Positions 1 to 64,000 of a DNA stretch of 64,000 nt are shown one piece after another. The stretch is from Geothrix sp. SG200 (GTDB lineage: Bacteria; Acidobacteriota; Holophagae; Holophagales; Holophagaceae), in NCBI RefSeq assembly GCF_022808935.1, contig NZ_JAKZFR010000006.1, forward strand, positions 124,001 to 188,000. Direction: 5' to 3'. The first letter of the stretch is position 1, and each line of letters begins with the position of its first letter. The notes under the pieces are model-generated. The model did no database searches. It saw nothing but the letters and a program-made list of their open reading frames with translations, and was not told the origin of the DNA. Both the position numbers and the translations under genes were made by a program.

Positions 1-426
1 GTCGATCAAGCAAGGGGACGCGACAAGGCCACAGACTGCATTGTTCCTCCCGCATGCAGCGCGTCAGCCCCTTCCATTCATGAAGGGTTGACCTCCTACC
101 TAGGTGACCTCGCAAAAATCACCACAGTATTAGTTCATCCTTAACTGGTGATTGGCCCAGACCCCGAGGTGTGAATACCCCCAGAAGGCCATTCTATTCC
201 CTGCGGCATTCAGTGTTCTTGGGGCCGATCCATCAACCGAGCGAAGAAGTAATTTCCGTTCTTATGAGTCCCTAGTGTGACTTCCTTCATCGGGGACCGA
301 GATGATTGGGGCGTGTGGCTCAGTGGGCCATCCATTCATTCCATGAAGAATGAGGCCGTCATGCATTGGAGTCCTTGGAATACCACTGAGTGGTGGGCTC
401 CTATCGTCGCTTCCAGCGCAGTGGAT

Positions 427-460
427 CCTTGAGGGGCCGAAAATGCCAATTGACTCAAGG
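427..460. repeat. inverted repeat, 7-bp arms
   Basis: CCTTGAG (427-433) is matched by CTCAAGG (454-460) across a 20-nt spacer. It lies downstream of the rep gene stop. It could be a hairpin or a chance match; there is no T-run to mark it as a terminator. Confidence 0.25.
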
Positions 461-530
461 GGAGTGACCTATCTCAATCACCCTCCTTTCAGCATGAATG
501 CACCCGCCTACTAGAGTCAGAATCCAGGGG

Positions 531-547
531 AGGGAACATGGTTCCCT
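531..547. repeat. palindrome just after the rep stop
   Basis: A perfect palindrome, AGGGAAC-ATG-GTTCCCT, lies about 10 bp downstream of the minus-strand rep stop codon. The position suits an mRNA 3' hairpin or a protein binding site. No U-tract follows it on the minus strand, so a classical terminator is not shown. Confidence 0.4.
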
Positions 548-557
548 ATCAGTACCA

Positions 558-1730
558 TTACCAGATGAGTGTGGTAGCTACTTTAATTGCGATGTCCGGA
601 ATACGGAGGCAATCGACATCAAACCTTCTCTGAATCTGCCCATCGACAAGCATGGCGAAGCTCCCTTGGTTTGCTAAGTCGGCATAGGCTCGGACCTCTT
701 CCACACTCCAATACTCCGGACTCATGGCGATCGTCTTGAGGATCCTGCGCGTTCTGGGTGCAAGCCTGTCCCATTTGTCAGACTCGATGACCGCAACCTC
801 GAATTCACATTGGGTCATCGCTTCCTTACCGTGCGTGTCAAAGCATCCCCCAAGCGAGAGCCACTTTTTGCCCTGCAGGGCCATGGTGAATTCGGAATAC
901 TCGTCTCCCGTCAGGGCCGAAGCGATTCCACCATTCTTGGCGATACCGTTAATGGTTTCGTTCGTGAGATCCCACCTCTCCGGCCCCCCTGGACGGAAGA
1001 AGCCCGATACCCCTGAGCCTTGCGGGGATACCCATCCTGACCTCCAGGAGACCTGTCTTGCTTCGCCAATGAGCTGAAGGCTGTGGCGTGAAAAGTGCGC
1101 TTTGAAGTGTTGTTCCTTCGCTTCCCACATGCGTTGATGCAACTGGGTATCCAAGCCTCTAAGGGTGTAAGTAAACTGAGTGTGAGGGTGGGCCCCATTT
1201 CCATGCAGACGACCAGTCGTGCATTCCGTGGAGCAGATCCACCCTTCAATGAGACCTTTTGCTACAGGGGACTCTCGGAAGGAGGCTTCGGCCCCTCTCT
1301 GCAATCTGATCAAACCTTCGATGCTATCTCCCTTGTGGTGTTGGCAGGTAATTGCTCCTGAGTAGGTGATGCACCCGTCAATGGCGCCGGAATTTTTAAG
1401 TCCGACGATCCTGGAATCCAGCTTCGCCAGTTCGCGTCTTACGAGGATTGGGCCGCAATACACACACTCTGGATTGAAGCAGTCAATGACTCCTGCAACT
1501 ACTCCGTAGGCTCTTCCTCGTAGGTCTATGCCGCGCCTAATCCTGACCCTCTCAGCCGCCTTACTCCCACAACCAAGGAGGAGCTGCAGGGTCGCTCCCG
1601 CCCATGGCTTTTGTGATGAATTGGAAAGCTCTGCAAGGAGGATTTCGTTTGCCAGATGGTGGTCGATCTGATTTCGTATCGCCCTTTTCTGCTGTGATTG
1701 TTGCTTGCTGCTGCTGTAGTTCGTTGACAC
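558..1730 (-). CDS. rolling-circle-type replication initiator (Rep_1-like)
   Basis: Probable plasmid-type Rep protein of 390 aa that would nick a double-strand origin and start rolling-circle replication. It has a Cys pattern C-x4-C-x2-C near residue 85, typical of the zinc-binding N-terminal part of Rep_1 proteins. Near residue 180 comes HPHTQF, where Rep_1 proteins usually carry HPH-x-H, so the metal-binding pair reads H-T-Q (HUQ type). A later EYSEFTMALQGKK segment resembles the region with the catalytic Tyr. The start is GTG with AGAAG upstream. The gene stands alone in AT-richer DNA between two gene-poor stretches, beside tRNA-fMet, with no integrase visible. It is most likely an integrated plasmid or mobile-element remnant. 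Family assignment is by motif only. Confidence 0.7.
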   Translation of the reverse strand: MSTNYSSSKQQSQQKRAIRNQIDHHLANEILLAELSNSSQKPWAGATLQLLLGCGSKAAERVRIRRGIDLRGRAYGVVAGVIDCFNPECVYCGPILVRRELAKLDSRIVGLKNSGAIDGCITYSGAITCQHHKGDSIEGLIRLQRGAEASFRESPVAKGLIEGWICSTECTTGRLHGNGAHPHTQFTYTLRGLDTQLHQRMWEAKEQHFKAHFSRHSLQLIGEARQVSWRSGWVSPQGSGVSGFFRPGGPERWDLTNETINGIAKNGGIASALTGDEYSEFTMALQGKKWLSLGGCFDTHGKEAMTQCEFEVAVIESDKWDRLAPRTRRILKTIAMSPEYWSVEEVRAYADLANQGSFAMLVDGQIQRRFDVDCLRIPDIAIKVATTLIW

Positions 1731-1791
1731 CTGATCTTCTCAGTAGAAGAGAGACCAAGGGTCCTTATTGTTATTATTTGGTTGGTTGACT

Positions 1792-1806
1792 GCACATGTG
1801 ATGTGC
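1792..1806. promoter_or_regulatory. operator-like palindrome upstream of rep
   Basis: A perfect 6-3-6 inverted repeat, GCACAT-GTG-ATGTGC, lies about 60 bp upstream of the rep start codon. Between it and the gene, on the minus strand, is an AT-rich tract (AATAATAACAAT) that could hold a -10 element. The layout fits an operator over the rep promoter; no regulator is identified. Confidence 0.35.
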
Positions 1807-1826
1807 CTATGGTTTAGTTGCTTGCT

Positions 1827-1853
1827 GCCGCCTATAACGATCGGTTAAGCGGC
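1827..1853. repeat. imperfect inverted repeat, candidate Rep site
   Basis: GCCGC at 1827-1831 pairs with GCGGC at 1849-1853, and the inner bases continue an imperfect stem around ATCG. It lies about 100 bp upstream of the rep start. Rolling-circle origins often contain hairpins near rep, so this is a candidate double-strand origin or regulatory hairpin. No nick site can be named from sequence alone. Confidence 0.3.
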
Positions 1854-1974
1854 TGTGCCTAATTGCACCTCTCATCAGAAAACTGTTTCCGATCCCTTGC
1901 TTCCAACCACCGTCGAAGTGAAGCATTAGACGGTTTCTTGGAATTCCGATCCTTTGAAGCCACGGCGCAGGACA

Positions 1975-2208
1975 TTACCTGCACCTGACCTCGCTGAGAA
2001 CGACTTCAGCACTCGAATCAATGAATCTCAGTGCTGGTAGAGGATCGCGGCTTATGGGAGGTTCGGTCACGCTGTAACTCCCTTTTGTCTTCGCCGCGTC
2101 TTTCTCAGGGCATCCACCCATCGTGACGGTGCCCCTGGTAGCCTCCTCAGACATCCAGGGTTTCGGATGGTTGACAGCTTCAGGAATGAAAGCAGTGGCT
2201 TGGGCCAT
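1975..2208 (-). CDS. small hypothetical protein upstream of rep
   Basis: A 77-aa ORF on the same strand as rep and about 240 bp upstream of it. An AGGA motif sits eight bases before the ATG, which is the main reason to accept it. The protein has no signal peptide or membrane segment and no motif that I recognise; it contains two Cys and is rich in Glu, Ala and Pro. It may be an accessory gene of the Rep element or a non-coding ORF. Confidence 0.35.
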   Translation of the reverse strand: MAQATAFIPEAVNHPKPWMSEEATRGTVTMGGCPEKDAAKTKGSYSVTEPPISRDPLPALRFIDSSAEVVLSEVRCR

Positions 2209-2826
2209 TGCTGTTTCCTGGAGTGCTCATCCGGGAAGGGCAACACGGAGGGTATGCCCGTTCCAATCGAACTTGGCTGGCCTCAGGGGGCTTTCAGGTC
2301 CCGTCGTTAGCCAATACCAGAGAAGCATTTCGTGGCTGTCGACTCCATGGCCTGCCCCTCACCTTGATGTGCATTCAAAGATCGCCCACTCCATCTAGTG
2401 GTTCATGCCCGGCCATTGGTGGGTATCTGATTGCTTCAGGGAAGCGCTCAGTCTGAAAGACATCCCATTGGACATTCAAAGATAAGTCTAATTATTACTG
2501 CGCCGATCTAAGGGATGGCGAAACCTCTCAGCTTAGTAGTCTCTACCACCCTTCGTTTCACACACCTGATTCGGTGCCCATTCATGGTTAGTTCGGACCT
2601 CGGAATGAAGGTCAGGTCCCCCCGCCTCTGGCTTCAGTCGGTTGAGGTGGCCGGAAACCCTTGCCCCGCCTTACTCTCAGGCAATTCGAGTTGTGTCCAT
2701 GTTGTGCCCTGACCCTTCCGAGGAGGGTAAAATGAAGGCTCACCTACGGGTAACCTTCACCTCTTTCTCACACAGCAAGAAGCCCCTGAAACCTAGTGGC
2801 ATCAAGGGCTTCTTCACATCAGGACT
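2209..2826. other. gene-free stretch before tRNA-fMet
   Basis: Several short ORFs run through both strands here, but none has a convincing ribosome binding site or a recognisable motif. Composition stays AT-richer than the chromosome right of the tRNA. The segment probably joins the Rep element to the tRNA 3' end. Apart from the hairpin at 2777-2814 I see no structure. Confidence 0.4.
2777..2814 (-). terminator. hairpin 3' of tRNA-fMet
   Basis: AAGAAGCCC (2777-2785) and GGGCTTCTT (2806-2814) form a 9-bp stem with a 20-nt loop, about 13 bp beyond the encoded CCA of tRNA-fMet in the direction of transcription. It could end the tRNA transcript. The long loop and missing U-tract make it weak; it could also be an element end. 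Confidence 0.35.
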
Positions 2827-2903
<77 letters not shown>

Positions 2904-2996
2904 GTAGAAAATCAAGTCTAGCAGGGATCTCGGGCGTGGCAAGGACGCATGAGCGGCGGGAGTTGGTAGACTCGACGGACGCTCTTGGAGGACCTG

Positions 2997-4943
2997 ATGG
3001 GACGCCGCATGGTGGCTGCGCTGGTGCTGTTCGCGGCCCTCGGGCTGGGCGCGGCGCCGCGCACGTGGACGCCCGAGAAGTGGTTCGACAAGCCGAAGTC
3101 GCCGCGGACCGCCAACTACCGGATCGACGCGGTGCTGGACTTCGAGCACAAGACACTGGAGGCGACGGAGACGCTGTCGTGGCGCAACACCGGCACGGCG
3201 CCCACGCAGGAGCTGCCGCTGCATCTGTACCTCAACGCCTTCAAGGGGCCTCAGAGCCTCTTTGTGCAGGAGAGCGGCGGGCGCCTGCGCATGGACCACC
3301 AGGACCGGCCCACGGAGCCGTCGTCCTGGGGCTACTGCCGCCTCATCAGCGCCCGGATGGAGGGCCGTGACCTCCCCGGCCACGCGGGCGAGGACGAGAC
3401 TGTCCATTGGCTCAAGCTGCCGCGCGCCGTCGCGCCCGGGGAGACCATCCAGGTGGAGATCGCCTGGGAGAACCGCTACCCCAAGGTCTTCGCGCGCAGC
3501 GGATGGTCGGAGGACTTCCTCATGTCGGGCCAGTGGTTCCCCAAGGTGGGCGTCTACCAGGGCGATCAGTGGAACTGCCACGCCTACCACGCGAACACCG
3601 AATTCTTCGCGGATTTCGGCGTCTACGACGTGTCCCTGTCCCTGCCGAACGCGCTGGGCCTGGCCCATACGGGAACCCAGACGAACTTCGTGACGGAGAT
3701 CGAGCAGGATCCCAAGCGGCCATTGAACGTGATCTGGCGCCTGCACGCGGAGGATGTCCACGACTTCGCCTGGGCGGTGATGCCCCGGGAGAGCTGGCGG
3801 AACCCGGCCATGTTCGAGTATCGCGGCGTGCAGGTGTTCTACTACGCCGCGGACCGCAACCGGGGGAATTTCCAGCGGCAGCGCCGGGCGGTGGAAAACG
3901 CTCTCCGCTGGAGCGAGGAGTGGTTCTTCAAGTACCCGTACCCCACGCTGACGGTGATCGATACCCCGAAGGACGCCTCCGGGGCCGACGGCATGGAATA
4001 TCCGACCCTCATCACCGCCGGTTCGCTGCCGTTCGATCCCATCCAGCAGCGGTTCGTGCCTGAGGTGGTGTCCGTCCATGAGTACGGGCACCAGTACTTC
4101 TACGGCATGCTCGCCAGCAACGAGTTCGAGGAGCCCTGGCTGGACGAAGGCTTCACCAGCTGGTTCACCCGCAAGGCCATGGAGCGCAGCTACCACAGCC
4201 TGCTGAGCGGGCGGAGGTTCCAGATCCCCACGGAGTTCGTGGAGTGGTCGGGGTACTGGTCCCTGCCGTCCGCCGACCCCCTCACGCGGGCCGGCTTCAA
4301 GACGATCAACCTCCGCAGCTACTTCGTGACCGCCTACGGCAAGCCCACCCTGGTGCTGGACCAGCTGGAGGCCATGCTGGGCAGGCCCGTGATGGAGCAG
4401 GTGATGCGGACCTACGCCCAGGAGATGGCCTTCCGGCACCCCACCCGGCACGATTTCCTGCGGATCGCGGAGCGCGTGTCCGGCCGCGACCTCTCGGCCT
4501 TCTGGCGGGACTTCGTGGAAGGCACGGAGGTGCTCGACTATGCCATCCGCTGCGTGAAGAGCCGTGAGGTCACCCAGGGCGGCTGGCTGTTCTCGGACAA
4601 GGCGCCGGTCTTCGCGGCTCCGCAGCCGGCGGCCCCCGGCCGCGTGGGCTCCATCACCCTCGAGCGGAAGGGCGGCCTGAAGGTTCCGATCACGCTCTGG
4701 GTGCGCCTGGAGAACCGCGAGGAGCAGCGGCTCGTGTGGGACGGCCAGGACCGGTGGATCACCTACGAGTTCGATTCGCCCGTGGCTGCCGCCGTGCTGG
4801 ATCCCGACGGCAACTATCCCATGCTGAAGGACCGGCTCCACGCCAGCTACACGCCGAGGCCGATCAAGCGCGGCTTCTACTACTGGTCGCAGATGGTCTG
4901 GGGCGCCGTGGCGGGGTGGCTGCAGGGCTGCGGGATCGGCTAG
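2997..4943 (+). CDS. secreted M1-family metallopeptidase
   Basis: Zinc metallopeptidase of 648 aa that should trim peptides outside the cytoplasm. A signal peptide covers about residues 1-20. The zinc site is HEYGH at 361-365 with the third ligand Glu near 384 in WLDEGFTSWF, the HExxH-x18-E layout of M1 (gluzincin) enzymes. The exopeptidase motif of classical aminopeptidases is altered to GADGMEYP, so substrate choice may differ. ATG at 2997 is preferred over an in-frame TTG at 2985 because GGAGG lies just before it. It is transcribed away from tRNA-fMet and stands alone. A second, cytosolic-type M1 enzyme is encoded at 51640-53418. Confidence 0.88.
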   Translation: MGRRMVAALVLFAALGLGAAPRTWTPEKWFDKPKSPRTANYRIDAVLDFEHKTLEATETLSWRNTGTAPTQELPLHLYLNAFKGPQSLFVQESGGRLRMDHQDRPTEPSSWGYCRLISARMEGRDLPGHAGEDETVHWLKLPRAVAPGETIQVEIAWENRYPKVFARSGWSEDFLMSGQWFPKVGVYQGDQWNCHAYHANTEFFADFGVYDVSLSLPNALGLAHTGTQTNFVTEIEQDPKRPLNVIWRLHAEDVHDFAWAVMPRESWRNPAMFEYRGVQVFYYAADRNRGNFQRQRRAVENALRWSEEWFFKYPYPTLTVIDTPKDASGADGMEYPTLITAGSLPFDPIQQRFVPEVVSVHEYGHQYFYGMLASNEFEEPWLDEGFTSWFTRKAMERSYHSLLSGRRFQIPTEFVEWSGYWSLPSADPLTRAGFKTINLRSYFVTAYGKPTLVLDQLEAMLGRPVMEQVMRTYAQEMAFRHPTRHDFLRIAERVSGRDLSAFWRDFVEGTEVLDYAIRCVKSREVTQGGWLFSDKAPVFAAPQPAAPGRVGSITLERKGGLKVPITLWVRLENREEQRLVWDGQDRWITYEFDSPVAAAVLDPDGNYPMLKDRLHASYTPRPIKRGFYYWSQMVWGAVAGWLQGCGIG

Positions 4944-4960
4944 GGCATCCGCCAGCCAGC

Positions 4961-5920
4961 CTAGGGATTCCGTGGCGCCGCGTCCCCCATGCGGACCGTT
5001 CGGATGTTCCCCTGTTCGTCCAGGTCGATGAGGATGGGGAACCAGGCCAGGCCCAGGACCTCGAAGGCGGCCCGGCTAGGGACGTAGTGTGCGGTCCGTC
5101 CCGCGGCCCGGAGCCGCGCGGACAGCGCGTGGACCTCGGCCGCCAGCCCCTCGGGGATGCTCGCGCTGCGCTCGTCCATGCCCGCTTCCAGGCTGGGGAT
5201 GACCCAAGCCACATCCGCGGGCAGTTCCGGCCAGGGGCCCTCCCCGGCCGGGTAGATCCAGATGCGGCGGGCACCCAGCTGGTCCAGCCTCAGATCCTGG
5301 TACTCCTGGCCGGGAAGCGTCCACAGTCGCAGGACGGGGGAAGGTCCGCCCAGCATGCCGAACAGTCGCTGGAACTGGGAAAGAATGGGCTCGGCCGGCT
5401 CCTCCGCCCGGGCCTTGAGCGCGGCGAGCCGGGTCTCATCCTGGTCCGCCAGGGCCCAGCAGAGGGCATGGCGCAGGGCGTAGCCCCGGGTGAGGGCGGG
5501 TCCCTTCGCCAGCAGGCGATCCTCCCAGACCTGCCGGATCGCCGGCGTGAACCGGCCTTCGCGGACCTGGGCCTTGCCCCACCGCCACAGGGCCAGGGCC
5601 GTGCCGGCCTGGCGGAGGGGCAGGGCGGTCAGGTTCTTGGCCAGCCGGGCCTGGGGCGCCTGCATCAGGGCCCTCAGGGCCTCCGCCTCCCGGCGGGCGG
5701 CTCCAGGCGGAAAGGGGTCGGCAGGCGGCGCCGCCAGCGGGTCGAAGGTGGCCGCGGCCTGGAGCCACCGGTAGGCGGCAGCCCCGGGGCCCCGCGGGGC
5801 AGCAGGCAGGGGGCGGCCCCAATCGTAGGCGTCCAGGGCCTGGTCCTGCAGCTGGGCGGCCGTGGGCGGCGCGGGACGGACCTCGGCGGGGGGCGTGGGC
5901 GGCGGAGCGGTCAGTGGCAC
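4961..5920 (-). CDS. hypothetical protein, Pro/Ala-rich N-terminus
   Basis: A 319-aa protein that I do not recognise. The first 25 residues are rich in Pro and Ala, followed by a mostly helical Ala/Leu/Arg-rich middle and a C-terminal alpha/beta part ending in a strand-rich segment with DLDEQGNIRTVRMGD. There is no clear signal peptide or membrane segment. The C-terminal half has the rhythm of a thioredoxin-like fold but lacks a CxxC motif, so I make no assignment. The start is GTG with GGGGA upstream. It is divergent from pyrF and convergent with the M1 gene, leaving only 17 bp to that stop. Confidence 0.65.
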   Translation of the reverse strand: MPLTAPPPTPPAEVRPAPPTAAQLQDQALDAYDWGRPLPAAPRGPGAAAYRWLQAAATFDPLAAPPADPFPPGAARREAEALRALMQAPQARLAKNLTALPLRQAGTALALWRWGKAQVREGRFTPAIRQVWEDRLLAKGPALTRGYALRHALCWALADQDETRLAALKARAEEPAEPILSQFQRLFGMLGGPSPVLRLWTLPGQEYQDLRLDQLGARRIWIYPAGEGPWPELPADVAWVIPSLEAGMDERSASIPEGLAAEVHALSARLRAAGRTAHYVPSRAAFEVLGLAWFPILIDLDEQGNIRTVRMGDAAPRNP

Positions 5921-5970
5921 GGGGTCCCCTTGGTGGCAGAATGATCCTCCGCATCATACGGGAGTCCTCC

Positions 5971-6696
5971 TTGAACTCAGCCCCCTCACCTCTCACGCCT
6001 CGGGACCGCCTCGTGGTGGCCCTGGACCTGCCCACGGCCGGGGAGGCCCTGGCCATGGCGGAGCGGCTGGCGGGCCGCGTGGGCATGCTGAAAGTGGGGT
6101 TGGAGCTGTTCTGCGCCGAGGGGCCCGCCTTCGTCCGGGAGCTCCAGAAGCAGGTGCCGGTTTTCCTGGATCTCAAGCTCCACGACATCCCCACCACCGT
6201 GCGCCGGGCCCTGGAGGCCGTCCTGAAGCTGGATCCACGCCTGGTGAATGTCCACGCCCAGGGGGGCCCAGTCATGCTCGAGGCGGCGGTGGAGGCCGTG
6301 CGCGCCCACCGCGCCGCGGGCGGCCGAACGGAGCTGCTGGCCGTGACCGTGCTCACGAGCCTGGACCGGGAGGCCCTGGCGGCCCTGGGCCACGCGGGAC
6401 GACCCGAGGACCTGGCGCTGGCCTATGCGAAGCTGGCGCACCGCGCCGGTTGCGACGGGGTGGTGTGCTCGGCCTGGGAGGCCGCCAGCATCCGCGAAGC
6501 CTGTGGCGAAGCCTTCCACCGCCTCACGCCGGGCATCCGTCCCGCCGGCGCCGCCACCCAGGACCAGGCCCGCGTCATGACGCCGGCCCAGGCGCTGAAG
6601 CAGGGCGCCACCTGGCTCGTGGTGGGGCGGCCCATCACCCACGCTGCGGATCCCGCCGCGGCGGCGGAAGCCATCGTGGCGGAGATGGAAGCCTGA
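5971..6696 (+). CDS. pyrF: orotidine-5'-phosphate decarboxylase
   Basis: Catalyses the last step of UMP synthesis, OMP to UMP. The class motif LDLKLHDIPTTV, with the D-x-K-x-x-D catalytic set, is present, and the phosphate-binding end VVGRPIT closes the barrel. The conserved start RDRLVVALDLPT lies a few residues in. TTG at 5971 has GGGAG seven bases upstream and gives the usual length; an in-frame ATG at 5941 is the alternative. The stop overlaps the next ATG by one base, so the next gene is probably translationally coupled. Confidence 0.9.
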   Translation: MNSAPSPLTPRDRLVVALDLPTAGEALAMAERLAGRVGMLKVGLELFCAEGPAFVRELQKQVPVFLDLKLHDIPTTVRRALEAVLKLDPRLVNVHAQGGPVMLEAAVEAVRAHRAAGGRTELLAVTVLTSLDREALAALGHAGRPEDLALAYAKLAHRAGCDGVVCSAWEAASIREACGEAFHRLTPGIRPAGAATQDQARVMTPAQALKQGATWLVVGRPITHAADPAAAAEAIVAEMEA

Positions 6697-7238
6697 TGAG
6701 TGTCGGCTCGCCCCTCGTTTACAGACCCTCCTTCGCCCAGCGGGCCATGGCCGTGCTGCTCTTCGCGGGCTCCTGGCTGGTGGGCGTGCGCGCCCTGGCC
6801 CAGATATTCGAGCGCCTCCCCGTGCTCCGCGCCTCCATGAAGGTGGCGGAAGCCGCCGGCGACCCCACCTGGTCCTTCTGGGTCGCCCTGGTGGCGGCCG
6901 TGGGCGCCGTGGTGGCGGGCGGCCTCCTGCTCATGGCCACGCTCCTGGGCCTGCTGCTGGTGGAGGGATCCCAGGTGCTGGTGGATGAGCTGGGCCTCGC
7001 CGTGGAGCACAACGCCCTGCCGGCACCCCTGGCCCGGAAGCTGGGGGCGGGTCGCCTGCTCTGGAAGCGCATCACCTGCCTCGAGCGCTCCGGCCCCTTT
7101 TTCGTGGTGAAGGGGGGCGGCGAGCCGGGTCACCCCGGTCCTGTCGATCCCACCCTGCGCTTCCTCATGGTGGACCAGCTCGAGCGGCTGGTGATGACCA
7201 TCCTGGAGCGCAGCCCGAACCTGAAGCACGAGGACTGA
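6696..7238 (+). CDS. two-helix membrane protein, function unknown
   Basis: A 180-aa protein whose ATG overlaps the pyrF stop and whose stop overlaps the pnuC start, so the three genes form a tight unit. Two hydrophobic helices lie at about residues 17-40 and 65-95, followed by a soluble C-terminal domain with a strand pattern reminiscent of PH-like domains (SQVLVDELGLAVEHNALP, then LLWKRITCLER). That fold suggestion is inference only. No catalytic motif is visible. Confidence 0.7.
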   Translation: MSVGSPLVYRPSFAQRAMAVLLFAGSWLVGVRALAQIFERLPVLRASMKVAEAAGDPTWSFWVALVAAVGAVVAGGLLLMATLLGLLLVEGSQVLVDELGLAVEHNALPAPLARKLGAGRLLWKRITCLERSGPFFVVKGGGEPGHPGPVDPTLRFLMVDQLERLVMTILERSPNLKHED

Positions 7239-7846
7239 TGCCGGGCGGGATGGAGGTCTTCGGTTTCCTGACGGGCGCGGCCTGCGTGGCGCTGCTGGTG
7301 CGGGAGAACATCTGGAACTGGCCCATCGGCATCGCCAACAACCTGGTGTTCATCGCGTTGTTCTACCGTGCGGGCCTCTACGCGGATGTCGGACTTCAGG
7401 CCTTCTACGTCGCCATCTCGATCTACGGCTGGTGGAGTTGGCTGCACGGGGGACGGGATCACGGGGCCCTGACGGTGAGCCGCATCCCCCCGCTTCCGGC
7501 CGTCCTGCTGGCCCTGGCGGTGGCCGCCACCACCGCCGCCCTGGCCTGGCTGCTGCGCCACTTCACCAACAGCACCGTGCCCGTGCTGGATTCCCTCATC
7601 ACCGCCCTCAGCCTCGCGGCCCAGTTCATGATGACCCGCAAGTGGCTCGAGAACTGGATGGTGTGGATCGCGGCCAACTGCCTCTCAGTGGGCCTGCTGA
7701 TCTACAAGGGGCTCTACGTCACCAGCGGCCTCTACCTGGTCTACCAGGTGCTCTGCGTCCTCGGCTGGGTGGCCTGGCGGCGCGCGCTCAGGGCCGGGAT
7801 CGCCGTACCGGGGCAGCCCCTGGAGGCTACATCTTCGGCCGACTGA
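7238..7846 (+). CDS. pnuC: PnuC-type nicotinamide riboside transporter
   Basis: Inner-membrane transporter of 202 aa that imports nicotinamide riboside or a related vitamin. It has about seven hydrophobic segments and the aromatic motifs of the family: NWPIGIANN near residue 25, YGWWSW near 65 and WLENWMVWIAAN near 135. Length fits the family. The start codon overlaps the stop of the upstream membrane protein. The last 20 bp overlap the end of the convergent radical SAM gene. I see no salvage gene beside it, so the exact substrate is open. Confidence 0.85.
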   Translation: MPGGMEVFGFLTGAACVALLVRENIWNWPIGIANNLVFIALFYRAGLYADVGLQAFYVAISIYGWWSWLHGGRDHGALTVSRIPPLPAVLLALAVAATTAALAWLLRHFTNSTVPVLDSLITALSLAAQFMMTRKWLENWMVWIAANCLSVGLLIYKGLYVTSGLYLVYQVLCVLGWVAWRRALRAGIAVPGQPLEATSSAD

Positions 7847-9482
7847 GGTAGGCCTCCGCGCCCTTCATCTCGGCCGTGGGGCCGTGGGCGGGCTTCTTCG
7901 CCCGGGTCCTGTGCCGGTTCAGGCCCCACATCGCGGCCAGCTCCGTGGCCTCGGGGTTGCCCGGCGCCAGGGCCAGCACCTCTTCGAGGTCCCCCCGGGC
8001 CTGGTCCGCCCGGCCCAGCTTCTCCCGCAGCAGGGCCCGCTTCATGAAGCCCCAGGGATTGGCCGGCTCCTTGGCGATGATCTCGGCGTATTCGGCCTCG
8101 GCCTCGGTGAAGCGGCCCTCCTCCTCGGCGGCCTCACCGCAGAGCAGGTTGGTGACGGCGCAGAAGCCCAGCCAGGCCTTCTGCTCGGCGAACTCGGCGG
8201 CTGTGAAGCGGGACTTCGCTTTGGCCCGCTGGGCGACCTGGTCGATGTGGCGCAGCGCCTTCTCTGTGTGGCCGTCCACCCGGGCGAAGATCTCGGCGTC
8301 GCCCGAGGCCCGATAGAAGTCCTTCCGGATGCGGCCCTCGGCCCGGTACTGGTCGAACATGCGGGTGCCCGGATACAGCGCCAGCGGGCTGATCTGGCAG
8401 TCCTGGGGGCGGGTGTCGCGGATGAAGGCGGCGGTCTCCTCCACGTCCGCCCAGGTCTCGCCGGGGATGCCCGTGATGAGGTAGATGCCCAGGTTCATGC
8501 CCACCTTGCGCACCAGGCCCAGGGCCCGGCGGGCGTGGCGCAGGTTGGTGCCCTTGTCCAGCAGCTGCAGCACGCGCTCACTGCCGTGCTCCACGCCGAA
8601 CTGCATGAACTCGCAGCCCGCCCGCTTCATGGCCACCAGGCGGTCCTCGTCCACCAGGTTCACGCGGCTCTGGCAGTTCCACAGCGGATGCAGGCCGCTC
8701 TCCTGGATGCCCTTCATCAGCGTCAGCACGCGGTCGCGGTTGGCGGTGAAGGTGTCATCCCGGAAGCTGAAGTAGGTGAGGCCGTGCTGTTCGCGCAGCA
8801 GGCGCATCTCGCGCAGCACGGAAGGCGCGCTGCGGAAGCGGATGGAGGTGCCCCAGAACTCCGGCGTGTTGCAGAAGTTGCAGGTGGCCGGGCAGCCCCG
8901 GCTGGTGCTGAGGTAGGCCAGCTGGCCCACGTCGTTGAGGAAGTCGGCCTCCAGGTGCTCGGCGGGGATGCCGATGGCGTCCAGGTCCTCCAGGGGCGGC
9001 TGGGGCAGGGTGCGGCCCTCGCGGAGGATGAGACCCGGCGTGCGCTTCCAGAGGTCGGACCCCGGGGCGGTCTTCAGGCGTTCCGCGATGCCCAGCAGCA
9101 CGGCCTCACCCTCGCCCTGCACGATGGCGTCCAGGGCTGGGCAGTCCTCGAAGACCTCGTCGGCCAGGTGCGTGGGGTGCGGCCCGCCCGCCAGGAGGAT
9201 GGCGCCGGGGCAGGCCTCCCGGGCCCAGGTGAGCAGCTCGTAGGATCGCTTCCGGTTGAAGGTGAACATGGAGACGCCCACCACTGCCGGGTTCTGGGCC
9301 CGCAGGTAATCTAGGATCTCCTTGCGCCCCTTGCCGCTGAGGTTCGCCACGCGGCAGGGCAGCTCCCGGGACTTCAGCATGGCCTGGAGGTAGCCCAGCC
9401 CGATGGGCAGGAAGGTCATCCACTCGTCCCCGAAGCCGCTCCGGGGGGCGCTGTAGGCGAGCAGGGTGCGGGGAGGGGTCAT
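7827..9482 (-). CDS. B12-binding radical SAM protein with C-terminal repeat domain
   Basis: A 551-aa enzyme of the cobalamin-binding radical SAM class. The N-terminal part (about 1-150) resembles the B12-binding Rossmann domain, with SMFTFNRKRSYEL and GGPHPTHL in the usual places. The cluster motif SRGCPATCNFC (CxxxCxxC) follows near residue 200, then the SAM barrel with GIPGETWADVEET. From about 420 there is a helical region with a TPR-like repeat (EEEGRFTEAEAEYAEIIAKEPANP). Substrate cannot be told; relatives modify lipids, tetrapyrroles and natural products. GGAG lies before the ATG. Confidence 0.82.
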   Translation of the reverse strand: MTPPRTLLAYSAPRSGFGDEWMTFLPIGLGYLQAMLKSRELPCRVANLSGKGRKEILDYLRAQNPAVVGVSMFTFNRKRSYELLTWAREACPGAILLAGGPHPTHLADEVFEDCPALDAIVQGEGEAVLLGIAERLKTAPGSDLWKRTPGLILREGRTLPQPPLEDLDAIGIPAEHLEADFLNDVGQLAYLSTSRGCPATCNFCNTPEFWGTSIRFRSAPSVLREMRLLREQHGLTYFSFRDDTFTANRDRVLTLMKGIQESGLHPLWNCQSRVNLVDEDRLVAMKRAGCEFMQFGVEHGSERVLQLLDKGTNLRHARRALGLVRKVGMNLGIYLITGIPGETWADVEETAAFIRDTRPQDCQISPLALYPGTRMFDQYRAEGRIRKDFYRASGDAEIFARVDGHTEKALRHIDQVAQRAKAKSRFTAAEFAEQKAWLGFCAVTNLLCGEAAEEEGRFTEAEAEYAEIIAKEPANPWGFMKRALLREKLGRADQARGDLEEVLALAPGNPEATELAAMWGLNRHRTRAKKPAHGPTAEMKGAEAYLSRPKM

Positions 9483-9621
9483 GGGCTCCGAGGGCGTGAC
9501 TTTCCAGTGTACGGAAAGGGATTCCCGAGGGAAGCGGACATTCCGCGGCTGAGCCTCGGACGGATGTCAAGCCTCGTCCGGAGAGCCCGGAACCGCTAGA
9601 ATCAAGGCTTCCGGAGCCTCC

Positions 9622-11934
9622 ATGTCCGTTGCCCACGAACCGGCCGTCACCGAATCCCTGGCTCTGGAGCTGGGCCTGTCGAAGGATGAGTGGCAGGTGC
9701 TCCTGCGCCTGCTCGACGGCCGCATGCCCACCTACCCCGAGCTGGGCGTGTTCAGCGCCATGTGGAGCGAGCACTGCTCCTACAAGTCCAGCCGCGTCCA
9801 CCTGAAGAACCTGCCCACGGAAGGCCCCCGCGTCATCCAGGGTCCCGGCGAGAACGCAGGCGTGGTGGACATCGGCGACGGCTGGGCCGTGGCCTTCAAG
9901 ATGGAGAGCCACAACCATCCGAGCTTCATCGAGCCCTACCAGGGCGCCGCCACCGGCGTGGGCGGCATCCTGCGCGATGTCTTCACCATGGGCGCCCGGC
10001 CGCTGGCCAACCTGAACAGCCTACGCTTCGGGGAGCTCGACGCGCCCCGCATGAAGGGCCTGGTGAAGGGCGTGGCCGCGGGCATCGCGGGCTACGGCAA
10101 CTGCATGGGCATCCCCATGCTGGGCGGCGACTGCGCCTTCGACGGCAGCTACAACGGCAACATCCTCGTGAACGCCTTCACCCTCGGTGTGCTGCGCAGC
10201 GACAAGATCTTCAAGGGCTTCGCCTCGGGCGTGGGCAACAAGGTGATGTACATCGGCTCCAAGACGGGCCGTGACGGCATCCACGGCGCCAGCATGGCCT
10301 CCGCAGAGTTCGGCGAGGGCAGCGAGGAAAAGCGGCCCACGGTGCAGGTGGGCGACCCCTTCACGGAAAAGCTGCTGCTCGAAGCCTGCCTGGAGATCTT
10401 CCAGACCGACTGGGTCATCGGCATCCAGGACATGGGCGCCGCGGGCCTCACCTCCAGCAGCTTCGAGATGGCCAGCCGCGCCGGCACGGGCCTGGAGATC
10501 CGCCTGGACCAGGTGCCCCAGCGCGAGGAGGGCATGACGCCCTTCGAGCTGATGCTGAGCGAGAGCCAGGAGCGCATGCTGCTGGTGGCCCGCCCCGGCT
10601 GCGAGCCGAACATCATCCAAGTGCTGCACAAGTGGGGCCTCGACGCCTGCGTGGTGGGCGAGGTCACCGACAGCGGCCGCTTCATCGGCAGCTGGCACGG
10701 GGAGCCCGTCATCAACCTGCCCATCCAGCCCCTGGTGGACGCCGCGCCCAAGTACGACCGGCCCCGCCAGCGCCCCGGCTACCTGGACGCGGTGAACGCC
10801 GCGCCCCTGCCCGCGGACCTGAAGCCCACCGAGGTGGAGCGCACCCTGCGCCAGGTCCTCCAGGCCCCCACCGTGGCCAGCAAGCGGTGGATCTTCGAGC
10901 AGTACGACGGCACCGTGCGCAGCAACACCCTGCTGGGCATGGGGCGCGGCGACGCGGGTCTCATCCGCGTGAAGGACGAGCAGGGGAGGGACACGGGCAA
11001 GGCCGTGGCCATGTCCAGCGACTGCAACAGCCGCTTCTGCTACCTGGATCCCTTCTGGGGCGCGGCCCACGCTGTGGCCGAGGCCTGCCGCAACCTGGCC
11101 TGCGTGGGCGCCGAGCCCATCGGCCTCACGGACTGCCTCAACTACGGCAACCCCGAGAAGCCCGAGAACATGTGGACCTTCGAGCAGGGCTGCCTGGGCA
11201 TCCGCCAGGCCTGCCTGGCCCTGGAGGTGCCCATCGTCAGCGGCAATGTGAGCCTCTACAATGACACCGAAGGCCAGAGCATCGCTCCCACGCCCATGAT
11301 CGCGGCGGTGGGCCTCATCGAGGACTGCGCCGGTCCCGTGGATGTGGCCGCCGCCGACGCCACCGCCCTCTCCAAGGTGGGCAACCGCCTTTGCGGGTCC
11401 GGCTTCCGCGCCGCCCACGACGGCATCTTCCTGCTGGGCGAGACGCGGGACGAGCTGGGCGGCAGCGAGTACCTGAAGCTGCGCACGGGCAAGGTGCAGG
11501 GCGCCTGCCCCGAGCTGCGCCTGGACGAGGAGCTGCGGCTCCAGGCCTGCGTGCGCGAGGGCATCCGCCTGGGCCTCATCCGCAGCGCCCACGACACCAG
11601 CGAGGGCGGCCTGCTGACAGCGGTTCTGGAGAGCGCCTTCGGCGGGAATGATGGAGAAGGCATGGGCTGCCAGCTGATGCTCTCGAAGGGGGCCCTGCGC
11701 CTGGACAGCCTGCTCTTCGGCGAAACGTCCGGCCGCATCGTGGTGAGCGTGAGCCCGGAAGCCGAGTCCAGCCTGGCCACCCTCTGCGCCGCCCACCGCG
11801 TGCCCGTTGCCAAGATCGGCGCCACCGGCGGTGCCCGCGTCACCCTCGCCGTGGATGGCCAGCCCCTGCTGGACGCCGATGCCGCCGAGCTGAAGGACCT
11901 GCACGCCGGGGCCCTGGAGCGCGCCCTGGGTTGA
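9622..11934 (+). CDS. purL: phosphoribosylformylglycinamidine synthase, large subunit
   Basis: ATP-dependent conversion of FGAR to FGAM in purine synthesis. At 770 aa it is the short PurL that works with separate PurS and PurQ, both encoded at 16814-17748. Characteristic segments include [12 protein letters not shown] near residue 45, [20 protein letters not shown] near 95 and a second half with [18 protein letters not shown] precedes the ATG. It is separated from purSQ by about 4.9 kb of unrelated genes, so the three subunits are not co-transcribed here. Confidence 0.96.
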
Positions 11935-11981
11935 CAGGGGGCCGCAGCCCCGGAAACCCTGGGACATTCCCCGGGGGCCCC

Positions 11982-12494
11982 ATGCGTCTGCCCATCCTGC
12001 TTTGTCTGGCTTCCACGCTCCTTGCGGCTGGCGTCCCGCAGAAGGCCGCGAAGGCCAAGCCCTCCGCGGCCGGTGTGGAAGCGACCCGCCTGGAAGCGGA
12101 AGCCAAGCGGGCCAAAGCTTCAGCGGAGCGCCTGAAGGCCAGCGCGGCCAAGGCGGAAACGCAGGCCAAGACCGCCGCCGCCAAGGCCAAGGATGCAGAA
12201 ACCCGCGCAGCGGACCTTCAGATCCGCGCCTCGGAGGCCCGGGCCAAGGCGGCGGAGGCCGAGGCCAAGGCTGCCTCCGAGCGGGCGAGCGCGGCGCGCG
12301 TGAAGGCCCGCGAGGCCCAGCAGCGGGTGGCCAACCTCAAGGGGGCCAAGGCGAAGCCGGGCAAGTCCGCCAAGCCTGCCGCGCCGGCGGCCAAGCCCGA
12401 GGAAGCGCCGGCCACCAAAGCTGAGGTGGCGCCCAAGGCAACTCCCAAGTCAGAGCCCGCGCCCAAGCCCGAGCCGGAAACGGTACCCAAGTAG
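11982..12494 (+). CDS. secreted Ala/Lys-rich coiled-coil protein
   Basis: A 170-aa protein with a signal peptide (about 1-18), then a long stretch made almost only of Ala, Lys, Glu and Arg in a heptad-like rhythm (about 25-125), which predicts a coiled coil. It ends in a Pro/Lys-rich tail with repeated KPEP-like units. It has no enzymatic motif. It starts 47 bp after purL. It resembles in style the proteins at 14829, 15357 and 49205. A periplasmic or envelope structural role is likely but unproven. Confidence 0.7.
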   Translation: MRLPILLCLASTLLAAGVPQKAAKAKPSAAGVEATRLEAEAKRAKASAERLKASAAKAETQAKTAAAKAKDAETRAADLQIRASEARAKAAEAEAKAASERASAARVKAREAQQRVANLKGAKAKPGKSAKPAAPAAKPEEAPATKAEVAPKATPKSEPAPKPEPETVPK

Positions 12495-12510
12495 GGCCCC
12501 CTGGCCCGAC

Positions 12511-12699
12511 TCAGATCCCCATGGCGGCCGGAGCTTTGAGCTTGGCCGCGATCTTCTGCATCAGCTCCTGATCTGCCTTGAGGGTGGCCTTGAAGGCGGC
12601 GTGGTCCGTGTGGTGGATCTCCCGCCGGATCTCGTCGAGGCTGTGGTCCAGCATCCGCATGAGGAGCTCGGTTTCCTTGGCATCCAGGTAGAGTTCCAT
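12511..12699 (-). CDS. small conserved helical protein
   Basis: A 62-aa protein starting MELYLDAKETELLMRMLDHS, with GGGAGG five bases before the ATG. An in-frame upstream start would add 17 residues without a ribosome binding site. It is acidic and helical, with two predicted amphipathic helices. Similar short proteins starting with ELxLDxxExxLL and followed by an I-H-HTD segment occur in many bacteria without known function. It is convergent with the coiled-coil gene to its left. Confidence 0.65.
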   Translation of the reverse strand: MELYLDAKETELLMRMLDHSLDEIRREIHHTDHAAFKATLKADQELMQKIAAKLKAPAAMGI

Positions 12700-12787
12700 G
12701 GTCCCTCCCGCCGGCTTGGCCGCGTCCCGGTGGGCCGTGGTCGCGGCCAAATATCAGGTCCCGGCGGCCCTTATGCCAGCCCCGGGC

Positions 12788-12982
12788 CTAGGGCCGGCCG
12801 CCCAGGATCCGGGCCGGGAGCAGGAACAGGCCCTTGATGAGCCCGAACACCCCCTCCACCGCGAAGCCCAGGAGCCGGAAGGGCAGGAGCAGCAGCCAGA
12901 CCAGCGGGTAGAGGATCAGCGCCAGGAGCGCCAGCGGCCAGCAGACCACCAGCAGGATGAGCCAGAGCAGGAATGCGGCCAT
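12788..12982 (-). CDS. small membrane protein
   Basis: A 64-aa, very hydrophobic protein. GGGAGG precedes the ATG at 12982; a longer in-frame ORF adds 14 residues without support. One long or two close membrane helices cover about residues 2-40 (LLWLILLVVCWPLALLALIL), and a second hydrophobic stretch at 42-62 ends in LPARILGG. It looks like a conserved family of tiny inner-membrane proteins of unknown role. Confidence 0.6.
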   Translation of the reverse strand: MAAFLLWLILLVVCWPLALLALILYPLVWLLLLPFRLLGFAVEGVFGLIKGLFLLPARILGGRP

Positions 12983-13108
12983 GGAAGCCTCCCGGGGCCA
13001 GCATGGGGCCACCCGGTCCGTCATGACGGCTGGGACCGGTCAACGCTCGTGGCGGACCGGCCGGCCGCGGGAGGATATGATCCACTGACACCCACCCAGA
13101 GGAAGCCC

Positions 13109-14719
13109 ATGCCCCGCCGAGATGATTCCCTGTCCCTTGATCGCCGCGCCTTCCTCGGGGCCGGCCTGGCCACGGGCGCGGCCGCCTTGGTCGGCGGCGA
13201 CCTGAAGGCGGGTCCGGCCCGCAAGGGCCTGGTGCTGGAGGAGGCCACGGTGGATGCCCTCCAGGCGGGGATGGCGGACGGACGCTGGACCTCGGTGGAG
13301 CTGGTGAGGCGCTACCAGGCGCGCATCCGCGCCCTGGACCAGGCGGGGCCGAGGCTGAATTCGGTCATCGAGCTGAACCCCGACGCCCTCGCCATCGCGA
13401 AGGCGCTGGATGCCGAGCGGAAGGCGGGGAACCTGCGCGGGCCCCTCCACGGCATCCCCGTGCTCATCAAGGACAACATCGACACCGCGGACCGCATGAA
13501 GACCACGGCGGGCTCGCTGGCCCTGGCGGACGCCCCAACCCCGAAGGAGGACGCCTTCGTGGCGAAGCGCCTGCGGGACGCGGGGGCGGTGATCCTCGGC
13601 AAGACCAACCTCAGCGAGTGGGCCAACTTCCGCTCCACCCGCAGCAGCAGCGGCTGGAGCGGCCGGGGCGGGCAGACCCGGAATCCCTACGCCCTGGACC
13701 GGAGCCCCAGCGGCTCCAGCTCGGGCTCCGGGGTCGCCGCCGCCGCCAGCCTCTGCGCCGTGGCCGTGGGCACCGAGACGGACGGGTCCATCGTGAGCCC
13801 CTCCAACGCCAATGGGCTGGTGGGCGTGAAGCCCACGGTCGGCCTGGTGAGCCGCAGCGGCATCATCCCCATCTCCAGCACCCAGGACACGGCGGGGCCC
13901 ATGGCGCGGACCGTTCGGGACACGGCGCTCCTGCTGAATGCCCTGGTGGGCGCCGATCCGAAGGACGCCGCCACCGGCGATTCCGCCGCCCGCCGGGAGA
14001 AGGACTACACCCAGTTCCTCGCCGCCGAGGGCCTCAAGGGAGCCCGGCTCGCGGTGGCGAAGAACTTCCTGGGCGTGCATGCCCACGTGGACGCCGTCAT
14101 CCAGCCCGCCCTGGAGCTGCTGGAGGCCCAGGGGGCCGTGCTCGTGGAGGTGGAGCTGAAGACCGCCGCCTACGATGACGCCGAGTACGAGGTGCTGCTG
14201 TACGAGTTCAAGGCGGGTCTCAATGCCTACCTGGCGGGCCGGGGCGGCGCCGTGAGGGACCTGGCGGGGCTCATGGCCTTCGACGAGCGCGAGAAGGCGC
14301 GGGAGATGCCCTTCTTCGGCCAGGAGATCGTCCTGCAGGCCCAGGCCAAGGGGCCGCTGACGGATCCCGCCTACCGGAAGGCCCTCGAGACCTGCGCCCA
14401 GGCCCGGAAGGACATCCTGGGCCTGCTGGAGAAGCACGCGGCGCAGGCCCTGGTGGCGCCCACGGGCGGACCCGCCTGGCTCATCGACCACCTCAACGGC
14501 GACAGCTCGGGCTTCAGCTTCTCCAGCCCCGCGGCGGTGGCGGGCTGCCCGCACATCACCGTGCCCGCCGGGTTCGCGGCGGGCCTCCCCCTGGGCCTGT
14601 CCTTCGTGGGCGCGCCCTGGCAGGAGGGGACCCTGCTGAAGCTGGCCTACGCCTATGAGCAGGCCTCCAGGGCCCGCCGCCCGCCGCGCTTCGCACCATC
14701 CTGCCGCCTGACCCGCTGA
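13109..14719 (+). CDS. Tat-exported amidase (amidase-signature family)
   Basis: A 536-aa amidase with a twin-arginine signal (SLDRRAFLGAGLATGAAA), so it is exported folded. It carries the Lys of the Ser-cisSer-Lys triad in VLIKDNID and the Gly/Ser loop SPSGSSSGSGVAAAA with the catalytic serines. A later EIVLQAQAKG region suits the C-terminal lid. The substrate could be a peptide amide or another amide. GAGG precedes the ATG. The last codons and the stop lie inside a degenerate 12-bp tandem repeat (14713-14784), so the C-terminus may have been remodelled. Confidence 0.88.
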   Translation: MPRRDDSLSLDRRAFLGAGLATGAAALVGGDLKAGPARKGLVLEEATVDALQAGMADGRWTSVELVRRYQARIRALDQAGPRLNSVIELNPDALAIAKALDAERKAGNLRGPLHGIPVLIKDNIDTADRMKTTAGSLALADAPTPKEDAFVAKRLRDAGAVILGKTNLSEWANFRSTRSSSGWSGRGGQTRNPYALDRSPSGSSSGSGVAAAASLCAVAVGTETDGSIVSPSNANGLVGVKPTVGLVSRSGIIPISSTQDTAGPMARTVRDTALLLNALVGADPKDAATGDSAARREKDYTQFLAAEGLKGARLAVAKNFLGVHAHVDAVIQPALELLEAQGAVLVEVELKTAAYDDAEYEVLLYEFKAGLNAYLAGRGGAVRDLAGLMAFDEREKAREMPFFGQEIVLQAQAKGPLTDPAYRKALETCAQARKDILGLLEKHAAQALVAPTGGPAWLIDHLNGDSSGFSFSSPAAVAGCPHITVPAGFAAGLPLGLSFVGAPWQEGTLLKLAYAYEQASRARRPPRFAPSCRLTR

Positions 14720-14784
14720 CTGCCCCGTTGACTGCACCTTTGACAGTCCCGATGACAGCACCGTCGGCAGGCCCGTTGACAGCG
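14713..14784. repeat. degenerate 12-bp tandem repeat, six units
   Basis: Six consecutive 12-bp units of the type CCGTTGACAGCA run without gaps: CCGCTGACTGCC, CCGTTGACTGCA, CCTTTGACAGTC, CCGATGACAGCA, CCGTCGGCAGGC, CCGTTGACAGCG. The first unit contains the stop codon of the amidase gene. On the opposite strand the units would read as a four-residue periodicity, but no gene with a start site is seen there. It may be slippage-derived or a binding-site array. Confidence 0.75.
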
Positions 14785-14828
14785 GAGATTCGGAAGACCA
14801 CGCTGGTCCTCCCATTCAAGGAGCATCC

Positions 14829-15314
14829 ATGAACCGCGCCCTGTTCGCCCTCCTGCTGGCCGCCTCCGTGATGGTCGCCGCCCAGGCCCCCCAGCCCAAG
14901 CCCGCCGAGCCCAAGACCGCCGCCGAGAAGAAGGCCGAGAAGAAGGCCAAGAAGGCTGAGGAGAAAGCCAAGAAGGCGGACGAGAAGAAGAAGGAGGCCG
15001 AAGCCAAGGCCGCCGCCGCGAAGCCCGCGCCGGCTCCGGCCCCTGCCGCCGCGGCCAAACCGGCTCCAGCCCCTGCTGCTGCCCCCGCGCCCAAGCCGGC
15101 CCCCGCCGCTGCTGCCGCTGCCGCCGCCAAGTCCACCGCCCCCAAGGCCGCCGCGGTCTCCACGGCCATCGTGGCCAACAAGGATTCCAAGATCTACCAC
15201 CGCGCCGACTGCAAGCTGGCCGGGAAGATGAAGGAGGCGAACAAGGTCACCTTCGCCTCCGCCGCCGAGGCCGACAGGGCCGGCTACAAGGCCTGCAAGG
15301 TGTGCAAGCCGTAG
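14829..15314 (+). CDS. secreted protein with low-complexity linker and Ada-like Zn motif
   Basis: A 161-aa protein with a signal peptide (1-18), a Lys/Glu-rich helical part (about 30-60), an Ala/Pro-rich linker (about 61-105) and a compact C-terminal domain. The last 45 residues read SKIYHRADCKLAG, then EADRAGYKACKVC, which matches the pattern of Ada-type zinc-binding or similar cysteine domains (C...C-x2-C, with a His). The domain usually follows surface proteins or nucleases. Here it is the only folded part, so the protein may display a metal or DNA-binding module in the periplasm. Confidence 0.72.
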   Translation: MNRALFALLLAASVMVAAQAPQPKPAEPKTAAEKKAEKKAKKAEEKAKKADEKKKEAEAKAAAAKPAPAPAPAAAAKPAPAPAAAPAPKPAPAAAAAAAAKSTAPKAAAVSTAIVANKDSKIYHRADCKLAGKMKEANKVTFASAAEADRAGYKACKVCKP

Positions 15315-15356
15315 GCAGTCCTCAGGGTTCAGTCCTCAGACTTTCGGGAGGTTCCG

Positions 15357-15713
15357 ATGAAGCTGGTCATGTCATTGATCCTGGGTGCGTCGCTGTCCCT
15401 GGCAGCCCAAGTTCCCAGCAAGGCCGACCTGAAGGGCGCTGCGGATGCCACCGTGGACAAGGCGAAAGCCAAGGGCGATGAGAAGGCCGACCAGGCCAAG
15501 GCCAAGGCCGACCAGAAGGCCGAGGCCGGCAAGGCCAAGGCGGACGCCAAGGCCGGGGCAGTCCCCGTGGCGGGCGAGCACGTGAAGGCCGCCACCGCCA
15601 AGGGCGAGGGCGCCGCCAAGGCCGGCAGCACCAAGGTCAAGGCCAAGTCGAAGAAGGGCACCACGAAGGGCGCCGACAAGGCGAAGGCGGTCACGGAGAA
15701 AGTTGCCAAGTGA
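15357..15713 (+). CDS. secreted Lys/Ala-rich hydrophilic protein
   Basis: A 118-aa protein with a signal peptide (1-17) and a mature part dominated by Lys, Ala, Asp and Gly with repeated KAKADQKAE-like units, similar in composition to LEA-like or histone H1-like proteins. It has no Cys and almost no aromatic residues. GGAGG lies upstream of the ATG. It follows the Ada-like gene by 42 bp in the same direction and ends before a strong terminator, so the two probably share a transcript. Confidence 0.7.
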   Translation: MKLVMSLILGASLSLAAQVPSKADLKGAADATVDKAKAKGDEKADQAKAKADQKAEAGKAKADAKAGAVPVAGEHVKAATAKGEGAAKAGSTKVKAKSKKGTTKGADKAKAVTEKVAK

Positions 15714-15756
15714 TGGTCCGGGGGTCCCGCGCTGCGTGCACAGCCCCGGAACCCCC

Positions 15757-15789
15757 AAGCAAAAGCCCGGCTCTGCCGGGCTTTTGCTT
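15757..15789. terminator. bidirectional rho-independent terminator
   Basis: A perfect 15-bp stem with a TCT loop: AAGCAAAAGCCCGGC pairs with GCCGGGCTTTTGCTT. A-tract and T-tract flank the GC core on both sides, so it can end the Lys-rich protein transcript on the plus strand and the AraC-type gene on the minus strand. Confidence 0.92.
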
Positions 15790-15819
15790 CGCCTCCAACA
15801 GGGAAGGCTCGGGACGTTC

Positions 15820-16677
15820 CTACTTCTTCGGGAACTGCCGCTCGTAGGCTTCCTGCGCGTACTCGCTGGGGGGGACGCCGAAGCGGCGCTTGAAGGCGCG
15901 GGTGAAGGCGCTGGCGTCGTAGAATCCCAGGATCTTCGCCACGTCGCTGGGGCGCTCGCCGTTGGCCAGCAGGGTCACGGCCCGCTGGAGGCGGCGCTCG
16001 ATGAGGTACTGGTGGGGCGTGGTGCTGGTGGCCTCGCGGAAGAGGCGGATGAAGTGGTCCGGCGTGCAGCGGGCCATGGTGGCCAGCTCGGGCACGCTGT
16101 TCTTCGAGCCGATGTGGACTTCCATGTGGTCCAGCACCAGCTGCAGGGTGGAGCGGTTCAGGCGGTAGGGGAAGCGGCCCCGGTCCTCCTTCTCCGTGAG
16201 GCGGGACAGCTCCGCGCCCAGCAGGATGAGGAAGAGCTCGCGCGTCATCAGCTGAACGCCGTCGGGGTTGGACAGCTCCTGGGTGAAGATGCTGAACAGC
16301 TGCTTGAGGCTGAGGCTGCGGAGCACCGCGAAGCTGGATTCCTGCCACTTGCGTGGCGGGTTCTGGAGCGACGACAGCAGCGGCTCGGGGAAGGGGCCCT
16401 CCATGAACAGCGCCGTGAAGCCGAAGGGCGCGTTGGCGTGGTGGCGCTTCAGGGTGTGGCCGAAGCCAGGCAGCAGCAGGGCCAGGTCGCCGGAGCGGAT
16501 GACGCCCTCCTCGCGGTCCTCGCTGGTGCAGACGCGCACCGCGTGCGTGGGCTGGAGCAGCGTCCACGCGTCCCGCGCGGGCAGCAGCTTCGCGGGCACG
16601 GGGTCGCGCTTGAGGACCGCCAGGCGGAGAGGTCCGCTGGTGAAGGTTTGGAGATTTTTGGCTTCAGGTGTGCTCAT
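15820..16677 (-). CDS. AraC-family transcriptional regulator
   Basis: A 285-aa DNA-binding regulator. The N-terminal half (about 1-150) is a cupin-like sensing domain. The C-terminal 100 residues form the double helix-turn-helix of AraC/XylS proteins, with VPELATMARCTPDHFIRLFR in the first and PSDVAKILGFYDASAFTRAF in the second, and the usual signature end FGVPPSEYAQ. Ligand and targets are unknown. It stands alone between a terminator and purQ; the upstream 140 bp are AT-richer and may hold its promoter. Confidence 0.9.
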   Translation of the reverse strand: MSTPEAKNLQTFTSGPLRLAVLKRDPVPAKLLPARDAWTLLQPTHAVRVCTSEDREEGVIRSGDLALLLPGFGHTLKRHHANAPFGFTALFMEGPFPEPLLSSLQNPPRKWQESSFAVLRSLSLKQLFSIFTQELSNPDGVQLMTRELFLILLGAELSRLTEKEDRGRFPYRLNRSTLQLVLDHMEVHIGSKNSVPELATMARCTPDHFIRLFREATSTTPHQYLIERRLQRAVTLLANGERPSDVAKILGFYDASAFTRAFKRRFGVPPSEYAQEAYERQFPKK

Positions 16678-16813
16678 GGCTCAGGAAGAAACAGAGGTGC
16701 CCATCGGGGCCATCCGGAAGGATGACAGGAAAACTTCCTGTCAAGCGTGAAAATTTCACAAGTCCATCCGGTTTTTTTTCCACGATGATGGCAAGATCCC
16801 ATCCCGACCCGGT

Positions 16814-17511
<698 letters not shown>

Positions 17512-17512
<1 letters not shown>

Positions 17513-17748
17513 CACAGCACCTCGATGGAGGCCTTCTCCATCACGGGATTGACCAGCAGCTTGTCGCACATGGCCTGGGCCTTGGCCTTCACCTCGGCGG
17601 GGTCGGCGCCCGGGATGTCCATCTCGATGAGCCGGCCGATGCGGACATGCTCCACCTCGAAGGCGAAGCCGTGCAGCCCCTGCTCCACCGCCTTGCCCTG
17701 GGGATCCAGGATCCCCGGCTTCAACTGCACCGATACGCGCACCTTCAT
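17512..17748 (-). CDS. purS: phosphoribosylformylglycinamidine synthase subunit PurS
   Basis: A 78-aa accessory subunit that joins PurQ and PurL into the active FGAM synthase. It shows the family pattern KVRVSVQLKPGILDPQGKAVE near the start and VRIGRLIEMDI in the middle. A GGAGGG stretch lies before the ATG. It is the first gene of the purS-purQ pair; the upstream 200 bp contain an inverted repeat but no other gene. Confidence 0.94.
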
Positions 17749-17796
17749 GGAGCCCTCCGCCCTCCAGTGTACCTGACCGGCCGCCTGAAAGGCCCA

Positions 17797-17925
17797 CCAC
17801 GAATGGCACGAAGACGCCCTGCGGGCGCGGGAAGTCCACGAATGGGTCCGACGCAGCCGGAAGATCCGCGCCGAAGCCTTGGAGCCGCCTTCGTGTTCTG
17901 GTTTCCGCCTTCGTGACCTTCGTGG
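17797..17925. repeat. dispersed inverted repeat (CACGAA-type)
   Basis: CCACGAATGGCACGAAG (17797-17813) pairs with the complement of CTTCGTGACCTTCGTGG (17909-17925) with two mismatches; another TTCGTG copy sits between. Short CACGAA-rich elements of this kind are scattered between genes in many bacteria. The related element at 36157-36263 is built in the same way. It lies between purS and the alkyltransferase-like gene. Confidence 0.55.
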
Positions 17926-17965
17926 AGATCCCTTGCGCATAGCCGGGCGAAGGCCGGGGGCCAGA

Positions 17966-18367
17966 TCAGCGTTTGCCCTTTGTCGTTCTTGTGGCAGGCG
18001 TTTGCTTCCGCTCCACCCCATCCCACCGGTGGGCTTCCAGATCCAGGTTGCCCTGGTCGTCCACCTCGATGCCCTCGTCCCGCAGGCGGCCGATCTGCTC
18101 CATGGCGCCCCACCAGCGGCCCCGGCTGGGGACGTAGCCCCGGCTGTTCACCACGCGGTGCCAGGGCAGGTCCGTGCCCTCCGGCAGGCCCGAGAGCACC
18201 ATGCCCACCTGGCGGGGGCGCTGGGGGAAGCCTGCCAGCAGGGCCACCTGGCCGTACGAGGCCAGGCTTCCCTTGGGGATGCGCGCCACCACCGCCAGGA
18301 CGGCCGCGCGAAAATCCCCGGGCGGCGCGTCGGGTTCGATGCGCTTCGTGGGTCTGGGTCGGGGCAT
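17966..18367 (-). CDS. alkyltransferase-like protein (ATL), MGMT DNA-binding domain
   Basis: A 133-aa protein related to the C-terminal DNA-binding domain of O6-alkylguanine alkyltransferase. The motif that normally reads PCHRV is PWHRVVNSRGYV here, so the acceptor Cys is replaced by Trp. That is the hallmark of ATL proteins, which bind O6-alkylguanine without repairing it and hand it to nucleotide excision repair. The helix-turn-helix SLASYGQVALLAGFPQRPRQVG is intact. ATG at 18367 begins the conserved part; an upstream extension is poorly supported. Its start lies 5 bp from the stop of the next gene. Confidence 0.85.
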   Translation of the reverse strand: MPRPRPTKRIEPDAPPGDFRAAVLAVVARIPKGSLASYGQVALLAGFPQRPRQVGMVLSGLPEGTDLPWHRVVNSRGYVPSRGRWWGAMEQIGRLRDEGIEVDDQGNLDLEAHRWDGVERKQTPATRTTKGKR

Positions 18368-18371
18368 GCGC

Positions 18372-18734
18372 TCAGGCCTGCACGCCGGGCCGCTGGTCCG
18401 CGGGGACGCGGGAGCGGAAGCCACCTTCGTAGCTGTGCCAGTGGTCGAGACCCTCCTCGGGGTAGGCCCAGCACCAGTAGCCGTCGCCGGCGTCGAAGTC
18501 CACCAGCCACAGGCCCTTCACGTCGGCCTCCAGGTCCTGCATGCTCTGCTGCCAGGACTTGACCAGCACCTGCAGGCGCTCGCGCAGCTCCTCCACCCGG
18601 CGCCCGTCCCGGGCCTCTTCCGCCTGGGTGAGCTCCTCGGCGAGGCTGGCGGCCAGTGTGTAGACAGGTTCCGTCAATGCCTTCACTTGCGGCATCAGGG
18701 CCCGCGCTTCGTCCAGGGTGAAAATGCGGCCCAT
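18372..18734 (-). CDS. DUF2203-like protein
   Basis: A 120-aa protein starting MGRIFTLDEARALMPQVKAL, a pattern I recognise from the DUF2203 family. The N-terminal half is an amphipathic helix pair, the C-terminal half ends in VDFDAGDGYWCWAYPEEGLDHWHSY, a region with conserved Trp and His. GGAGG precedes the ATG. It is directly upstream of the ATL gene with a 4-bp gap and probably co-transcribed. Function is unknown. Confidence 0.8.
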   Translation of the reverse strand: MGRIFTLDEARALMPQVKALTEPVYTLAASLAEELTQAEEARDGRRVEELRERLQVLVKSWQQSMQDLEADVKGLWLVDFDAGDGYWCWAYPEEGLDHWHSYEGGFRSRVPADQRPGVQA

Positions 18735-18762
18735 GGCACCTCCGATGCTCCATGATAAGCCG

Positions 18763-19449
18763 ATGCGGTTCGTGCCCCAGATCCCTTCCCACGCTGATCC
18801 CGGTCCCTGGGTCCCCCTGGCGCCCCTGACCCTGCGGTGGGAGGTCGGCCTGCATCCCGACTGGTCCACCCTTGCGCGCCGGGGTCTGGCCATTCACGCC
18901 GTCCATCTGTCCGGCGAGTCGCCGGTGGAAGACGGGCTCGCGGTTCTCCACGCCTCGCTCGGCCCGGATTTCCTCATCCTGCCCACCATTCGTCCGCAGA
19001 CCCGCGAGGCGGGCTTCCGCCTGCTGGGCCACCTGGAGACCCTGCTGGAGGCCGCCAGCGGCCGCGGCGCGAAGATCGCCCTGAGCATTGAGGGCGGGGC
19101 CGAGGCCGCCGTGCTGGACCTGCTGGCCCAGGCCAAGGCCGACGCCGTGGGCTTCTGCTGGCACCCGGCCACGGTGGACGCGGCGCGCCTGGCGGACCGC
19201 CTCTGGTGCGGCGTCTGCGGGCCGACCTCGGACCTGCGCCCGCTCCAGAAGCTGGGCTACCGCTGGGACATGGCCCTGCCCGCGGAGGATCCCGCCACCT
19301 TCCGGGCGCAGGCCGCCGCGCTGGCGGCCGCCCATCCCGAGGTGATCTTCCCCGAGGAGATCCTGCCCCCGGGCCTGGACCGCGCGGCCGAGCCGCCGGA
19401 GGGTTTCGCCTTCGGTCGGCACTGGGGTCCCACGGGGAACCGTTCATGA
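18763..19449 (+). CDS. hypothetical protein coupled to lpxB
   Basis: A 228-aa protein without signal peptide or membrane helix. The alternating strand-helix rhythm (LAIHAVHLSG, PDFLILPTIRPQ, AKIALSIEGG, ADAVGFCWHPA) suggests a TIM-barrel sugar-phosphate-isomerase-like fold, but I cannot name a family. Its stop overlaps the lpxB ATG (ATGA), so it is translationally coupled to lipid A synthesis. The start is uncertain: ATG at 18763 has no clear ribosome binding site and 18745 is an alternative. It is divergent from the DUF2203-like gene. Confidence 0.7.
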   Translation: MRFVPQIPSHADPGPWVPLAPLTLRWEVGLHPDWSTLARRGLAIHAVHLSGESPVEDGLAVLHASLGPDFLILPTIRPQTREAGFRLLGHLETLLEAASGRGAKIALSIEGGAEAAVLDLLAQAKADAVGFCWHPATVDAARLADRLWCGVCGPTSDLRPLQKLGYRWDMALPAEDPATFRAQAAALAAAHPEVIFPEEILPPGLDRAAEPPEGFAFGRHWGPTGNRS

Positions 19450-20603
19450 CGAAGACCCTGCTGGTCATCGCAGGCGAGGATTCCGGCGACCTCCACGGCG
19501 CGGAGCTGCTGCGGGAGCTGAAGGCCCGCCGGCCCGACCTGCGCCTCGTGGGCGTCGGCGGCCCGCGCATGAGCCCCTTCCTGGACCGCAAGCTGGCGGA
19601 CGTGAAGGATCTCGCCGTGGTGGGCTTCGTGGAGGTCATCAAGCACCTGCCGCGCCTGAACCGGCTGTTCAAGGCCATCCTGGCCGCCGCGACGGAGGAG
19701 CAGGTGGCCGGCGCCCTGCTCATCGACTACCCGGGCTTCAACCTGCGGCTGGCCAAGGCCCTGCGGAAGCAGCTGCCCACGGTGACCCTGCACCAGTACG
19801 TGTGCCCCCAGGTGTGGGCCTGGAAGAAGGGGCGCATTCCCGAGCTGGGCACCGTACTGAACACGCTCTACTGCCTCTTCGACTTCGAGCCCGAGCTGTT
19901 CCGCGGCTACCCCGTGGACGCGCGCTTCGTGGGCCACCCCCTGGTGGAGGTGGTGAAGCCCGAGTGCGACCGCGCCGCCTTCTTCGCCGAGACCGGCCTC
20001 GACCCCGCGCGGCCCCTGGTGGCCCTGCTGCCCGGCAGCCGCAAGGGCGAGATCGAGCGCCTGCTGCCGCCCATGGCGGAACTGGCCCGGCGATGGCGCA
20101 CGGCCCAGTCCGAGGTCCAGTCCGAGGTCCAGTGGGTGCTGCCCGTGGCCCCCACGCTGGACCCCGCCTTCGTGCGCGCGCACCTGGGCCCAACGCAGGA
20201 TCCGGCCCCCGTGACGCTGGTGCAGGACCGCCCCTACGCCGCCCGCGCCCACGCGGACGCGGCCCTGGTGGCCTCCGGCACCGCCACCCTGGAGACGGCC
20301 CTGCTGGGCACCCCCTTCGCCATCGTCTACAAGCTGAACGCCCTCACCTACGAGATGGCCAAGCGCGTCGTGAAGGTCCCCTACTTCGGCCTCGCCAACG
20401 TCGTGGCCCGCCGCGAAGTGGCCCCCGAGCTGCTCCAGGGCGAGGTGAACCCCGAGCGCCTGGGCGTGGAGCTGGCGCGGCTGCTGGATCCCGAGGTGGC
20501 TCGGCGCGTGCGCGCCGACCTGGGCGAGATGCGCGGCCACCTGGGAGAGCCGGGGGCTGCAGGGCGCGTGGCCGAGGATCTGCTGGGGAAGCTCCAAGCC
20601 TGA
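19446..20603 (+). CDS. lpxB: lipid-A-disaccharide synthase
   Basis: Glycosyltransferase (GT19) of 385 aa that joins UDP-diacylglucosamine and lipid X in lipid A synthesis, so the organism has an LPS-bearing outer membrane. Typical segments are VIAGEDSGDLHGAELL at the N-terminus, QYVCPQVWAWKKGRI near 120, LLPGSRKGEI near 198 and ASGTATLETALLGTPF near 275. It contains a short in-frame duplication of four residues (SEVQSEVQ) around 20108-20132, probably recent slippage in a loop. No other lpx gene is nearby. It is the last ordinary chromosomal gene before the cassette-like region. Confidence 0.95.
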   Translation: MTKTLLVIAGEDSGDLHGAELLRELKARRPDLRLVGVGGPRMSPFLDRKLADVKDLAVVGFVEVIKHLPRLNRLFKAILAAATEEQVAGALLIDYPGFNLRLAKALRKQLPTVTLHQYVCPQVWAWKKGRIPELGTVLNTLYCLFDFEPELFRGYPVDARFVGHPLVEVVKPECDRAAFFAETGLDPARPLVALLPGSRKGEIERLLPPMAELARRWRTAQSEVQSEVQWVLPVAPTLDPAFVRAHLGPTQDPAPVTLVQDRPYAARAHADAALVASGTATLETALLGTPFAIVYKLNALTYEMAKRVVKVPYFGLANVVARREVAPELLQGEVNPERLGVELARLLDPEVARRVRADLGEMRGHLGEPGAAGRVAEDLLGKLQA

Positions 20604-20658
20604 GGAGCACGGCCAAGAGAGCCTGAGAGCGGGAGTACCGCTTGAGTGATCCCTGTCT

Positions 20659-20689
20659 CCCCGCTCCTTCAAGGGGTGGGAAGGCGGGG
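20659..20689 (+). terminator. possible terminator after lpxB
   Basis: A GC-rich hairpin lies 55 bp after the lpxB stop: CCCCG and CCTTC on the left pair with GAAGG and CGGGG on the right across a 9-nt loop with a 2-nt bulge. There is no T-run, so this is a candidate only. Confidence 0.4.
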
Positions 20690-20778
20690 CACTTCCGTTC
20701 GCCCCCGGTTTTGCCACCGTTCGGCAGAGAAAGGACCCGGTGATCTACAATGCCGGTATCGTTCCTTCATCCATTATC

Positions 20779-20826
20779 TGACAACGAGCTCAGGACGGGT
20801 TTGGTCGTCCAATTCAGAGTTAGGGC
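20779..20826 (+). repeat. short attC-like site or core site at array start
   Basis: The sequence ends in GTTAGGGC at 20819-20826, which fits the recombination core GTTRRRY except at its last base. It is the exact reverse complement of GCCCTAAC at 21286-21293, the left end of the first full attC-like site, as expected for the two ends of one cassette. Upstream, GGACG and CGTCC form a small stem and TGACAAC sits at the left. This may be a short 47-nt attC or an attachment site of another kind. Confidence 0.55.
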
Positions 20827-20842
20827 TTTACGAGGAGCCATC

Positions 20843-21292
20843 ATGGCCAACCGCAATCCCGAGCAAACCTTAATCAATCAATTCGTAGCCCACTTGAGAA
20901 GGCACCCTGATCCAAACATTTGCATCGGTGAGTTAATTAACAGTAATTGCAAATCAAAATCACGCGCTGACATCGAATACAAATCCAAGGGGGACCTCCA
21001 TTGGGCCATCGAAGCCAAGAGTGATGACTCAAAAGATAGGCACAACACTGTGCATAAAATATTTGGTGAGCTTCTCAAAGAGACAGGGCGAACGAATCGA
21101 GAAAATTGCCGTCATGCAATCTTGATTCCCGAAAATGCTCTCACTTTCTATAGTCGGGCATTTCAAGCCATTGATCGTGCCAAGTTCTTAGACTTTGGTG
21201 AACTCATTCCAGTTCATGCTGTTTTCACGAGTAGTCATGTCGGTATCAAACAAATCACTTGGTCCGAGCTTTACGATGCCCACCAGCCCTAA
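20843..21292 (+). CDS. PD-(D/E)XK nuclease-like cassette protein
   Basis: A 149-aa protein, the ORF of the first cassette. It has the full pattern of the PD-(D/E)XK nuclease fold: a Glu in the first helix (NPEQTLINQF), then ADIEYKSKG with the metal-binding Asp and HWAIEAKS with the E-x-K, followed by a helix (IFGELLKETG). It may cut DNA, for instance in defence, but the family cannot be named. GAGGAG lies upstream of ATG 20843; a longer reading from 20750 crosses the cassette boundary and is not likely. The stop codon TAA lies inside the left box of the attC-like site, as is common in integron cassettes. Confidence 0.72.
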   Translation: MANRNPEQTLINQFVAHLRRHPDPNICIGELINSNCKSKSRADIEYKSKGDLHWAIEAKSDDSKDRHNTVHKIFGELLKETGRTNRENCRHAILIPENALTFYSRAFQAIDRAKFLDFGELIPVHAVFTSSHVGIKQITWSELYDAHQP

Positions 21293-21410
21293 CCCTCAGC
21301 TCAACTCGGACCCCGCATGCATTGACCGCCGCTCTCTCTCAACTTCTCGCTTCCTCGACTCCTTTCAGCACCTCGGTGCAGGCGGGGCCAGTTAGCTTCA
21401 TCTGTTCGAC
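21287..21410 (+). repeat. attC-like recombination site 1
   Basis: A 124-nt imperfect palindrome. Left box CCCTAAC (21287-21293), inner left arm AGCTCAACTCGGACCCCGC; inner right arm GCGGGGCCAGTTAGCT; right box GTTCGAC (21404-21410). The two inner arms pair apart from extra bases on the left arm (the C before AAC, the C in CTCGG and the A in GGACC), the extrahelical bases that orient attC recombination. Cleavage is expected after the G at 21404. The right box GTTCGAC nearly matches the complement of the next module's GTCTAAC. Confidence 0.75.
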
Positions 21411-21440
21411 GCAACTCTCTTTTCCCAACATGGAGTCACT

Positions 21441-22409
21441 GTGAGCAGAAAAATATCCCTCCAAGTTCAACAAGAAGACGTTGGTGAGGCGGTTCGTGCT
21501 CGCTACACAATGACTTCGTCAATTCTCAGGGCGATGTTGTACTCGACCAAGGCTGATATCATCTCGGCCCTTGGAGGCCTTGAAAAAATAACCCTTGAGC
21601 AGCTTGGAACCGTCTACAAAGAAGGGGATGGAGAGTTCGGTATTTGTTTTGAATACGCAGTTCATGATGCCGTTCGGGCCCGAGATTCAACTATTTACCC
21701 GATCGTAGAAGACGTTCTTGACTCGTTCTGTAGGATTCGTGGCACATCAGAATCCATCCTCTTCGGTATCGAGAAGAATGGAAGTCTAAATATTGTTGAG
21801 ACTGCAAAAAACAGTCTTACCGACGATGCAAGAGTGTTAGTCGGGAAAGTTGGAAAACCCCCTAAGCTCAAGCATCGAATTGCGACGTTAGAGCGCGCCT
21901 TTAGAAGTGTAAAGCACCGCGATAGACTTCCGAACTGCATAAGTGGGTTATGGAAAGCTGATTTATTTTTAGGATCGCCGAGTTCAGATCAATGGGTAGG
22001 AACTACCCTTAAGTTAAACAAAGAAGAATTGGAAGCAGCTCCTGGATTACGGGTTGGTATCTATCCATCTAAAACAAAAGAAGGGCCAAAACAGGACAGC
22101 TTGAAAAATATGATTCTCTGTCCGATGCCGTACCGTGGTGATTTTATGGTTTTGTTCCAAGCAAGTTTCAATATTGCCAAACAATTAATGCATTCACGTG
22201 GGGAGATGCCTAAACCTCCAGCCATTATTTACGAGGATGATCTCTCCGTGGCGGAATGGCTGAGCGCTCGGCGTAAATTCCCAGTAATGGGTATTCTGGA
22301 AGCGCTCCACCCACTAATGCAACCCGGATTAATTAAGGCCAGCGACTCTAAAGAATCAATCGCCAGCTCGGGCATTGAAGCTTTCGCGCCTATACCACTA
22401 ATTCTTTAG
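21441..22409 (+). CDS. unknown cassette protein, possible nuclease-like fold
   Basis: A 322-aa protein, the ORF of the second cassette, starting with GTG 31 bp after the cassette boundary. I do not recognise it. A Glu-rich helix (GICFEYAVHDAVRAR) is followed later by GLWKADLFLGSPSSDQWVGT and then TLKLN, an order that could be a diverged E...D...(E)xK nuclease core with Thr in place of the second acidic residue. This is a weak inference. No signal peptide or membrane helix is present. Its AT-rich codon use contrasts sharply with genes on both sides of the array, in line with transfer from a different genome. Confidence 0.6.
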   Translation: MSRKISLQVQQEDVGEAVRARYTMTSSILRAMLYSTKADIISALGGLEKITLEQLGTVYKEGDGEFGICFEYAVHDAVRARDSTIYPIVEDVLDSFCRIRGTSESILFGIEKNGSLNIVETAKNSLTDDARVLVGKVGKPPKLKHRIATLERAFRSVKHRDRLPNCISGLWKADLFLGSPSSDQWVGTTLKLNKEELEAAPGLRVGIYPSKTKEGPKQDSLKNMILCPMPYRGDFMVLFQASFNIAKQLMHSRGEMPKPPAIIYEDDLSVAEWLSARRKFPVMGILEALHPLMQPGLIKASDSKESIASSGIEAFAPIPLIL

Positions 22410-22422
22410 CTGCTGGTTGCGG

Positions 22423-22546
22423 GTCTAACCTGGCGCTCAACCTGGACCCCGCCTGCATTGTCTCTCGCTCCTTCTCTTCGTTCGTCTTCCCCGGCTCCGT
22501 TCATCGTCTCGGTGTAGGCGGGGCCGGCTCGCTTCATTCGTCAGGC
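22423..22546 (+). repeat. attC-like recombination site 2
   Basis: A 124-nt imperfect palindrome, the same length as site 1. Left box GTCTAAC (22423-22429), inner left arm GCGCTCAACCTGGACCCCGC, inner right arm GGCGGGGCCGGCTCGC, right box GTCAGGC (22540-22546). The inner arms pair with extra bases on the left. Both sites share the central left words CTCAAC and GACCCCGC. The right box has GTC where the consensus is GTT, so it may be a weaker or decayed site. The stop of the upstream ORF lies 13 bp before the left box. Confidence 0.75.
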
Positions 22547-22563
22547 CATCTGGAGATAGGAAC

Positions 22564-23424
22564 ATGCTCAAACAGCCCCTCCGAATCCTGTTGGCCTGCG
22601 CCTCCACGTTTGGTATTTGCCAGGGATTACCGAGTCAATTAAAGCTAGGTGGGTACCAGTTGGGTCAGGTTGCCAGGGTGGTCGAAGCCACCCTCGGGAA
22701 ACCCTATGAGGAGCGGACCACCTCAGATGGCTGGCTGATCAAAGCCTTCTGGACCTCCGAAAAACATGAGCACCTGCTGATTTTCGAGTTCGCGGCGCCC
22801 AAGAAGGATCGCATCACCGCGATCCAGCTCTTCGGGAAGCCGACGCCGGGGGATGGGGGTCTCCCCGGGGTTACGCTCGGCTCGACCGAAAGCGAGGTGT
22901 TCAAGGCGCTCGGCCCGCCCAAGTCGAAATCGAAGTATTTGGATGACGGCACCGAATACGCGCGCCTCGACTACGCCGATCGAAATTACAGCTTAGAGCT
23001 CAATCATGAGGGCTTGGTTGTCAGCATCAGGATTCTGGGATTCGATGGCTTCTCGAAAGAGGTTCCGCCTCTACCCACCGCTGAAGGCTTGAAGAAGATC
23101 ATGGCAAAGCAGGATCCGGCGGCTCTGGAAGCCATGCTTACGCCAGATTTCGAATTTTATAGGGGCGACAACATCATTTCTTATAATGGTCCCTCCGAAC
23201 ATGAAATTCGCTCCAATTCCAAGATCAAAGAGGCCATCTACGGCCCGCTGGGTCTCAATGAGGCACTGTCAAGAAAAGACGCCCAGGAAGACCCCCAGAT
23301 CAGGCTCTCCGAGAGCGGTGTCTTCCATGTCATCAAGTTCCCGAAGAGTGCTGTTCTTAATGAGATCGTCTTCGCTCTGTTTGCAGGTAGTTGGCGAATC
23401 TATGAAGTCAGCTTCAAGTCGTAG
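22564..23424 (+). CDS. secreted hypothetical protein, third cassette
   Basis: A 286-aa protein with a signal peptide (about 1-21) whose ORF starts 17 bp after the right box of attC-like site 2. The mature part is mixed alpha/beta and contains KLGGYQLGQVARVVEATLGKP and, near residue 95, LPGVTLGSTESEVFKALGPP. These two look like repeated units of the kind seen in secreted lipoproteins that start with G-x-xLG-x-T-x-x-V. No catalytic motif. Base composition is between that of the first two cassettes and the chromosome. GATAGGAAC lies before the ATG. Confidence 0.65.
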   Translation: MLKQPLRILLACASTFGICQGLPSQLKLGGYQLGQVARVVEATLGKPYEERTTSDGWLIKAFWTSEKHEHLLIFEFAAPKKDRITAIQLFGKPTPGDGGLPGVTLGSTESEVFKALGPPKSKSKYLDDGTEYARLDYADRNYSLELNHEGLVVSIRILGFDGFSKEVPPLPTAEGLKKIMAKQDPAALEAMLTPDFEFYRGDNIISYNGPSEHEIRSNSKIKEAIYGPLGLNEALSRKDAQEDPQIRLSESGVFHVIKFPKSAVLNEIVFALFAGSWRIYEVSFKS

Positions 23425-23431
23425 CACCCAA

Positions 23432-23458
23432 GCCTGACCATCCACTCGAATTGCACCG
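23432..23458 (+). repeat. left half of a third attC-like site (truncated)
   Basis: GCCTGAC at 23432-23438 is the exact reverse complement of GTCAGGC at 22540-22546, the left end of the third cassette. The next bases resemble the inner left arm of site 2 (ACTCGAATTGCACCGCGC against GCTCAACCTGGACCCCGC, 12 of 18 equal). No matching right arm follows before the next gene at 23478. The site looks cut by a deletion, which ends the array here. Confidence 0.6.
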
Positions 23459-23477
23459 CGCCCGCAAAGGATCTTCC

Positions 23478-23963
23478 ATGGATGACCTGTCCAATCCGTA
23501 CGCCCCGCCGGAAGCCCTGCTCGCAGAGCCAGGCGCCGAGGTCGCCTCCGAGCGACGGCCGATCTACACCCCGTTCCAGGTGCGCCTGGCCTCCTTCGTC
23601 GGTGGCCCGTTCGCGGCGGTGTTCACCCTCCATCAGAACTTCAAGGCGTTGCAGGACACCCAGGGCCAGCGCCTGACGCTGTGGCTCGGGATCGCCTTCA
23701 ACGTGGCGCTGCTGGCCTTGCTGCCCTTCCTGCCCGAGCGCTTCCCGCGGCAGTTGATTCCGCTGCTCTATTCCATCGCGGCCGGCGGCATCGCCAGCGC
23801 CAAGCAGCTCTCCAAGGCGCAGATCGAGACCTCGGAGCAGTACCAGCGTCGCTCCGGCTGGAACGTCACCGGTGTCGTTCTCGTGTCATTCCTCGCCTTC
23901 TGCCTCGTGGTTTTCCCCCTGTACATCCTCCTCGACCATTGGGGCCTCTTCCCGCCCGGTTGA
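23478..23963 (+). CDS. membrane protein, function unknown
   Basis: A 161-aa protein starting MDDLSNPYAPPEALL, the N-terminal NPYAPP pattern seen in many small bacterial membrane proteins of unknown role. It has about four hydrophobic segments, near residues 38-55, 65-83, 88-105 and 130-150, and no catalytic motif. It starts about 20 bp after the broken attC half-site, and its high-GC codon use matches the chromosome, so it is probably outside the cassette array. AGGAT precedes the ATG. Confidence 0.7.
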   Translation: MDDLSNPYAPPEALLAEPGAEVASERRPIYTPFQVRLASFVGGPFAAVFTLHQNFKALQDTQGQRLTLWLGIAFNVALLALLPFLPERFPRQLIPLLYSIAAGGIASAKQLSKAQIETSEQYQRRSGWNVTGVVLVSFLAFCLVVFPLYILLDHWGLFPPG

Positions 23964-24023
23964 CCGGCCGCCCGGGCGCATCTGCCACTCTCTGGCACCC
24001 GACCCATCCCGAAAGGCATCTCC

Positions 24024-24629
24024 ATGACCTCCACACGACTTCTGCTGGCCGCGGGGCTTTCGACGTTGGCGCTCCTGGGCCAGACTCCGGCCGCTTCCAG
24101 CCCCATCGGGGCCTCCGTCGCCACCGTCCAGGCTTCGCAGGGGCTGCGCCCCGCCGAGGGGTTCAAGGCCCGGATCGGCCAGCCGGTGGGTGAGGTCCAG
24201 TTCACGGACCTGGATGGGAAGGCGTGGTCCCTGGCGGCCCTGCGGGGGAAGGTGGTCTATCTCAACGTCTGGTTCACGGGGTGCCCGCCCTGCGTGAAGG
24301 AGATCCCCGACCTCAACGCCCTCCACGCCCGGCTCGGATCCCATCCGGACCTGGTCATGCTGGCCCTGGCTTACGACGACGAGTCGAAGGTCCGGGCGTT
24401 CCTGAAGACCCGGCCCTTCCAGTTTCCCGTGGCCTGCATCCCGTTCGCGGCGCTCAAGCAGCTGGCCATGTCGGGCTCCAGCGTGGCGTTCCCGACGCAC
24501 CTGATCCTCGACCGCCAGGGGAACCTCGCCGTGGCCAGCACCGGCGGGAGCGAGCAGGTCAGCCGGGATCTGGCGTTCTCCCTCGGCCAGGTGCTCGGCG
24601 CGCCGGCAAGCCCCTCGACCGGGCGCTGA
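24024..24629 (+). CDS. TlpA/ResA-type thioredoxin-like protein
   Basis: Exported thiol-disulfide protein of 201 aa. Signal peptide about 1-22, thioredoxin-like domain from about 50 on. The redox motif is WFTGCPPC in a VVYLNVWFTGCPPCVKEIPDL context, close to the WC-x-x-C site of TlpA/ResA/AhpC-like proteins. A cis-Pro loop is visible at SVAFPTHLILD. Likely acts in the periplasm on disulfides, possibly for cytochrome maturation, but no ccm gene is near. AAAGG lies upstream of the ATG. Confidence 0.85.
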   Translation: MTSTRLLLAAGLSTLALLGQTPAASSPIGASVATVQASQGLRPAEGFKARIGQPVGEVQFTDLDGKAWSLAALRGKVVYLNVWFTGCPPCVKEIPDLNALHARLGSHPDLVMLALAYDDESKVRAFLKTRPFQFPVACIPFAALKQLAMSGSSVAFPTHLILDRQGNLAVASTGGSEQVSRDLAFSLGQVLGAPASPSTGR

Positions 24630-24719
24630 GGTCCCGATTCGGGCGCTGGGGGCCGCTCGGCGCAGCCAAATCCGGTCACTTTTACCCACTCGGCGCCACC
24701 CAAAGGGGGGGAGGGCCTG

Positions 24720-25244
24720 ATGACGGTATCCGTCTTTGTGGGGACGAGCGTGGACGGGTTCATCGCCCGGCCGAACCACGACCTGGACTGGCTGCCGGAG
24801 GGGGGCGGGGAGGACCACGGCTTCGGGGCCTTCCTGGCGGGCATCGATGCGGTGGTCATGGGGCGCAAGACCTTCAAGAAGGTGCTGACCTTCGACCCCT
24901 GGCCCTACGGGTCCAAGCGGGTGGTGGTGCTGAGCGGCCAGCCGCTCAAGCTGCCGAGCGCCATCGGGCGGGTGGTGGAGCAGATGGCGGGCCCACCGGC
25001 GGAGATTGTGGCCCGGCTGGCGGAGCGCGGGGCCACGAACCTCTACGTGGACGGCGGCATCACCATCCAGCGGTTCCTGCGGGCGGGGCTGGTGGACCGC
25101 CTCATCATCACCCGGGTTCCGGTGCTGATCGGCGAGGGCATCCCGCTCTTCAGCACCCTTCCGCACGACCTCCACCTGCGCCACGTCGCCACCCGGTCCT
25201 TCCCCAGCGGCCTGGTCCAGAGCGAGTACCAGGTGCTCCGCTGA
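24720..25244 (+). CDS. dihydrofolate reductase-family protein (RibD C-terminal type)
   Basis: A 174-aa protein of the RibD-C/DHFR-like fold, an NADPH-dependent reductase by family. It has SVFVGTSVDGFIARPNHDLDWL at the start, DAVVMGRKTFKKV in the middle and LYVDGGITIQRFL for the nucleotide-binding loop. It is a stand-alone domain; members of this group are often annotated as YyaP-like reductases with unknown substrates. GGGGGAGGG precedes the ATG. It is convergent with the cupin gene to the right. Confidence 0.85.
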   Translation: MTVSVFVGTSVDGFIARPNHDLDWLPEGGGEDHGFGAFLAGIDAVVMGRKTFKKVLTFDPWPYGSKRVVVLSGQPLKLPSAIGRVVEQMAGPPAEIVARLAERGATNLYVDGGITIQRFLRAGLVDRLIITRVPVLIGEGIPLFSTLPHDLHLRHVATRSFPSGLVQSEYQVLR

Positions 25245-25278
25245 CCGGGTGGCGCGATCCCGTCTGGACGAGCCTGGA

Positions 25279-25722
25279 CTAGTGGCCCGCCGGCTTGTTG
25301 TCGTACTTGCCGGGCTGCTCGACGTAGACCACGGCCCCGTCGGGCTGGCTGTTCGAGTGGGGAAGGTTCGCCGGGATGAAGACGTAGGAACCCGGGCCGT
25401 AGGGCTGCTCGTGGTCGGGGTCGCTCCCGTAGCGGAAGGTGCCCGACACCACCACGAGCCTCAGGGCGTGGGAGTGGGCGTGGACGGGGCTCTTGCTGGC
25501 CACGGGGAACTTGACGAAGCCATGCCAGGCCCCCTTGGCATGGAGGCCCTCCACATCGGCCACCATCACGCCGACGCCCTTGGCCGCCAGGTCCTCCCAC
25601 GGGAGCTTGTCAGCGGCCAGGGTGACCTCCCCGCTGCGCTTCTCGCCGTCGCGCGCGAGGGAAAGGGTGCCGGCAACCAAGGCCGCGGAAAGCACGACCA
25701 GCCCGGAAGGTGAGATCTTCAT
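25279..25722 (-). CDS. exported cupin-domain protein
   Basis: A 147-aa protein with a signal peptide (about 1-23) and a single cupin barrel. The metal-binding signature is visible as VHAHSHALRLVVVSGTFRYG with later PGSYVFIPANLPHSN. It is likely periplasmic and metal-binding; the reaction is unknown. GGAGGAA lies before the ATG at 25722; an upstream in-frame start adds nine residues without support. The segment between it and the next plus-strand gene (25723-25938) is non-coding and may hold both promoters. Confidence 0.82.
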   Translation of the reverse strand: MKISPSGLVVLSAALVAGTLSLARDGEKRSGEVTLAADKLPWEDLAAKGVGVMVADVEGLHAKGAWHGFVKFPVASKSPVHAHSHALRLVVVSGTFRYGSDPDHEQPYGPGSYVFIPANLPHSNSQPDGAVVYVEQPGKYDNKPAGH

Positions 25723-25938
25723 TGCTTCCTCCTGGTAGAAAGCCCGCATGGGCTGTCAGACGATAGTCCTCCGCCTTGGTTGTCGCAACAGGTAGATTGC
25801 CGGACGGCAGGGGCGGATTCCCCACCGGGAGGGGGGATGAGAAGGCCCTTCCAGAGGCGATGCTCTGGGCGCTTGTGATGGGCCTAAACCCATCCCGGAC
25901 TTGGAGCATCCTAAAGGTGGATGCGCGCGGAGGTGCCC

Positions 25939-26454
25939 ATGCTTCCCAGTCTGTTGATGCTTCCCATGGCGGTCCTCCAGGCCCCGGCGCCCCTGCCGGT
26001 GGTGGAGGCCAAGGACCTTCCCAAGGCCCCCCGGGGCCCCATGACCCCCCATCGCCCGGATCCCGGCGGCGAGGCCAGCATCCTGGGCGAGACCCGGCAC
26101 GGGGCCCGGAAGGGGCCGTCCATCCCGGCTCTCCAGCTGCCCGCGGGCAGCGTCCGGGTGATGGACAAGGTTCCCGACATGAGCGGGCGGCGGGCCTTCG
26201 CCATCGAGGTGCCGGCGGGCGGCAAGGTGAAGGCACAGGTCGTGGAGGGCCGGAAGGCCTGGTTCCGGGTGCTGGCCGTGAACGCCTGGGGGCGCGACGA
26301 GCCGGGGCTGCTCCAGAACCGGATCCCCACCGGCGAGCCCCAGGCCACCTATGAGAACCCCACGAAGGAGACGCGCACCATCTACTTCATCGTGGACACC
26401 CTCGACGCCAACATGGTCGGCGAGTCCTACACGCTGGAAGTCACCCGGAACTAG
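25939..26454 (+). CDS. secreted hypothetical protein
   Basis: A 171-aa protein with a hydrophobic N-terminus (MLPSLLMLPMAVLQAPAP), a Pro-rich stretch and a C-terminal beta-rich part (about 80-170) ending YTLEVTRN. The end has the rhythm of a small beta-sandwich (AFAIEVPAGGKVKAQVVEG, TIYFIVDTLDANMVGESY), compatible with a pre-peptidase-like C-terminal domain, but no known motif is certain. GGAGG lies just before the ATG at 25939, while the longer ORF starts without one. Convergent with the next gene. Confidence 0.65.
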   Translation: MLPSLLMLPMAVLQAPAPLPVVEAKDLPKAPRGPMTPHRPDPGGEASILGETRHGARKGPSIPALQLPAGSVRVMDKVPDMSGRRAFAIEVPAGGKVKAQVVEGRKAWFRVLAVNAWGRDEPGLLQNRIPTGEPQATYENPTKETRTIYFIVDTLDANMVGESYTLEVTRN

Positions 26455-26472
26455 GGCCGGCCCCCCGCGGAT

Positions 26473-27678
26473 CTACAGCGCCTTCGGCGGATCCCCGGGC
26501 AGGTGCTGGAGCCGGAGGGGCAGGGCGTCGCGGAAGGCCTTCCGCAGGCTTTCGGGGGCGCTCCGCCAGGCCTTCAGGGCGGCGGCGCGGGTGGGGTAGG
26601 CGCCGTAGCAGGCCTGCCACCAGCGGAAACCGTCCGGCCGCACGTAGGGCAGCACCAGCACGTCCGGTGCCTTGGGGCCCGCAGCCCTGGCCACCACCTT
26701 CAGGCCCTCGGCGCGGCCGGAGACCACCAGGCGCAGGGTCCAGGCGCCCTGCGGCGCGGCGGCCCGCTGGGCGGCGCCCCGGTGCAGGGCTTCCGGGAGG
26801 TCCATGCGCTCCAGCGGCTTCACGGCCTCTTCCGGATCGGCCAGGTCCTTCTCCGTGAGCACGCGGCGCGGCGCTTCCACCTGCACCTCGAGGCTGCGGG
26901 AGGACCCGCCCATGAGGTTGCTGACGCTGAGGGTGTAGACGGTGGTCTTGTCGGGAACCACGGCGATGCTGGACTGGCCGTCCAGCTCCAGGCCGCCGGG
27001 CTCGAGGCGCACCTTGGCGTCGCCCTGGCAGATCCACTTGAGGTCCACCTGCTCGCCGGGCTTCACCACGGTGCGGCTGGCCTCGAAGCTGCACACGCTG
27101 GCGATGGGCGTCTGGGCCGCCGCCATGGGCCGGTGGCCCAGCACCGCCACCTCCAGTGTGCGGCTCTGGCCGCCGGCGGCGTTGTTGGCCGTGATGGTGT
27201 AGCGGGTGCTCTCCAGAGGCGTGACGGTCACCTCGCTCTTGCCGTCCAGCTCGAGCCCGCCGGGCTCCAGGCGCACCTTGGCGCTGCCCGCGCACTCCCA
27301 CTTCAGCACCACGGGCTCGCCCGGCAGCACGGCCTTGGTGCTGGCGTCGAAGGCGCAGATGCGGGCGGCCTCGCCCAGGGGCATCCCGGGCGTCACGCGC
27401 ACTTCCGCGTGGCCGAGCTCGGCGCTGCCAGACCCGGCGCCGGGCCCCGCCTCGAAGAGGCTGTACCTCGTCGTATAGGAAGGCCGCACCGTCACCTGGG
27501 ACCGCCCTGGCAGGATCATGCCGCCGGGTTCCAGGCGCACCTGGGTCGACTGGGGGCAGGTCCAGGTCAGCAGCACGGATTCGCCCGGTCGGATTTCGCG
27601 CGGCTCGGCGGTCACGGTGCAGGGTGGCTGGGCCTGAAGAAACCCGAGGGCCGCTGTCATCCAGAGGGCTGAGCGCAT
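26473..27678 (-). CDS. secreted protein with three Ig-like repeats and a SPOR-like end
   Basis: A 401-aa exported protein. After a signal peptide (1-16) come three repeats of about 90-110 residues, each with PGE-x-V-x-L-x-W-x-C, then KVRLEPGG, then Y-x-V/I-x-N, the pattern of bacterial Ig-like domains. The C-terminal 80 residues carry WWQACYGAYPTRAAALKAW, typical of a SPOR domain that binds denuded peptidoglycan. The layout suggests a cell-wall-associated protein reaching outward. The repeats are close to identical in wording (VRLEPGGLELDG twice), so recent internal duplication is likely. Confidence 0.78.
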   Translation of the reverse strand: MRSALWMTAALGFLQAQPPCTVTAEPREIRPGESVLLTWTCPQSTQVRLEPGGMILPGRSQVTVRPSYTTRYSLFEAGPGAGSGSAELGHAEVRVTPGMPLGEAARICAFDASTKAVLPGEPVVLKWECAGSAKVRLEPGGLELDGKSEVTVTPLESTRYTITANNAAGGQSRTLEVAVLGHRPMAAAQTPIASVCSFEASRTVVKPGEQVDLKWICQGDAKVRLEPGGLELDGQSSIAVVPDKTTVYTLSVSNLMGGSSRSLEVQVEAPRRVLTEKDLADPEEAVKPLERMDLPEALHRGAAQRAAAPQGAWTLRLVVSGRAEGLKVVARAAGPKAPDVLVLPYVRPDGFRWWQACYGAYPTRAAALKAWRSAPESLRKAFRDALPLRLQHLPGDPPKAL

Positions 27679-27746
27679 CAGGGGAGTTTAGTGCACCCGT
27701 CCCCCCGGCGCCCTGGCGTTTTGTCAGACGTCACCGGTTCGGGTTC

Positions 27747-28307
27747 CTACATCCGCAGGCTGGTTTCCGCGGCCACGCCCGGGTCCTCCAGCAGGGTCTC
27801 GAGCAGGAGCAGGTACCACCCGATGGCGGACAGCAGGGCGGGGTCGGCCAGGCGCCGGTGGGGCTGGGAGATGTCCACCAGGGCGAGGGGGGTGTCCTCC
27901 GGGGCCGACCGGCTGGTGCCGTCCGGGTTCAGGGTGAGCTGGACCAGCGGCAGGCCGTCCGCGTCCAGGAAGGCCGCGCCGGGGTGGATGCCTTCGATGC
28001 GGACCCAGTCGAAGGTCTCGTCGCCCTTGAAGACCAGCTTCCCGTTCCCCACCAGGTGGGGATGGAACATGGCCAGGTCCGTCTTGGAGCCCGCCTGGCG
28101 GAGGGTGACGGAACTGGCCGGGAAGCGGCTGTGCCTGAGGGTCCAGGATCCGCCCGAGGTTTCCACCCTGGCCAGGGTGAGATCCTCCGGAAGGAAGGCG
28201 AGGGTGGCGACGGTTCCCTCCCTGGTCTCCAGGCTGAAGGTGGGGCCGGCCGCGCCGGTCTTCTTCCAGGCGAGCGAGGTGGAGGCGAGGTTGATGAGCG
28301 CTGGCAT
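27747..28307 (-). CDS. hypothetical protein, beta-rich
   Basis: A 186-aa protein without signal peptide or membrane helix, starting MPALINLASTSLAWKKTG. The sequence is a series of short strands (FSLETREGTVATLAFL, GSWTLRHSRFPASSVTLR, NGKLVFKGDETFDWVRIEG) that recalls the tubby-like fold of some bacterial proteins, but I would not name it. GGGGGA lies upstream of ATG 28307; a reading from 28340 adds 11 residues. It stands between the Ig/SPOR gene and tonB on the same strand. Confidence 0.65.
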   Translation of the reverse strand: MPALINLASTSLAWKKTGAAGPTFSLETREGTVATLAFLPEDLTLARVETSGGSWTLRHSRFPASSVTLRQAGSKTDLAMFHPHLVGNGKLVFKGDETFDWVRIEGIHPGAAFLDADGLPLVQLTLNPDGTSRSAPEDTPLALVDISQPHRRLADPALLSAIGWYLLLLETLLEDPGVAAETSLRM

Positions 28308-28437
28308 AAATCCCCCTTTCTGGGGCGCTGATGCGCACACCCCAAAGGTAGGCCCGGAACGGCCCCCTGGAGGGGCAGAGAGGGGTGTCCGACCGACCCG
28401 CTTCAGACCCCGGTCGTCGGCTGGTCGGGGTTCCTGC

Positions 28438-29253
28438 TCAGTTCCCGAGGTACGTGAACCAGAACCGCACGCCCAGATACGAGCCGTCGTAGCCGTCCGG
28501 CAGGCGCTGGAGGGGCGCGGCGCGCAGGACGGCCATGCGGGCGCTCTCGTCCATGGCGGCGTTGCCGCTGGGGATCTCCACGCGCACGCGGTCGAGGCTG
28601 CCGTCCCGGGCGATGCGGAAATAGATCTGCACGCGGCCCTGGGTGCTGGACACGCGGTTCCAGTTCGAGGTGATGCGCGCCTGGACCTGCTGCAGGTACC
28701 ACACGAACGGGAAGTTGCCGTCCACCCCGCCCACCAGGCCCACGCCCCCCTGGACGCCGGAGGTGGGGTTCAGGCCCGGAATGCCGGAGCCGGCGCCGAA
28801 GGCCGCGCCGTTGCCGGAGCCCACGGCCCCCGCCACAGGGTTGGGCGAGGCGGTCTTGCCCTTGGCGGCGGTGGTGCCCGTGCCGGTGCTGGCGGCGTCC
28901 TTGCTGTCGCCCTTGGCGGCGGATTTGGTGGTCTTGGTGGCGAAGGGATCCGGGGCCGTGGCCGACGGCGTGGTGTTCCGCACCGGCGCCACCTCCTCGA
29001 CGCGCCGGAGGCGCTCGCCGGTCTTGCCCACCTCCATGGCGTCGGAACCGCCGGACTGGCCGCCCATGGCCGCGGGCAGGTTCACCCAGGTGACCTTGAC
29101 CTCCTCAGCCTTTTCGCCGCCACCGCCCCGGGGCCAGAAGAAGGCCACGCCGATGGTCAGGTGCAGGGCCAGGCTCAGGGCCAGCCCAGGCCCCCAGCGG
29201 AGCTCGCCCAGGTGGGCGCGGCTGCGGAGGTAGGCCTGGAGGTCCTGGCTCAT
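28438..29253 (-). CDS. energy transducer TonB family protein
   Basis: A 271-aa protein with one N-terminal membrane helix (about residues 22-42, GLALSLALHLTIGVAFFWP), a long Ala/Gly/Thr-rich periplasmic linker, and a C-terminal TonB/TolA-like domain from about 180 (RITSNWNRVSSTQGRVQIYFRIARDG) ending in VRFWFTYLGN. It would pass energy from the inner membrane to outer-membrane receptors. Its ATG overlaps the exbD stop (ATGA). No ExbB gene is beside it; the partner must lie elsewhere. Confidence 0.82.
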   Translation of the reverse strand: MSQDLQAYLRSRAHLGELRWGPGLALSLALHLTIGVAFFWPRGGGGEKAEEVKVTWVNLPAAMGGQSGGSDAMEVGKTGERLRRVEEVAPVRNTTPSATAPDPFATKTTKSAAKGDSKDAASTGTGTTAAKGKTASPNPVAGAVGSGNGAAFGAGSGIPGLNPTSGVQGGVGLVGGVDGNFPFVWYLQQVQARITSNWNRVSSTQGRVQIYFRIARDGSLDRVRVEIPSGNAAMDESARMAVLRAAPLQRLPDGYDGSYLGVRFWFTYLGN

Positions 29254-29693
29254 TTCGTTCCGGTGGCTGCAGCGGTGGCGGGCGCGGCGATGGGGGCGGC
29301 GGCGGTGACGAAGCCCACCTGGGTGAAGCCCGCCTCGCGGATGGCGTCCACCACCTGGATGACGCGGCCGTAGGGCACGTTGTGGTCGGCCCGCACCAGC
29401 ACGGGCCGCTTCCCGCCGGACTGGGCCTTGGCCTTGAGCTGGTTGGCCAGGACGGGAAGGGCCATGAAGGCCTGGTCGAACTGGAGGCGGCCGTCGAAGG
29501 TGATGGAAACCGTCAGGGCCTCACTCTCCAGGTTCCGGCCCGTGCGGCTCTCCGGCAGCTTCACGTCCACGCCCGTCATCATCATGGGGGCCGCGATCAT
29601 GAAGATGATCAGCAGCACCAGCATCACGTCGATGAGGGGCGTCATGTTGATGTCGGCCATGGCGCCGCGCCTGCTGCCTGGGGTGAATGACAC
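29250..29693 (-). CDS. ExbD/TolR-type biopolymer transport protein
   Basis: A 147-aa inner-membrane protein with one helix at about 14-36 (NMTPLIDVMLVLLIIFMIAA), including the conserved Asp of the proton channel in PLIDV. The periplasmic part has VLVRADHNVPYGRVIQVVDAIREAGF, the ExbD/TolR signature. GTG at 29693 begins the usual N-terminal length. It overlaps the downstream TonB-like gene, so they work together. ExbB/TolQ, which normally precedes it, is absent; the next gene upstream is a TetR regulator. Confidence 0.88.
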   Translation of the reverse strand: MSFTPGSRRGAMADINMTPLIDVMLVLLIIFMIAAPMMMTGVDVKLPESRTGRNLESEALTVSITFDGRLQFDQAFMALPVLANQLKAKAQSGGKRPVLVRADHNVPYGRVIQVVDAIREAGFTQVGFVTAAAPIAAPATAAATGTK

Positions 29694-29790
29694 GGGGACC
29701 TCGCACGTCTGCGTACCAGTCTACCGCCTGCCAGGTCTGCTGTCGGCGCGGCTGGACCCCATGGCGCTTGGCGCCTGATCGGGAAGGGGC

Positions 29791-30567
29791 CTATCCGGAC
29801 CGCTGGCGCTTGAAGATCCGCGCCAGGATGGCCTCCCGCCTGGCGGGGCCGACCGGGGCCCCGGTGATGGCCACGGGGGCGGGAGCCTCGGCGACGAACG
29901 GGTGGTCTCCGCTCACCGGGGCCTCGCGCCTCAGCCCGGACTGGAGGATGGGCCGGAGGAGCTTCCGCGCCATGGATTCGAGATCCCCGAGGGGGCACGC
30001 GGGGTGGGTCAGGGCCACATCGGCGACGCCACGCACCACATGCAGGCTCAGCTGCACGACCGGTCCCAGGGCCTGCCCGGAGAAGCGGCTTCCGTAGCGC
30101 AGGAGAATCTCCTGCCGCAGGGCCTCCTCCAGGCCCTCCGCATGGGTGGCCAGGGAACCCAGGCGATGGGCTTTCAGGTAGGCGTTCACCGTCGCATGGA
30201 GCTGGAGGTTTTCTTTCAGGTTCCCGACCGTGGCCCGTGCGAGGGCGGCGCTGAGCGCCCTGGTGATGCCCTCGGCATCCGCCAGAGATTCCCACGCCAC
30301 GGTCTGGACGTGGCTGCGGAACGCCCGCTCGTCCGCACGCCGGAGCCGGTCGAAGAGGGCGATGGCCACGTCGTCCCGCCCCGCGGGGAAATAGTTGTAC
30401 AGGGTCTGGTTGCCCACGCCGGACAGGGCGAGGATGTCCCGCAGGGTGATGGCGTCGGCGGGGAACTGGCGGAACAGGCCCGCCGCCGCCTCGAGGATGG
30501 CCGCGTACGAGGCCTGGCCCGCGTGCTTGGGCTCGAGGCCCCGCAACAATCGCATCCGCTCGTCCAT
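29791..30567 (-). CDS. TetR-family transcriptional regulator
   Basis: A 258-aa repressor-type regulator. The helix-turn-helix lies near the N-terminus (ILEAAAGLFRQFPADAITLRDILALSGVGNQTLYNYFP), as in TetR proteins, followed by an all-helical ligand-binding part. The C-terminal 40 residues are an unusual Pro/Ala-rich extension ending in a basic IFKRQRSG. ATG at 30567 has a GGGGG stretch upstream; the ORF can start at 30618 and would add 17 residues. The ligand and target are unknown. Confidence 0.85.
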   Translation of the reverse strand: MDERMRLLRGLEPKHAGQASYAAILEAAAGLFRQFPADAITLRDILALSGVGNQTLYNYFPAGRDDVAIALFDRLRRADERAFRSHVQTVAWESLADAEGITRALSAALARATVGNLKENLQLHATVNAYLKAHRLGSLATHAEGLEEALRQEILLRYGSRFSGQALGPVVQLSLHVVRGVADVALTHPACPLGDLESMARKLLRPILQSGLRREAPVSGDHPFVAEAPAPVAITGAPVGPARREAILARIFKRQRSG

Positions 30568-30748
30568 GACGAGGCCCCCCCTCTCCACCGCCCCCACCAT
30601 ACGGTTGGCGAGGCCCATGCTTTCTAGAACGGCTGTTGGGGGCGTGAACGTAAATGCTGATAACCACCAGACTAACGTGCAGGGTGGCCCTGGAATCGAG
30701 GCATTCGGGACCTAACGATAGACTGGACAACAGATCGATGAGACCCCC

Positions 30749-31162
30749 ATGCCTGCAGTCGGGAAACCCGAGCCTGACCCGGAGACGGCTTTGCCTGCCG
30801 CGTGCGTAGCCGCGCGCGCCGTGGTCCTCCTCGTGGATGACGACGCCTCCATCCAGGATTCCGTGGGCGCCCTCCTGGATTTCCTGGGCTTCGAGCCCAT
30901 CATCGCCGCCACGGGCGAAGCGGCGCTGGACCTCCTGGAGGGAGGACTCCAGCCCGCCGTGACGATCCTGGACATGGACATGCCCGGCCTGGGCGGCGCC
31001 GGAACGCTGCCGCGCCTCCGCGCCCTCCGTCCGGACCTTCCGGTGGTGATCTCGACCGGCCGGGTCAACCTCGCCGTCCTCGAGCTGGTGCGGCGCTACC
31101 CCGGGGTGAGCCTGATGCCGAAGCCCTTCAGCCTGGCCGACCTCAAGGGCCACCTCGCCTGA
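30749..31162 (+). CDS. stand-alone response-regulator receiver domain
   Basis: A 137-aa protein with an 18-residue N-terminal tail and one CheY-like receiver domain. The acidic pair DD (VVLLVDDDAS), the phospho-acceptor Asp in VTILDMDMPGLGG and the conserved Lys in MPKPFS are present, so it should be phosphorylatable. There is no output domain and no histidine kinase in the window. It precedes the Ser/Thr kinase gene by about 165 bp, with an AT-rich stretch that may contain a promoter. Confidence 0.88.
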   Translation: MPAVGKPEPDPETALPAACVAARAVVLLVDDDASIQDSVGALLDFLGFEPIIAATGEAALDLLEGGLQPAVTILDMDMPGLGGAGTLPRLRALRPDLPVVISTGRVNLAVLELVRRYPGVSLMPKPFSLADLKGHLA

Positions 31163-31327
31163 GGGCGGGGCGGGTGGGAGGAGACGGCCGTCTTTATAGG
31201 AACGGATGTCTGTCGCATGGTCTTAAATTGACAAATTGACTCTTGAATTAGAGTGGGTCTAACGTGCCATGATTCGATTCTGAATATCGGTCTCTGCCGC
31301 CAACTTCTCGCCCTGGGAGCTGTGCAG

Positions 31328-34300
31328 ATGGATGAAGACCCGAAGGCGCACCAGATGGATCCCCTGGGGTCCCGGGCGGAGACCCTGGACAGCCGCGAGC
31401 CCGAATCCGGGCCCGGGCCCGGGAGCGGCCTGACCCTGGATGCGCCCCTTCCCGCGGCCGGATCCGGACCGCCGCCCTTCCCGGTGCCGGGCTGGGACCG
31501 CTACGAGTGCCTGGGCTTCCTGGGGCAGGGCGGCATGGGCAAGGTGTTCCGCTGCCGCGACAGGCGCCTGGGCCGCATGGTGGCCATCAAGTTCGTGCGC
31601 CTGGACGATGACCGGCACCTCGCGCGCTTCATGCTGGAGGCCCGCGCCCAGGCCCGGGTGGACCACGACCACGTGTGCAAGGTCTTCGAAGTGGGCGAGG
31701 TGGAGGGCCGGGTCTTCATCGCCATGCAGTGCATCGGCGGACGGCCCTTCGACCTGGCGGCCGCCGAGCTGTCGCTGGAGCAGCGGGCCATGGTGGTGCG
31801 GGACGCGGCCCTGGGCGTTCAGGAGGCCCACCGGGTGGGGATCATCCACCGGGACCTCAAGCCCTCCAACATCATGGTGGAGCGCACGGAGGACGGCGCC
31901 CTGCGCACCTTCGTCATGGACTTCGGGCTGGCCCGGGACTGGGACCAGAACGTCACCGAGACGGGTGCAGTGCTGGGCACGCCGTCCTACATGTCCCCCG
32001 AGCAGGCCCGCGGGGAGGTGTCGCGGCTGGACCGGCGCACGGATGTCTACAGCCTGGGCGCCACACTCTACCAGGCGGTGACGGGGCGGCCACCGGTCAC
32101 CGGGGCCAATGCGCTGGAGGTCCTGGGGGCCATCGCCGCCCATGAGGTGCCGTCCATGCGCGGGCCGGGCCTGGATATCCCGCGGGACCTGGAGGCCATC
32201 ACCCTCAAGTGCCTGGAGAAGGAGCGCGGCCATCGCTACGAGTCGGCCCGCGCCCTGGCCGAGGACCTCGACCGCTTCCTCGCCGGGGACCCGGTGCTGG
32301 CCCGCCCCACGGGACTCTGGTACCGCGTCCAGCGCAAGCTCCGCAAGCACCGGCAGCTGGCGGCCGTGGGCGCTGTGGCCGCGCTGGCCGTGCTGGTGGC
32401 CCTGGGCGTCGCGGTGAAGACGCGGCGCGACGCCGGCCGCCGGGAGCGTCTCGCCCAGCAGTTCACCGAGGCCACCGCCCGCATCGACGCCACGGCCCGC
32501 TACTCCGCGCTGTCGCCGCCCCACGACATCCGACCGGACCTGCAGGCTGTGCGGGACCAGATGACCCGGCTCCAGACCGACATGGCCCAGGCCGGCGCCA
32601 TCGCCAACGGGCCGGGCCACTACGCCCTGGGCCTGGGCCACTGGACGCTGGATGACGTGGAAAAGGCCCGGGAGCACCTGCAGATGGCCTGGGACGCGGG
32701 CTACCGCGCGCCCCGCGCGGCCTACGCCTTGAGCCTCGTCCTCGGCCGGCAGTACCGGGACCAGCTGCTGGAGGCGGAGCGCATCGCCTCGAAAGATCAG
32801 CGGGAGGCCCGCCTCCGCGAGGTGGAGCAGACCTTCCGGGATCCCGCCCTTGCCTTCCTCCGCCAGGCCAAGGGCGCGGACGTGCCCTCCCCCGCCTACC
32901 TGGAGGCGCTGCTGGCCTTCTACGAGGGGCGGCTGGACGAGGCCCTGGCGCGGCTCGCGGCCCTGGGGACGGAGCTGCCCTGGTTCTACGAGGCCCCGCT
33001 GCTGCGCGGCTCCCTGCTGCAGGCCCGGGCCTGGCAGACGTGGAACCGGGGCGACCGCGAGGGCGCGCGCCGGGACTTCGAGGAAGGCCGCCAGGCCCTG
33101 CGAGCCGCCGCCGTCACGGGGCGGAGCGTGCCTGCGGTGTACGCGGCGGAGGCGGACCTGGAGAACAATGCGTTCTTCATGGAGAAGTACGGGCAGGGGG
33201 ATGTCCAAGGGCCCTTCGACCGCGGCATGGCGGCCCTGGGCACGGCCCTCCGCCTCCAGCCAGACCATGTGCCGTCCCTGATCCTCATGTCGGCGCTGGA
33301 ACGGAACCTCGCGGACACGCAGGTCCTCCAGGGCCAGGATGCCCAGGCCCTCGCCGGCTCGGCCCTGGCCGCCGCCGAGAAGGCCGTGGCGACCGGCCCA
33401 GCCCGGGCAGATGCGCGGATCGCCCTGGGCCAGACCTGCTACGTGCTGGGCAACGCCCGGTTCCAGCGGGGCCTCGATCCCACGGAGGCCCTCGCCCGGG
33501 GGCTCTCGGCCTTCGGGGCCCTCTCGACCGAGAAGCGCGACTACACGGTCTGGAACCACCTGGGCCTGCTGAACCAGAAGCTGGCCCAGTACGAGGACGG
33601 TCGCGGCCAGGACGCCTCGGTCCACCTGGACGCGGCCATCGAGGGCTTCCGCACCGCAGCCCGGATGGAACCCCACCTTCTCCCGGCGTGGATCAACCTG
33701 GGGGTGTGCCTCGAGCAGCGGGCCACCAGGCCCGGCGCCTCCCGGGCCGAGGCGGACCTGCGGGAGGCGGAGGAGGTGCTGGAGCGGGCCCGAACCCTGA
33801 ATCCCAACCACTTCGTGCCCTACTTCGTGCTCGGCCAGGTCCACCTGGACCAGGCCCTGCGCAGCCGGGCCGAAGGCGGGGATCCCCGCCCGATCCTCCT
33901 GCGCGCCCGGGAACGCTCCCGCCAGGGACTGGCCATCAATGCCGCCATCCCCAACCTCCACAACAGCGAGGGGATGGCCCTGGCCTATCTGGCGCAGGAG
34001 GCCTGGGACCGCGGCGAGGACCCGGCTCCCCTGATCCGGGAGGCCAAGGCCTGCTACCGGCGGGCCATCCAGGCGGCTCCAGGCCAGTCGTACGGCTACC
34101 AGAACCTCGCCGATGTGCTGATCACCGAAGGCCGCTGGTCCCTTGATCCCCGGCCCCTGGCCGAAGCCGAAGCCGCGCTGCGGAAGGGCCTGAACGTCGC
34201 ACCGGGCAACCAGGAGCTCCTGACCGAGGCGGGGTGCTGCGCCGCGGTCCGGATCGAGCAGGCGGTGTCCACCGGGCAGGATCCCGCGGCCCAGGTGCGG

Positions 34301-34819
34301 GCGGGGGAGACCTCCCTGGCGCGGGCCCTGGCCATGGATCCGAAAGCTCCCAATACCTGGCGGTACCTGGGCGAGCTCCGGGCGGCCCGGACCCGGTGGA
34401 GGGTGGCCCGGTCCGTGGCCTCGGCGGCGGATTTCGCCGCGGCCCGGGAGGCCTTCGACCGGGCCCTGGCCATTGATTCCAGGTCCCAGGAAACCCGGCT
34501 CGCCCTCGGGACGCTCCTGCGGGACCAGGCGGCCTGGGCGCGGGGACGGGGTGAGGACCCCTCCGCCTTCCTGGCGGAGGGCAAGGTGCAGGCCGAGGCC
34601 CTGCTCAGGGCGCGGCCCCGCTGGGCCGCGGCCCTGGCCCTGGGGGCCACCCTGCGGCTGCTCGAGCTGGAAGGCGGGGCGCCGGCCGCCGGCGGAGCCC
34701 GCTCGGTCCTGGAGGATCTGGCCGCCGCCGAGGGCGAGAACCGGCATCTGGCGCCGTCCCTCGCCCCCTGGGTCGCCCGGCTCCGGCGGGCGGGAGCCTC
34801 GGCCGCCCTCAGCCGGTGA
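31328..34819 (+). CDS. membrane-bound Ser/Thr protein kinase with TPR tail
   Basis: A 1163-aa PknB-type kinase. A Gly/Pro-rich N-terminal tail (about 1-55) leads to the kinase domain (about 58-320) with GQGGMGKVF, VAIKF Lys at about 88, IIHRDLKPSN Asp near 176 and MDFGLAR Asp near 198. A membrane helix follows at about 344-363. The rest (about 365-1163) consists of tetratricopeptide-like repeats of varying length, often ending in a Pro-rich turn. The TPR part would be on the far side of the membrane and may sense a peptide or protein. GGGAG precedes ATG 31328. It is convergent with the small gene at 34809. Confidence 0.9.
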   Translation: MDEDPKAHQMDPLGSRAETLDSREPESGPGPGSGLTLDAPLPAAGSGPPPFPVPGWDRYECLGFLGQGGMGKVFRCRDRRLGRMVAIKFVRLDDDRHLARFMLEARAQARVDHDHVCKVFEVGEVEGRVFIAMQCIGGRPFDLAAAELSLEQRAMVVRDAALGVQEAHRVGIIHRDLKPSNIMVERTEDGALRTFVMDFGLARDWDQNVTETGAVLGTPSYMSPEQARGEVSRLDRRTDVYSLGATLYQAVTGRPPVTGANALEVLGAIAAHEVPSMRGPGLDIPRDLEAITLKCLEKERGHRYESARALAEDLDRFLAGDPVLARPTGLWYRVQRKLRKHRQLAAVGAVAALAVLVALGVAVKTRRDAGRRERLAQQFTEATARIDATARYSALSPPHDIRPDLQAVRDQMTRLQTDMAQAGAIANGPGHYALGLGHWTLDDVEKAREHLQMAWDAGYRAPRAAYALSLVLGRQYRDQLLEAERIASKDQREARLREVEQTFRDPALAFLRQAKGADVPSPAYLEALLAFYEGRLDEALARLAALGTELPWFYEAPLLRGSLLQARAWQTWNRGDREGARRDFEEGRQALRAAAVTGRSVPAVYAAEADLENNAFFMEKYGQGDVQGPFDRGMAALGTALRLQPDHVPSLILMSALERNLADTQVLQGQDAQALAGSALAAAEKAVATGPARADARIALGQTCYVLGNARFQRGLDPTEALARGLSAFGALSTEKRDYTVWNHLGLLNQKLAQYEDGRGQDASVHLDAAIEGFRTAARMEPHLLPAWINLGVCLEQRATRPGASRAEADLREAEEVLERARTLNPNHFVPYFVLGQVHLDQALRSRAEGGDPRPILLRARERSRQGLAINAAIPNLHNSEGMALAYLAQEAWDRGEDPAPLIREAKACYRRAIQAAPGQSYGYQNLADVLITEGRWSLDPRPLAEAEAALRKGLNVAPGNQELLTEAGCCAAVRIEQAVSTGQDPAAQVRAGETSLARALAMDPKAPNTWRYLGELRAARTRWRVARSVASAADFAAAREAFDRALAIDSRSQETRLALGTLLRDQAAWARGRGEDPSAFLAEGKVQAEALLRARPRWAAALALGATLRLLELEGGAPAAGGARSVLEDLAAAEGENRHLAPSLAPWVARLRRAGASAALSR

Positions 34820-35129
34820 CGGTGATGGTGCCGGCGTTGGGGACGGCCCTGAGGCCGGAGGGGGTATCCACCGAGTAGTTGCCCAGGTTGGCGTTGGCCT
34901 GGATGGCGTAGGCGTTGGGCCCGCTGGCGTCCGCATCCACCGTGCAGGTGGTCGTCCCGAAGAGGGTCAAAGCGTCCACCGTGGAGCCGGGCGCGGCCGT
35001 GATGGTCACCGAGGTGGGGGCGTTCGGTCCGCTCTGCACGAAGTGGACGCTGTCCACGGCGCGCTGCCCCGAGACGAGCGAGGGGTTGCAGCCGCCGTTG
35101 CTGTTGATGTTTATCTGCTTGGTGGCCAT
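34809..35129 (-). CDS. small hypothetical beta-rich protein
   Basis: A 106-aa protein that I do not recognise. It is Asn/Thr/Ala-rich with two Cys, and its repeats of short strands (SVHFVQSGPNAPTSVTITAA, AIQANANLGNYSVDTPSG) suggest a beta sandwich. There is no signal peptide. GGAGG lies before ATG 35129; the longer ORF is not supported. The stop overlaps the end of the large kinase gene by 11 bp, convergent. A role with the kinase is only a guess. Confidence 0.55.
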   Translation of the reverse strand: MATKQININSNGGCNPSLVSGQRAVDSVHFVQSGPNAPTSVTITAAPGSTVDALTLFGTTTCTVDADASGPNAYAIQANANLGNYSVDTPSGLRAVPNAGTITVTG

Positions 35130-35276
35130 GACGCCTCCAAAGAGAAAAATGGGTGGGAGGGATGCCAAGGGCCCAGGGTGGACCCTGGCTGATCGGGTGT
35201 GGCGATCCAGCCTAGTCCCATCCTGGAATAAATCGAATCAATTTGTTTGGACAGCCGTTTTTGTGCCCGTCTGGGA

Positions 35277-36131
35277 CTACACCTGGACCGGAGCCACCAC
35301 GTACTTCCCCTTGGCGTCCCGGCTGACGGTGCCGGCAGGGAACTCGGGATCGTGCTCGAAGACGCACACCGTATCCGTGCCGGTCACCTCGTCCAGCAGC
35401 TTCTGGCGCTCGTTCACGCAGGTCACCACGTCCAGGTCGTAGCCCATGCACCAGGCCGGCTGGATGTGGCGGGCCGTGGGAATGAGGTCCGCCAGGTAGA
35501 CCAGGCGCTTCCCGCCGCCTTCGACGATGACGTTCTGCAGGCCCTCGATGTGGCCGGGGGCGGGGCGCACGGAGATGCCGGGCAGCAGCTCGGCGATGCC
35601 ATCCACGGTCTCCAGCAGGCCCGCGGCCTCCAGGGGCTCCCAGTTCTGGGGCAGATAGCTGGCCTTCACCCGCAGGTGCGGGTGCTTCGCGTCCGCGAGG
35701 TCCTTGGCCTGCACGACGTAGCGGGCATGGGGGAAGCTGGGGACGGGCTTGCCATCCGCGCCGAGGCGCGTGCTGCCGCCCGCGTGGTCGAAGTGCAGGT
35801 GGGTGAGGATGCAGAGGGTGATGTCCTCCGGCTTCACGCCGAGCTTCGCCAGGTTCGCGTCCAGCACGCCCCGGCCCTGGAACTTGAAGCGGGCCATGAA
35901 GTCGTCGCTTTCCTTGTCGCCGTTGCCGTTGTCCACGAGGACGACGTGCTTCTTCCCGCCCGCCTCGCCGCGGATCAGCAGGCAGTTGGTGGCCATGAGG
36001 ATCTGGTTCTCCTCGTCGGCGGGGTAGAGCTTGTTCCAGACCACCTTCGGCACCGTGCCGAACATGGCGCCGCCATCCAGCCGGAAGGTGCCGCCGCTGA
36101 CGATCTGGACATCCCAGGGACCGAACTGCAT
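35277..36131 (-). CDS. metallo-beta-lactamase-fold hydrolase
   Basis: A 284-aa MBL-fold protein. The metal motif HLHFDHAGG is at about residue 117, with the later His in PAPGHIEG and Asp in LVYLADLIPTARH. It resembles quorum-quenching lactonase-like and related hydrolases, but the substrate cannot be told. GGAGTCTCC precedes ATG 36131; the longer reading has no site. It is followed upstream by an inverted repeat and the E1 gene on the same strand. Confidence 0.85.
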   Translation of the reverse strand: MQFGPWDVQIVSGGTFRLDGGAMFGTVPKVVWNKLYPADEENQILMATNCLLIRGEAGGKKHVVLVDNGNGDKESDDFMARFKFQGRGVLDANLAKLGVKPEDITLCILTHLHFDHAGGSTRLGADGKPVPSFPHARYVVQAKDLADAKHPHLRVKASYLPQNWEPLEAAGLLETVDGIAELLPGISVRPAPGHIEGLQNVIVEGGGKRLVYLADLIPTARHIQPAWCMGYDLDVVTCVNERQKLLDEVTGTDTVCVFEHDPEFPAGTVSRDAKGKYVVAPVQV

Positions 36132-36156
36132 GGAGACTCCTTCAGGCAACAGATGG

Positions 36157-36263
36157 AACCGCGAATGGCGCGAATGGGCGCGAAGGGGGCGGGTAGGAGC
36201 AGGAATCCTGCCTGGCCTGTTCCCATTCGCATGCCCGAAGGGCAATTCGTGTCATTCGCGGTT
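36157..36263. repeat. dispersed inverted repeat (CGCGAAT-type)
   Basis: AACCGCGAATGGCGCGAAT (36157-36175) is matched by ATTCGTGTCATTCGCGGTT (36245-36263) in inverted orientation with two mismatches; extra GCGAA copies lie between. The element sits between the MBL gene and the E1 gene and resembles the one at 17797-17925 in layout. Such repeats are widespread between genes in bacteria. It may act as a terminator-like hairpin. Confidence 0.6.
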
Positions 36264-36268
36264 TGCTT

Positions 36269-38332
36269 TCAAAATGCCAGGACCTTGCGCGCGGCGGCCA
36301 GCACCTTGTCGGCGTTGGGGAGGACGGCGCGCTCGAGGATGCGGTTGAAGCCCACGGGCGTGAACTCGGAGCCCACGCGCTCCACGGGCGCGTCCAGCCA
36401 GACGAAGCACTCGGAGGCGCAGATGGCCGCCAGTTCGCCGCCGAAGCCGCCGAAGACCTTGTCCTCGTGGGCGATGAGCACGCGGTGCGTCTTCTTCACG
36501 GATTTCAGGATGGCGGGGGTGTCCAGGGGGCTTAGGCTGCGGAGGTCGATGACCTCGGCGGACTTGCCTTCCTTTTCCAGCTTGGCCGCGGCTTCCAGGG
36601 CGAAGTGGACCGGCGTGCCGTAGGCGAGGATGGTGAGGTCCGTGCCTTCGCGGCGGACGCGGGCCTTGCCGAAGGGCACGGCGAAGTCTGGCGGCACCAC
36701 GGCCTGGGCCATCTTCGCGTTGTAGAGGAACTTCGGCTCGAGGTAGAGGGTGGTGCCGCGGCTGCGCAGGGCCGTGCGCAGCAGGCCCGCGGCGTCGTCG
36801 GCGAAGGCGGGCACCACCACGCGGATGCCGGGCAGGGTGGTGAGCCAGCCTTCGACGTTCTGCGAGTGGTAGAGGCCGCCGCCGATGTAGCCGCCGGAGG
36901 CCAGGCGGATGGTGACGTTGGGGGCGAACTGGCCGTTGCTGCGCCAGTAGTCATGGCTGCACTCGACGATCTGCTCGGCGGCGGGCCAGATGTAGTCGGC
37001 GAACTCGGCGCCTTCCACCACGACGCGGATCTTGTCGTCCAGGCGGGAGAAGCCGTTGGCGGTGCCGACGATGAAGTCCTCGGCGATGGGGGCGTTGAAG
37101 ACCCGCTTCTCGCCGAACTCCTGCTGCATCCCCTTCGACACGTTGAAGATGCCGCCCTTCTCCTTGTTGGCCATGTCCTGGCCCCAGATGAAGGTGTCGG
37201 GGTTGTGGCGGAACTCCTCCTTCAGGGTCTGGTTGAGGGCGGTGATCACGCTGACGGGGCTGCCCTCAGCGTGGTGCGTGCCGTCCGGGTACTGCGCGGA
37301 GATCCAGCCCTCGGGGATGACGAAGTCGTAGATGGTGGCGGGATCGGGGTTCGGCGCGGCCATGGCCTTGTCGTGGGCGGCCAGGTAGCGGGCCTGGTTC
37401 TCGGTCTCGATGGCCTTCAGCTCCTCCTCCGCGAGGCCGTGCGCCAGGCAGTAGGCGCGGAAGCGGGGCAGGGGATCCTTGGCCTTGGCCTCGGCCCGCT
37501 CCGCGTCGTCGCGGTAGAGCTCGTGGCGGTCCGAGTTCGAGTGGCTGCCGATGCGCACGCACATGGCGTAGACCATGGCAGGGCCCTGGCCGGTGCGGAT
37601 GTAGGCGATGGCCTCTGCCAGGGCGCGCATGGAATCCAGGAGGTCCAGCCCGTCGCACTTGATGATCTTCAGGTTGGAGTAGCCGCTGAAGTTGTCGCAG
37701 AGATGGTCGTTGGCGCTCTGGTCGTGCTTGGGCACGGAGATGCCGTAGCCGTTGTCCTGGACCACGAAGACCACGGGCAGCTGCTCGCGGTCGGCGCCGT
37801 TGATGCTCTCGGAGCAGTAGCCTTCGGACAGGGAGGACTCGCCCTGGCTGCAGAACACCACGCTGTCGCGGCCGTAGTACTTCACCGCGCGGGCGAGTCC
37901 CACGGCGTGCTGGGTGTGGTTGCCCGTGAGGCTGGACACATTCTGGATGCCGATGGACGGCTTCGCGAAGTGGTTGCTCATGTGGCGGCCGCCGCTGGCG
38001 GGGTCGGTGGCCTTGGAGATGCCGTTGAGGATGATCTCCTCGGGCGTGAGGCCGGCGGCGAGGCAGGTCATCATGTCGCGGTAGTAGGGGAACAGGAAAT
38101 CCTGGCCGGCGCGGAAAGCCAGTCCGGCGGCCAGCTGGATGCCGTCGTGGCCGGCGCACGGGGCGTGGTACGACCAGCCGATGGCCTGCTTCAGGTAGTT
38201 CGGCGCCTTGTCGTCCAGGATGCGTCCGAGGTGCATCAGTTCGTACCATCGGGCGAGGTCCTCCCGGCTGGGGGCGCCCTGGCCCTCCAGCGCGTTGAGG
38301 GCCGCTTTCACCAAGGTCGGAGTTTCCAACAT
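36269..38332 (-). CDS. fused alpha/beta 2-oxo acid dehydrogenase E1
   Basis: A 687-aa thiamine-diphosphate enzyme in which the E1 alpha and E1 beta parts are one chain. The alpha part (about 1-340) shows GRHMSNHFAKPSIG and the ThDP fold with QGESSLSEGYCSESINGA; the beta part (about 350-687) has PIAEDFIVGTANGFS and LRSLSPLDTPAILKSVKKTHR. Such fusions act in branched-chain 2-oxo acid decarboxylation or similar complexes. GGAGGTGG lies before the ATG. No E2 or E3 gene is beside it in the window. Confidence 0.85.
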   Translation of the reverse strand: MLETPTLVKAALNALEGQGAPSREDLARWYELMHLGRILDDKAPNYLKQAIGWSYHAPCAGHDGIQLAAGLAFRAGQDFLFPYYRDMMTCLAAGLTPEEIILNGISKATDPASGGRHMSNHFAKPSIGIQNVSSLTGNHTQHAVGLARAVKYYGRDSVVFCSQGESSLSEGYCSESINGADREQLPVVFVVQDNGYGISVPKHDQSANDHLCDNFSGYSNLKIIKCDGLDLLDSMRALAEAIAYIRTGQGPAMVYAMCVRIGSHSNSDRHELYRDDAERAEAKAKDPLPRFRAYCLAHGLAEEELKAIETENQARYLAAHDKAMAAPNPDPATIYDFVIPEGWISAQYPDGTHHAEGSPVSVITALNQTLKEEFRHNPDTFIWGQDMANKEKGGIFNVSKGMQQEFGEKRVFNAPIAEDFIVGTANGFSRLDDKIRVVVEGAEFADYIWPAAEQIVECSHDYWRSNGQFAPNVTIRLASGGYIGGGLYHSQNVEGWLTTLPGIRVVVPAFADDAAGLLRTALRSRGTTLYLEPKFLYNAKMAQAVVPPDFAVPFGKARVRREGTDLTILAYGTPVHFALEAAAKLEKEGKSAEVIDLRSLSPLDTPAILKSVKKTHRVLIAHEDKVFGGFGGELAAICASECFVWLDAPVERVGSEFTPVGFNRILERAVLPNADKVLAAARKVLAF

Positions 38333-38422
38333 CCACCTCCACGGGGCCGGGTTCCACCGGCTGTGCCAGAGCTTTTCATCTTCCCATGGACCTGCCTGAC
38401 GGGCCAGCGTGCGTGTCGCCGT

Positions 38423-39424
38423 TCACCCTCGGCGATGGCTCCAGATCAGGCTCGTGCCTTCGCGATTGGCTTCAGTGAAGGCTTTGCCGACGCGTGTCAA
38501 AGCCGACTTCAAGGTCATGTCGTCATCGCCGGGGAACCACAGCGTGGCCCCGGTGGGATGCTCGCCCACGATCCCGCGAAGCCGCGCGAGCAGGACCTCC
38601 GTGCCCTCCTCGCTGGTATGGGGCATGATCAGCAGGTACTGGTCCGCCGACAGCTCGATGAGCAGATCCTCGCCCCGCAGGTGGGAGGCGGCGGCGGCCA
38701 GGCGGCCACGGGTGCCCGTCACCAGAGGCTGGGACCAGAGGGCGAGGGCGATGGGTTCCTTGCGGCGGCGGGCCATGAACAGCGAGGCGCGGAGCCAGAT
38801 GTCGAGGTAGCGGCGGTTGGGCAGGCCGGAGCGGGCGCTGTTCAGCGCGCTGTCCTCCACGATGGCGCCGCTGAGCTCCAGCGCGTCCAGGGCTCCCCGG
38901 AGCTCCTGCTTCATGCTCTCGGATTCGAGGGTGCGCGCCATGAGGTGCCCCATGGCTCGGATCAGCTCGGTCTCGCCGCGGTCGAAGGCCCTGGGGGCAT
39001 GGCACTGGACACACAGGGTGCCCACCACGTTGTCGCCTTCCTTGAGGGCCACGCCGGAGTAGGCGCGGATGCCAAGCTCCAGGTAGCCGGGGCTCTTGCG
39101 CCAGCGCGGTTCCAGCGAGGCGTCCCGGATGGTGAGCGGGCGGTCCGGGTGGGCCATCACCCACGGACAGTAGCCCTTCTCGGGGGCCTCGAAGATGCCG
39201 TTCATGCCGGCGCCATCCGCCACGGCCCACCAGAACACTTCGTAGCCCAGCCCCGTGATCCGGGTGAGCAGGGCGCGATCCACGTTGAGGCGGTCCACCA
39301 GCAGGGCGAGGCCATGCTCGAAGAGCCGGGCCGGATCCTCCCGGCTGGCGTTGAGCAGGTCCGCCAGCGCGGCAAGATGGTTCCCCTTGGCACTGCGACG
39401 CTTGACCGCCTTCCCAGGGCTCAC
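38423..39424 (-). CDS. GAF-domain protein with degenerate GGDEF-like end
   Basis: A 333-aa signalling protein. The N-terminal GAF domain (about 15-165) contains WWAVADGAGM, VALKEGDNVVGTLCVQCH and a typical end ETELIRAMGHLMARTLE. After it, ARSGLPNRRYLDIWLR matches the usual entry to a GGDEF domain, but the GG(D/E)EF signature is missing; a Leu-Ser-Ala-Asp stretch stands in its place. It is probably not a diguanylate cyclase and may bind a nucleotide or act by protein contact. The start is GTG with GGAGA upstream. Confidence 0.78.
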   Translation of the reverse strand: MSPGKAVKRRSAKGNHLAALADLLNASREDPARLFEHGLALLVDRLNVDRALLTRITGLGYEVFWWAVADGAGMNGIFEAPEKGYCPWVMAHPDRPLTIRDASLEPRWRKSPGYLELGIRAYSGVALKEGDNVVGTLCVQCHAPRAFDRGETELIRAMGHLMARTLESESMKQELRGALDALELSGAIVEDSALNSARSGLPNRRYLDIWLRASLFMARRRKEPIALALWSQPLVTGTRGRLAAAASHLRGEDLLIELSADQYLLIMPHTSEEGTEVLLARLRGIVGEHPTGATLWFPGDDDMTLKSALTRVGKAFTEANREGTSLIWSHRRG

Positions 39425-39497
39425 GCATGTCTCCAGTCGGTACCCTTAGACTGCCGGACTTTAACCACAGCGCAAGGGGTCAGATTGGAAAGAATCT

Positions 39498-39639
39498 ACC
39501 AGCTTACGACGCGGATGCTGGGACTGATCTCCACTCGGCATGGCCTCCGGCCATGACCGAGGTGCCGTGGGCGGGGAGCCGGCCAGGCCTCTGACGGGCC
39601 CTTCACCAGCTTACGACGCGGATGCTGGGACTGATCTCC
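39498..39639. repeat. direct repeat of the nfu 3' end (35 bp)
   Basis: A 35-nt sequence beginning ACCAGCTTACGACG and ending GACTGATCTCC occurs at 39498-39532 and again at 39605-39639. The second copy is the last 11 codons and part of the stop of the nfu gene; the first copy lies downstream of it and also ends in a stop in the same reading. In between is a 17-bp palindrome at 39539-39555 (CATGGCC-TCC-GGCCATG). It looks like a small tandem duplication or an insertion scar. Confidence 0.85.
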
Positions 39640-40145
39640 TCTTGGAGCAGCCCCTCGATGTAGCGCAGGGTGCCGCTGGTGGAGGAGGGACAGGATCCGC
39701 AGGCGCCGTGGTAGCTGATCTGAAGGGTCTGGCCGTCGAAGGAGATGACCTCCAGGCCGCCGCCATCGCCCGCCAGGCCGGGGCGGATGCGGGAGTCCAG
39801 CAGCTGGTTGATGCGCTCCAGCGTCGCGTCCGCGTCGCCGCCCGGCGTCAGCGCCACATCGCCGGTGTCGTTCTCGGGCAGCTTCAGGTCCTCGATGGAT
39901 TCGCAGATGGGGTCGATGAGGTCGGTCCACTCGGCCGAAGGATCCTTGTTCACGGTGACGAAGCGGTCCATGTAGAACACGGAGGTCACCTTGCCCAGGG
40001 CGAAGAGCGCCGAGCCCAGCGGATCACCCACCGCCGCCCCGAAATCCTTGAAGGATCGGGACCCGGCCTTGAGAATGGCCGGATGCACCAGGAACTTCAG
40101 CGCATCGGGATTGGGCGTGGGTTCGATGTTGATGACCTTGGGCAT
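39603..40145 (-). CDS. NifU-like iron-sulfur scaffold (Nfu)
   Basis: A 180-aa Fe-S scaffold/carrier protein. The N-terminal Nfu_N domain begins MPKVINIEPTPNPDALKFLV; the C-terminal NifU domain carries ACGSCPSSTSGTLRYIE with the CxxC cluster site. Length is normal. GGAG lies before ATG 40145; the ORF's extra 26 residues are not supported. Its last codons are repeated in the downstream spacer (39498-39532). It is divergent from the gene at 40217. Confidence 0.88.
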   Translation of the reverse strand: MPKVINIEPTPNPDALKFLVHPAILKAGSRSFKDFGAAVGDPLGSALFALGKVTSVFYMDRFVTVNKDPSAEWTDLIDPICESIEDLKLPENDTGDVALTPGGDADATLERINQLLDSRIRPGLAGDGGGLEVISFDGQTLQISYHGACGSCPSSTSGTLRYIEGLLQEEISPSIRVVSW

Positions 40146-40216
40146 GGAAGGCTCCCAAGAAAGTTTACCAAATTCGTCAGGATTTACGAGGGCCCATACT
40201 TGGACCCGGAGATCCC

Positions 40217-40885
40217 ATGACACGGACGAAGGTCCTCCTGAGCTGGTCCAGCGGCAAGGATGCCGCCTGGGCCCTGCACGCCCTCCGCCAGGCCGGGGAC
40301 GTGGACGTGGTGGGCCTCCTCACCACCACCAACGAGGCCTTCGGGCGGGTGGCCATGCACGCGGTGCGGGAATCCCTGCTCGAGGCCCAGGCCGAGGCCG
40401 CGGGCCTGCCGCTCTGGAAGGTGCCACTGCCCTGGCCCTGCCCCAACGAGGCCTACGAGGCCCGCATGGCCCGGGCCTGTGCCAGCGCGGTGGCCGAAGG
40501 CATCGGTGCCATGGCCTTCGGGGACCTCTTCCTGGAGGATGTGCGGGACTACCGCATCCAGAAGCTGGCAGGGACGGGCCTGGCGCCCTTGTTCCCCATC
40601 TGGAATCCGGATACGGCGGGGCTTTCCCGGACCATGGTGGCCGCGGGCCTGAAGGCCACCCTGACCTGTGTGGACCCCCGGGCATTGGACGCGGCCTTCG
40701 CGGGGCGGGCCTTCGACGCCGGCCTGCTGGCGGACCTGCCGGCCGGCGTGGATCCCTGCGGCGAGCGGGGCGAGTTCCACACCTTCGCCTGGGACGGCCC
40801 CATGTTCCGGCATCCCATTCCCATTCATCGGGGCGAGGTGGTGGAGCGGGATGGATTCGTCTTCGCGGACCTGGTGCCCGCATGA
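40217..40885 (+). CDS. Dph6-like ATP-pyrophosphatase
   Basis: A 222-aa protein of the adenine nucleotide alpha-hydrolase/PP-loop superfamily. The PP-loop SWSSGKDAAWALHAL is at the N-terminus and the family signature GERGEFHTFAWDGPMF is near 190, close to GEGGEFET of diphthine-ammonia ligase-like proteins. Bacteria do not make diphthamide, so another amide or thioamide product is likely. The stop overlaps the next ATG, giving translational coupling with the SDR gene. GGAG precedes the ATG. Confidence 0.8.
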   Translation: MTRTKVLLSWSSGKDAAWALHALRQAGDVDVVGLLTTTNEAFGRVAMHAVRESLLEAQAEAAGLPLWKVPLPWPCPNEAYEARMARACASAVAEGIGAMAFGDLFLEDVRDYRIQKLAGTGLAPLFPIWNPDTAGLSRTMVAAGLKATLTCVDPRALDAAFAGRAFDAGLLADLPAGVDPCGERGEFHTFAWDGPMFRHPIPIHRGEVVERDGFVFADLVPA

Positions 40886-42375
40886 CCTCGTCACAGCCCA
40901 CGGGCGCGAGCCTGATGGATCCCGGCCGGCCGCTGATCCTCGTCACCGGCGCCACGGGCTACATCGGCGGGCGCCTGGTGCCCCGCCTCCTCGCCGCCGG
41001 CCACCACGTGCGCTGCATGGCCCGCAACCCTGACCGGCTGGCGGGCCGGCCCTGGCCGGGGGTTCAGACGGTGAAGGGGGACGTGAGCGATCCGGCCTCC
41101 CTGGCGGTGGCCCTGGAGGGCGTGTCCCAGGCCTACTACCTGGTCCATGCCATGAGCGAGGACCGGCCGGACTTCCGCGACCGGGACCTGGGGCACGCCC
41201 TGGTCTTCGCGGCGGCCTGCGCCAAGGCGGGCGTGCAGCGGATCATCTACCTGGGCGGGCTGGGGGATCCCAAGGGCCACCGGAGCGATCACCTCGCCAG
41301 CCGGCAGGAAGTCGGGGCGGCCCTCGGTTCCACAGGCGTGCCGGTGCTCGAGTTCCGGGCCGCGGTCATCGTGGGCAGCGGCAGTGCCAGCTTCGAGATG
41401 ATCCGCCACCTGACGGAGCGCCTTCCCGTCATGATCACGCCGCGCTGGGTGAACACCCGCTGCCAGCCCATCGGCGTGCGCAATGTGCTGGGCTACCTCA
41501 CCGAGGCCCTGGAGCACCCGGACGTGTCGGGCATCTTCGAGATCGGCGGCCGCGATGTCCTCGACTACCGGCGGATGATGCTGGGCTACGCGGAGGCCCG
41601 GGGCCTGCGCCGCTTCATCATCCCCATGCGCGTGCCGCTGCCGATCCTGTCTGCCTTGTGGGTGGACCTGGTCACGCCCATCCCGCTGGTTCTGGCCAAG
41701 CCCCTGATCGAAGGCATGACCACCGAGGTGGTGGTGCGCGATCCCCGAGCTCTGGAGGTCTTCCGGGTGCGCCCCATGGCCTACAAAGAGGCCCTGGCCC
41801 TGGCCTTGCAGCGCCTGGACGAGGACGCGGTGGAGACCACCTGGGCCACCAGCCTCTCCAGCGAGCAGGAGGAGGAGGTCCTGGGCTCCCACGAGGGCAT
41901 GTTCCTCGAGCGCCACCACCGGCACGTCAAGGCTCGGCCCCACGTGGTGTTCGAGACCTTCTGCGCGCTGGGCGGCGAGAACGGCTGGCCCGCGGGCAAC
42001 TGGCTGTGGCAGATCCGCGGCTTCCTGGACCGGCTGTTCCGCGGCATGGGCATGCGCCGGGGGCGACGGCATCCGCGGCAGCTCCGCGTGGGCGATCCCG
42101 TGGACTTCTGGCGCGTCGAGGCCGTCGAGGAGGACCGACTTTTGCGCCTGCGGTCCGAGATGAAGCTGGACGGCCATGCCTGGCTCCAGTTCACCGTGCG
42201 GCCCGAGGGGGCGGGCTCGCGCCTGGAGCAGACCGCCTTCTTCGAACCCCACGGCGTGCTCGGCCTGATCTACTGGTACGCGATGCTGCCCTTCCACCTC
42301 TTCGTGTTCCCTGGCATGGTCCGGGCATTGAAGAAGCGGGCCGAGACCGCTGCGACAGGAACTGAGAGGTCATGA
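40882..42375 (+). CDS. SDR-family NAD(P)-binding protein with DUF2867-like end
   Basis: A 497-aa protein. The N-terminal part (about 15-300) is an atypical short-chain dehydrogenase with VTGATGYIGGRLVPRLL and a later IIYLGGLGDPKG. From about 330 a second domain begins (EEEVLGSHEGMFLERHHRHVKARPHVVFETFCALGG) resembling the DUF2867 family found attached to such SDR proteins. It ends in a hydrophobic stretch (LIYWYAMLPFHLFVFPGMV). The ATG overlaps the upstream stop. Reaction unknown. Confidence 0.8.
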   Translation: MTSSQPTGASLMDPGRPLILVTGATGYIGGRLVPRLLAAGHHVRCMARNPDRLAGRPWPGVQTVKGDVSDPASLAVALEGVSQAYYLVHAMSEDRPDFRDRDLGHALVFAAACAKAGVQRIIYLGGLGDPKGHRSDHLASRQEVGAALGSTGVPVLEFRAAVIVGSGSASFEMIRHLTERLPVMITPRWVNTRCQPIGVRNVLGYLTEALEHPDVSGIFEIGGRDVLDYRRMMLGYAEARGLRRFIIPMRVPLPILSALWVDLVTPIPLVLAKPLIEGMTTEVVVRDPRALEVFRVRPMAYKEALALALQRLDEDAVETTWATSLSSEQEEEVLGSHEGMFLERHHRHVKARPHVVFETFCALGGENGWPAGNWLWQIRGFLDRLFRGMGMRRGRRHPRQLRVGDPVDFWRVEAVEEDRLLRLRSEMKLDGHAWLQFTVRPEGAGSRLEQTAFFEPHGVLGLIYWYAMLPFHLFVFPGMVRALKKRAETAATGTERS

Positions 42376-42376
42376 C

Positions 42377-43156
42377 ATGTACGACGCGCAACGGGAGGCC
42401 TGCCTGGCCGCGGCCCAGGCCGGAGGGAAGGTGCTGCTCGGCTACTTTCGGAAGCTGGATCCGGCCACCATCACCGAGAAGACCAAGAATGACGTGGTGA
42501 GCGAAGCCGACCGCGCTGCCGAGGCCGCCATCCGCGCCGAGCTGGACTTCCACTTCCCGCAGTACGGGTTCCTGGGCGAGGAGGGCGGAAGCCATGGGAG
42601 CGCAGACATCCGCTGGATCGTGGACCCGCTCGACGGCACGCTGAACTTCGTCCAGGGCTTCCCCCACTGGTGCGTCTCCGTGGCCCTGTGGGACGCGGAG
42701 GGCCCCGTGGTGGGCTGCGTGCTGGATCCCCTGCGGGACGACTGCTTCCTGGCCGTTCGAGGCCTCGGTGCCACCTGGAACGGCAAGCCCATGCGCGTCT
42801 CGCAGCAGGCGGGCCTGGACGGGGCCTTCATCGCCACGGGCTTCGCCTTCCAGCTGGGCGAACGCTGGCCCCTGTTCAACGCCGCCCTCGGGCGCGTGTT
42901 CCCCCGGGCCAAGGGCATTCGTCGCGCCGGCAGCGCCGCCCTCGACCTGGCGCATGTCGCCTGCGGCATCTTCGACGGCTACTTCGAGCTGGGCCTCAAG
43001 CCCTGGGACCTCGCCGCCGGCGTGCTGCTGGTGCAGGAGGCCGGCGGCGTGATCACCGACTGGGAAGGTGGCCAGGGTTGGTTCGAGAGCGGGAATCTGG
43101 TGGTGGGAAATCCCGGCGTGCAGCGGGAGCTGCGGGCCTGTTTGCACCAGACCTAG
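42377..43156 (+). CDS. inositol monophosphatase family protein
   Basis: A 259-aa sugar-phosphate phosphatase. Metal and catalytic motifs are intact: GEEGG near residue 70, WIVDPLDGTLNFVQGFPHW near 80 and GLKPWDLAAGVLLVQEAGG near 210. Members include SuhB-type inositol-1-phosphatase and related enzymes. It begins 1 bp after the SDR stop. Its last 4 bp overlap the end of the convergent kinase gene. A decayed partial copy lies at 48883-49189, on the other side of the kinase and receptor genes. Confidence 0.9.
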   Translation: MYDAQREACLAAAQAGGKVLLGYFRKLDPATITEKTKNDVVSEADRAAEAAIRAELDFHFPQYGFLGEEGGSHGSADIRWIVDPLDGTLNFVQGFPHWCVSVALWDAEGPVVGCVLDPLRDDCFLAVRGLGATWNGKPMRVSQQAGLDGAFIATGFAFQLGERWPLFNAALGRVFPRAKGIRRAGSAALDLAHVACGIFDGYFELGLKPWDLAAGVLLVQEAGGVITDWEGGQGWFESGNLVVGNPGVQRELRACLHQT

Positions 43157-45729
43157 TCAACCGGTTTGATCAGGTCCTCGAAAGGCGGGTACCCGCGGAA
43201 CTTGCGGAAGGCCTCGTCGTGGGTCAGGACGTAGGACAGGTTCGAGCCGCCCACCACGGCCTGGCGGAGGAGTTCGACCATCCGCTCCTTCTCCCCGAGT
43301 GCAGCCAGGACGCAGGCACGTTCGAACGGATGACCGGGCATCGCTCCGGGCCGTGGTGGAAGCGCCGCCAGCTGCGCTTCCACTGCCCGGGCCTCGGCTG
43401 CCTCGCCCAGTTCCGCCAGGAGGATCCCCCGATCGGAGAGCGGATCCGGATCGCCGGGGTCCCTTGCCAGCCGGGCGTCCGCCAGGGCCAACGCCTCCTT
43501 CCGCCGCCCGAGCATGCGGAGCATGTGGGTGGTGTGGAACCACAGCTGCGGGTCCGCCGAAGGGGGGTGGTGATCGAGGAACCGCGATGCCCAGCGCCGG
43601 CCCTCTTCCTCTCGGCCGTGGGCATGGAACTCCACGGCGGCAACGGCCTCCAGGGCCCGGGGTCGGCCAGCTAGCCCGCGGCTCGGCTTGACAAGGCCGC
43701 CGGCCTGGACCGCCTGTTCCACCTCCGAGGTCCGGCCCATGGCTGCGAGCGCCTCAATTTCCCGTACGCGGAAGAGGATGTTGTCTGGCACCACCGTCAG
43801 GCCTTTGCGAGCCAGCCGGAGCTCCTCCTCGAACTCTCCCCGCTGGTGCAGGATCCTCCCCATGGGGAGGGCGATCCACCCTGCGAACCAGCCCCCCCAG
43901 AATACGGACGAGTCCATGATCGGCCGGAATTCCCGGAGCGCGCTGCCATCGCGGTGCAGGTTGAGGTACAGGTTCCCCAGGTTGTAGTGGAGGGATTCGA
44001 AATCCCCGCATGAGGCGCGGACATCCAGCAGGGCCTTGACGCCCTCCGCCGGCCGGCTTTCGGCCCTCGCGCGGAAGAAACGCAGGAAGCCTCGCTCTGC
44101 GGGCGTGTAGAAGGAACTGCGGGGCTCGATGGCGTCAAGCAGGGCCCTCGCCTCTTCTGCGCGCTTGGGCGTGGCGATGTACGCGAGCAACACGAAAATG
44201 GCGTCGAATCCGTCTGGATCGCGTTCCAGAATCTTGCGCAAGGCGGCAATCGTCCCTTCGGGATCGGCATTGAACCGCTCGTAGCAATCTCCCGCCTGCA
44301 GCCAGGTGTCCAGGCGGGGTGCCCGCCATGTGCCGAACCTGGCCCCACCGTTGTTGCAAAGGCATACGGCAACCGCTCCAGCCAGGTACTGCCGGAGCTC
44401 TTTCAGCGCGGCGGTGGGATCCTCTGCCGGCGCCTGCCAGGGGCCCAGCGAATAGATGGTCGTGCCGGCCCACGGATCCTCAAGTCGGGCCTGGAACACC
44501 AGGTCCCGACCGCGCCGTGCGTAGCTGCCGGTCGCGATCAGCCTCGCCCGCGTGGTCTCCGCCAGACGGTGCAGGTCGCGTCCCCCGGGGGGCACGGCCA
44601 GCTTCAGGCTCCCCACCTTCTCCAGATCCTGGCGGACCAGGTCGGCGGCCTGCTGGCCCAGATCGTCCAGGGAGGACTCCCCGGTCCGGTTCTCCAGTGG
44701 CAGGACAAGTGCAAGGCGATCGTCCCATTTTGGTGTGGAAGGCACCCAGGGGCGCCACCACAGGAGGGAGCCGAGAGCTGCGGTCAGCGCCACTCCGGCG
44801 GCGGCCAGCAATCCCCTGCGGGGAAGTCGCAGACCAGCCTGGGGTCCGGACGGGAAACGGAGTATCGGCGCGCCCTCCTTGGTCGCCACTGCCGCCAGTA
44901 CCGTTGCAAGCTCACCGTCGCTCCCGTAGCGCTCGGCCGGGTCCTTCGCCAGGCAGCGCTGGATGATCGAGGCCAAGCCCGCAGGGATCCCCTGCGCCAG
45001 ACCTTCCAGCGGCGCGGGCTCGTCCCGCACGATCGCCGCCAGGGTCTCTGCCATCGAATCGCCGACGAAGGGGCACTTCCCTGCAACCATCTCGTAGAGC
45101 ACCACGCCGAGGCTGAACTGGTCGGATGCGAACCCCACCGGCTTCCCGGTCGCCTGCTCGGGGCTCATGTAGGATGCCGTCCCCACCACCATCCCTGTGC
45201 CGGTTCCGAGGGTCGTCACTGAGGTGGACTTATTCTCCAGGCAACCGGACTTGGCCAATCCGAAGTCCAGAATCTTCACTACCCCGCGGCGCGTGAGGAA
45301 GAGGTTTTCGGGCTTGATGTCGCGGTGGATGATCCCCCGTTCGTGCGCCGCCGCGAGCCCTTCAGCGATCTGGCTTCCCAGCTCTGCGATCCGTCCCGCC
45401 GTCAACGTGCCCTGTTTCATCAGCTCCCGCAGGGTGATCCCATCAAGCAGTTCCATGACCAGGAAGGGTGCGCCCTCGTGAGCGCCGAGCTCATAGATCG
45501 TGAGGATGTTCGGGTGGTTCAGCGCACTCGCCGCGCGGGCCTCATGCTCAAAGCGTCGAAGCCGATCGGCGTCCTCGGCGAAGGCCGCCGGGAGGACCTT
45601 GATCGCCACCTCCCGCCCGAGTTTCGGATCTTGGGCACGATACACCTCACCCATCCCGCCCTTGCCCAGCAACGCGAGGACGCGATACGGACCGAGGAAG
45701 GAGCCTGTGGAAAGGTGTTGAGCAGACAT
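43153..45729 (-). CDS. membrane-bound Ser/Thr protein kinase with helical-repeat tail
   Basis: An 858-aa PknB-like kinase. The kinase domain (about 14-280) has GKGGMGEVY, VAIKVL with Lys 44, IIHRDIKPENLFL with Asp 137 and ILDFGLAK with Asp 155. A membrane helix is predicted around 305-325. The extracytoplasmic part (about 330-858) starts with a segment like a TolB-type periplasmic domain and continues in TPR-like helices (RILHQRGEFEEELRLARKGLTVVPDN). It lies 9 bp after the Oar-like receptor on the same strand, so both are probably one transcript. GGGGAG lies before the ATG. Confidence 0.88.
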   Translation of the reverse strand: MSAQHLSTGSFLGPYRVLALLGKGGMGEVYRAQDPKLGREVAIKVLPAAFAEDADRLRRFEHEARAASALNHPNILTIYELGAHEGAPFLVMELLDGITLRELMKQGTLTAGRIAELGSQIAEGLAAAHERGIIHRDIKPENLFLTRRGVVKILDFGLAKSGCLENKSTSVTTLGTGTGMVVGTASYMSPEQATGKPVGFASDQFSLGVVLYEMVAGKCPFVGDSMAETLAAIVRDEPAPLEGLAQGIPAGLASIIQRCLAKDPAERYGSDGELATVLAAVATKEGAPILRFPSGPQAGLRLPRRGLLAAAGVALTAALGSLLWWRPWVPSTPKWDDRLALVLPLENRTGESSLDDLGQQAADLVRQDLEKVGSLKLAVPPGGRDLHRLAETTRARLIATGSYARRGRDLVFQARLEDPWAGTTIYSLGPWQAPAEDPTAALKELRQYLAGAVAVCLCNNGGARFGTWRAPRLDTWLQAGDCYERFNADPEGTIAALRKILERDPDGFDAIFVLLAYIATPKRAEEARALLDAIEPRSSFYTPAERGFLRFFRARAESRPAEGVKALLDVRASCGDFESLHYNLGNLYLNLHRDGSALREFRPIMDSSVFWGGWFAGWIALPMGRILHQRGEFEEELRLARKGLTVVPDNILFRVREIEALAAMGRTSEVEQAVQAGGLVKPSRGLAGRPRALEAVAAVEFHAHGREEEGRRWASRFLDHHPPSADPQLWFHTTHMLRMLGRRKEALALADARLARDPGDPDPLSDRGILLAELGEAAEARAVEAQLAALPPRPGAMPGHPFERACVLAALGEKERMVELLRQAVVGGSNLSYVLTHDEAFRKFRGYPPFEDLIKPVD

Positions 45730-45738
45730 CTCCCCCTC

Positions 45739-48645
45739 TCAGAAGCTCAGGGACAGGCTCCAGCGCAGGTTGCGGCCGGTTAGCCAGGACCATGGTTGGC
45801 GCCAGGTGGGGTTGCCTTCAGGGTAGGGGTACCTCCCCCAGGCCTTGTTCTCGTCCACGCCCGTGACCGTCTGCCGGTTGAACAGGTTGAATATGTCCAG
45901 TGAAGGCGTGACCTTGACCCGGCTGAAGCGCATCTCGTAGCGCAGGGTGAGGTCGCACACCACCTGGGTGGGCATGCGGCCATGGTTGCCGTACCGGCCG
46001 TCGATGGGGTGCGCCGGTCCGTATCCGCCGAAGTCGTTGGTGCCATCCCAATCGGTGCTGGGAATGCCGCTCACCAGCCGGGAGAACGTGCCGACCGTGA
46101 GGGTGTGCCCAAAGAGCGGCAGGGTCCTGGTGGCAAGCAGCTTCAGGCTGTGGGTGTGATCGAGGGGCAGGAGGCCCACGCCCACATAGGGCCAATAGTC
46201 ATAGGTGAAGGTCAGGTTCGCATCGGCCTGGAACTGCACGGCGAGACCCTCGTAGGAGCCCTCGAAGCGGCTGTGGGTGTAGCTGAGCTCGAGGCTGTAG
46301 TCGGAGCCGTGCTTGGCCAGGGTGAGGTCGATGGCCCGATAGAGGTTGTAGGCGGTGGGGAAGACGTCGTTCACCCACACATTGAGTGCGTCAGGATCAC
46401 TGTGCAGGTCGTTGTTCCGCCACCGCACGGTGGCACCAGCCTTGGGATTCCAGAGGATCGAGAATCCTTCACCGTCGATGGGATTGCCGTTCCGGTCGGT
46501 GGGCACCGAGTCTTCGATGACGTGGGTCAGCTTGCGCCAGCGGTAGTGGACGCCGGCCAGCCAACCGCTAGCGAAGCGATGGTCGTAGCCGAGGGTGTAT
46601 TCATCGCGCCGGGGGAGCTGGATGCCTTCGGCGATGGGCGGTCGTGTCGCCCAGAACTTGGAGTTGTCGTAGGTCGGGCGCGGGTCGAGGCCGGGGATGC
46701 CGTCGGGAGTTCCGGTGATGGCCCAGGCGCGGGTGGTGAGGTCGTAGCTGGCGCTGGCGAGGCTGTAGTTCTCCCAGTGGTTCGAAAACCCCCCGCCTGT
46801 GGCCATCACCGGGTTGAGGGGGATCTGTTCGTAGTACCGGCCGTAGCTCCCGCTCAGCTTGCGGCGGCCATCGCCCCGGAGGTCCCAGGTGAAGCCGAGG
46901 CGGGGTTGGGTGACATCCTTGGCCCGGGTGAACTTGAAGAAGGTAGCCCCCTGGTTGTCCCGCTGCTCCTGGCTCTCGTAGCGGAGACCGTACATCAGGC
47001 GCAGGCCCGGCCGGACCTCCCAGGTGTCCTGGGCGTACAGGGCCGAGTAGTCGCCGGAGGCCCGTGAATCCCGCGAGAAGAAGGTGCGCCTCAGGCCGCG
47101 GAACTGGTAGCGGTCGGGCCCGGAGTTGAACTGGTAGATGGTGATGGCATAGCCGCCGGTGGTCCGGCCCTGGAGGGTCCACTCCGGCGAGATCCGGCTG
47201 ATCCCGAACTTCAGGATGTGGCTGGCGATGAGCCAGCTGAAATCGGCGCGCAGCTGGCGCGTGGTGATGGCACTCTCCGAGGTGTACGCCCCCAGTCCGC
47301 CGTACGGGAAGACGTCGCCAGGGAGGGTTGACGGCGGCAGGGGATTGGATCCCCAGGGCCCCAGCGGGCTGAAGTACATCTGGTCGTTCACGCGGACCTC
47401 CGAGCCGTCCGTCGGGGTTCGGTCCGATTTGAATTGGGAGCGTCCGGCTTTGACGGCCAACACCATGGACGGGCTGATGATCCAGTCCCAGTTGAGGCTC
47501 AGGTTTCGGGTGCGGTCGTGGGCTGCGGCGCCGAATTGGGCCGTGCCGTTGGGTGAGGGATAGCGGTTGTCTTGGCTCTGGTCACGGTTACGGTCCTGAA
47601 GCGCTAAGGTCACCTGGTGATCCGGATGCGGGAACCAGTTCACCTTGCCGTACAGATTGCGGGTTTCATCCTTCGCTGGATCGGACCGGAAGCCCTGGTT
47701 GTTGGGAGTCACCGAGGCCGGGTCGGGCTCCACCCGGTTGAAGCTGCCGCCGAGGAAGTAGAAGAGCCGATCCTTGCGCAGGGGCCCGCCGACCGTGAAG
47801 GTGGTCTCCCAGGTCCGCTGAGGGTCGCTCGGCTTCAGCTGGCCCACGGCCGGGTTGTACTTTGCGCGTGCCTGCAGCTGCGGCACCGTCGAGGTGTAGG
47901 CCAGGGAGCCGGCGAAAGCGTTGGTGCCCTGCTTGGTGACGGCCACCACGATACCGCCGAGCGACGAATACTCCGGGGCGAAGCCGCCGGTCTGAACCTC
48001 CACCTGCTTGACCCATTCCTTCGGCAAGGCAGCACCCTGAAAGCCATTGCGGAAGTCGTTGGTCACCAGGCCGTCGAGCAGATAGAGGTTTTCCAGGGAA
48101 GATGCGCCGCTCACCGAAGGGTTGCCATTCCAGTTGGTGGTGCCGGTGCTCGTGAAGCCCGAATCCTCCACCCCGGGCCCGAGCATGAGCAGGTCGCTCA
48201 AGTCCCGGCCGGTGGGCAGCCGCTCAAGGTCGGAGGCGGTCAAGCTGGAGCCCTGGATGTTCGTGCTCAAGTCCATCTGCAGGCTCTCGGCCACCACCTC
48301 GACCCGCGCCTGTCCCGACGGTGCCATCTTCACCCTCACCGGATGAACGGAGGCGGTGGTGACGGTGAGGGACAGGGACAGGGTGGTGTAGCCCGCCAGA
48401 GTGAATTCCAGGGTCCAATCGCCGGGGTTGAGCAGCGCGAGGTGGAATCCGCCCTCAGGGTCGGAGGTGGTCGTCCGCTGGATCTGCGCCGAAGTCGCAC
48501 GGACTGTGGTGCGCGCCAGCGGGGTGCCTTTCGTGTCGAGCACCAGGCCGGAAACCGCCCCCGTGGTGGAGGTCTGTCCCCGCAGAGGTGGGCCGGTGAC
48601 CAGCAGAAGCGCGATCAGGTAGCTGACGGACCGAGGGGAGAACAT
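45739..48645 (-). CDS. Oar-like TonB-dependent receptor with carboxypeptidase-like N-domain
   Basis: A 968-aa outer-membrane protein. After the signal peptide (about 1-24) comes a carboxypeptidase regulatory-like beta-sandwich (about 28-115, with TGAVSGLVLDTKGTPLARTTV), then a plug domain (about 130-230, SSLTASDLERLPTGRDLSDLL) and a large beta barrel of about 700 residues. Proteins of this layout are abundant in acidobacteria. It would take up or bind a polymer or glycan. GGGAGG precedes the ATG. The kinase gene follows at once, which hints that the two act together. Confidence 0.85.
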   Translation of the reverse strand: MFSPRSVSYLIALLLVTGPPLRGQTSTTGAVSGLVLDTKGTPLARTTVRATSAQIQRTTTSDPEGGFHLALLNPGDWTLEFTLAGYTTLSLSLTVTTASVHPVRVKMAPSGQARVEVVAESLQMDLSTNIQGSSLTASDLERLPTGRDLSDLLMLGPGVEDSGFTSTGTTNWNGNPSVSGASSLENLYLLDGLVTNDFRNGFQGAALPKEWVKQVEVQTGGFAPEYSSLGGIVVAVTKQGTNAFAGSLAYTSTVPQLQARAKYNPAVGQLKPSDPQRTWETTFTVGGPLRKDRLFYFLGGSFNRVEPDPASVTPNNQGFRSDPAKDETRNLYGKVNWFPHPDHQVTLALQDRNRDQSQDNRYPSPNGTAQFGAAAHDRTRNLSLNWDWIISPSMVLAVKAGRSQFKSDRTPTDGSEVRVNDQMYFSPLGPWGSNPLPPSTLPGDVFPYGGLGAYTSESAITTRQLRADFSWLIASHILKFGISRISPEWTLQGRTTGGYAITIYQFNSGPDRYQFRGLRRTFFSRDSRASGDYSALYAQDTWEVRPGLRLMYGLRYESQEQRDNQGATFFKFTRAKDVTQPRLGFTWDLRGDGRRKLSGSYGRYYEQIPLNPVMATGGGFSNHWENYSLASASYDLTTRAWAITGTPDGIPGLDPRPTYDNSKFWATRPPIAEGIQLPRRDEYTLGYDHRFASGWLAGVHYRWRKLTHVIEDSVPTDRNGNPIDGEGFSILWNPKAGATVRWRNNDLHSDPDALNVWVNDVFPTAYNLYRAIDLTLAKHGSDYSLELSYTHSRFEGSYEGLAVQFQADANLTFTYDYWPYVGVGLLPLDHTHSLKLLATRTLPLFGHTLTVGTFSRLVSGIPSTDWDGTNDFGGYGPAHPIDGRYGNHGRMPTQVVCDLTLRYEMRFSRVKVTPSLDIFNLFNRQTVTGVDENKAWGRYPYPEGNPTWRQPWSWLTGRNLRWSLSLSF

Positions 48646-48882
48646 GCTGCCTCCCTGGGTGTTTCGAAAGCCAGATCAGGTAAATCGAATGGATTAAGCC
48701 GATAAATGATTCAGTGGTTGATCGTTATTTTCAAGTGGGGAAATTCACCCATCCCGACTGCTTCCACCCGGACCATCCATCCCACGGTTCATTCCTGCAA
48801 CTTCAGTTCTCCCATTAGGTCCATCCTCCGGTTGAGATGAAGCCTCAGCTGAGGCCAGTTCCTGTCCTCAGAGTTCCTGCGG
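48646..48882. promoter_or_regulatory. AT-rich leader upstream of receptor-kinase pair
   Basis: The 240 bp before the receptor gene are the AT-richest part of this region and probably hold the promoter of the receptor-kinase pair on the minus strand. No precise -35/-10 pair or operator can be named. The right end runs into the decayed phosphatase copy. Confidence 0.3.
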
Positions 48883-49189
48883 GTGCATCTCCCTGGCCCG
48901 ATGGAACGTGGAGGGGCCCCTGGCGGTCTGCGTGCTGGACTCCCTGTGCGGCGACACCTTCCTGGCCACCGGCTTCGCCTTCCAGTTGGGCGAGCCCTGA
49001 CCAGCCTTCAACATCGCCCCTCGACCTGGGCCTCAAGCCCTGGAACCTCGCCGCCGGCGCCCTGCTGGCGCAGGAGGCCGGCGGGATCATCACCGACTGG
49101 GAAGGCAGACAGGGGTGGCTGAGAGCAGGAGTCTGGTGACCGGAACCCCGGGCGTGCAGTTCGGGCTGCAGGTAGCCCGGGCCGTTTGA
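48883..49189 (+). pseudogene. decayed fragment of inositol monophosphatase gene
   Basis: This segment aligns with the 3' 60 percent of the gene at 42377-43156, in the same orientation. It preserves VEGPLAVCVLDSL, FAFQLGEP and LGLKPWNLAAGALLAQEAGGIITDWEG in shifting frames. At least two internal deletions, a stop after FAFQLGEP, and missing catalytic DPLDGTLNF show it is inactive. The fragment and the intact gene bracket the kinase and receptor genes. Confidence 0.85.
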
Positions 49190-49204
49190 CCGGTGCCCCT
49201 GGGC

Positions 49205-49480
49205 CTACTTCTTCGGCGAAGGCGGCGGGGCGGTCTGGAGGTCGGTCTTGCGGCCGGAATTGTGGGCGTTGGCCTGGTCCTGGCGCTTCGTCTGCTCCCG
49301 TGCCTCAGTGGTCTTCTCCGCGGCAGTCTTCTTCGAGGGCTCGGCCTTCGGCGGATCGGCCTCGCGAACGCGGTCGGTGGTGTCCTTGGCCTTCTTCAGC
49401 CCGTCACTCTTCTTCTGGGCGAAGAGGCCGGTGCTTCCGGCCAAGACGATGACCAGGGCGAGCAGGCCCATTCTGCGCAT
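49205..49480 (-). CDS. small secreted Lys-rich protein
   Basis: A 91-aa protein with a signal peptide (about 1-21, ending TGLFAQ), then a Lys/Asp/Glu/Ala-rich hydrophilic tail with repeated Lys-Ala-Glu segments and a PPPSPKK end. No folded domain is visible. GGGAGGAA lies before the ATG. It belongs to the same style of secreted low-complexity proteins as those at 11982, 14829 and 15357. It is convergent with the pseudogene and separate from the OPT gene. Confidence 0.68.
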   Translation of the reverse strand: MRRMGLLALVIVLAGSTGLFAQKKSDGLKKAKDTTDRVREADPPKAEPSKKTAAEKTTEAREQTKRQDQANAHNSGRKTDLQTAPPPSPKK

Positions 49481-49581
49481 GATTCCTCCCTATCGTCCGC
49501 TGGGGGCGTGGGACCAATCTAAAGCGCGCATCCCTTTCCACCAGGGGAAAGGGATGCCCACCTCTCCTGACGGCCGCCTGA

Positions 49582-51624
49582 TCAGGCTTCCTTGGCCCGC
49601 CGGCTATAGATGACGACGTAGAGGCACAGGGCCACCAGGGCGGCGAGGCCGAGCCACTCGCCCAGGGCTCCTTCGGCCTGGTGGACGCTGAGGAGCGGGA
49701 AGCCCTCGGTCCACTTCAGTTTCACGAAGCTGGCCACCACGCCCATGATGGCGCCGCCGGCCATGAGGCCGCTGGCGATGAGCACGCCGCGGTTCTCGCG
49801 GGCCTTGGCGTCGGCCTCGCTGGTGCCGGGCTTGGGGCGGTTCACGAGGTGCGCCAGGATGCCGCCCAGGAAGAGGGGCGTGTTCAGCTCGATGGGCAGG
49901 TACATTCCCAGCGCGAAGCCCAGGGCGGGCAGCTCCACCATGCGCAGCACGAGGGAGAGCATGATGCCCAGGCCGAAGGCGTACCAGCGCAGGGGCATGG
50001 ACACGGTGCCGAAGATGCCTTCGAGGATGGCCTTCATGGCGCTGGCCTGGGGCGCGGGGATGGAGGAGCCCAGGGCCATGGTGCCATCCAGGTTCACCTG
50101 CTTGGCCATGAGCCACATGGCGATGCCCGTGAACAGCGCCGCCACGAAGGTGCCCACGAACTTCCAGCCGATCTGCCTGGCGGGCGTGGCGCCGATCCAG
50201 TGGCCGATCTTGAGGTCGGTGCTGAAGGCGCCGGAGGCCGCCAGGGCCGTGCAGACGATGCCGCCCACCATCATGGTGAGGAACATGCCGTAGCCGCCGG
50301 TGAAGTTCAGCTTCAGCATCAGCACGCCGGTGATGACGAGGGTCAGCATGGTCATGCCGCTGATGGGGTTGGTGCCGATGGTGGCGATGGCGCGGGCCGC
50401 CACGGGCGCGAAGAAGAAGGAGATGACCATCACCACCAGGGTGGCGATGAGGGCGGGCACCAGGGCCTGCTTGATGCCGAGGCCGAAGCTGAGGAAGGCC
50501 ATCGTTCCCACCATGCTGGTGACGAGGCCCACGGCGATCATGGAGCCCGCCAGGCTGCGCTCGGTCCGGATGGCGGCCTTGGGGGACTCGGCCGCCGCGT
50601 CGCGGTTCATGAGCGCCTTCATGTTGCTGATGATGCTGCGGATCATGTTCGGCATCGAGGCCAGCACGCCCATGACGCCCGCGCCCGCGATGGCGCCCAC
50701 GCCGATGATGCGGACGTAGGCGAAGAACACCTGCTCCGGCGTCATGTCGGCGATGAGCTTGGTGCCCGGGGGCACGATCACCGGCACGTGCTGGCCGATG
50801 GCGTGGAAGAGGGGCACCAGCACGAACATGCTGAAGAATGATCCGGCCGCGATGACGGCGGAATAGCGCAGGCCGATGATGTAGCCGATGCCCAGCGTGG
50901 CCGCGCTGTTCAGGAAGTTGAAGCTCATGAACTTCTCGCGAAGCGCCCGGCCCACGTAGACGTGCTCGAGGCGGATGTATTCGCCCATGCCGCGGAAGAT
51001 CGAGGTGATGCCGTCATACAAGGCACCGATGCCCGCGGCGATGGCCAGCTCCTTGGCCTGATTGCCCGCCTTCTCGCCGGTCACGAGGATCTCGGCAGTG
51101 GCGGTGGCCTCGGGCCAAGGGAAGATGCCGTGGTTCTCCACCATGAAGTGGTGGCGCAGGGGCACCAGGAACAGGATGCCGATGCAGCCGCCCAGGAAGC
51201 TCACCAGCACCACCTGCCACAGCGTAGGCGTGGGCACGCCGCTGCCGGGCGTCTGGGCCAGGATGTAGAGGGCGGGGATGGTGAAGGCCGCGCCGCTCAC
51301 CACGTGGCTGCTGTTGGCGCCGATGCTCTGGACGATGACGTTCTCCAGGATCGTGTTCTTGCGGGGGAAGAAGCGGCTGAGGCCCACGGCCAGGATGGCG
51401 ATGGGGATGGCGGCCTCGATGCCCTGGCCCAGCTTCAGGGCCAGGTAGGCCGCCGCCATGCTGAAGATGGCGCAGAAGATGAGTCCCATGGTGATGGCGC
51501 GGGGCGTGGTTTCCGGCACGCCGTCCTGGGGCACGAGGGGCACGTAGCTCTCGCCTTCAGACAGCGGCCGCCGCGCGTTCGCGGGCAGGCCCTTGATCTC
51601 CTGGGGTTCGGATCCGTGGGACAT
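49582..51624 (-). CDS. oligopeptide transporter, OPT family
   Basis: A 680-aa inner-membrane transporter with about 15 hydrophobic segments. The start has the OPT pattern PRAITMGLIFCAIFSMAAAYLALKLGQ and later GIFPWPEATATAEILVTGEK, VENHGIFPWP and MYLPIELNTPLFLGGILA, all characteristic. It should import peptides or metal-chelate siderophores by proton symport. GGAG lies before the ATG. It lies 15 bp after the M1 peptidase gene on the same strand, so uptake and digestion are likely coupled. Confidence 0.9.
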   Translation of the reverse strand: MSHGSEPQEIKGLPANARRPLSEGESYVPLVPQDGVPETTPRAITMGLIFCAIFSMAAAYLALKLGQGIEAAIPIAILAVGLSRFFPRKNTILENVIVQSIGANSSHVVSGAAFTIPALYILAQTPGSGVPTPTLWQVVLVSFLGGCIGILFLVPLRHHFMVENHGIFPWPEATATAEILVTGEKAGNQAKELAIAAGIGALYDGITSIFRGMGEYIRLEHVYVGRALREKFMSFNFLNSAATLGIGYIIGLRYSAVIAAGSFFSMFVLVPLFHAIGQHVPVIVPPGTKLIADMTPEQVFFAYVRIIGVGAIAGAGVMGVLASMPNMIRSIISNMKALMNRDAAAESPKAAIRTERSLAGSMIAVGLVTSMVGTMAFLSFGLGIKQALVPALIATLVVMVISFFFAPVAARAIATIGTNPISGMTMLTLVITGVLMLKLNFTGGYGMFLTMMVGGIVCTALAASGAFSTDLKIGHWIGATPARQIGWKFVGTFVAALFTGIAMWLMAKQVNLDGTMALGSSIPAPQASAMKAILEGIFGTVSMPLRWYAFGLGIMLSLVLRMVELPALGFALGMYLPIELNTPLFLGGILAHLVNRPKPGTSEADAKARENRGVLIASGLMAGGAIMGVVASFVKLKWTEGFPLLSVHQAEGALGEWLGLAALVALCLYVVIYSRRAKEA

Positions 51625-51639
51625 GGAGGCTCCTGGACG

Positions 51640-53418
51640 CTAGGCGGGGTAGGACTCGAGGACAGACTGGACCACGCGGCGCGACAGGCCGTGGTAGCCG
51701 GGGCTGGCGGCGGCGAAGATCTCGCGGGCCACGGCGCGGGTGCGGGCATGCTGTCCCAGGGCGCCGTAGAGGGGGCGGAGGTACTTCATCCGGCCCACGC
51801 GGCCCAGCACCTCGCGGATGCGGGGGAAGGCAGGCTCGTAGTCGGCGGCGGCGGCCAGGGTGAGCCACTCCACGAGGATCTCGTGGTTGCCGCGGCCCAT
51901 CAGCTTGAAGTGCGCGTCCAACCAGGCGCAGTCGGCCTGCGTGAGCTGGCGGGGCAGCTTCTGGAGGTAGACCAGCAGCTCGGCGGGCGTCCAGGCGGCG
52001 ATCTGGGCCTCCGTGGGGCGCTGGCCTCCAGCCCAGCCCTCGGCCAGGGCCGTGAGGCCGTCCAGCTGGGCGCTGTGGAACTGGGGGGCCGTGGCCGGCA
52101 TCCCGGGCTCATCCAGGTAGGCCTTGGCGTTCACGGCCGCCAGGGCGCCGGGCAGCTGCTCCTCGACGAAGGCGCAGAACTGTTCGGTGGTGATGGAGGT
52201 GAAGCGGAAGGCGTCCATGTAGTCGCGGAGGAAGCGGCCGAAGCGGTCCTCGCCCACATGCGCCTCCAGGGCGGCCACGAGGCGGGCGCCCTTCTCGTAG
52301 GGGATGCTCGAGAAGGCGTCGTCGGGATCGATGCCCTCCAGGTGCATGCGCAGCACCGTGAGGTGGGGCTCCTTCTTGAAGCGCTCCAGGCTATCCTCCA
52401 GGGCTTTCTGGCCCGTGGCCCAGCCCAGGGCCGCGGCGTCGTCGCCGTGGAGGGTGCGCAGGATCTTGCGCTCGGCCCAGACGGTGAAGCCCTCGTTCAG
52501 CCAGAAGTGCTCCATGCTGGCGTTGGTGACGAGGTTGCCGGTCCAGCTGTGGGCCAGCTCATGGGCCACCACGTCCACCAGGCTGCGGTCCCCCGCCAGC
52601 AGGGTGGGCGTGAGGAAGGTCATGCGCGGGTTCTCCATGCCGCCGTAGGGGAAGGAAGGCGGCAGCACGAGCATGTCGTAACGGTCCCAGGGGTAGGGCC
52701 CGAACAGGCCCTCCGCCTTGACGATCATCTCCTCCACGCCCGCGAACTCCCAGGCGGCGGAGGCCACGGTTTCGGGCTCGGCCCACACGCGGCTGCGGGG
52801 GCTCAGGTCCCGGGATTCCAGGCGCCCCACGGCCAGGGCCAGAAGGTAGGTGGGGATGGGCTGGGGCATGGTGAAGCGGAAGGTGTGGCGCCCGTCGCCG
52901 GTGGCCTCGTCGCCGTCCGGGCCCGCGGACATCACGGCGGTGAGGCCTTCGGGCACGGTGACCTCGGCCTGGTACGACACCCGGGCGATGGGCGTGTCCT
53001 GGCAGGGCACCATGGTGCGGGCGTGGATCTGCTGGCACTGGCTGAAGAGGTAGGGCGCCACCTTGCCCTCAGTCTGCTGCGGATCCAGCCACTGGAGGGC
53101 CATGGCGTCCGGGGCGGTCCGGTAGCGAACCGTCACTTCGCGGGTGCCGTCGGGCATGGTCACCCGCAGGCGACGGCCCAGGACGGAATCGGCCTCGCCC
53201 AGTTCCCAGGGGATGGGGCCCTGGCCCGGGACCTGCGCGCCGAGGATCTCCAGTCCCTTGGTGTCCAGGTCCAGGACGCCTGACACCGCCTCCCCGAATT
53301 CCAGGGCCACCTCGCCGTCGATGCGTTTCGCGGCGAAGTCCACGCCGAGCTTCAGGCGCAGCCGCCGGGCCCGGGGCTGGACGGAATCGTAGTACGAATG
53401 CGGATCAGGGCGGTGCAT
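51640..53418 (-). CDS. M1-family aminopeptidase (leukotriene A4 hydrolase-like)
   Basis: A 592-aa cytosolic-type aminopeptidase. The substrate motif GGMENPRMTF (from the classical GAMEN) and the zinc site HELAHSW at about 286-292 with the third ligand in NEGFTVW are intact, followed by the C-terminal helical domain of LTA4H-type enzymes. No signal peptide. It is upstream of the OPT gene in one apparent unit. GAGG precedes the ATG. A short palindrome at 53483-53500 separates it from the C69 gene upstream. Confidence 0.88.
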   Translation of the reverse strand: MHRPDPHSYYDSVQPRARRLRLKLGVDFAAKRIDGEVALEFGEAVSGVLDLDTKGLEILGAQVPGQGPIPWELGEADSVLGRRLRVTMPDGTREVTVRYRTAPDAMALQWLDPQQTEGKVAPYLFSQCQQIHARTMVPCQDTPIARVSYQAEVTVPEGLTAVMSAGPDGDEATGDGRHTFRFTMPQPIPTYLLALAVGRLESRDLSPRSRVWAEPETVASAAWEFAGVEEMIVKAEGLFGPYPWDRYDMLVLPPSFPYGGMENPRMTFLTPTLLAGDRSLVDVVAHELAHSWTGNLVTNASMEHFWLNEGFTVWAERKILRTLHGDDAAALGWATGQKALEDSLERFKKEPHLTVLRMHLEGIDPDDAFSSIPYEKGARLVAALEAHVGEDRFGRFLRDYMDAFRFTSITTEQFCAFVEEQLPGALAAVNAKAYLDEPGMPATAPQFHSAQLDGLTALAEGWAGGQRPTEAQIAAWTPAELLVYLQKLPRQLTQADCAWLDAHFKLMGRGNHEILVEWLTLAAAADYEPAFPRIREVLGRVGRMKYLRPLYGALGQHARTRAVAREIFAAASPGYHGLSRRVVQSVLESYPA

Positions 53419-53482
53419 GAAAACCTCGGGGAACCCGCCATCATCCCACAGGGCCCTGAACGGCAGACATCACAACTAGGAA

Positions 53483-53500
53483 GGCCCCGCGAGCGGGGCC
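53483..53500 (-). terminator. GC-rich hairpin between peptidase genes
   Basis: GGCCCCGC-GA-GCGGGGCC is a perfect 8-bp palindrome with a 2-nt loop between the C69 gene and the M1 gene. On the minus strand it is followed by TTCC only, so the U-tract is poor, but the location after the C69 stop suits a terminator or an attenuating hairpin. Confidence 0.6.
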
Positions 53501-53534
53501 TCCTATCCAAAAACCGAAGGGTTTCAGCCGGGGA

Positions 53535-55184
53535 TCACTCCTCGTCTGGAGCCAATCCCTCCACCTTCCGCATCTTGATGACGTCGCCGTGGTCCTTGAC
53601 GATGCAGCGCAGCCAATCCTCGGGGGCCTTGGGGTGGGTGACCTCGCCCTTCCCGTTGCGGACGTTGCCGTCCAGGTACTTCCAGATGAGGGATTCGCCC
53701 AGCTTCTTCCACCGGCCCATGAGCTCCTCGGACTGGTTGGCGGCGCGCTGGGTGAGGTAGGCCTGGGCCTGGGCGGGATCCTGCTTGTAGAGTTCCAGGG
53801 CCTTGCGGTCCACCTCGGCCTGGTCGGCCAGGTAGCGGCCTTCGAGCTCCTGCTGCACCTTCTGGATATCGACGATCATGTCGCTCCAGCGGGTGTAGGT
53901 GTAGTTGCTGACGAAGTTGAAGGTCCAGAACGCGCTGTCCCAGCTGAAGGAATCGAAGTTGCCCGTGCCGATGGCGAAGGCCTTGGGCGGGGCGGTGATG
54001 CCGCAGGAGATGGGCTGGTAGACCGTGGTGTAGGTGTCGTCCACGCCGAACCACAGCACACCGCCCACGGGGCCGGGCATCCAGCCGCGGGCCTGGCTCA
54101 CGAAGGAGAAGCCGGTCTGCTGGGTGCTGATGGCGCGCTCGTGGAGGTACTCCTGGCCGTCCACCTTCCAGGTCATGGGCCGCCAGCGGTAGGGCAGCTT
54201 GTAGGGTCCGGCGCCCACATCCTTGGTCATGTCGAACTCGGTGCCCTCGAAGTGGTCGCGCATGAGCTGCATGACGTCATGCACGCCCAGCTTCTGGTCG
54301 GGCTTGATGAAGAGTGGCATGGGCTTGGCGCCCTTCACGGCCTTCACGTAGTCGATGGAGAGGTTCTGGCTGGGCGCGGCGCGGCGGAACAGGCTCCACA
54401 CGCGGGCCTCGCAGGCGCGCAGGGCCCCGAAGGTGAGGGGCGCGTAGGTGTCGGCGAAGCTGAAGTCCTTGTCCGCCCCCTTGAAGTAGCCCTTCTCGCG
54501 GGCGAAGGGGATGAGGTCCTTGCTGTAGATGGCGGTGCTGGGATCGTTCAGGGGGAACTGGCGGATGCGGGACTGGTTGGCGTGGGCGCTGATGGTGCCG
54601 TCCGGAAGGTGGTAGGCCACCCACAGGGCGCCCGTCTGGCCCTTGCCCTTGCCGATCATCTCGAGGATCCAGACTTCGTTGGGATCCGCGATGGAGAAGC
54701 TCTCGCCCTCGGAGGCGTAGCCGTACTCCTCGGCCAGGCTGGTCATCACCTGGATGGCCTCGCGGGCGGTCTTCGCGCGCTCCAGCCCGATGTAGATGAG
54801 GCTGCCGTAGTCGATGATGCCGCTGGGGACCTGCAGTTCCTTGCGCCCGCCGAAGGTGGTCTCCGCGATGGTGACCTGGTGCTCGTTCATGTTGCCGACG
54901 CGGGTGTAGGTCACGGGGGCTTCGGGGATGCTGCCCAGCACCTTGCCTGTATCGAAGGTGAAGCCGCTGTCCCACTCCCGGATCACACGCACCTCGCCGG
55001 GACTGTGCTTCCCGCCGGGCTTGAAGTAGAGCTCGCCGTAGAGCGTGTGGCTGTCGGCGGCATAGGTGATCATCGTCGACCCATCCTTGGTCGCGCCCTT
55101 GGTCACGAGCAGGTTGGTGCAGGCGTCCAGGGCCGCGCCGGCGGTCAGGAGGGTGGCGAGGAGGACGAGGGGGCGGATGCGCAT
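53535..55184 (-). CDS. secreted C69-family dipeptidase
   Basis: A 549-aa N-terminal-nucleophile peptidase. The signal peptide (about 1-21) ends just before ACTNLLV; in this family the Cys after removal of the leader is the nucleophile. The following KDGSTMITYAADSHT and NQSRIRQFPLND segments fit the family, as does the length. It probably cleaves dipeptides in the periplasm. AAAAGGATC precedes ATG 55184; the longer reading runs into the M13 gene frame and is not real. Confidence 0.85.
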   Translation of the reverse strand: MRIRPLVLLATLLTAGAALDACTNLLVTKGATKDGSTMITYAADSHTLYGELYFKPGGKHSPGEVRVIREWDSGFTFDTGKVLGSIPEAPVTYTRVGNMNEHQVTIAETTFGGRKELQVPSGIIDYGSLIYIGLERAKTAREAIQVMTSLAEEYGYASEGESFSIADPNEVWILEMIGKGKGQTGALWVAYHLPDGTISAHANQSRIRQFPLNDPSTAIYSKDLIPFAREKGYFKGADKDFSFADTYAPLTFGALRACEARVWSLFRRAAPSQNLSIDYVKAVKGAKPMPLFIKPDQKLGVHDVMQLMRDHFEGTEFDMTKDVGAGPYKLPYRWRPMTWKVDGQEYLHERAISTQQTGFSFVSQARGWMPGPVGGVLWFGVDDTYTTVYQPISCGITAPPKAFAIGTGNFDSFSWDSAFWTFNFVSNYTYTRWSDMIVDIQKVQQELEGRYLADQAEVDRKALELYKQDPAQAQAYLTQRAANQSEELMGRWKKLGESLIWKYLDGNVRNGKGEVTHPKAPEDWLRCIVKDHGDVIKMRKVEGLAPDEE

Positions 55185-55219
55185 GGAGATCCTTTTGAAA
55201 TCGGGGCGAAAGGGCGATG

Positions 55220-57244
55220 CTACCAGATGGCCGGCCGGTCCTTCTCGGGCCGCTTCATGGGGTCGCCATCCTGGCAGCCGAAGGCCTCGTAGAACTCCGG
55301 CAGGTTGGAGAGCGGGCCGTTCACGCGGAACTTCGCCGGGCTGTGGGGATCGGTGACGGCTCGGAGGCGGGTGGCTTCCTCGCGGGTGAGGGTGCGCCAG
55401 GTCTCGGCGTAGCCCAGGAAGAACCGCTGTCCGGGAGTGAAACCCTCGATCTTTCCAACCGGGGGCTTGCCCTTCTGGCTCAATTTCCATGCGTCCCACG
55501 CGAGCTTGAGCCCGCCCAGGTCGGCGATGTTCTCGCCCAGCGTGAGCTTTCCGTTCAGATGGAGGCCGGGCAGGGGCTCGAAGGCGTCGAACTGCTTCAC
55601 CACCAGCTCGGCGCGCTCGTTGTAGGCCTTTTCGTCTGCGGGGGTCCACCAGCTCTTGAGGTTGCCGTCGGCGTCGAACTGGCGGCCCTCGTCGTCGAAG
55701 CCGTGGGTCATCTCGTGGCCGATGGTGGCGCCGATGTTCCCGTAGTTCACGGCGTCATCGGCCGTGGCGTCGAAGTAGGGGGGCTGGAGGATGCCAGCGG
55801 GGAACACGATCTCGTTCATGGTGGGGCTGTAGTAGGCGTTGTTGGTCTGGGGCGTCATGCTCCACTCGTTGCGGTCGATGGGACCGCCGAGCTTCGCCAG
55901 GCGCCGCTGGAACTCGAAGCGGCGGGCCTCCAGGAGGTTGAGCACGTACGGCTGCCGCTTGACCTCGAGCTGAGTGTAGTCGCGCCAGACATCCGGATAG
56001 CCGATCTTCACCCGCATGGCCGCCAGCTTCTGGCGGGCCTTGGCCTTGGTGGGGCCGCTCATCCAGGCAAGGCCGTCGATGCGGGCCTTCAGCGCCGTGC
56101 GGAGGTTCTCCACCATCTCCAGCACCTTGGCCTTGCTGCTGGCGGGGAAGGCGCGCTGGACGTAGAGCTTGCCGAGGGCTTCGCCCAGGCCGCGGTCGGC
56201 GGCGAACATCACGCGCTTCCAGCGGGGATGCTGGGCGGTGGTGCCCTGCAGCTTCGTGCCGTAGAAGGCGAAGGATGCCTGCTCGAAGGCCTTGGGCAGG
56301 CCCGAGGCGGCATCGTTGAGAAGCGTCCAGCGCAGGTACGTGCGCCACTGGTCGGCGGGAACCTCCTGGATCATGCGGCCAAGCTCGGCCATGAAGGCGG
56401 GCTGGCGCACCACGAAGCGGTCCGGGGCGGGGACTGCCAGGCCCTTCAGGTAGAGCTCCGTGGGGAAACCGGGCGCGGCGGCCTTGAGCTGGGCGGGCGT
56501 CATGGCGTGGTAGACGGTGTTGGGATCCCGCTGTTCCACCCGGGTCATGCTGGCCTTGGCGAGGCGCGTCTCCAGGTCGAGGATGCGGTCGGCATCCCCG
56601 GCCTGGAAGCCGGCCATGGTCATCATCTTCGCGACATGGGCGCGGTAGGCGGCAAGGAGCTCCTTCGACTTGGGATCGTTCTTCAGGTAGTAGTCCCGGT
56701 CCGGAAGACCGAGGCCGCCCTGGGCCAGCACCATGGAATAGCGGCTGCTCTCCTTGTCATCCTGCTCGACACCGACATAGAAGCCGGCGAAGGCGCCCAG
56801 CCGGTGGAGGTCCGCCAGCACGGCCACCAGGGAGGCCGAGTCCTTCACGCCGTCGATGCGCGCGAACAGCGGAGCGAGGGGCTTGAGCCCCGCAGCCTCG
56901 ATGCCCGCCTCGTCCATGCCGCTGGCGTAGAAGTCCCCGACCTTCCGGGTCTCGGAACCCGGGGCGGCCTTGGCGGCCGCCGCGGATTCCATGATCTCCC
57001 GCAGGATCTGGTGGGTCCGGGTGTCGATCTCCTGGTCCACGCCGTAGCGCTCGTATTCGGCGGGGATGGCCGTGTGCTTGGCCCATCCGCCCACGGCGTA
57101 CTGGAAGAAGTCCTGGCAGGGCTTCACGGTGGGGTCGAGGTTCGCCGGGTTGAAGCCCTTGTAGGCCACCTGGGCGGAGAGCGGCGCCATCAGCGCCAGG
57201 ACGAGGCATGCGGATCGAGTCTTCAAGTCGTTTTCCTTTTTCAT
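55220..57244 (-). CDS. secreted M13-family endopeptidase (neprilysin-like) 1
   Basis: A 674-aa zinc endopeptidase. After a signal peptide (about 7-24) comes the M13_N domain (about 40-420, NPANLDPTVKPCQDFFQYAVGGW). The catalytic part has NAYYSPTMNEIVFPAGIL, then the zinc site HEMTHGFDDEG at about 510 and the third ligand in LGENIADLGG. It cuts peptides outside the cytoplasm. ATG 57244 and TTG 57226 are both possible starts; the latter has AAGGAA before it. It is 31 bp downstream of a second M13 gene, close to a tandem duplication. Confidence 0.92.
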   Translation of the reverse strand: MKKENDLKTRSACLVLALMAPLSAQVAYKGFNPANLDPTVKPCQDFFQYAVGGWAKHTAIPAEYERYGVDQEIDTRTHQILREIMESAAAAKAAPGSETRKVGDFYASGMDEAGIEAAGLKPLAPLFARIDGVKDSASLVAVLADLHRLGAFAGFYVGVEQDDKESSRYSMVLAQGGLGLPDRDYYLKNDPKSKELLAAYRAHVAKMMTMAGFQAGDADRILDLETRLAKASMTRVEQRDPNTVYHAMTPAQLKAAAPGFPTELYLKGLAVPAPDRFVVRQPAFMAELGRMIQEVPADQWRTYLRWTLLNDAASGLPKAFEQASFAFYGTKLQGTTAQHPRWKRVMFAADRGLGEALGKLYVQRAFPASSKAKVLEMVENLRTALKARIDGLAWMSGPTKAKARQKLAAMRVKIGYPDVWRDYTQLEVKRQPYVLNLLEARRFEFQRRLAKLGGPIDRNEWSMTPQTNNAYYSPTMNEIVFPAGILQPPYFDATADDAVNYGNIGATIGHEMTHGFDDEGRQFDADGNLKSWWTPADEKAYNERAELVVKQFDAFEPLPGLHLNGKLTLGENIADLGGLKLAWDAWKLSQKGKPPVGKIEGFTPGQRFFLGYAETWRTLTREEATRLRAVTDPHSPAKFRVNGPLSNLPEFYEAFGCQDGDPMKRPEKDRPAIW

Positions 57245-57275
57245 CTCCGGAAGGCGCAGCCTTCCGGAGCAGGGA

Positions 57276-59300
57276 TCACCAGATGGCCGGCCGCACCTTG
57301 ACGTCCCGCTTCATGGGCTGGCCGTCGGTGCAGGAGAAGGCGTCGTAGAACTCCGGCAGGTTGGACAGGGGGCCGATGACGCGCTCACGGCCGGGGCTGT
57401 GGGGATCGGTCTTGAGGCGCACGGAGAGGGCCGCCTCGCGGATGTGGTTGCGCCACACGGCCGCGGCGCCCAGGAAGAAGCGCTGGGGGCCCGTGAAGCC
57501 GTCGATGGGCGCCGGGGCGGGCTTGCCCTTGAGGCTGTTCTGGTAGGCCGCGAAGGCGATCTTCAGGCCGCCGATGTCGGCGATGTTCTCGCCCAGGGTG
57601 AGCTTGCCGTTGACGTGCTCGCCCTTGATGGGCTCGTAGGCGTCGTACTGCTTCACCACCAGGTCGGTGCGGGACTGGTAGGCCTTCTTGTCCGCCTCGG
57701 TCCACCAGTTCTTGAGGTTGCCTTCCGCGTCGAACTGGCTGCCGCTGTCGTCGAAGCCATGGGTCATCTCGTGTCCGATGACGTAGCCCAGGGCGCCGTA
57801 GTTCACGGCATCGTCTGCCTTGGCGTCGAAGAAGGGCGGCTGGAGGATGCCTGCGGGGAACACGATCTCGTTCATGGTGGGGCTGTAGTAGGCGTTCACG
57901 GTGGGGGGCGTCATGCCCCACTCGGTGCGGTCGATGGGTTTGCCGAGCTTGGCCAGGTTCTCGTGGACCCGGAAGGCGGCGGCGCGGCGCACGTTGCCGA
58001 AGAAGTCGTCGCGCTTCACGTCGAAGGCATAGGTCTTCCACTTGTCGGGATAGCCGATCTTCACGCCGAAGGCGTTGAGCTTCGTGAGGGCCTGCTGCTT
58101 GGTTTCGGGACTCATCCAGTCCAGGTTCGCGATGCGCTCGCGCAAGGCGACGCGGAGGTTCTCCACCAGCTCCAGGACCTTCTTCTTGGATTCGGGGGGG
58201 AACGCCACCTTCACGTAGAGCTGGCCCAGGGCCTCGCCCAGGGTGCCGTCCGTCATGGCCTCGATGCGCTTGGCGCGGGGCTCCTGCTCGGGCGTGCCGT
58301 TCAGGACCTTGCCGCGGAAGGCGAAAGCCTCCTCGCCGAAGGCCTTGGGCAGCAGGCTGGCGGTGGCGCTGAGGGCGTGCCAGCGCAGGTAGGTGCGCCA
58401 CTGGGGCGCGGGCACGTCCGAGGCCAGCTTGCCGAAGGCCTGGAAGAAGGAGGGCTGGCTGAGGTTCAGGTCAGCCAGCTTGACGCCGCGGGCCGCGAAG
58501 TAGGCCTTCCAGTCGAAGCCGGGAGCTTCAGTCGCCAGCTGGTCGAGGGTCCGCTTGTTGTACGTCTTCTGGGGGTTCCGCAGCTCCACGCGGGTCCACT
58601 GGGCCTGGGCCAGGCGGGTCTCCAGATCCAGCACCACCTTGGCGCGGACCCGGGCGAGGTCCGGCGCGTCGCCCGCCAGCTCCAGCATCTTGGCGATGTG
58701 GGCCTCGTACTTGGCGCGGATGTCCCGGCTGCGGGTGTCGTCCTTCAGGTAGTAGTCGCGGTCGGGCAGGCCCGTGCCGCCCTGGCCCAGGTAGCCCAGG
58801 TAATGGGTGGACGCCTTTGCGTCCTGCCGCACGTAGAAGCCGAAGCCGCCGGGCAGACCCTGGCTGTGCAGCTTCGCCAAGAGGGCCGGGAGGTGCTTCG
58901 TGTCCTTGAGGCCCTCGATGGTGGCGAAGATGGGCTTCATGGGCGCCAGGCCGCGCGTCTCGATGGCGCCCTCGTTCATGCCGGAAGCGTAGAAATCGCC
59001 CACCTTCTGCTGGACACTGCCCTTGGCCCAGGTGGTCTTCGCGCTGGTCTCGTTGAGGATCTTCTGGAGGATGGCCCGGTTTCGCTCGCTCAGTTCCTCC
59101 ATGGCGCCGTAGCGGGACTTGTCCGCCGGCAGGCTGTGGGACTTGAGCCAGCCGCCGTTGGCGAACCGGTAGAAGTCGTCGCAGGGCTTCACGGTGGTGT
59201 CCAGGTTGGCGGGATCGACGCCGGGCTTGGGCTGGGCCACCAGGGAGAGGGCCGCAAGGCCCAGGCAGAGGCCAAGGGAGGCGCGCAGAGAGGAAGCCAT
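57276..59300 (-). CDS. secreted M13-family endopeptidase (neprilysin-like) 2
   Basis: A 674-aa zinc endopeptidase with signal peptide (about 1-23) and the same build as its downstream neighbour: M13_N domain (NLDTTVKPCDDFYRFANGGW), NAYYSPTMNEIVFPAGIL, HEMTHGFDDSG at about 510 and LGENIADIGG. The two proteins have the same length and match strongly throughout, so they arose by tandem duplication, but they differ enough to have separate substrates. GAGG lies before ATG 59300; the much longer reading upstream of it belongs to other genes' frames. Confidence 0.92.
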   Translation of the reverse strand: MASSLRASLGLCLGLAALSLVAQPKPGVDPANLDTTVKPCDDFYRFANGGWLKSHSLPADKSRYGAMEELSERNRAILQKILNETSAKTTWAKGSVQQKVGDFYASGMNEGAIETRGLAPMKPIFATIEGLKDTKHLPALLAKLHSQGLPGGFGFYVRQDAKASTHYLGYLGQGGTGLPDRDYYLKDDTRSRDIRAKYEAHIAKMLELAGDAPDLARVRAKVVLDLETRLAQAQWTRVELRNPQKTYNKRTLDQLATEAPGFDWKAYFAARGVKLADLNLSQPSFFQAFGKLASDVPAPQWRTYLRWHALSATASLLPKAFGEEAFAFRGKVLNGTPEQEPRAKRIEAMTDGTLGEALGQLYVKVAFPPESKKKVLELVENLRVALRERIANLDWMSPETKQQALTKLNAFGVKIGYPDKWKTYAFDVKRDDFFGNVRRAAAFRVHENLAKLGKPIDRTEWGMTPPTVNAYYSPTMNEIVFPAGILQPPFFDAKADDAVNYGALGYVIGHEMTHGFDDSGSQFDAEGNLKNWWTEADKKAYQSRTDLVVKQYDAYEPIKGEHVNGKLTLGENIADIGGLKIAFAAYQNSLKGKPAPAPIDGFTGPQRFFLGAAAVWRNHIREAALSVRLKTDPHSPGRERVIGPLSNLPEFYDAFSCTDGQPMKRDVKVRPAIW

Positions 59301-59332
59301 GAATAACCTCGTAAGTTGAGGGTAAAAGCCTA

Positions 59333-59794
59333 TCAGGAAGAATTCCGAAGTGATATATGCACCACTTTCTGCAGTTCGGCATGGATGGCACCGTCGGTGT
59401 CCCGCCATTCCACGGGATAGGTGCGGTCCACCTTGGGCTGGTCCTGGAGGAGGCGGCGGATCTCCGCCAGCTCCTCCTCGTCGATCCGGAAGGTGGCGGA
59501 CAGGAGGCTCCGGCCCGGCTTGCGGAAGCGAATGGAGGCGGCCTTGTCCCACACCACGTAGTCCGGCCCGAGCCGGTGGATCAGCATGAGCATGTAGATG
59601 GGATCCGCCCCGGCGTAGAGGCTGCCGCCGAAGATGGTGCCCACGTAGTTCCGGGTCCGCCAGGAGAGGGGCAGGCGCACGCGGACTTGGGACCAGTCCG
59701 AGGCGATGAAGGTCACCCGAGCCCCTGTGCCCCGGTAGCAGGGCCAGAAGTTGAATACCCAGCGGAAGAGGCGGGTGCGGAGGGATTCGCGCAA
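59333..59794 (-). CDS. DUF4442/hotdog-fold thioesterase-like protein
   Basis: A 153-aa protein of the hotdog-fold group. The pattern ARVTFIASDWSQVRVRLPLSWRTRNYVGTIFGGSLYAGADPIYMLMLIHRLG matches DUF4442/PaaI-like thioesterases, with Gly-Gly and the helix after it. The end is unusual in its HISLRNSS tail. The start is TTG (MRESLRTRLFRWVFNF), preceded by the stop of glpX. It may hydrolyse an acyl-CoA. It lies 32 bp upstream of the M13 gene, with the stop close to its leader. Confidence 0.78.
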   Translation of the reverse strand: MRESLRTRLFRWVFNFWPCYRGTGARVTFIASDWSQVRVRLPLSWRTRNYVGTIFGGSLYAGADPIYMLMLIHRLGPDYVVWDKAASIRFRKPGRSLLSATFRIDEEELAEIRRLLQDQPKVDRTYPVEWRDTDGAIHAELQKVVHISLRNSS

Positions 59795-59809
59795 GAGATT
59801 CCGGGAAGG

Positions 59810-60790
59810 CTAGAAGCGGACCGTGACCTTCTCGCCTTCCTTCATGTGCACGGTGTCGATGAAGTGCACCTTCCGGTCCTGGTAGGTGAGCACCAGGCTC
59901 TGGGTGCGGACGCCATGGCCGAAGTGGAGCACGCCCTTCAGGAGGTTCCCGTGGGTGACGCCGCAGGCGGCGAACACGATCTGCTTGCCCGGGCAGAGGT
60001 CGTCTGTGAAGTAGATTCGGTTGAAATCCACGCCCATGGCCTCGGCCTTCTCGCGGCTGGCGGTGTTGGTGTCCACCTTGAGGCGGCCCTGGATCTCGCC
60101 GTTGAGGCACTTGAGGGCGGCGGCGGAGAGCACGCCTTCGGGCGCCCCACCGGTGCCCATGACCGCGTGGATGCCCGTGCCGCTGACGGCGGCGCTGATG
60201 GCGGCGCTGAGGTCGCCATCGCCGATGAGCTGGATGCGGGCCCCGGCCTTGCGGATGTCGGCGATGAGCTGGACGTGGCGCTCCCGGTCGAGCACCGTGA
60301 CGGTGATCTCCTCGACCTTGCGGTCCAGGGACTTCGCGATGATCTCCAGGTTCTCCTGCACGGGGGCGTTGAGGCTCACCTTGCCCTTGGCGGCGGGCCC
60401 CACGACCAGCTTCTCCATGTAGAGGTCCGGGGCGTGCAGCAGGCCGCCCTTCTCCGTGGCCGCCAGCACGGCGATGGCGTTGGGGGCGCCGGTGGCGCAG
60501 AGGTTCGTGCCTTCCAGGGGATCCACGGCGATGTCCACCGCCGGGTGGTCCCCGTCCATGTCCGCCCCCATCCCCACCTTCTCGCCGATGAAGAGCATGG
60601 GGGCCTCGTCCCGCTCGCCCTCGCCGATGACGATGGTGCCGTCCATGCGGACGGTCTCCATGGCGTGGCGCATGGCCTCCACTGCCAGCTGGTCGCTGTA
60701 CTTCCGCCGGCCGTGGCCGACGGAGGAAGCGCAGGCGATGGCGGCCTGTTCGACCACGCGCAGGAATTCGAGGGACAGGGTCTGTTCCAT
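59810..60790 (-). CDS. glpX: fructose-1,6-bisphosphatase class II
   Basis: A 326-aa gluconeogenic phosphatase. It has [39 protein letters not shown] and [18 protein letters not shown], all diagnostic for GlpX. It acts in the cytoplasm on fructose 1,6-bisphosphate. GGAG lies before the ATG. It is followed by the thioesterase-like gene 15 bp downstream. The cutA gene upstream is in the same direction. Confidence 0.96.
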
Positions 60791-60821
60791 GGGGGGCTCC
60801 GGATGGGCGGGTCGGATGGGC

Positions 60822-61148
60822 TCAGGCGAGCCGGTTCACGCTCTGATGGATCCAGTCGAGGAAGCCCTCGGACCCGGCTTCCACGGGAAACATCAGGATC
60901 TCCGGGACTTCGTAGGTGTGGAGGTCCGAGATCACTTCCGACACCTGGGGGAAGAATTCCCGGGTGGTCTTGATGATGAGCATCACCTCTTCGTCGAGGT
61001 GGGTTTCGCCCTTGAAGTAGTAGTAGCTCTTGATGCTGGGGACGATGTTCACGCAGGCGGCATAGGCCTGATCCACCAGGGCCGCGGCAATGGTCAGAGC
61101 TGTCTCCTCGCTGCCGCAGGTGGTCATGATGGTGCAGGCGTCGCTCAT
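60822..61148 (-). CDS. cutA: CutA1 divalent-ion tolerance protein
   Basis: A 108-aa trimeric CutA1 protein. The start [47 protein letters not shown] and the [25 protein letters not shown] end match the family throughout. Linked to metal tolerance, though its molecular job is unclear. ATG 61148 gives the standard length; the longer reading is not supported. It is upstream of glpX by 31 bp. Confidence 0.92.
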
Positions 61149-61333
61149 CGGGTGGACTCCCCGCCCGGCGGGCGGAACCCGCCATTGTATCGTGCCGGCA
61201 GGGGCGCCGTTGATCACGAAGCTCGGAGGTGGATCGCGACGGCACCTGCGTGGTCTGACCACGGTGGTGCGGAGGTCGGGAGCGATATCCGTTGGGGGAC
61301 CATCGGTTGGGGAGGCTGCGGAATGGCTCACGG

Positions 61334-61673
61334 GGAGGTGGGCCGCTTACCCTTCTGACGATTCGGCTCACCCGGACTTCGGATTCGAACCGCGTCTGGC
61401 TGTGCCAGCCGTGGGTCTAGTTTGGAGGTCGGCCAGTCTCCGTATTCGGCGCCGACCCACCAGGACGCGGATTCGAACGCACCCGGCTTCGCCGTGTGCC
61501 GGTCTTTCTCCGGCGCGACATTTAGTCGCGCCTCCGAAATCCCACTCGGAGGTGGGCCGCTTACCCTTCCGAGGTTTCGACGCACCCGAGCCCCGGATTC
61601 GAACCGCGCCTGGCTGCGCCAGCCGCCGGTTCCGCTTCGGCGTGCCATCTAGGCACGCCTCGGGCGGTCCCAC

Positions 61674-61680
<7 letters not shown>
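61334..61680. repeat. structured repeat pair beside tRNA-Pro
   Basis: Two partial copies of one unit. A 22-nt word (GGAGGTGGGCCGCTTACCCT and two more bases) occurs at 61334-61355 and 61548-61569. A 31-nt word starting GGATTCGAACCGCG and containing CTGGCTG-GCCAG occurs at 61381-61411 and 61595-61625 with two differences. Both copies also carry a hairpin: GCGCGAC-ATTTA-GTCGCGC at 61513-61531 and GCGTGCC-ATCTA-GGCACGC at 61640-61658, where both changed positions are compensated on the opposite arm. GGATTCGAAC words resemble an inverted tRNA T-arm. No protein gene is supported in 61149-61738. Confidence 0.75.
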
Positions 61681-61816
<136 letters not shown>

Positions 61817-61863
61817 CGAAGGTTTGACTCTACTGGAAACGGGCGGGGCCGTCCAGCCCGGGA

Positions 61864-62271
61864 CTACTCGGATTCCAGGCCGAGGCGGATGCGCTCCCGG
61901 CGGCGGTCTTCGAGGAGGCGCAGGGCACGGCGGAGGGGATCGGGGTCTTCCGGCTGGGCAGGGGTTTCCACGGGCGGGTCGCAGGGAGTGATCTGGAGAC
62001 CGGTCAGGCTGAGGTTCAGGGCCCGCTGGATGCGGTCGCGGATCTGGGGCCACACGGCGGTGGCGGCGTCGCGCAGGGTACCGATCCGGGTCAGTTCCCA
62101 GCAGCCCATCACGAGCACATTGTGCTCCACGCGAAGCGGGCGGGTGCGTTCCGCCAGGACGGGGCCCACCACGAAGACCCAGGCGGCGCGCAGGCGCGCC
62201 AGGGCCTTCTGATCGGGCTGGCGGGCGCCCAGGGGCACCAGGCGGGGGGCGCGGCGGCGGTTGGCGTTCAT
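61864..62271 (-). CDS. DUF721/DciA-like protein
   Basis: A 135-aa basic protein. The pattern LARLRAAWVFVVGPVLAERTRPLRVEHNVLVMGCWELTRIGTLRDAATAVWPQIRDRI matches the DUF721 family, which includes DciA, the replicative helicase loader of many bacteria. A Pro/Asp-rich C-terminal tail follows. Its ATG overlaps the stop of the CoA-transferase gene upstream (ATGA). A role in DNA replication start is possible but not proven here. Confidence 0.78.
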   Translation of the reverse strand: MNANRRRAPRLVPLGARQPDQKALARLRAAWVFVVGPVLAERTRPLRVEHNVLVMGCWELTRIGTLRDAATAVWPQIRDRIQRALNLSLTGLQITPCDPPVETPAQPEDPDPLRRALRLLEDRRRERIRLGLESE

Positions 62272-63386
62272 GGCTTCCAGCGCGGCGGGGGCAGGGGGGC
62301 GCAGGCCCGCTCGCCGTTGAGGAGCACGGGCGAGGCCAGGGTGGGGATCATGGCGTTGGTCTCGGTTTCGAACAGGGGCTGGAGCAGGTTGTGGAGCTCG
62401 CCGCCCTGGCGGAACAGCACCTCGTCCACAGTCCGGATGCGGCTGGCGGGGATGGCGTTGGGTTCGCAGAAGGCCAGCACCCGGTCCACGGTGCTGGCCA
62501 GCGTGCGGGCCTCGATGAGGGCCACCAGCGCCTCCCGGTCCTTCACGCGGCCCCGGTTCTGCCGCCACTCGGGCCGTGCGTCCAGGTCCAGGCCCAGCCA
62601 CATGGCCAGCACCTCGAACTGGCGGTCGCTGCCCACGGCAATGGCCACGTCGCCATCGGAGCATCGGAAGGTCTGGTAGGGCACGATCTGGGGGTGGGCG
62701 TTGCCCCAGCGCTGCGGGGTCTTGCCGGTCATGAGGGCACCGGCCCCGACGTTCACCAGGCCTGCCAGGGCCGCCTCCATGAGGGGCACCTCGATGTGGA
62801 GGGCCTCGCCGGTGCGCTCGCGGTGGAGGAGGGCCGCCTGGATGCCGTTGGCGCAGTAGAGGCCCGCCAGCACGTCCACCAGGGCCACGCCCACCTTCAT
62901 GGGGCGGCCCTCCGGCTCGCCGGTGATGGCCATCCACCCGCTCTCGGCCTGGATGATGAAGTCGTACCCGGCCCGGCGGGAGGCCGTGACATCCGAGGCG
63001 AACCCGCGGACGGAGGCCAGGATGAGCTTGGGGAACCTGGCGTGGAGCCGCTTCCAGCCCAGCCCCAGGCGATCCGCGGAATCGGCGCGGAAGTTCTCCA
63101 CCAGCACGTCCGCGTCCTTCAGCAGCTCGAAGAGATAGGACCTGTCGTCCTCCGCGTGGAGGTCGATGGTCCGGCTGCGCTTGCCGCGGTTGCCGCAGCG
63201 GAAGTAGGCGCTCTCGCCGGATTCGCCCTGCTCGAAGGGCGGTCCCCAGCCTCGCGAAGGATCCCCGTCCGGGGGCTCCAGCTTCTGGACCTCGGCCCCG
63301 AAATCCGCCAGCAGCTGGGTCGAGAAGGGGCCTGCGAGCACGCAGGACAGATCCACGATCCTGATGTGGGACAAGGGCTTGGGCAT
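62268..63386 (-). CDS. CaiB/BaiF CoA-transferase family protein
   Basis: A 372-aa family III CoA-transferase. It has the start HIRIVDLSCVLAGPFSTQLLADFGAEVQKLEPPDGDPSRGWGPP, the catalytic-Asp region around LVDVLAGLYCANGI and typical NRGKRSRTIDL. The acyl-CoA substrate is unknown. GGAGAACCCG lies before the ATG. It is translationally coupled to the DUF721 gene, an unusual pairing with no obvious link in function. Confidence 0.9.
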   Translation of the reverse strand: MPKPLSHIRIVDLSCVLAGPFSTQLLADFGAEVQKLEPPDGDPSRGWGPPFEQGESGESAYFRCGNRGKRSRTIDLHAEDDRSYLFELLKDADVLVENFRADSADRLGLGWKRLHARFPKLILASVRGFASDVTASRRAGYDFIIQAESGWMAITGEPEGRPMKVGVALVDVLAGLYCANGIQAALLHRERTGEALHIEVPLMEAALAGLVNVGAGALMTGKTPQRWGNAHPQIVPYQTFRCSDGDVAIAVGSDRQFEVLAMWLGLDLDARPEWRQNRGRVKDREALVALIEARTLASTVDRVLAFCEPNAIPASRIRTVDEVLFRQGGELHNLLQPLFETETNAMIPTLASPVLLNGERACAPLPPPRWKP

Positions 63387-63438
63387 CGGGTTCTCCGCTA
63401 CCCAGCCTACTTCATGTGCTTCGTGCGCCCGCGAGGGA

Positions 63439-63867
63439 TCAGCTGGCGGCCACGGTGCGGCGGTAGGCCGCGACCAGCGAGGCCGCGATGTCCCCTGGCT
63501 CGTGGCCCAGGAAATCCTGGCGCTGCATGAGGTGGACCAGCTGCCCGTCCTTGAAGATGGCGGCCTGGGGGCTGGTGGGCATGGCGCCCTCGAAGTACTC
63601 GCGGGCCTGGGCCGTGGCTTCCTTCTCCATGCCGGCGAAGACCGTGACCAGGTGATCGAAGCGCAGGCCCTGGGCGCGGAGGGCCTCGGTCACGCCCGGC
63701 CGCGCCCCAGCCGCCGCGCAGCCGCAGACGCTGTTCACCAGCAGGAGGGTCGTGCCGGGCTGCTGCAGGGCCTCGTCGACCTGCGCCGGCGTCAGAAGCT
63801 GGCGGAAGCCCGCCTGCACCAGTTCCTCGCGCATCGGGGCGACCATATATTCCGGGTAGTTCGACAC
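63439..63867 (-). CDS. BrxA/BrxB-type bacilliredoxin
   Basis: A 142-aa thioredoxin-fold protein. The redox motif is NSVCGCAA, the C-G-C signature of bacilliredoxins that remove bacillithiol from proteins. MREELVQAGFRQLLTPAQVDEAL fits the family start. GTG 63867 has GGAGG five bases before it; the longer ORF adds 19 residues that lack support. That bacillithiol itself is made here is inference from the family. Confidence 0.85.
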   Translation of the reverse strand: MSNYPEYMVAPMREELVQAGFRQLLTPAQVDEALQQPGTTLLLVNSVCGCAAAGARPGVTEALRAQGLRFDHLVTVFAGMEKEATAQAREYFEGAMPTSPQAAIFKDGQLVHLMQRQDFLGHEPGDIAASLVAAYRRTVAAS

Positions 63868-63939
63868 CACAGCCTCCAGGGGTTCTAAAAGTTTACCTAT
63901 CGAGTCAAGATTGATCCAGATCACATTTCCGGAGGTCCC

Positions 63940-64000
63940 ATGCGACTGGTCCTGCTGGGTGGAAGCCTGCGCCCTGCATCCCTGAACACCCGGTTTCTGA
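63940..64000 (+). CDS. NADPH-dependent FMN reductase-like protein (5' end only)
   Basis: Only the first 20 codons are in the window: MRLVLLGGSLRPASLNTRFL. The GGSLRPxSLN word is the FMN phosphate-binding start of NADPH-dependent FMN reductases. GGAGG precedes the ATG at 63940. It is divergent from the bacilliredoxin gene, so the 70 bp between them hold both promoters; a redox link between the two is possible. Confidence 0.75.
   Translation, partial: MRLVLLGGSLRPASLNTRFL

Follow-up and report, generated by a model that had tools for sequence, protein, structure and literature searches.

Large sedentary chromosomal integrons of the Vibrio type comprise one intI and many cassettes, with attC sites that are highly similar within a genome. 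CALINs are usually regarded as leftovers. CALINs, their possible origins and integrons of Acidobacteriota are already on record (PMC8618304, PMC8352920). In Xanthomonas, CALINs occupy conserved chromosomal positions apart from ilvD (PMC12444791). For the Shewanella prophage M16-3, a CALIN with its own attI was described beside a complete integron carrying the same attI (PMC9892861), while the Delta-attI cassettes of class 1 and 2 integrons have attI in place of attC at their end and serve as substrates of IntI/IntI1 (PMC12901181).

The array described here follows lpxB in the genome of a Geothrix, a genus of soil and sediment bacteria, of 3.36 Mb in 10 contigs and lies in a stretch of 64 kb, which was analysed as a whole (G000:C7:124001-188000, the window in the following). 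With a probability of about 85%, we regard it as a CALIN of the resident chromosomal Geothrix integron, served by IntI in trans, with cassettes entering and leaving as at the main array. Like the Vibrio type, Geothrix has one intI, many cassettes and similar attC within the genome, but whereas the Vibrio arrays are contiguous and stand beside intI, those of Geothrix are dispersed and the additional ones carry their own attI core. Compared to Xanthomonas, as far as the available part of that report goes, the common features are intI-less attC clusters at conserved loci, an ancestral chromosomal integron in the genus and an assumed mobilisation in trans; the differences are that the Geothrix array starts at an attI core, heads of this kind being undescribed there for Xanthomonas, and that the cassettes at this locus vary among the sister species of Geothrix (PMC12444791). 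As in M16-3, the CALIN is headed by its own attI, but in contrast to this single prophage case Geothrix has several such arrays per genome and has them in many species (PMC9892861). The Delta-attI cassettes are comparable to a 221-bp attI-ended element of Geothrix, which differs from them by having no evident gene and by its occurrence at 90-96% identity in several species (PMC12901181). A literature search outside most subscription journals found no work on Geothrix integrons and none on several attI platforms under one integrase. While CALINs as such are known, a genome with many attI-headed arrays and a single IntI seems to represent a variant not described before. If several attI-headed arrays indeed share one integrase, a single control would govern the storage and insertion of cassettes at several sites of the chromosome, and both the counting of arrays and the views of CALIN origin would change. 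Furthermore, cassette turnover can be traced directly by comparing the orthologous arrays of sister species.

The anatomy of the array was read directly from the window and is summarised in Table 1.

Table 1. Features of the lpxB locus, with positions counted from the first base of the window.
Feature	Position	Strand	Remarks
lpxB, left flank of the island	19446..20603	+	94-96% identity to the closest sisters
Leader, ~134-nt element, ending at the crossover base	20692..20818	+	nhmmer 72-150 bits at lpxB loci of sister genomes
attI core TCGTCCAATTCAGAGTTAGG	20805..20824	+	crossover between G and TT at 20819/20820
Cassette 1	20820..21404	+	TTAGGG... to G of R'; between attI core and attC1
Cassette 1 ORF, 149 aa	20843..21292	+	GC 45%
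attC site 1	21287..21410	+	covariance model R2, 119.5 bits, E 2.4e-29
Cassette 2	21405..22540	+	between attC1 and attC2
Cassette 2 ORF, 322 aa	21441..22409	+	GC 46%
attC site 2, L' and R' degenerate	22423..22546	+	covariance model R2, 105.5 bits, E 1.2e-25
Cassette 3, older, attC reduced to left half	22541..23468	+	left end GTCAGGC = complement of GCCTGAC at 23432-23438
Cassette 3 ORF (orf3), 286 aa	22564..23424	+	93-95% identical protein in G017 and G025
Cassette 3 attC, truncated to the half with R'' and L''	23432..23468	+	26/37 consensus bases
DHFR/RibD-like reductase gene, right flank conserved in sister clade	24720..25244	+	weak NCBIfam matches to HdrA/RibD families
Conserved gene, next after lpxB in most outgroup Geothrix read	25939..26454	+	45-85 nt after lpxB match in L181-L186

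The attC sites were determined with a covariance model (R2) based on 57 distinct attC copies of the same genome, excluding those of the window, and on a structure that combines the attC boxes R''/R' and L''/L' with three extrahelical bases in the L'' arm. Such a search had been named as a check in the earlier note, whose two full 124-nt sites were recovered with exactly the same borders, while the third-best match in the 64 kb reached 8.7 bits. The extra unpaired bases on one arm, also claimed before, proved to be part of the L'' arm, in agreement with attC. Over the 57 sites, 92.9% of the cells are paired, compared to 25-49% if the partners are slid by 1-3 columns, and double changes were found at five pairs of the alignment. 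A first attC model (R1) with an RNAalifold structure paired the wrong columns and was dropped in favour of R2 and its attC boxes. In direct reading, site 1 comprises R'' CCCTAAC, L'' GCTCAAC, L' GTTAGC and R' GTTCGAC, and site 2 comprises R'' GTCTAAC, L'' GCTCAAC, L' GCTCGC and R' GTCAGGC; R' of site 1 as well as L' and R' of site 2 are degenerate. With respect to the attC sites by which a CALIN is recognised, the window has two (105 and 119 bits) in addition to a half site. Two further checks named in the note gave no support. The core word GACCCCGC occurs in 156 copies per strand, fewer than in the reversed control, and is by itself not diagnostic; the folding energy as a single strand was for neither bottom strand better than for shuffled sequences. 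Since the folding energies are unexceptional, the evidence is taken from the model and the box pattern and not from the energy.

The array had been described as three one-ORF modules bounded by attC, which holds true for the complete cassettes 1 and 2, while cassette 3 has only half an attC. The left end of the array, formerly placed at 20779, was corrected to the crossover given in Table 1. Cassettes 1 and 2 are indeed AT-rich, with a GC content of 45-46% compared to 67.6% for the window. No protein family was found for the cassette ORFs at E 0.001; in the case of cassette 1 this comprises Pfam, PADLOC and NCBIfam, and no PDB match was obtained. AlphaFold predictions for the proteins of cassettes 1 and 2 remained uninformative (mean pLDDT of 35 and 31), and a sigma-70 promoter scan of the window array and the intI-attI region yielded none. 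The protein of cassette 2 has homologs at 40-43% identity on plasmids of Streptomyces and Micromonospora; a search of the other 76 Holophagaceae genomes yielded none. The homolog on the Micromonospora maris plasmid lies immediately upstream of parA/parB. The half site of cassette 3 ranks third on the plus strand, behind attC1 and attC2, with no further position on either strand exceeding 22 consensus bases, and its box is also present in two sister genomes (L173 and L174). Since this left half of an attC follows orf3, orf3 is considered an old cassette which lost the right half of its attC. Copies of its protein, 93-95% identical and directly after the last attC, are found in G017 and G025, while the protein was not found at the lpxB locus of G006, G007, G014 and G024.

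The earlier observation that the left end of a cassette complements R'' of its own right site was tested on 53 cassettes of the genome's arrays and is both real and above chance. Beyond the 7-base core, the left end agrees with the complement of its own R'' in 87% of the cassettes at the 8th base and in 68% at the 9th base, compared to 28% and 30% for shuffled partners, and the match of own ends was reached in 0 of 1000 shuffles. In cassette 1 the complementarity extends over 9 bases, and in cassette 3 the ends match over 7 bases, sharing a non-canonical C (GTCAGGC/GCCTGAC). Judged from these ends, a circular cassette 1 would still have a perfect R box.

As had been noted, IntI is absent from the window: in contrast to a complete integron, in which intI adjoins attI and the array, no intI was found either in the stretch from lpxB to the array or in the remaining window. 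The proposed genome-wide search revealed a single IntI over the curated cut-off, which is located on contig C8 (C8:248113-249057; 468.6 bits compared to the TIGR02249 cut-off of 265). This IntI is intact, covering positions 1-315 at full length with no stops, and shows 82-88% identity to the IntI of named Geothrix species, on which the assignment of the genome to Geothrix (Acidobacteriota, Holophagaceae) is based. The covariance model gave 74 attC matches of the window type in the genome; C4, C10 and C5 harbour large arrays, and smaller groups occur on C3, C5, C6 and C7. Instead of being scattered without cassette structure, the 124-nt elements mostly stand in arrays; in the large ones, the intervals between successive sites range from 201 to 1514 bp, and all 53 scored intervals contain a forward ORF of at least 60 aa which is longer than any reverse ORF. 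Altogether, the claim that these are integron cassettes in an array with no integrase beside it is supported, and since the one IntI lies on another contig and 74 attC of the same type are present, the window array is assigned to the resident chromosomal integron. IntI from its single locus would then act in trans on the lpxB array, where the folded attC bottom strands would be recombined with the attI core and with neighbouring attC, and cassettes would be gained and lost as at the main array. Among 60 genomes searched, including the source genome, attC of this type were found in 36 of 37 Geothrix genomes and in none of the 23 genomes outside the genus.

Besides the large arrays, small attC groups or single sites were observed at G000:C3:500550-503324, C3:1949, C3:68139, C6:88780-90029, C6:188032 and C5:5506, and an attI core is also present upstream of those at C3:1949 and C6:188032. 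A second tyrosine recombinase, well below the IntI cut-off, is found ~4 kb before the start of the window (G000:C7:119660-120124, 356 aa frame) and possibly belongs to a separate island.

Downstream of cassettes 1 and 2, the locus comprises orf3, orf4, a TlpA/ResA-like thioredoxin gene, the DHFR/RibD-like reductase gene, a minus-strand cupin-like gene and the conserved gene at 25939-26454. Since the counterpart of the latter starts 45-85 nt after lpxB in six outgroups, no island is present there. In five of six sister genomes the flank CGGTCACTTTyACCC precedes the reductase gene. Between lpxB and the reductase gene, G017, G025, G006, G007 and G014 have two to four attC each; G024 shows one cassette, followed by a half attC comparable to that of cassette 3, and in G008 attC sites also follow lpxB, with the contig ending there. 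Judged from a sequence match next to intI, G017 probably represents G. terrae. The lpxB locus is occupied by attC cassettes in six or more sister genomes, and the proximal cassettes are different in each. Window cassettes 1 and 2 have no match at the lpxB loci of the sister genomes examined, none of the proximal cassettes of one species was found in another, and the other arrays read were not found to share any proximal cassette ORF with the window locus. Both the orthology of the arrays and the turnover of their cassettes are directly observable in these genomes.

The attI core at the head of the array is identical in 19 of 20 bases to the core beside intI in G. terrae, G. paludis, G. fuzhouensis and G. 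campi. Allowing up to three mismatches, it occurs twice in the 3.36 Mb, namely in the window and at C9:122-141, compared to 0 in the reversed control. The upstream motif TTAGGCGAAC, which lies ~45 nt before the crossover in the full attI, is absent at the lpxB head, and motifs of the TTAGGCGAAC type are present in several other orphan heads of the genus. An attI profile matched the 22-nt core alone at lpxB, the leader showing no homology to the attI upstream sequence. Judged from the missing motif, the lpxB head may be a look-alike target instead of a full attI. This leads to the possibility that the CALIN was founded by an off-target attC x attG insertion at a chromosomal site similar to the attI L box, in which case the head would not be a copy of attI. 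Such an insertion is a described route to CALINs, and the resemblance of the lpxB head to attI in the core alone is in line with it. Since the right half of the core would be contributed by the cassette, ~15 pre-existing bases suffice, for which ~0.3 sites per genome were estimated by chance. We consider this origin a serious candidate but lean against it. Several orphan heads of the genus carry the full attI with the upstream motif, so that copies of attI do occur. In addition, the leader is conserved in the sisters up to the crossover (weaker in G033 with 35 bits and in G008 with 18 bits, nhmmer), whereas the intergenic sequence nearer to lpxB is far less conserved, and no attI-like site was found in the lpxB intergenic region of the outgroups.

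The state of the boxes raises the question of whether the array is by now an inert fossil, which exchanged cassettes in the past at a locus that no longer recombines. The R' of attC2 reads GTC, that of attC1 GTTCGAC, half of attC3 is lost and the attI upstream motif is missing. From its sequence, the distal end with attC2 and the half attC3 looks frozen. The proximal end looks recent because of its low GC content and the homologs of cassette 2 on actinobacterial plasmids but not in the other Holophagaceae searched. Since the proximal cassettes differ even from those of sisters with 95-96% identical LpxB, and the self-complementary ends are kept in cassette 1, an array that is inert as a whole seems rather unlikely.

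It is still less probable that a complete integron once stood at lpxB and lost its intI, leaving the array as a relic. The loss of intI is a described route to CALINs, and the attI core at the head would fit. However, the ~200 nt between lpxB and the core contain no intI remnant that we could find, intI is located only elsewhere in the sister genomes with an array at this locus, and the two orphan heads of G032 show no intI relic within the stretches read. Finally, a reading of the 124-nt elements as unrelated interspersed repeats instead of recombination sites, to which the unexceptional folding energies alone might point, is in practice refuted by the R and L box pattern, the single orientation per array, the complementarity of own ends, the cassette structure and turnover, and the presence of intI and attI.

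For the preferred reading, a CALIN of the resident integron, the other attI-headed arrays of the genome are of importance, as they suggest one integrase with several landing platforms. The site at C9:122-141 has the full attI sequence and stands next to a peptidase-like gene, with no intI beside it; the contig ends shortly after this site. The terminal 127 bases are identical at the contig ends of C8 (after intI-attI), C9 (after the orphan attI) and C10 and represent the start of one cassette, while one attC is common to three other contig ends (C4, C10 and C5). These shared ends indicate a minimum of two large arrays; intI adjoins only one of the two, and each would begin with the same cassette, judged from the identity over 127 bases.

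Across 14 Geothrix genomes, the attI core pattern gave 47 matches compared to 4 for the reversed control, and IntI over the cut-off was found in 13 of them, with two each in G012 and G019. Among 30 core loci read, 8 lie beside IntI, 5 match the 221-bp attI-ended element and 17 are without IntI (tblastn). All of these 17, two of which are located in the closed genome G032, are followed by attC on the same strand; a divergent integrase-like frame lies ~1.4 kb from one of them (G012). In G032, the cores at 0.58, 1.55 and 2.64 Mb are ~0.96 Mb or more apart, intI is present at the first alone, and ~30, ~34 and three attC sites follow, respectively, within the stretches read. In G028 the best IntI matches (C18:629153 and C25:140) are partial with stop codons, and many attC remain.

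The 221-bp element carries no ORF, ends in the attI core and shows about 90-96% identity across several Geothrix species; within arrays it follows attC like a cassette. Over ~170 bp it shares 77-79% identity with the orphan heads of G032 (1.55 Mb) and G002 (1.58 Mb), a similarity which suggests that attI platforms may spread as cassettes. We tentatively extend this to a distributed integron of Geothrix, in which one integrase would serve several scattered attI-headed platforms and new ones would be seeded by mobile ORF-less attI cassettes, a reading that we place slightly below even odds. Examples of the element were observed at L055 9341-9561 (C8), L064 5787-5568, L218, L225, L240, L242 and L248. 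The first cassette (~375 bp in G001) follows both intI-attI and orphan attI sites (ends of C8, C9 and C10; L220, L233 and L228), and its two copies in G001 are 94% identical over 363 bp.
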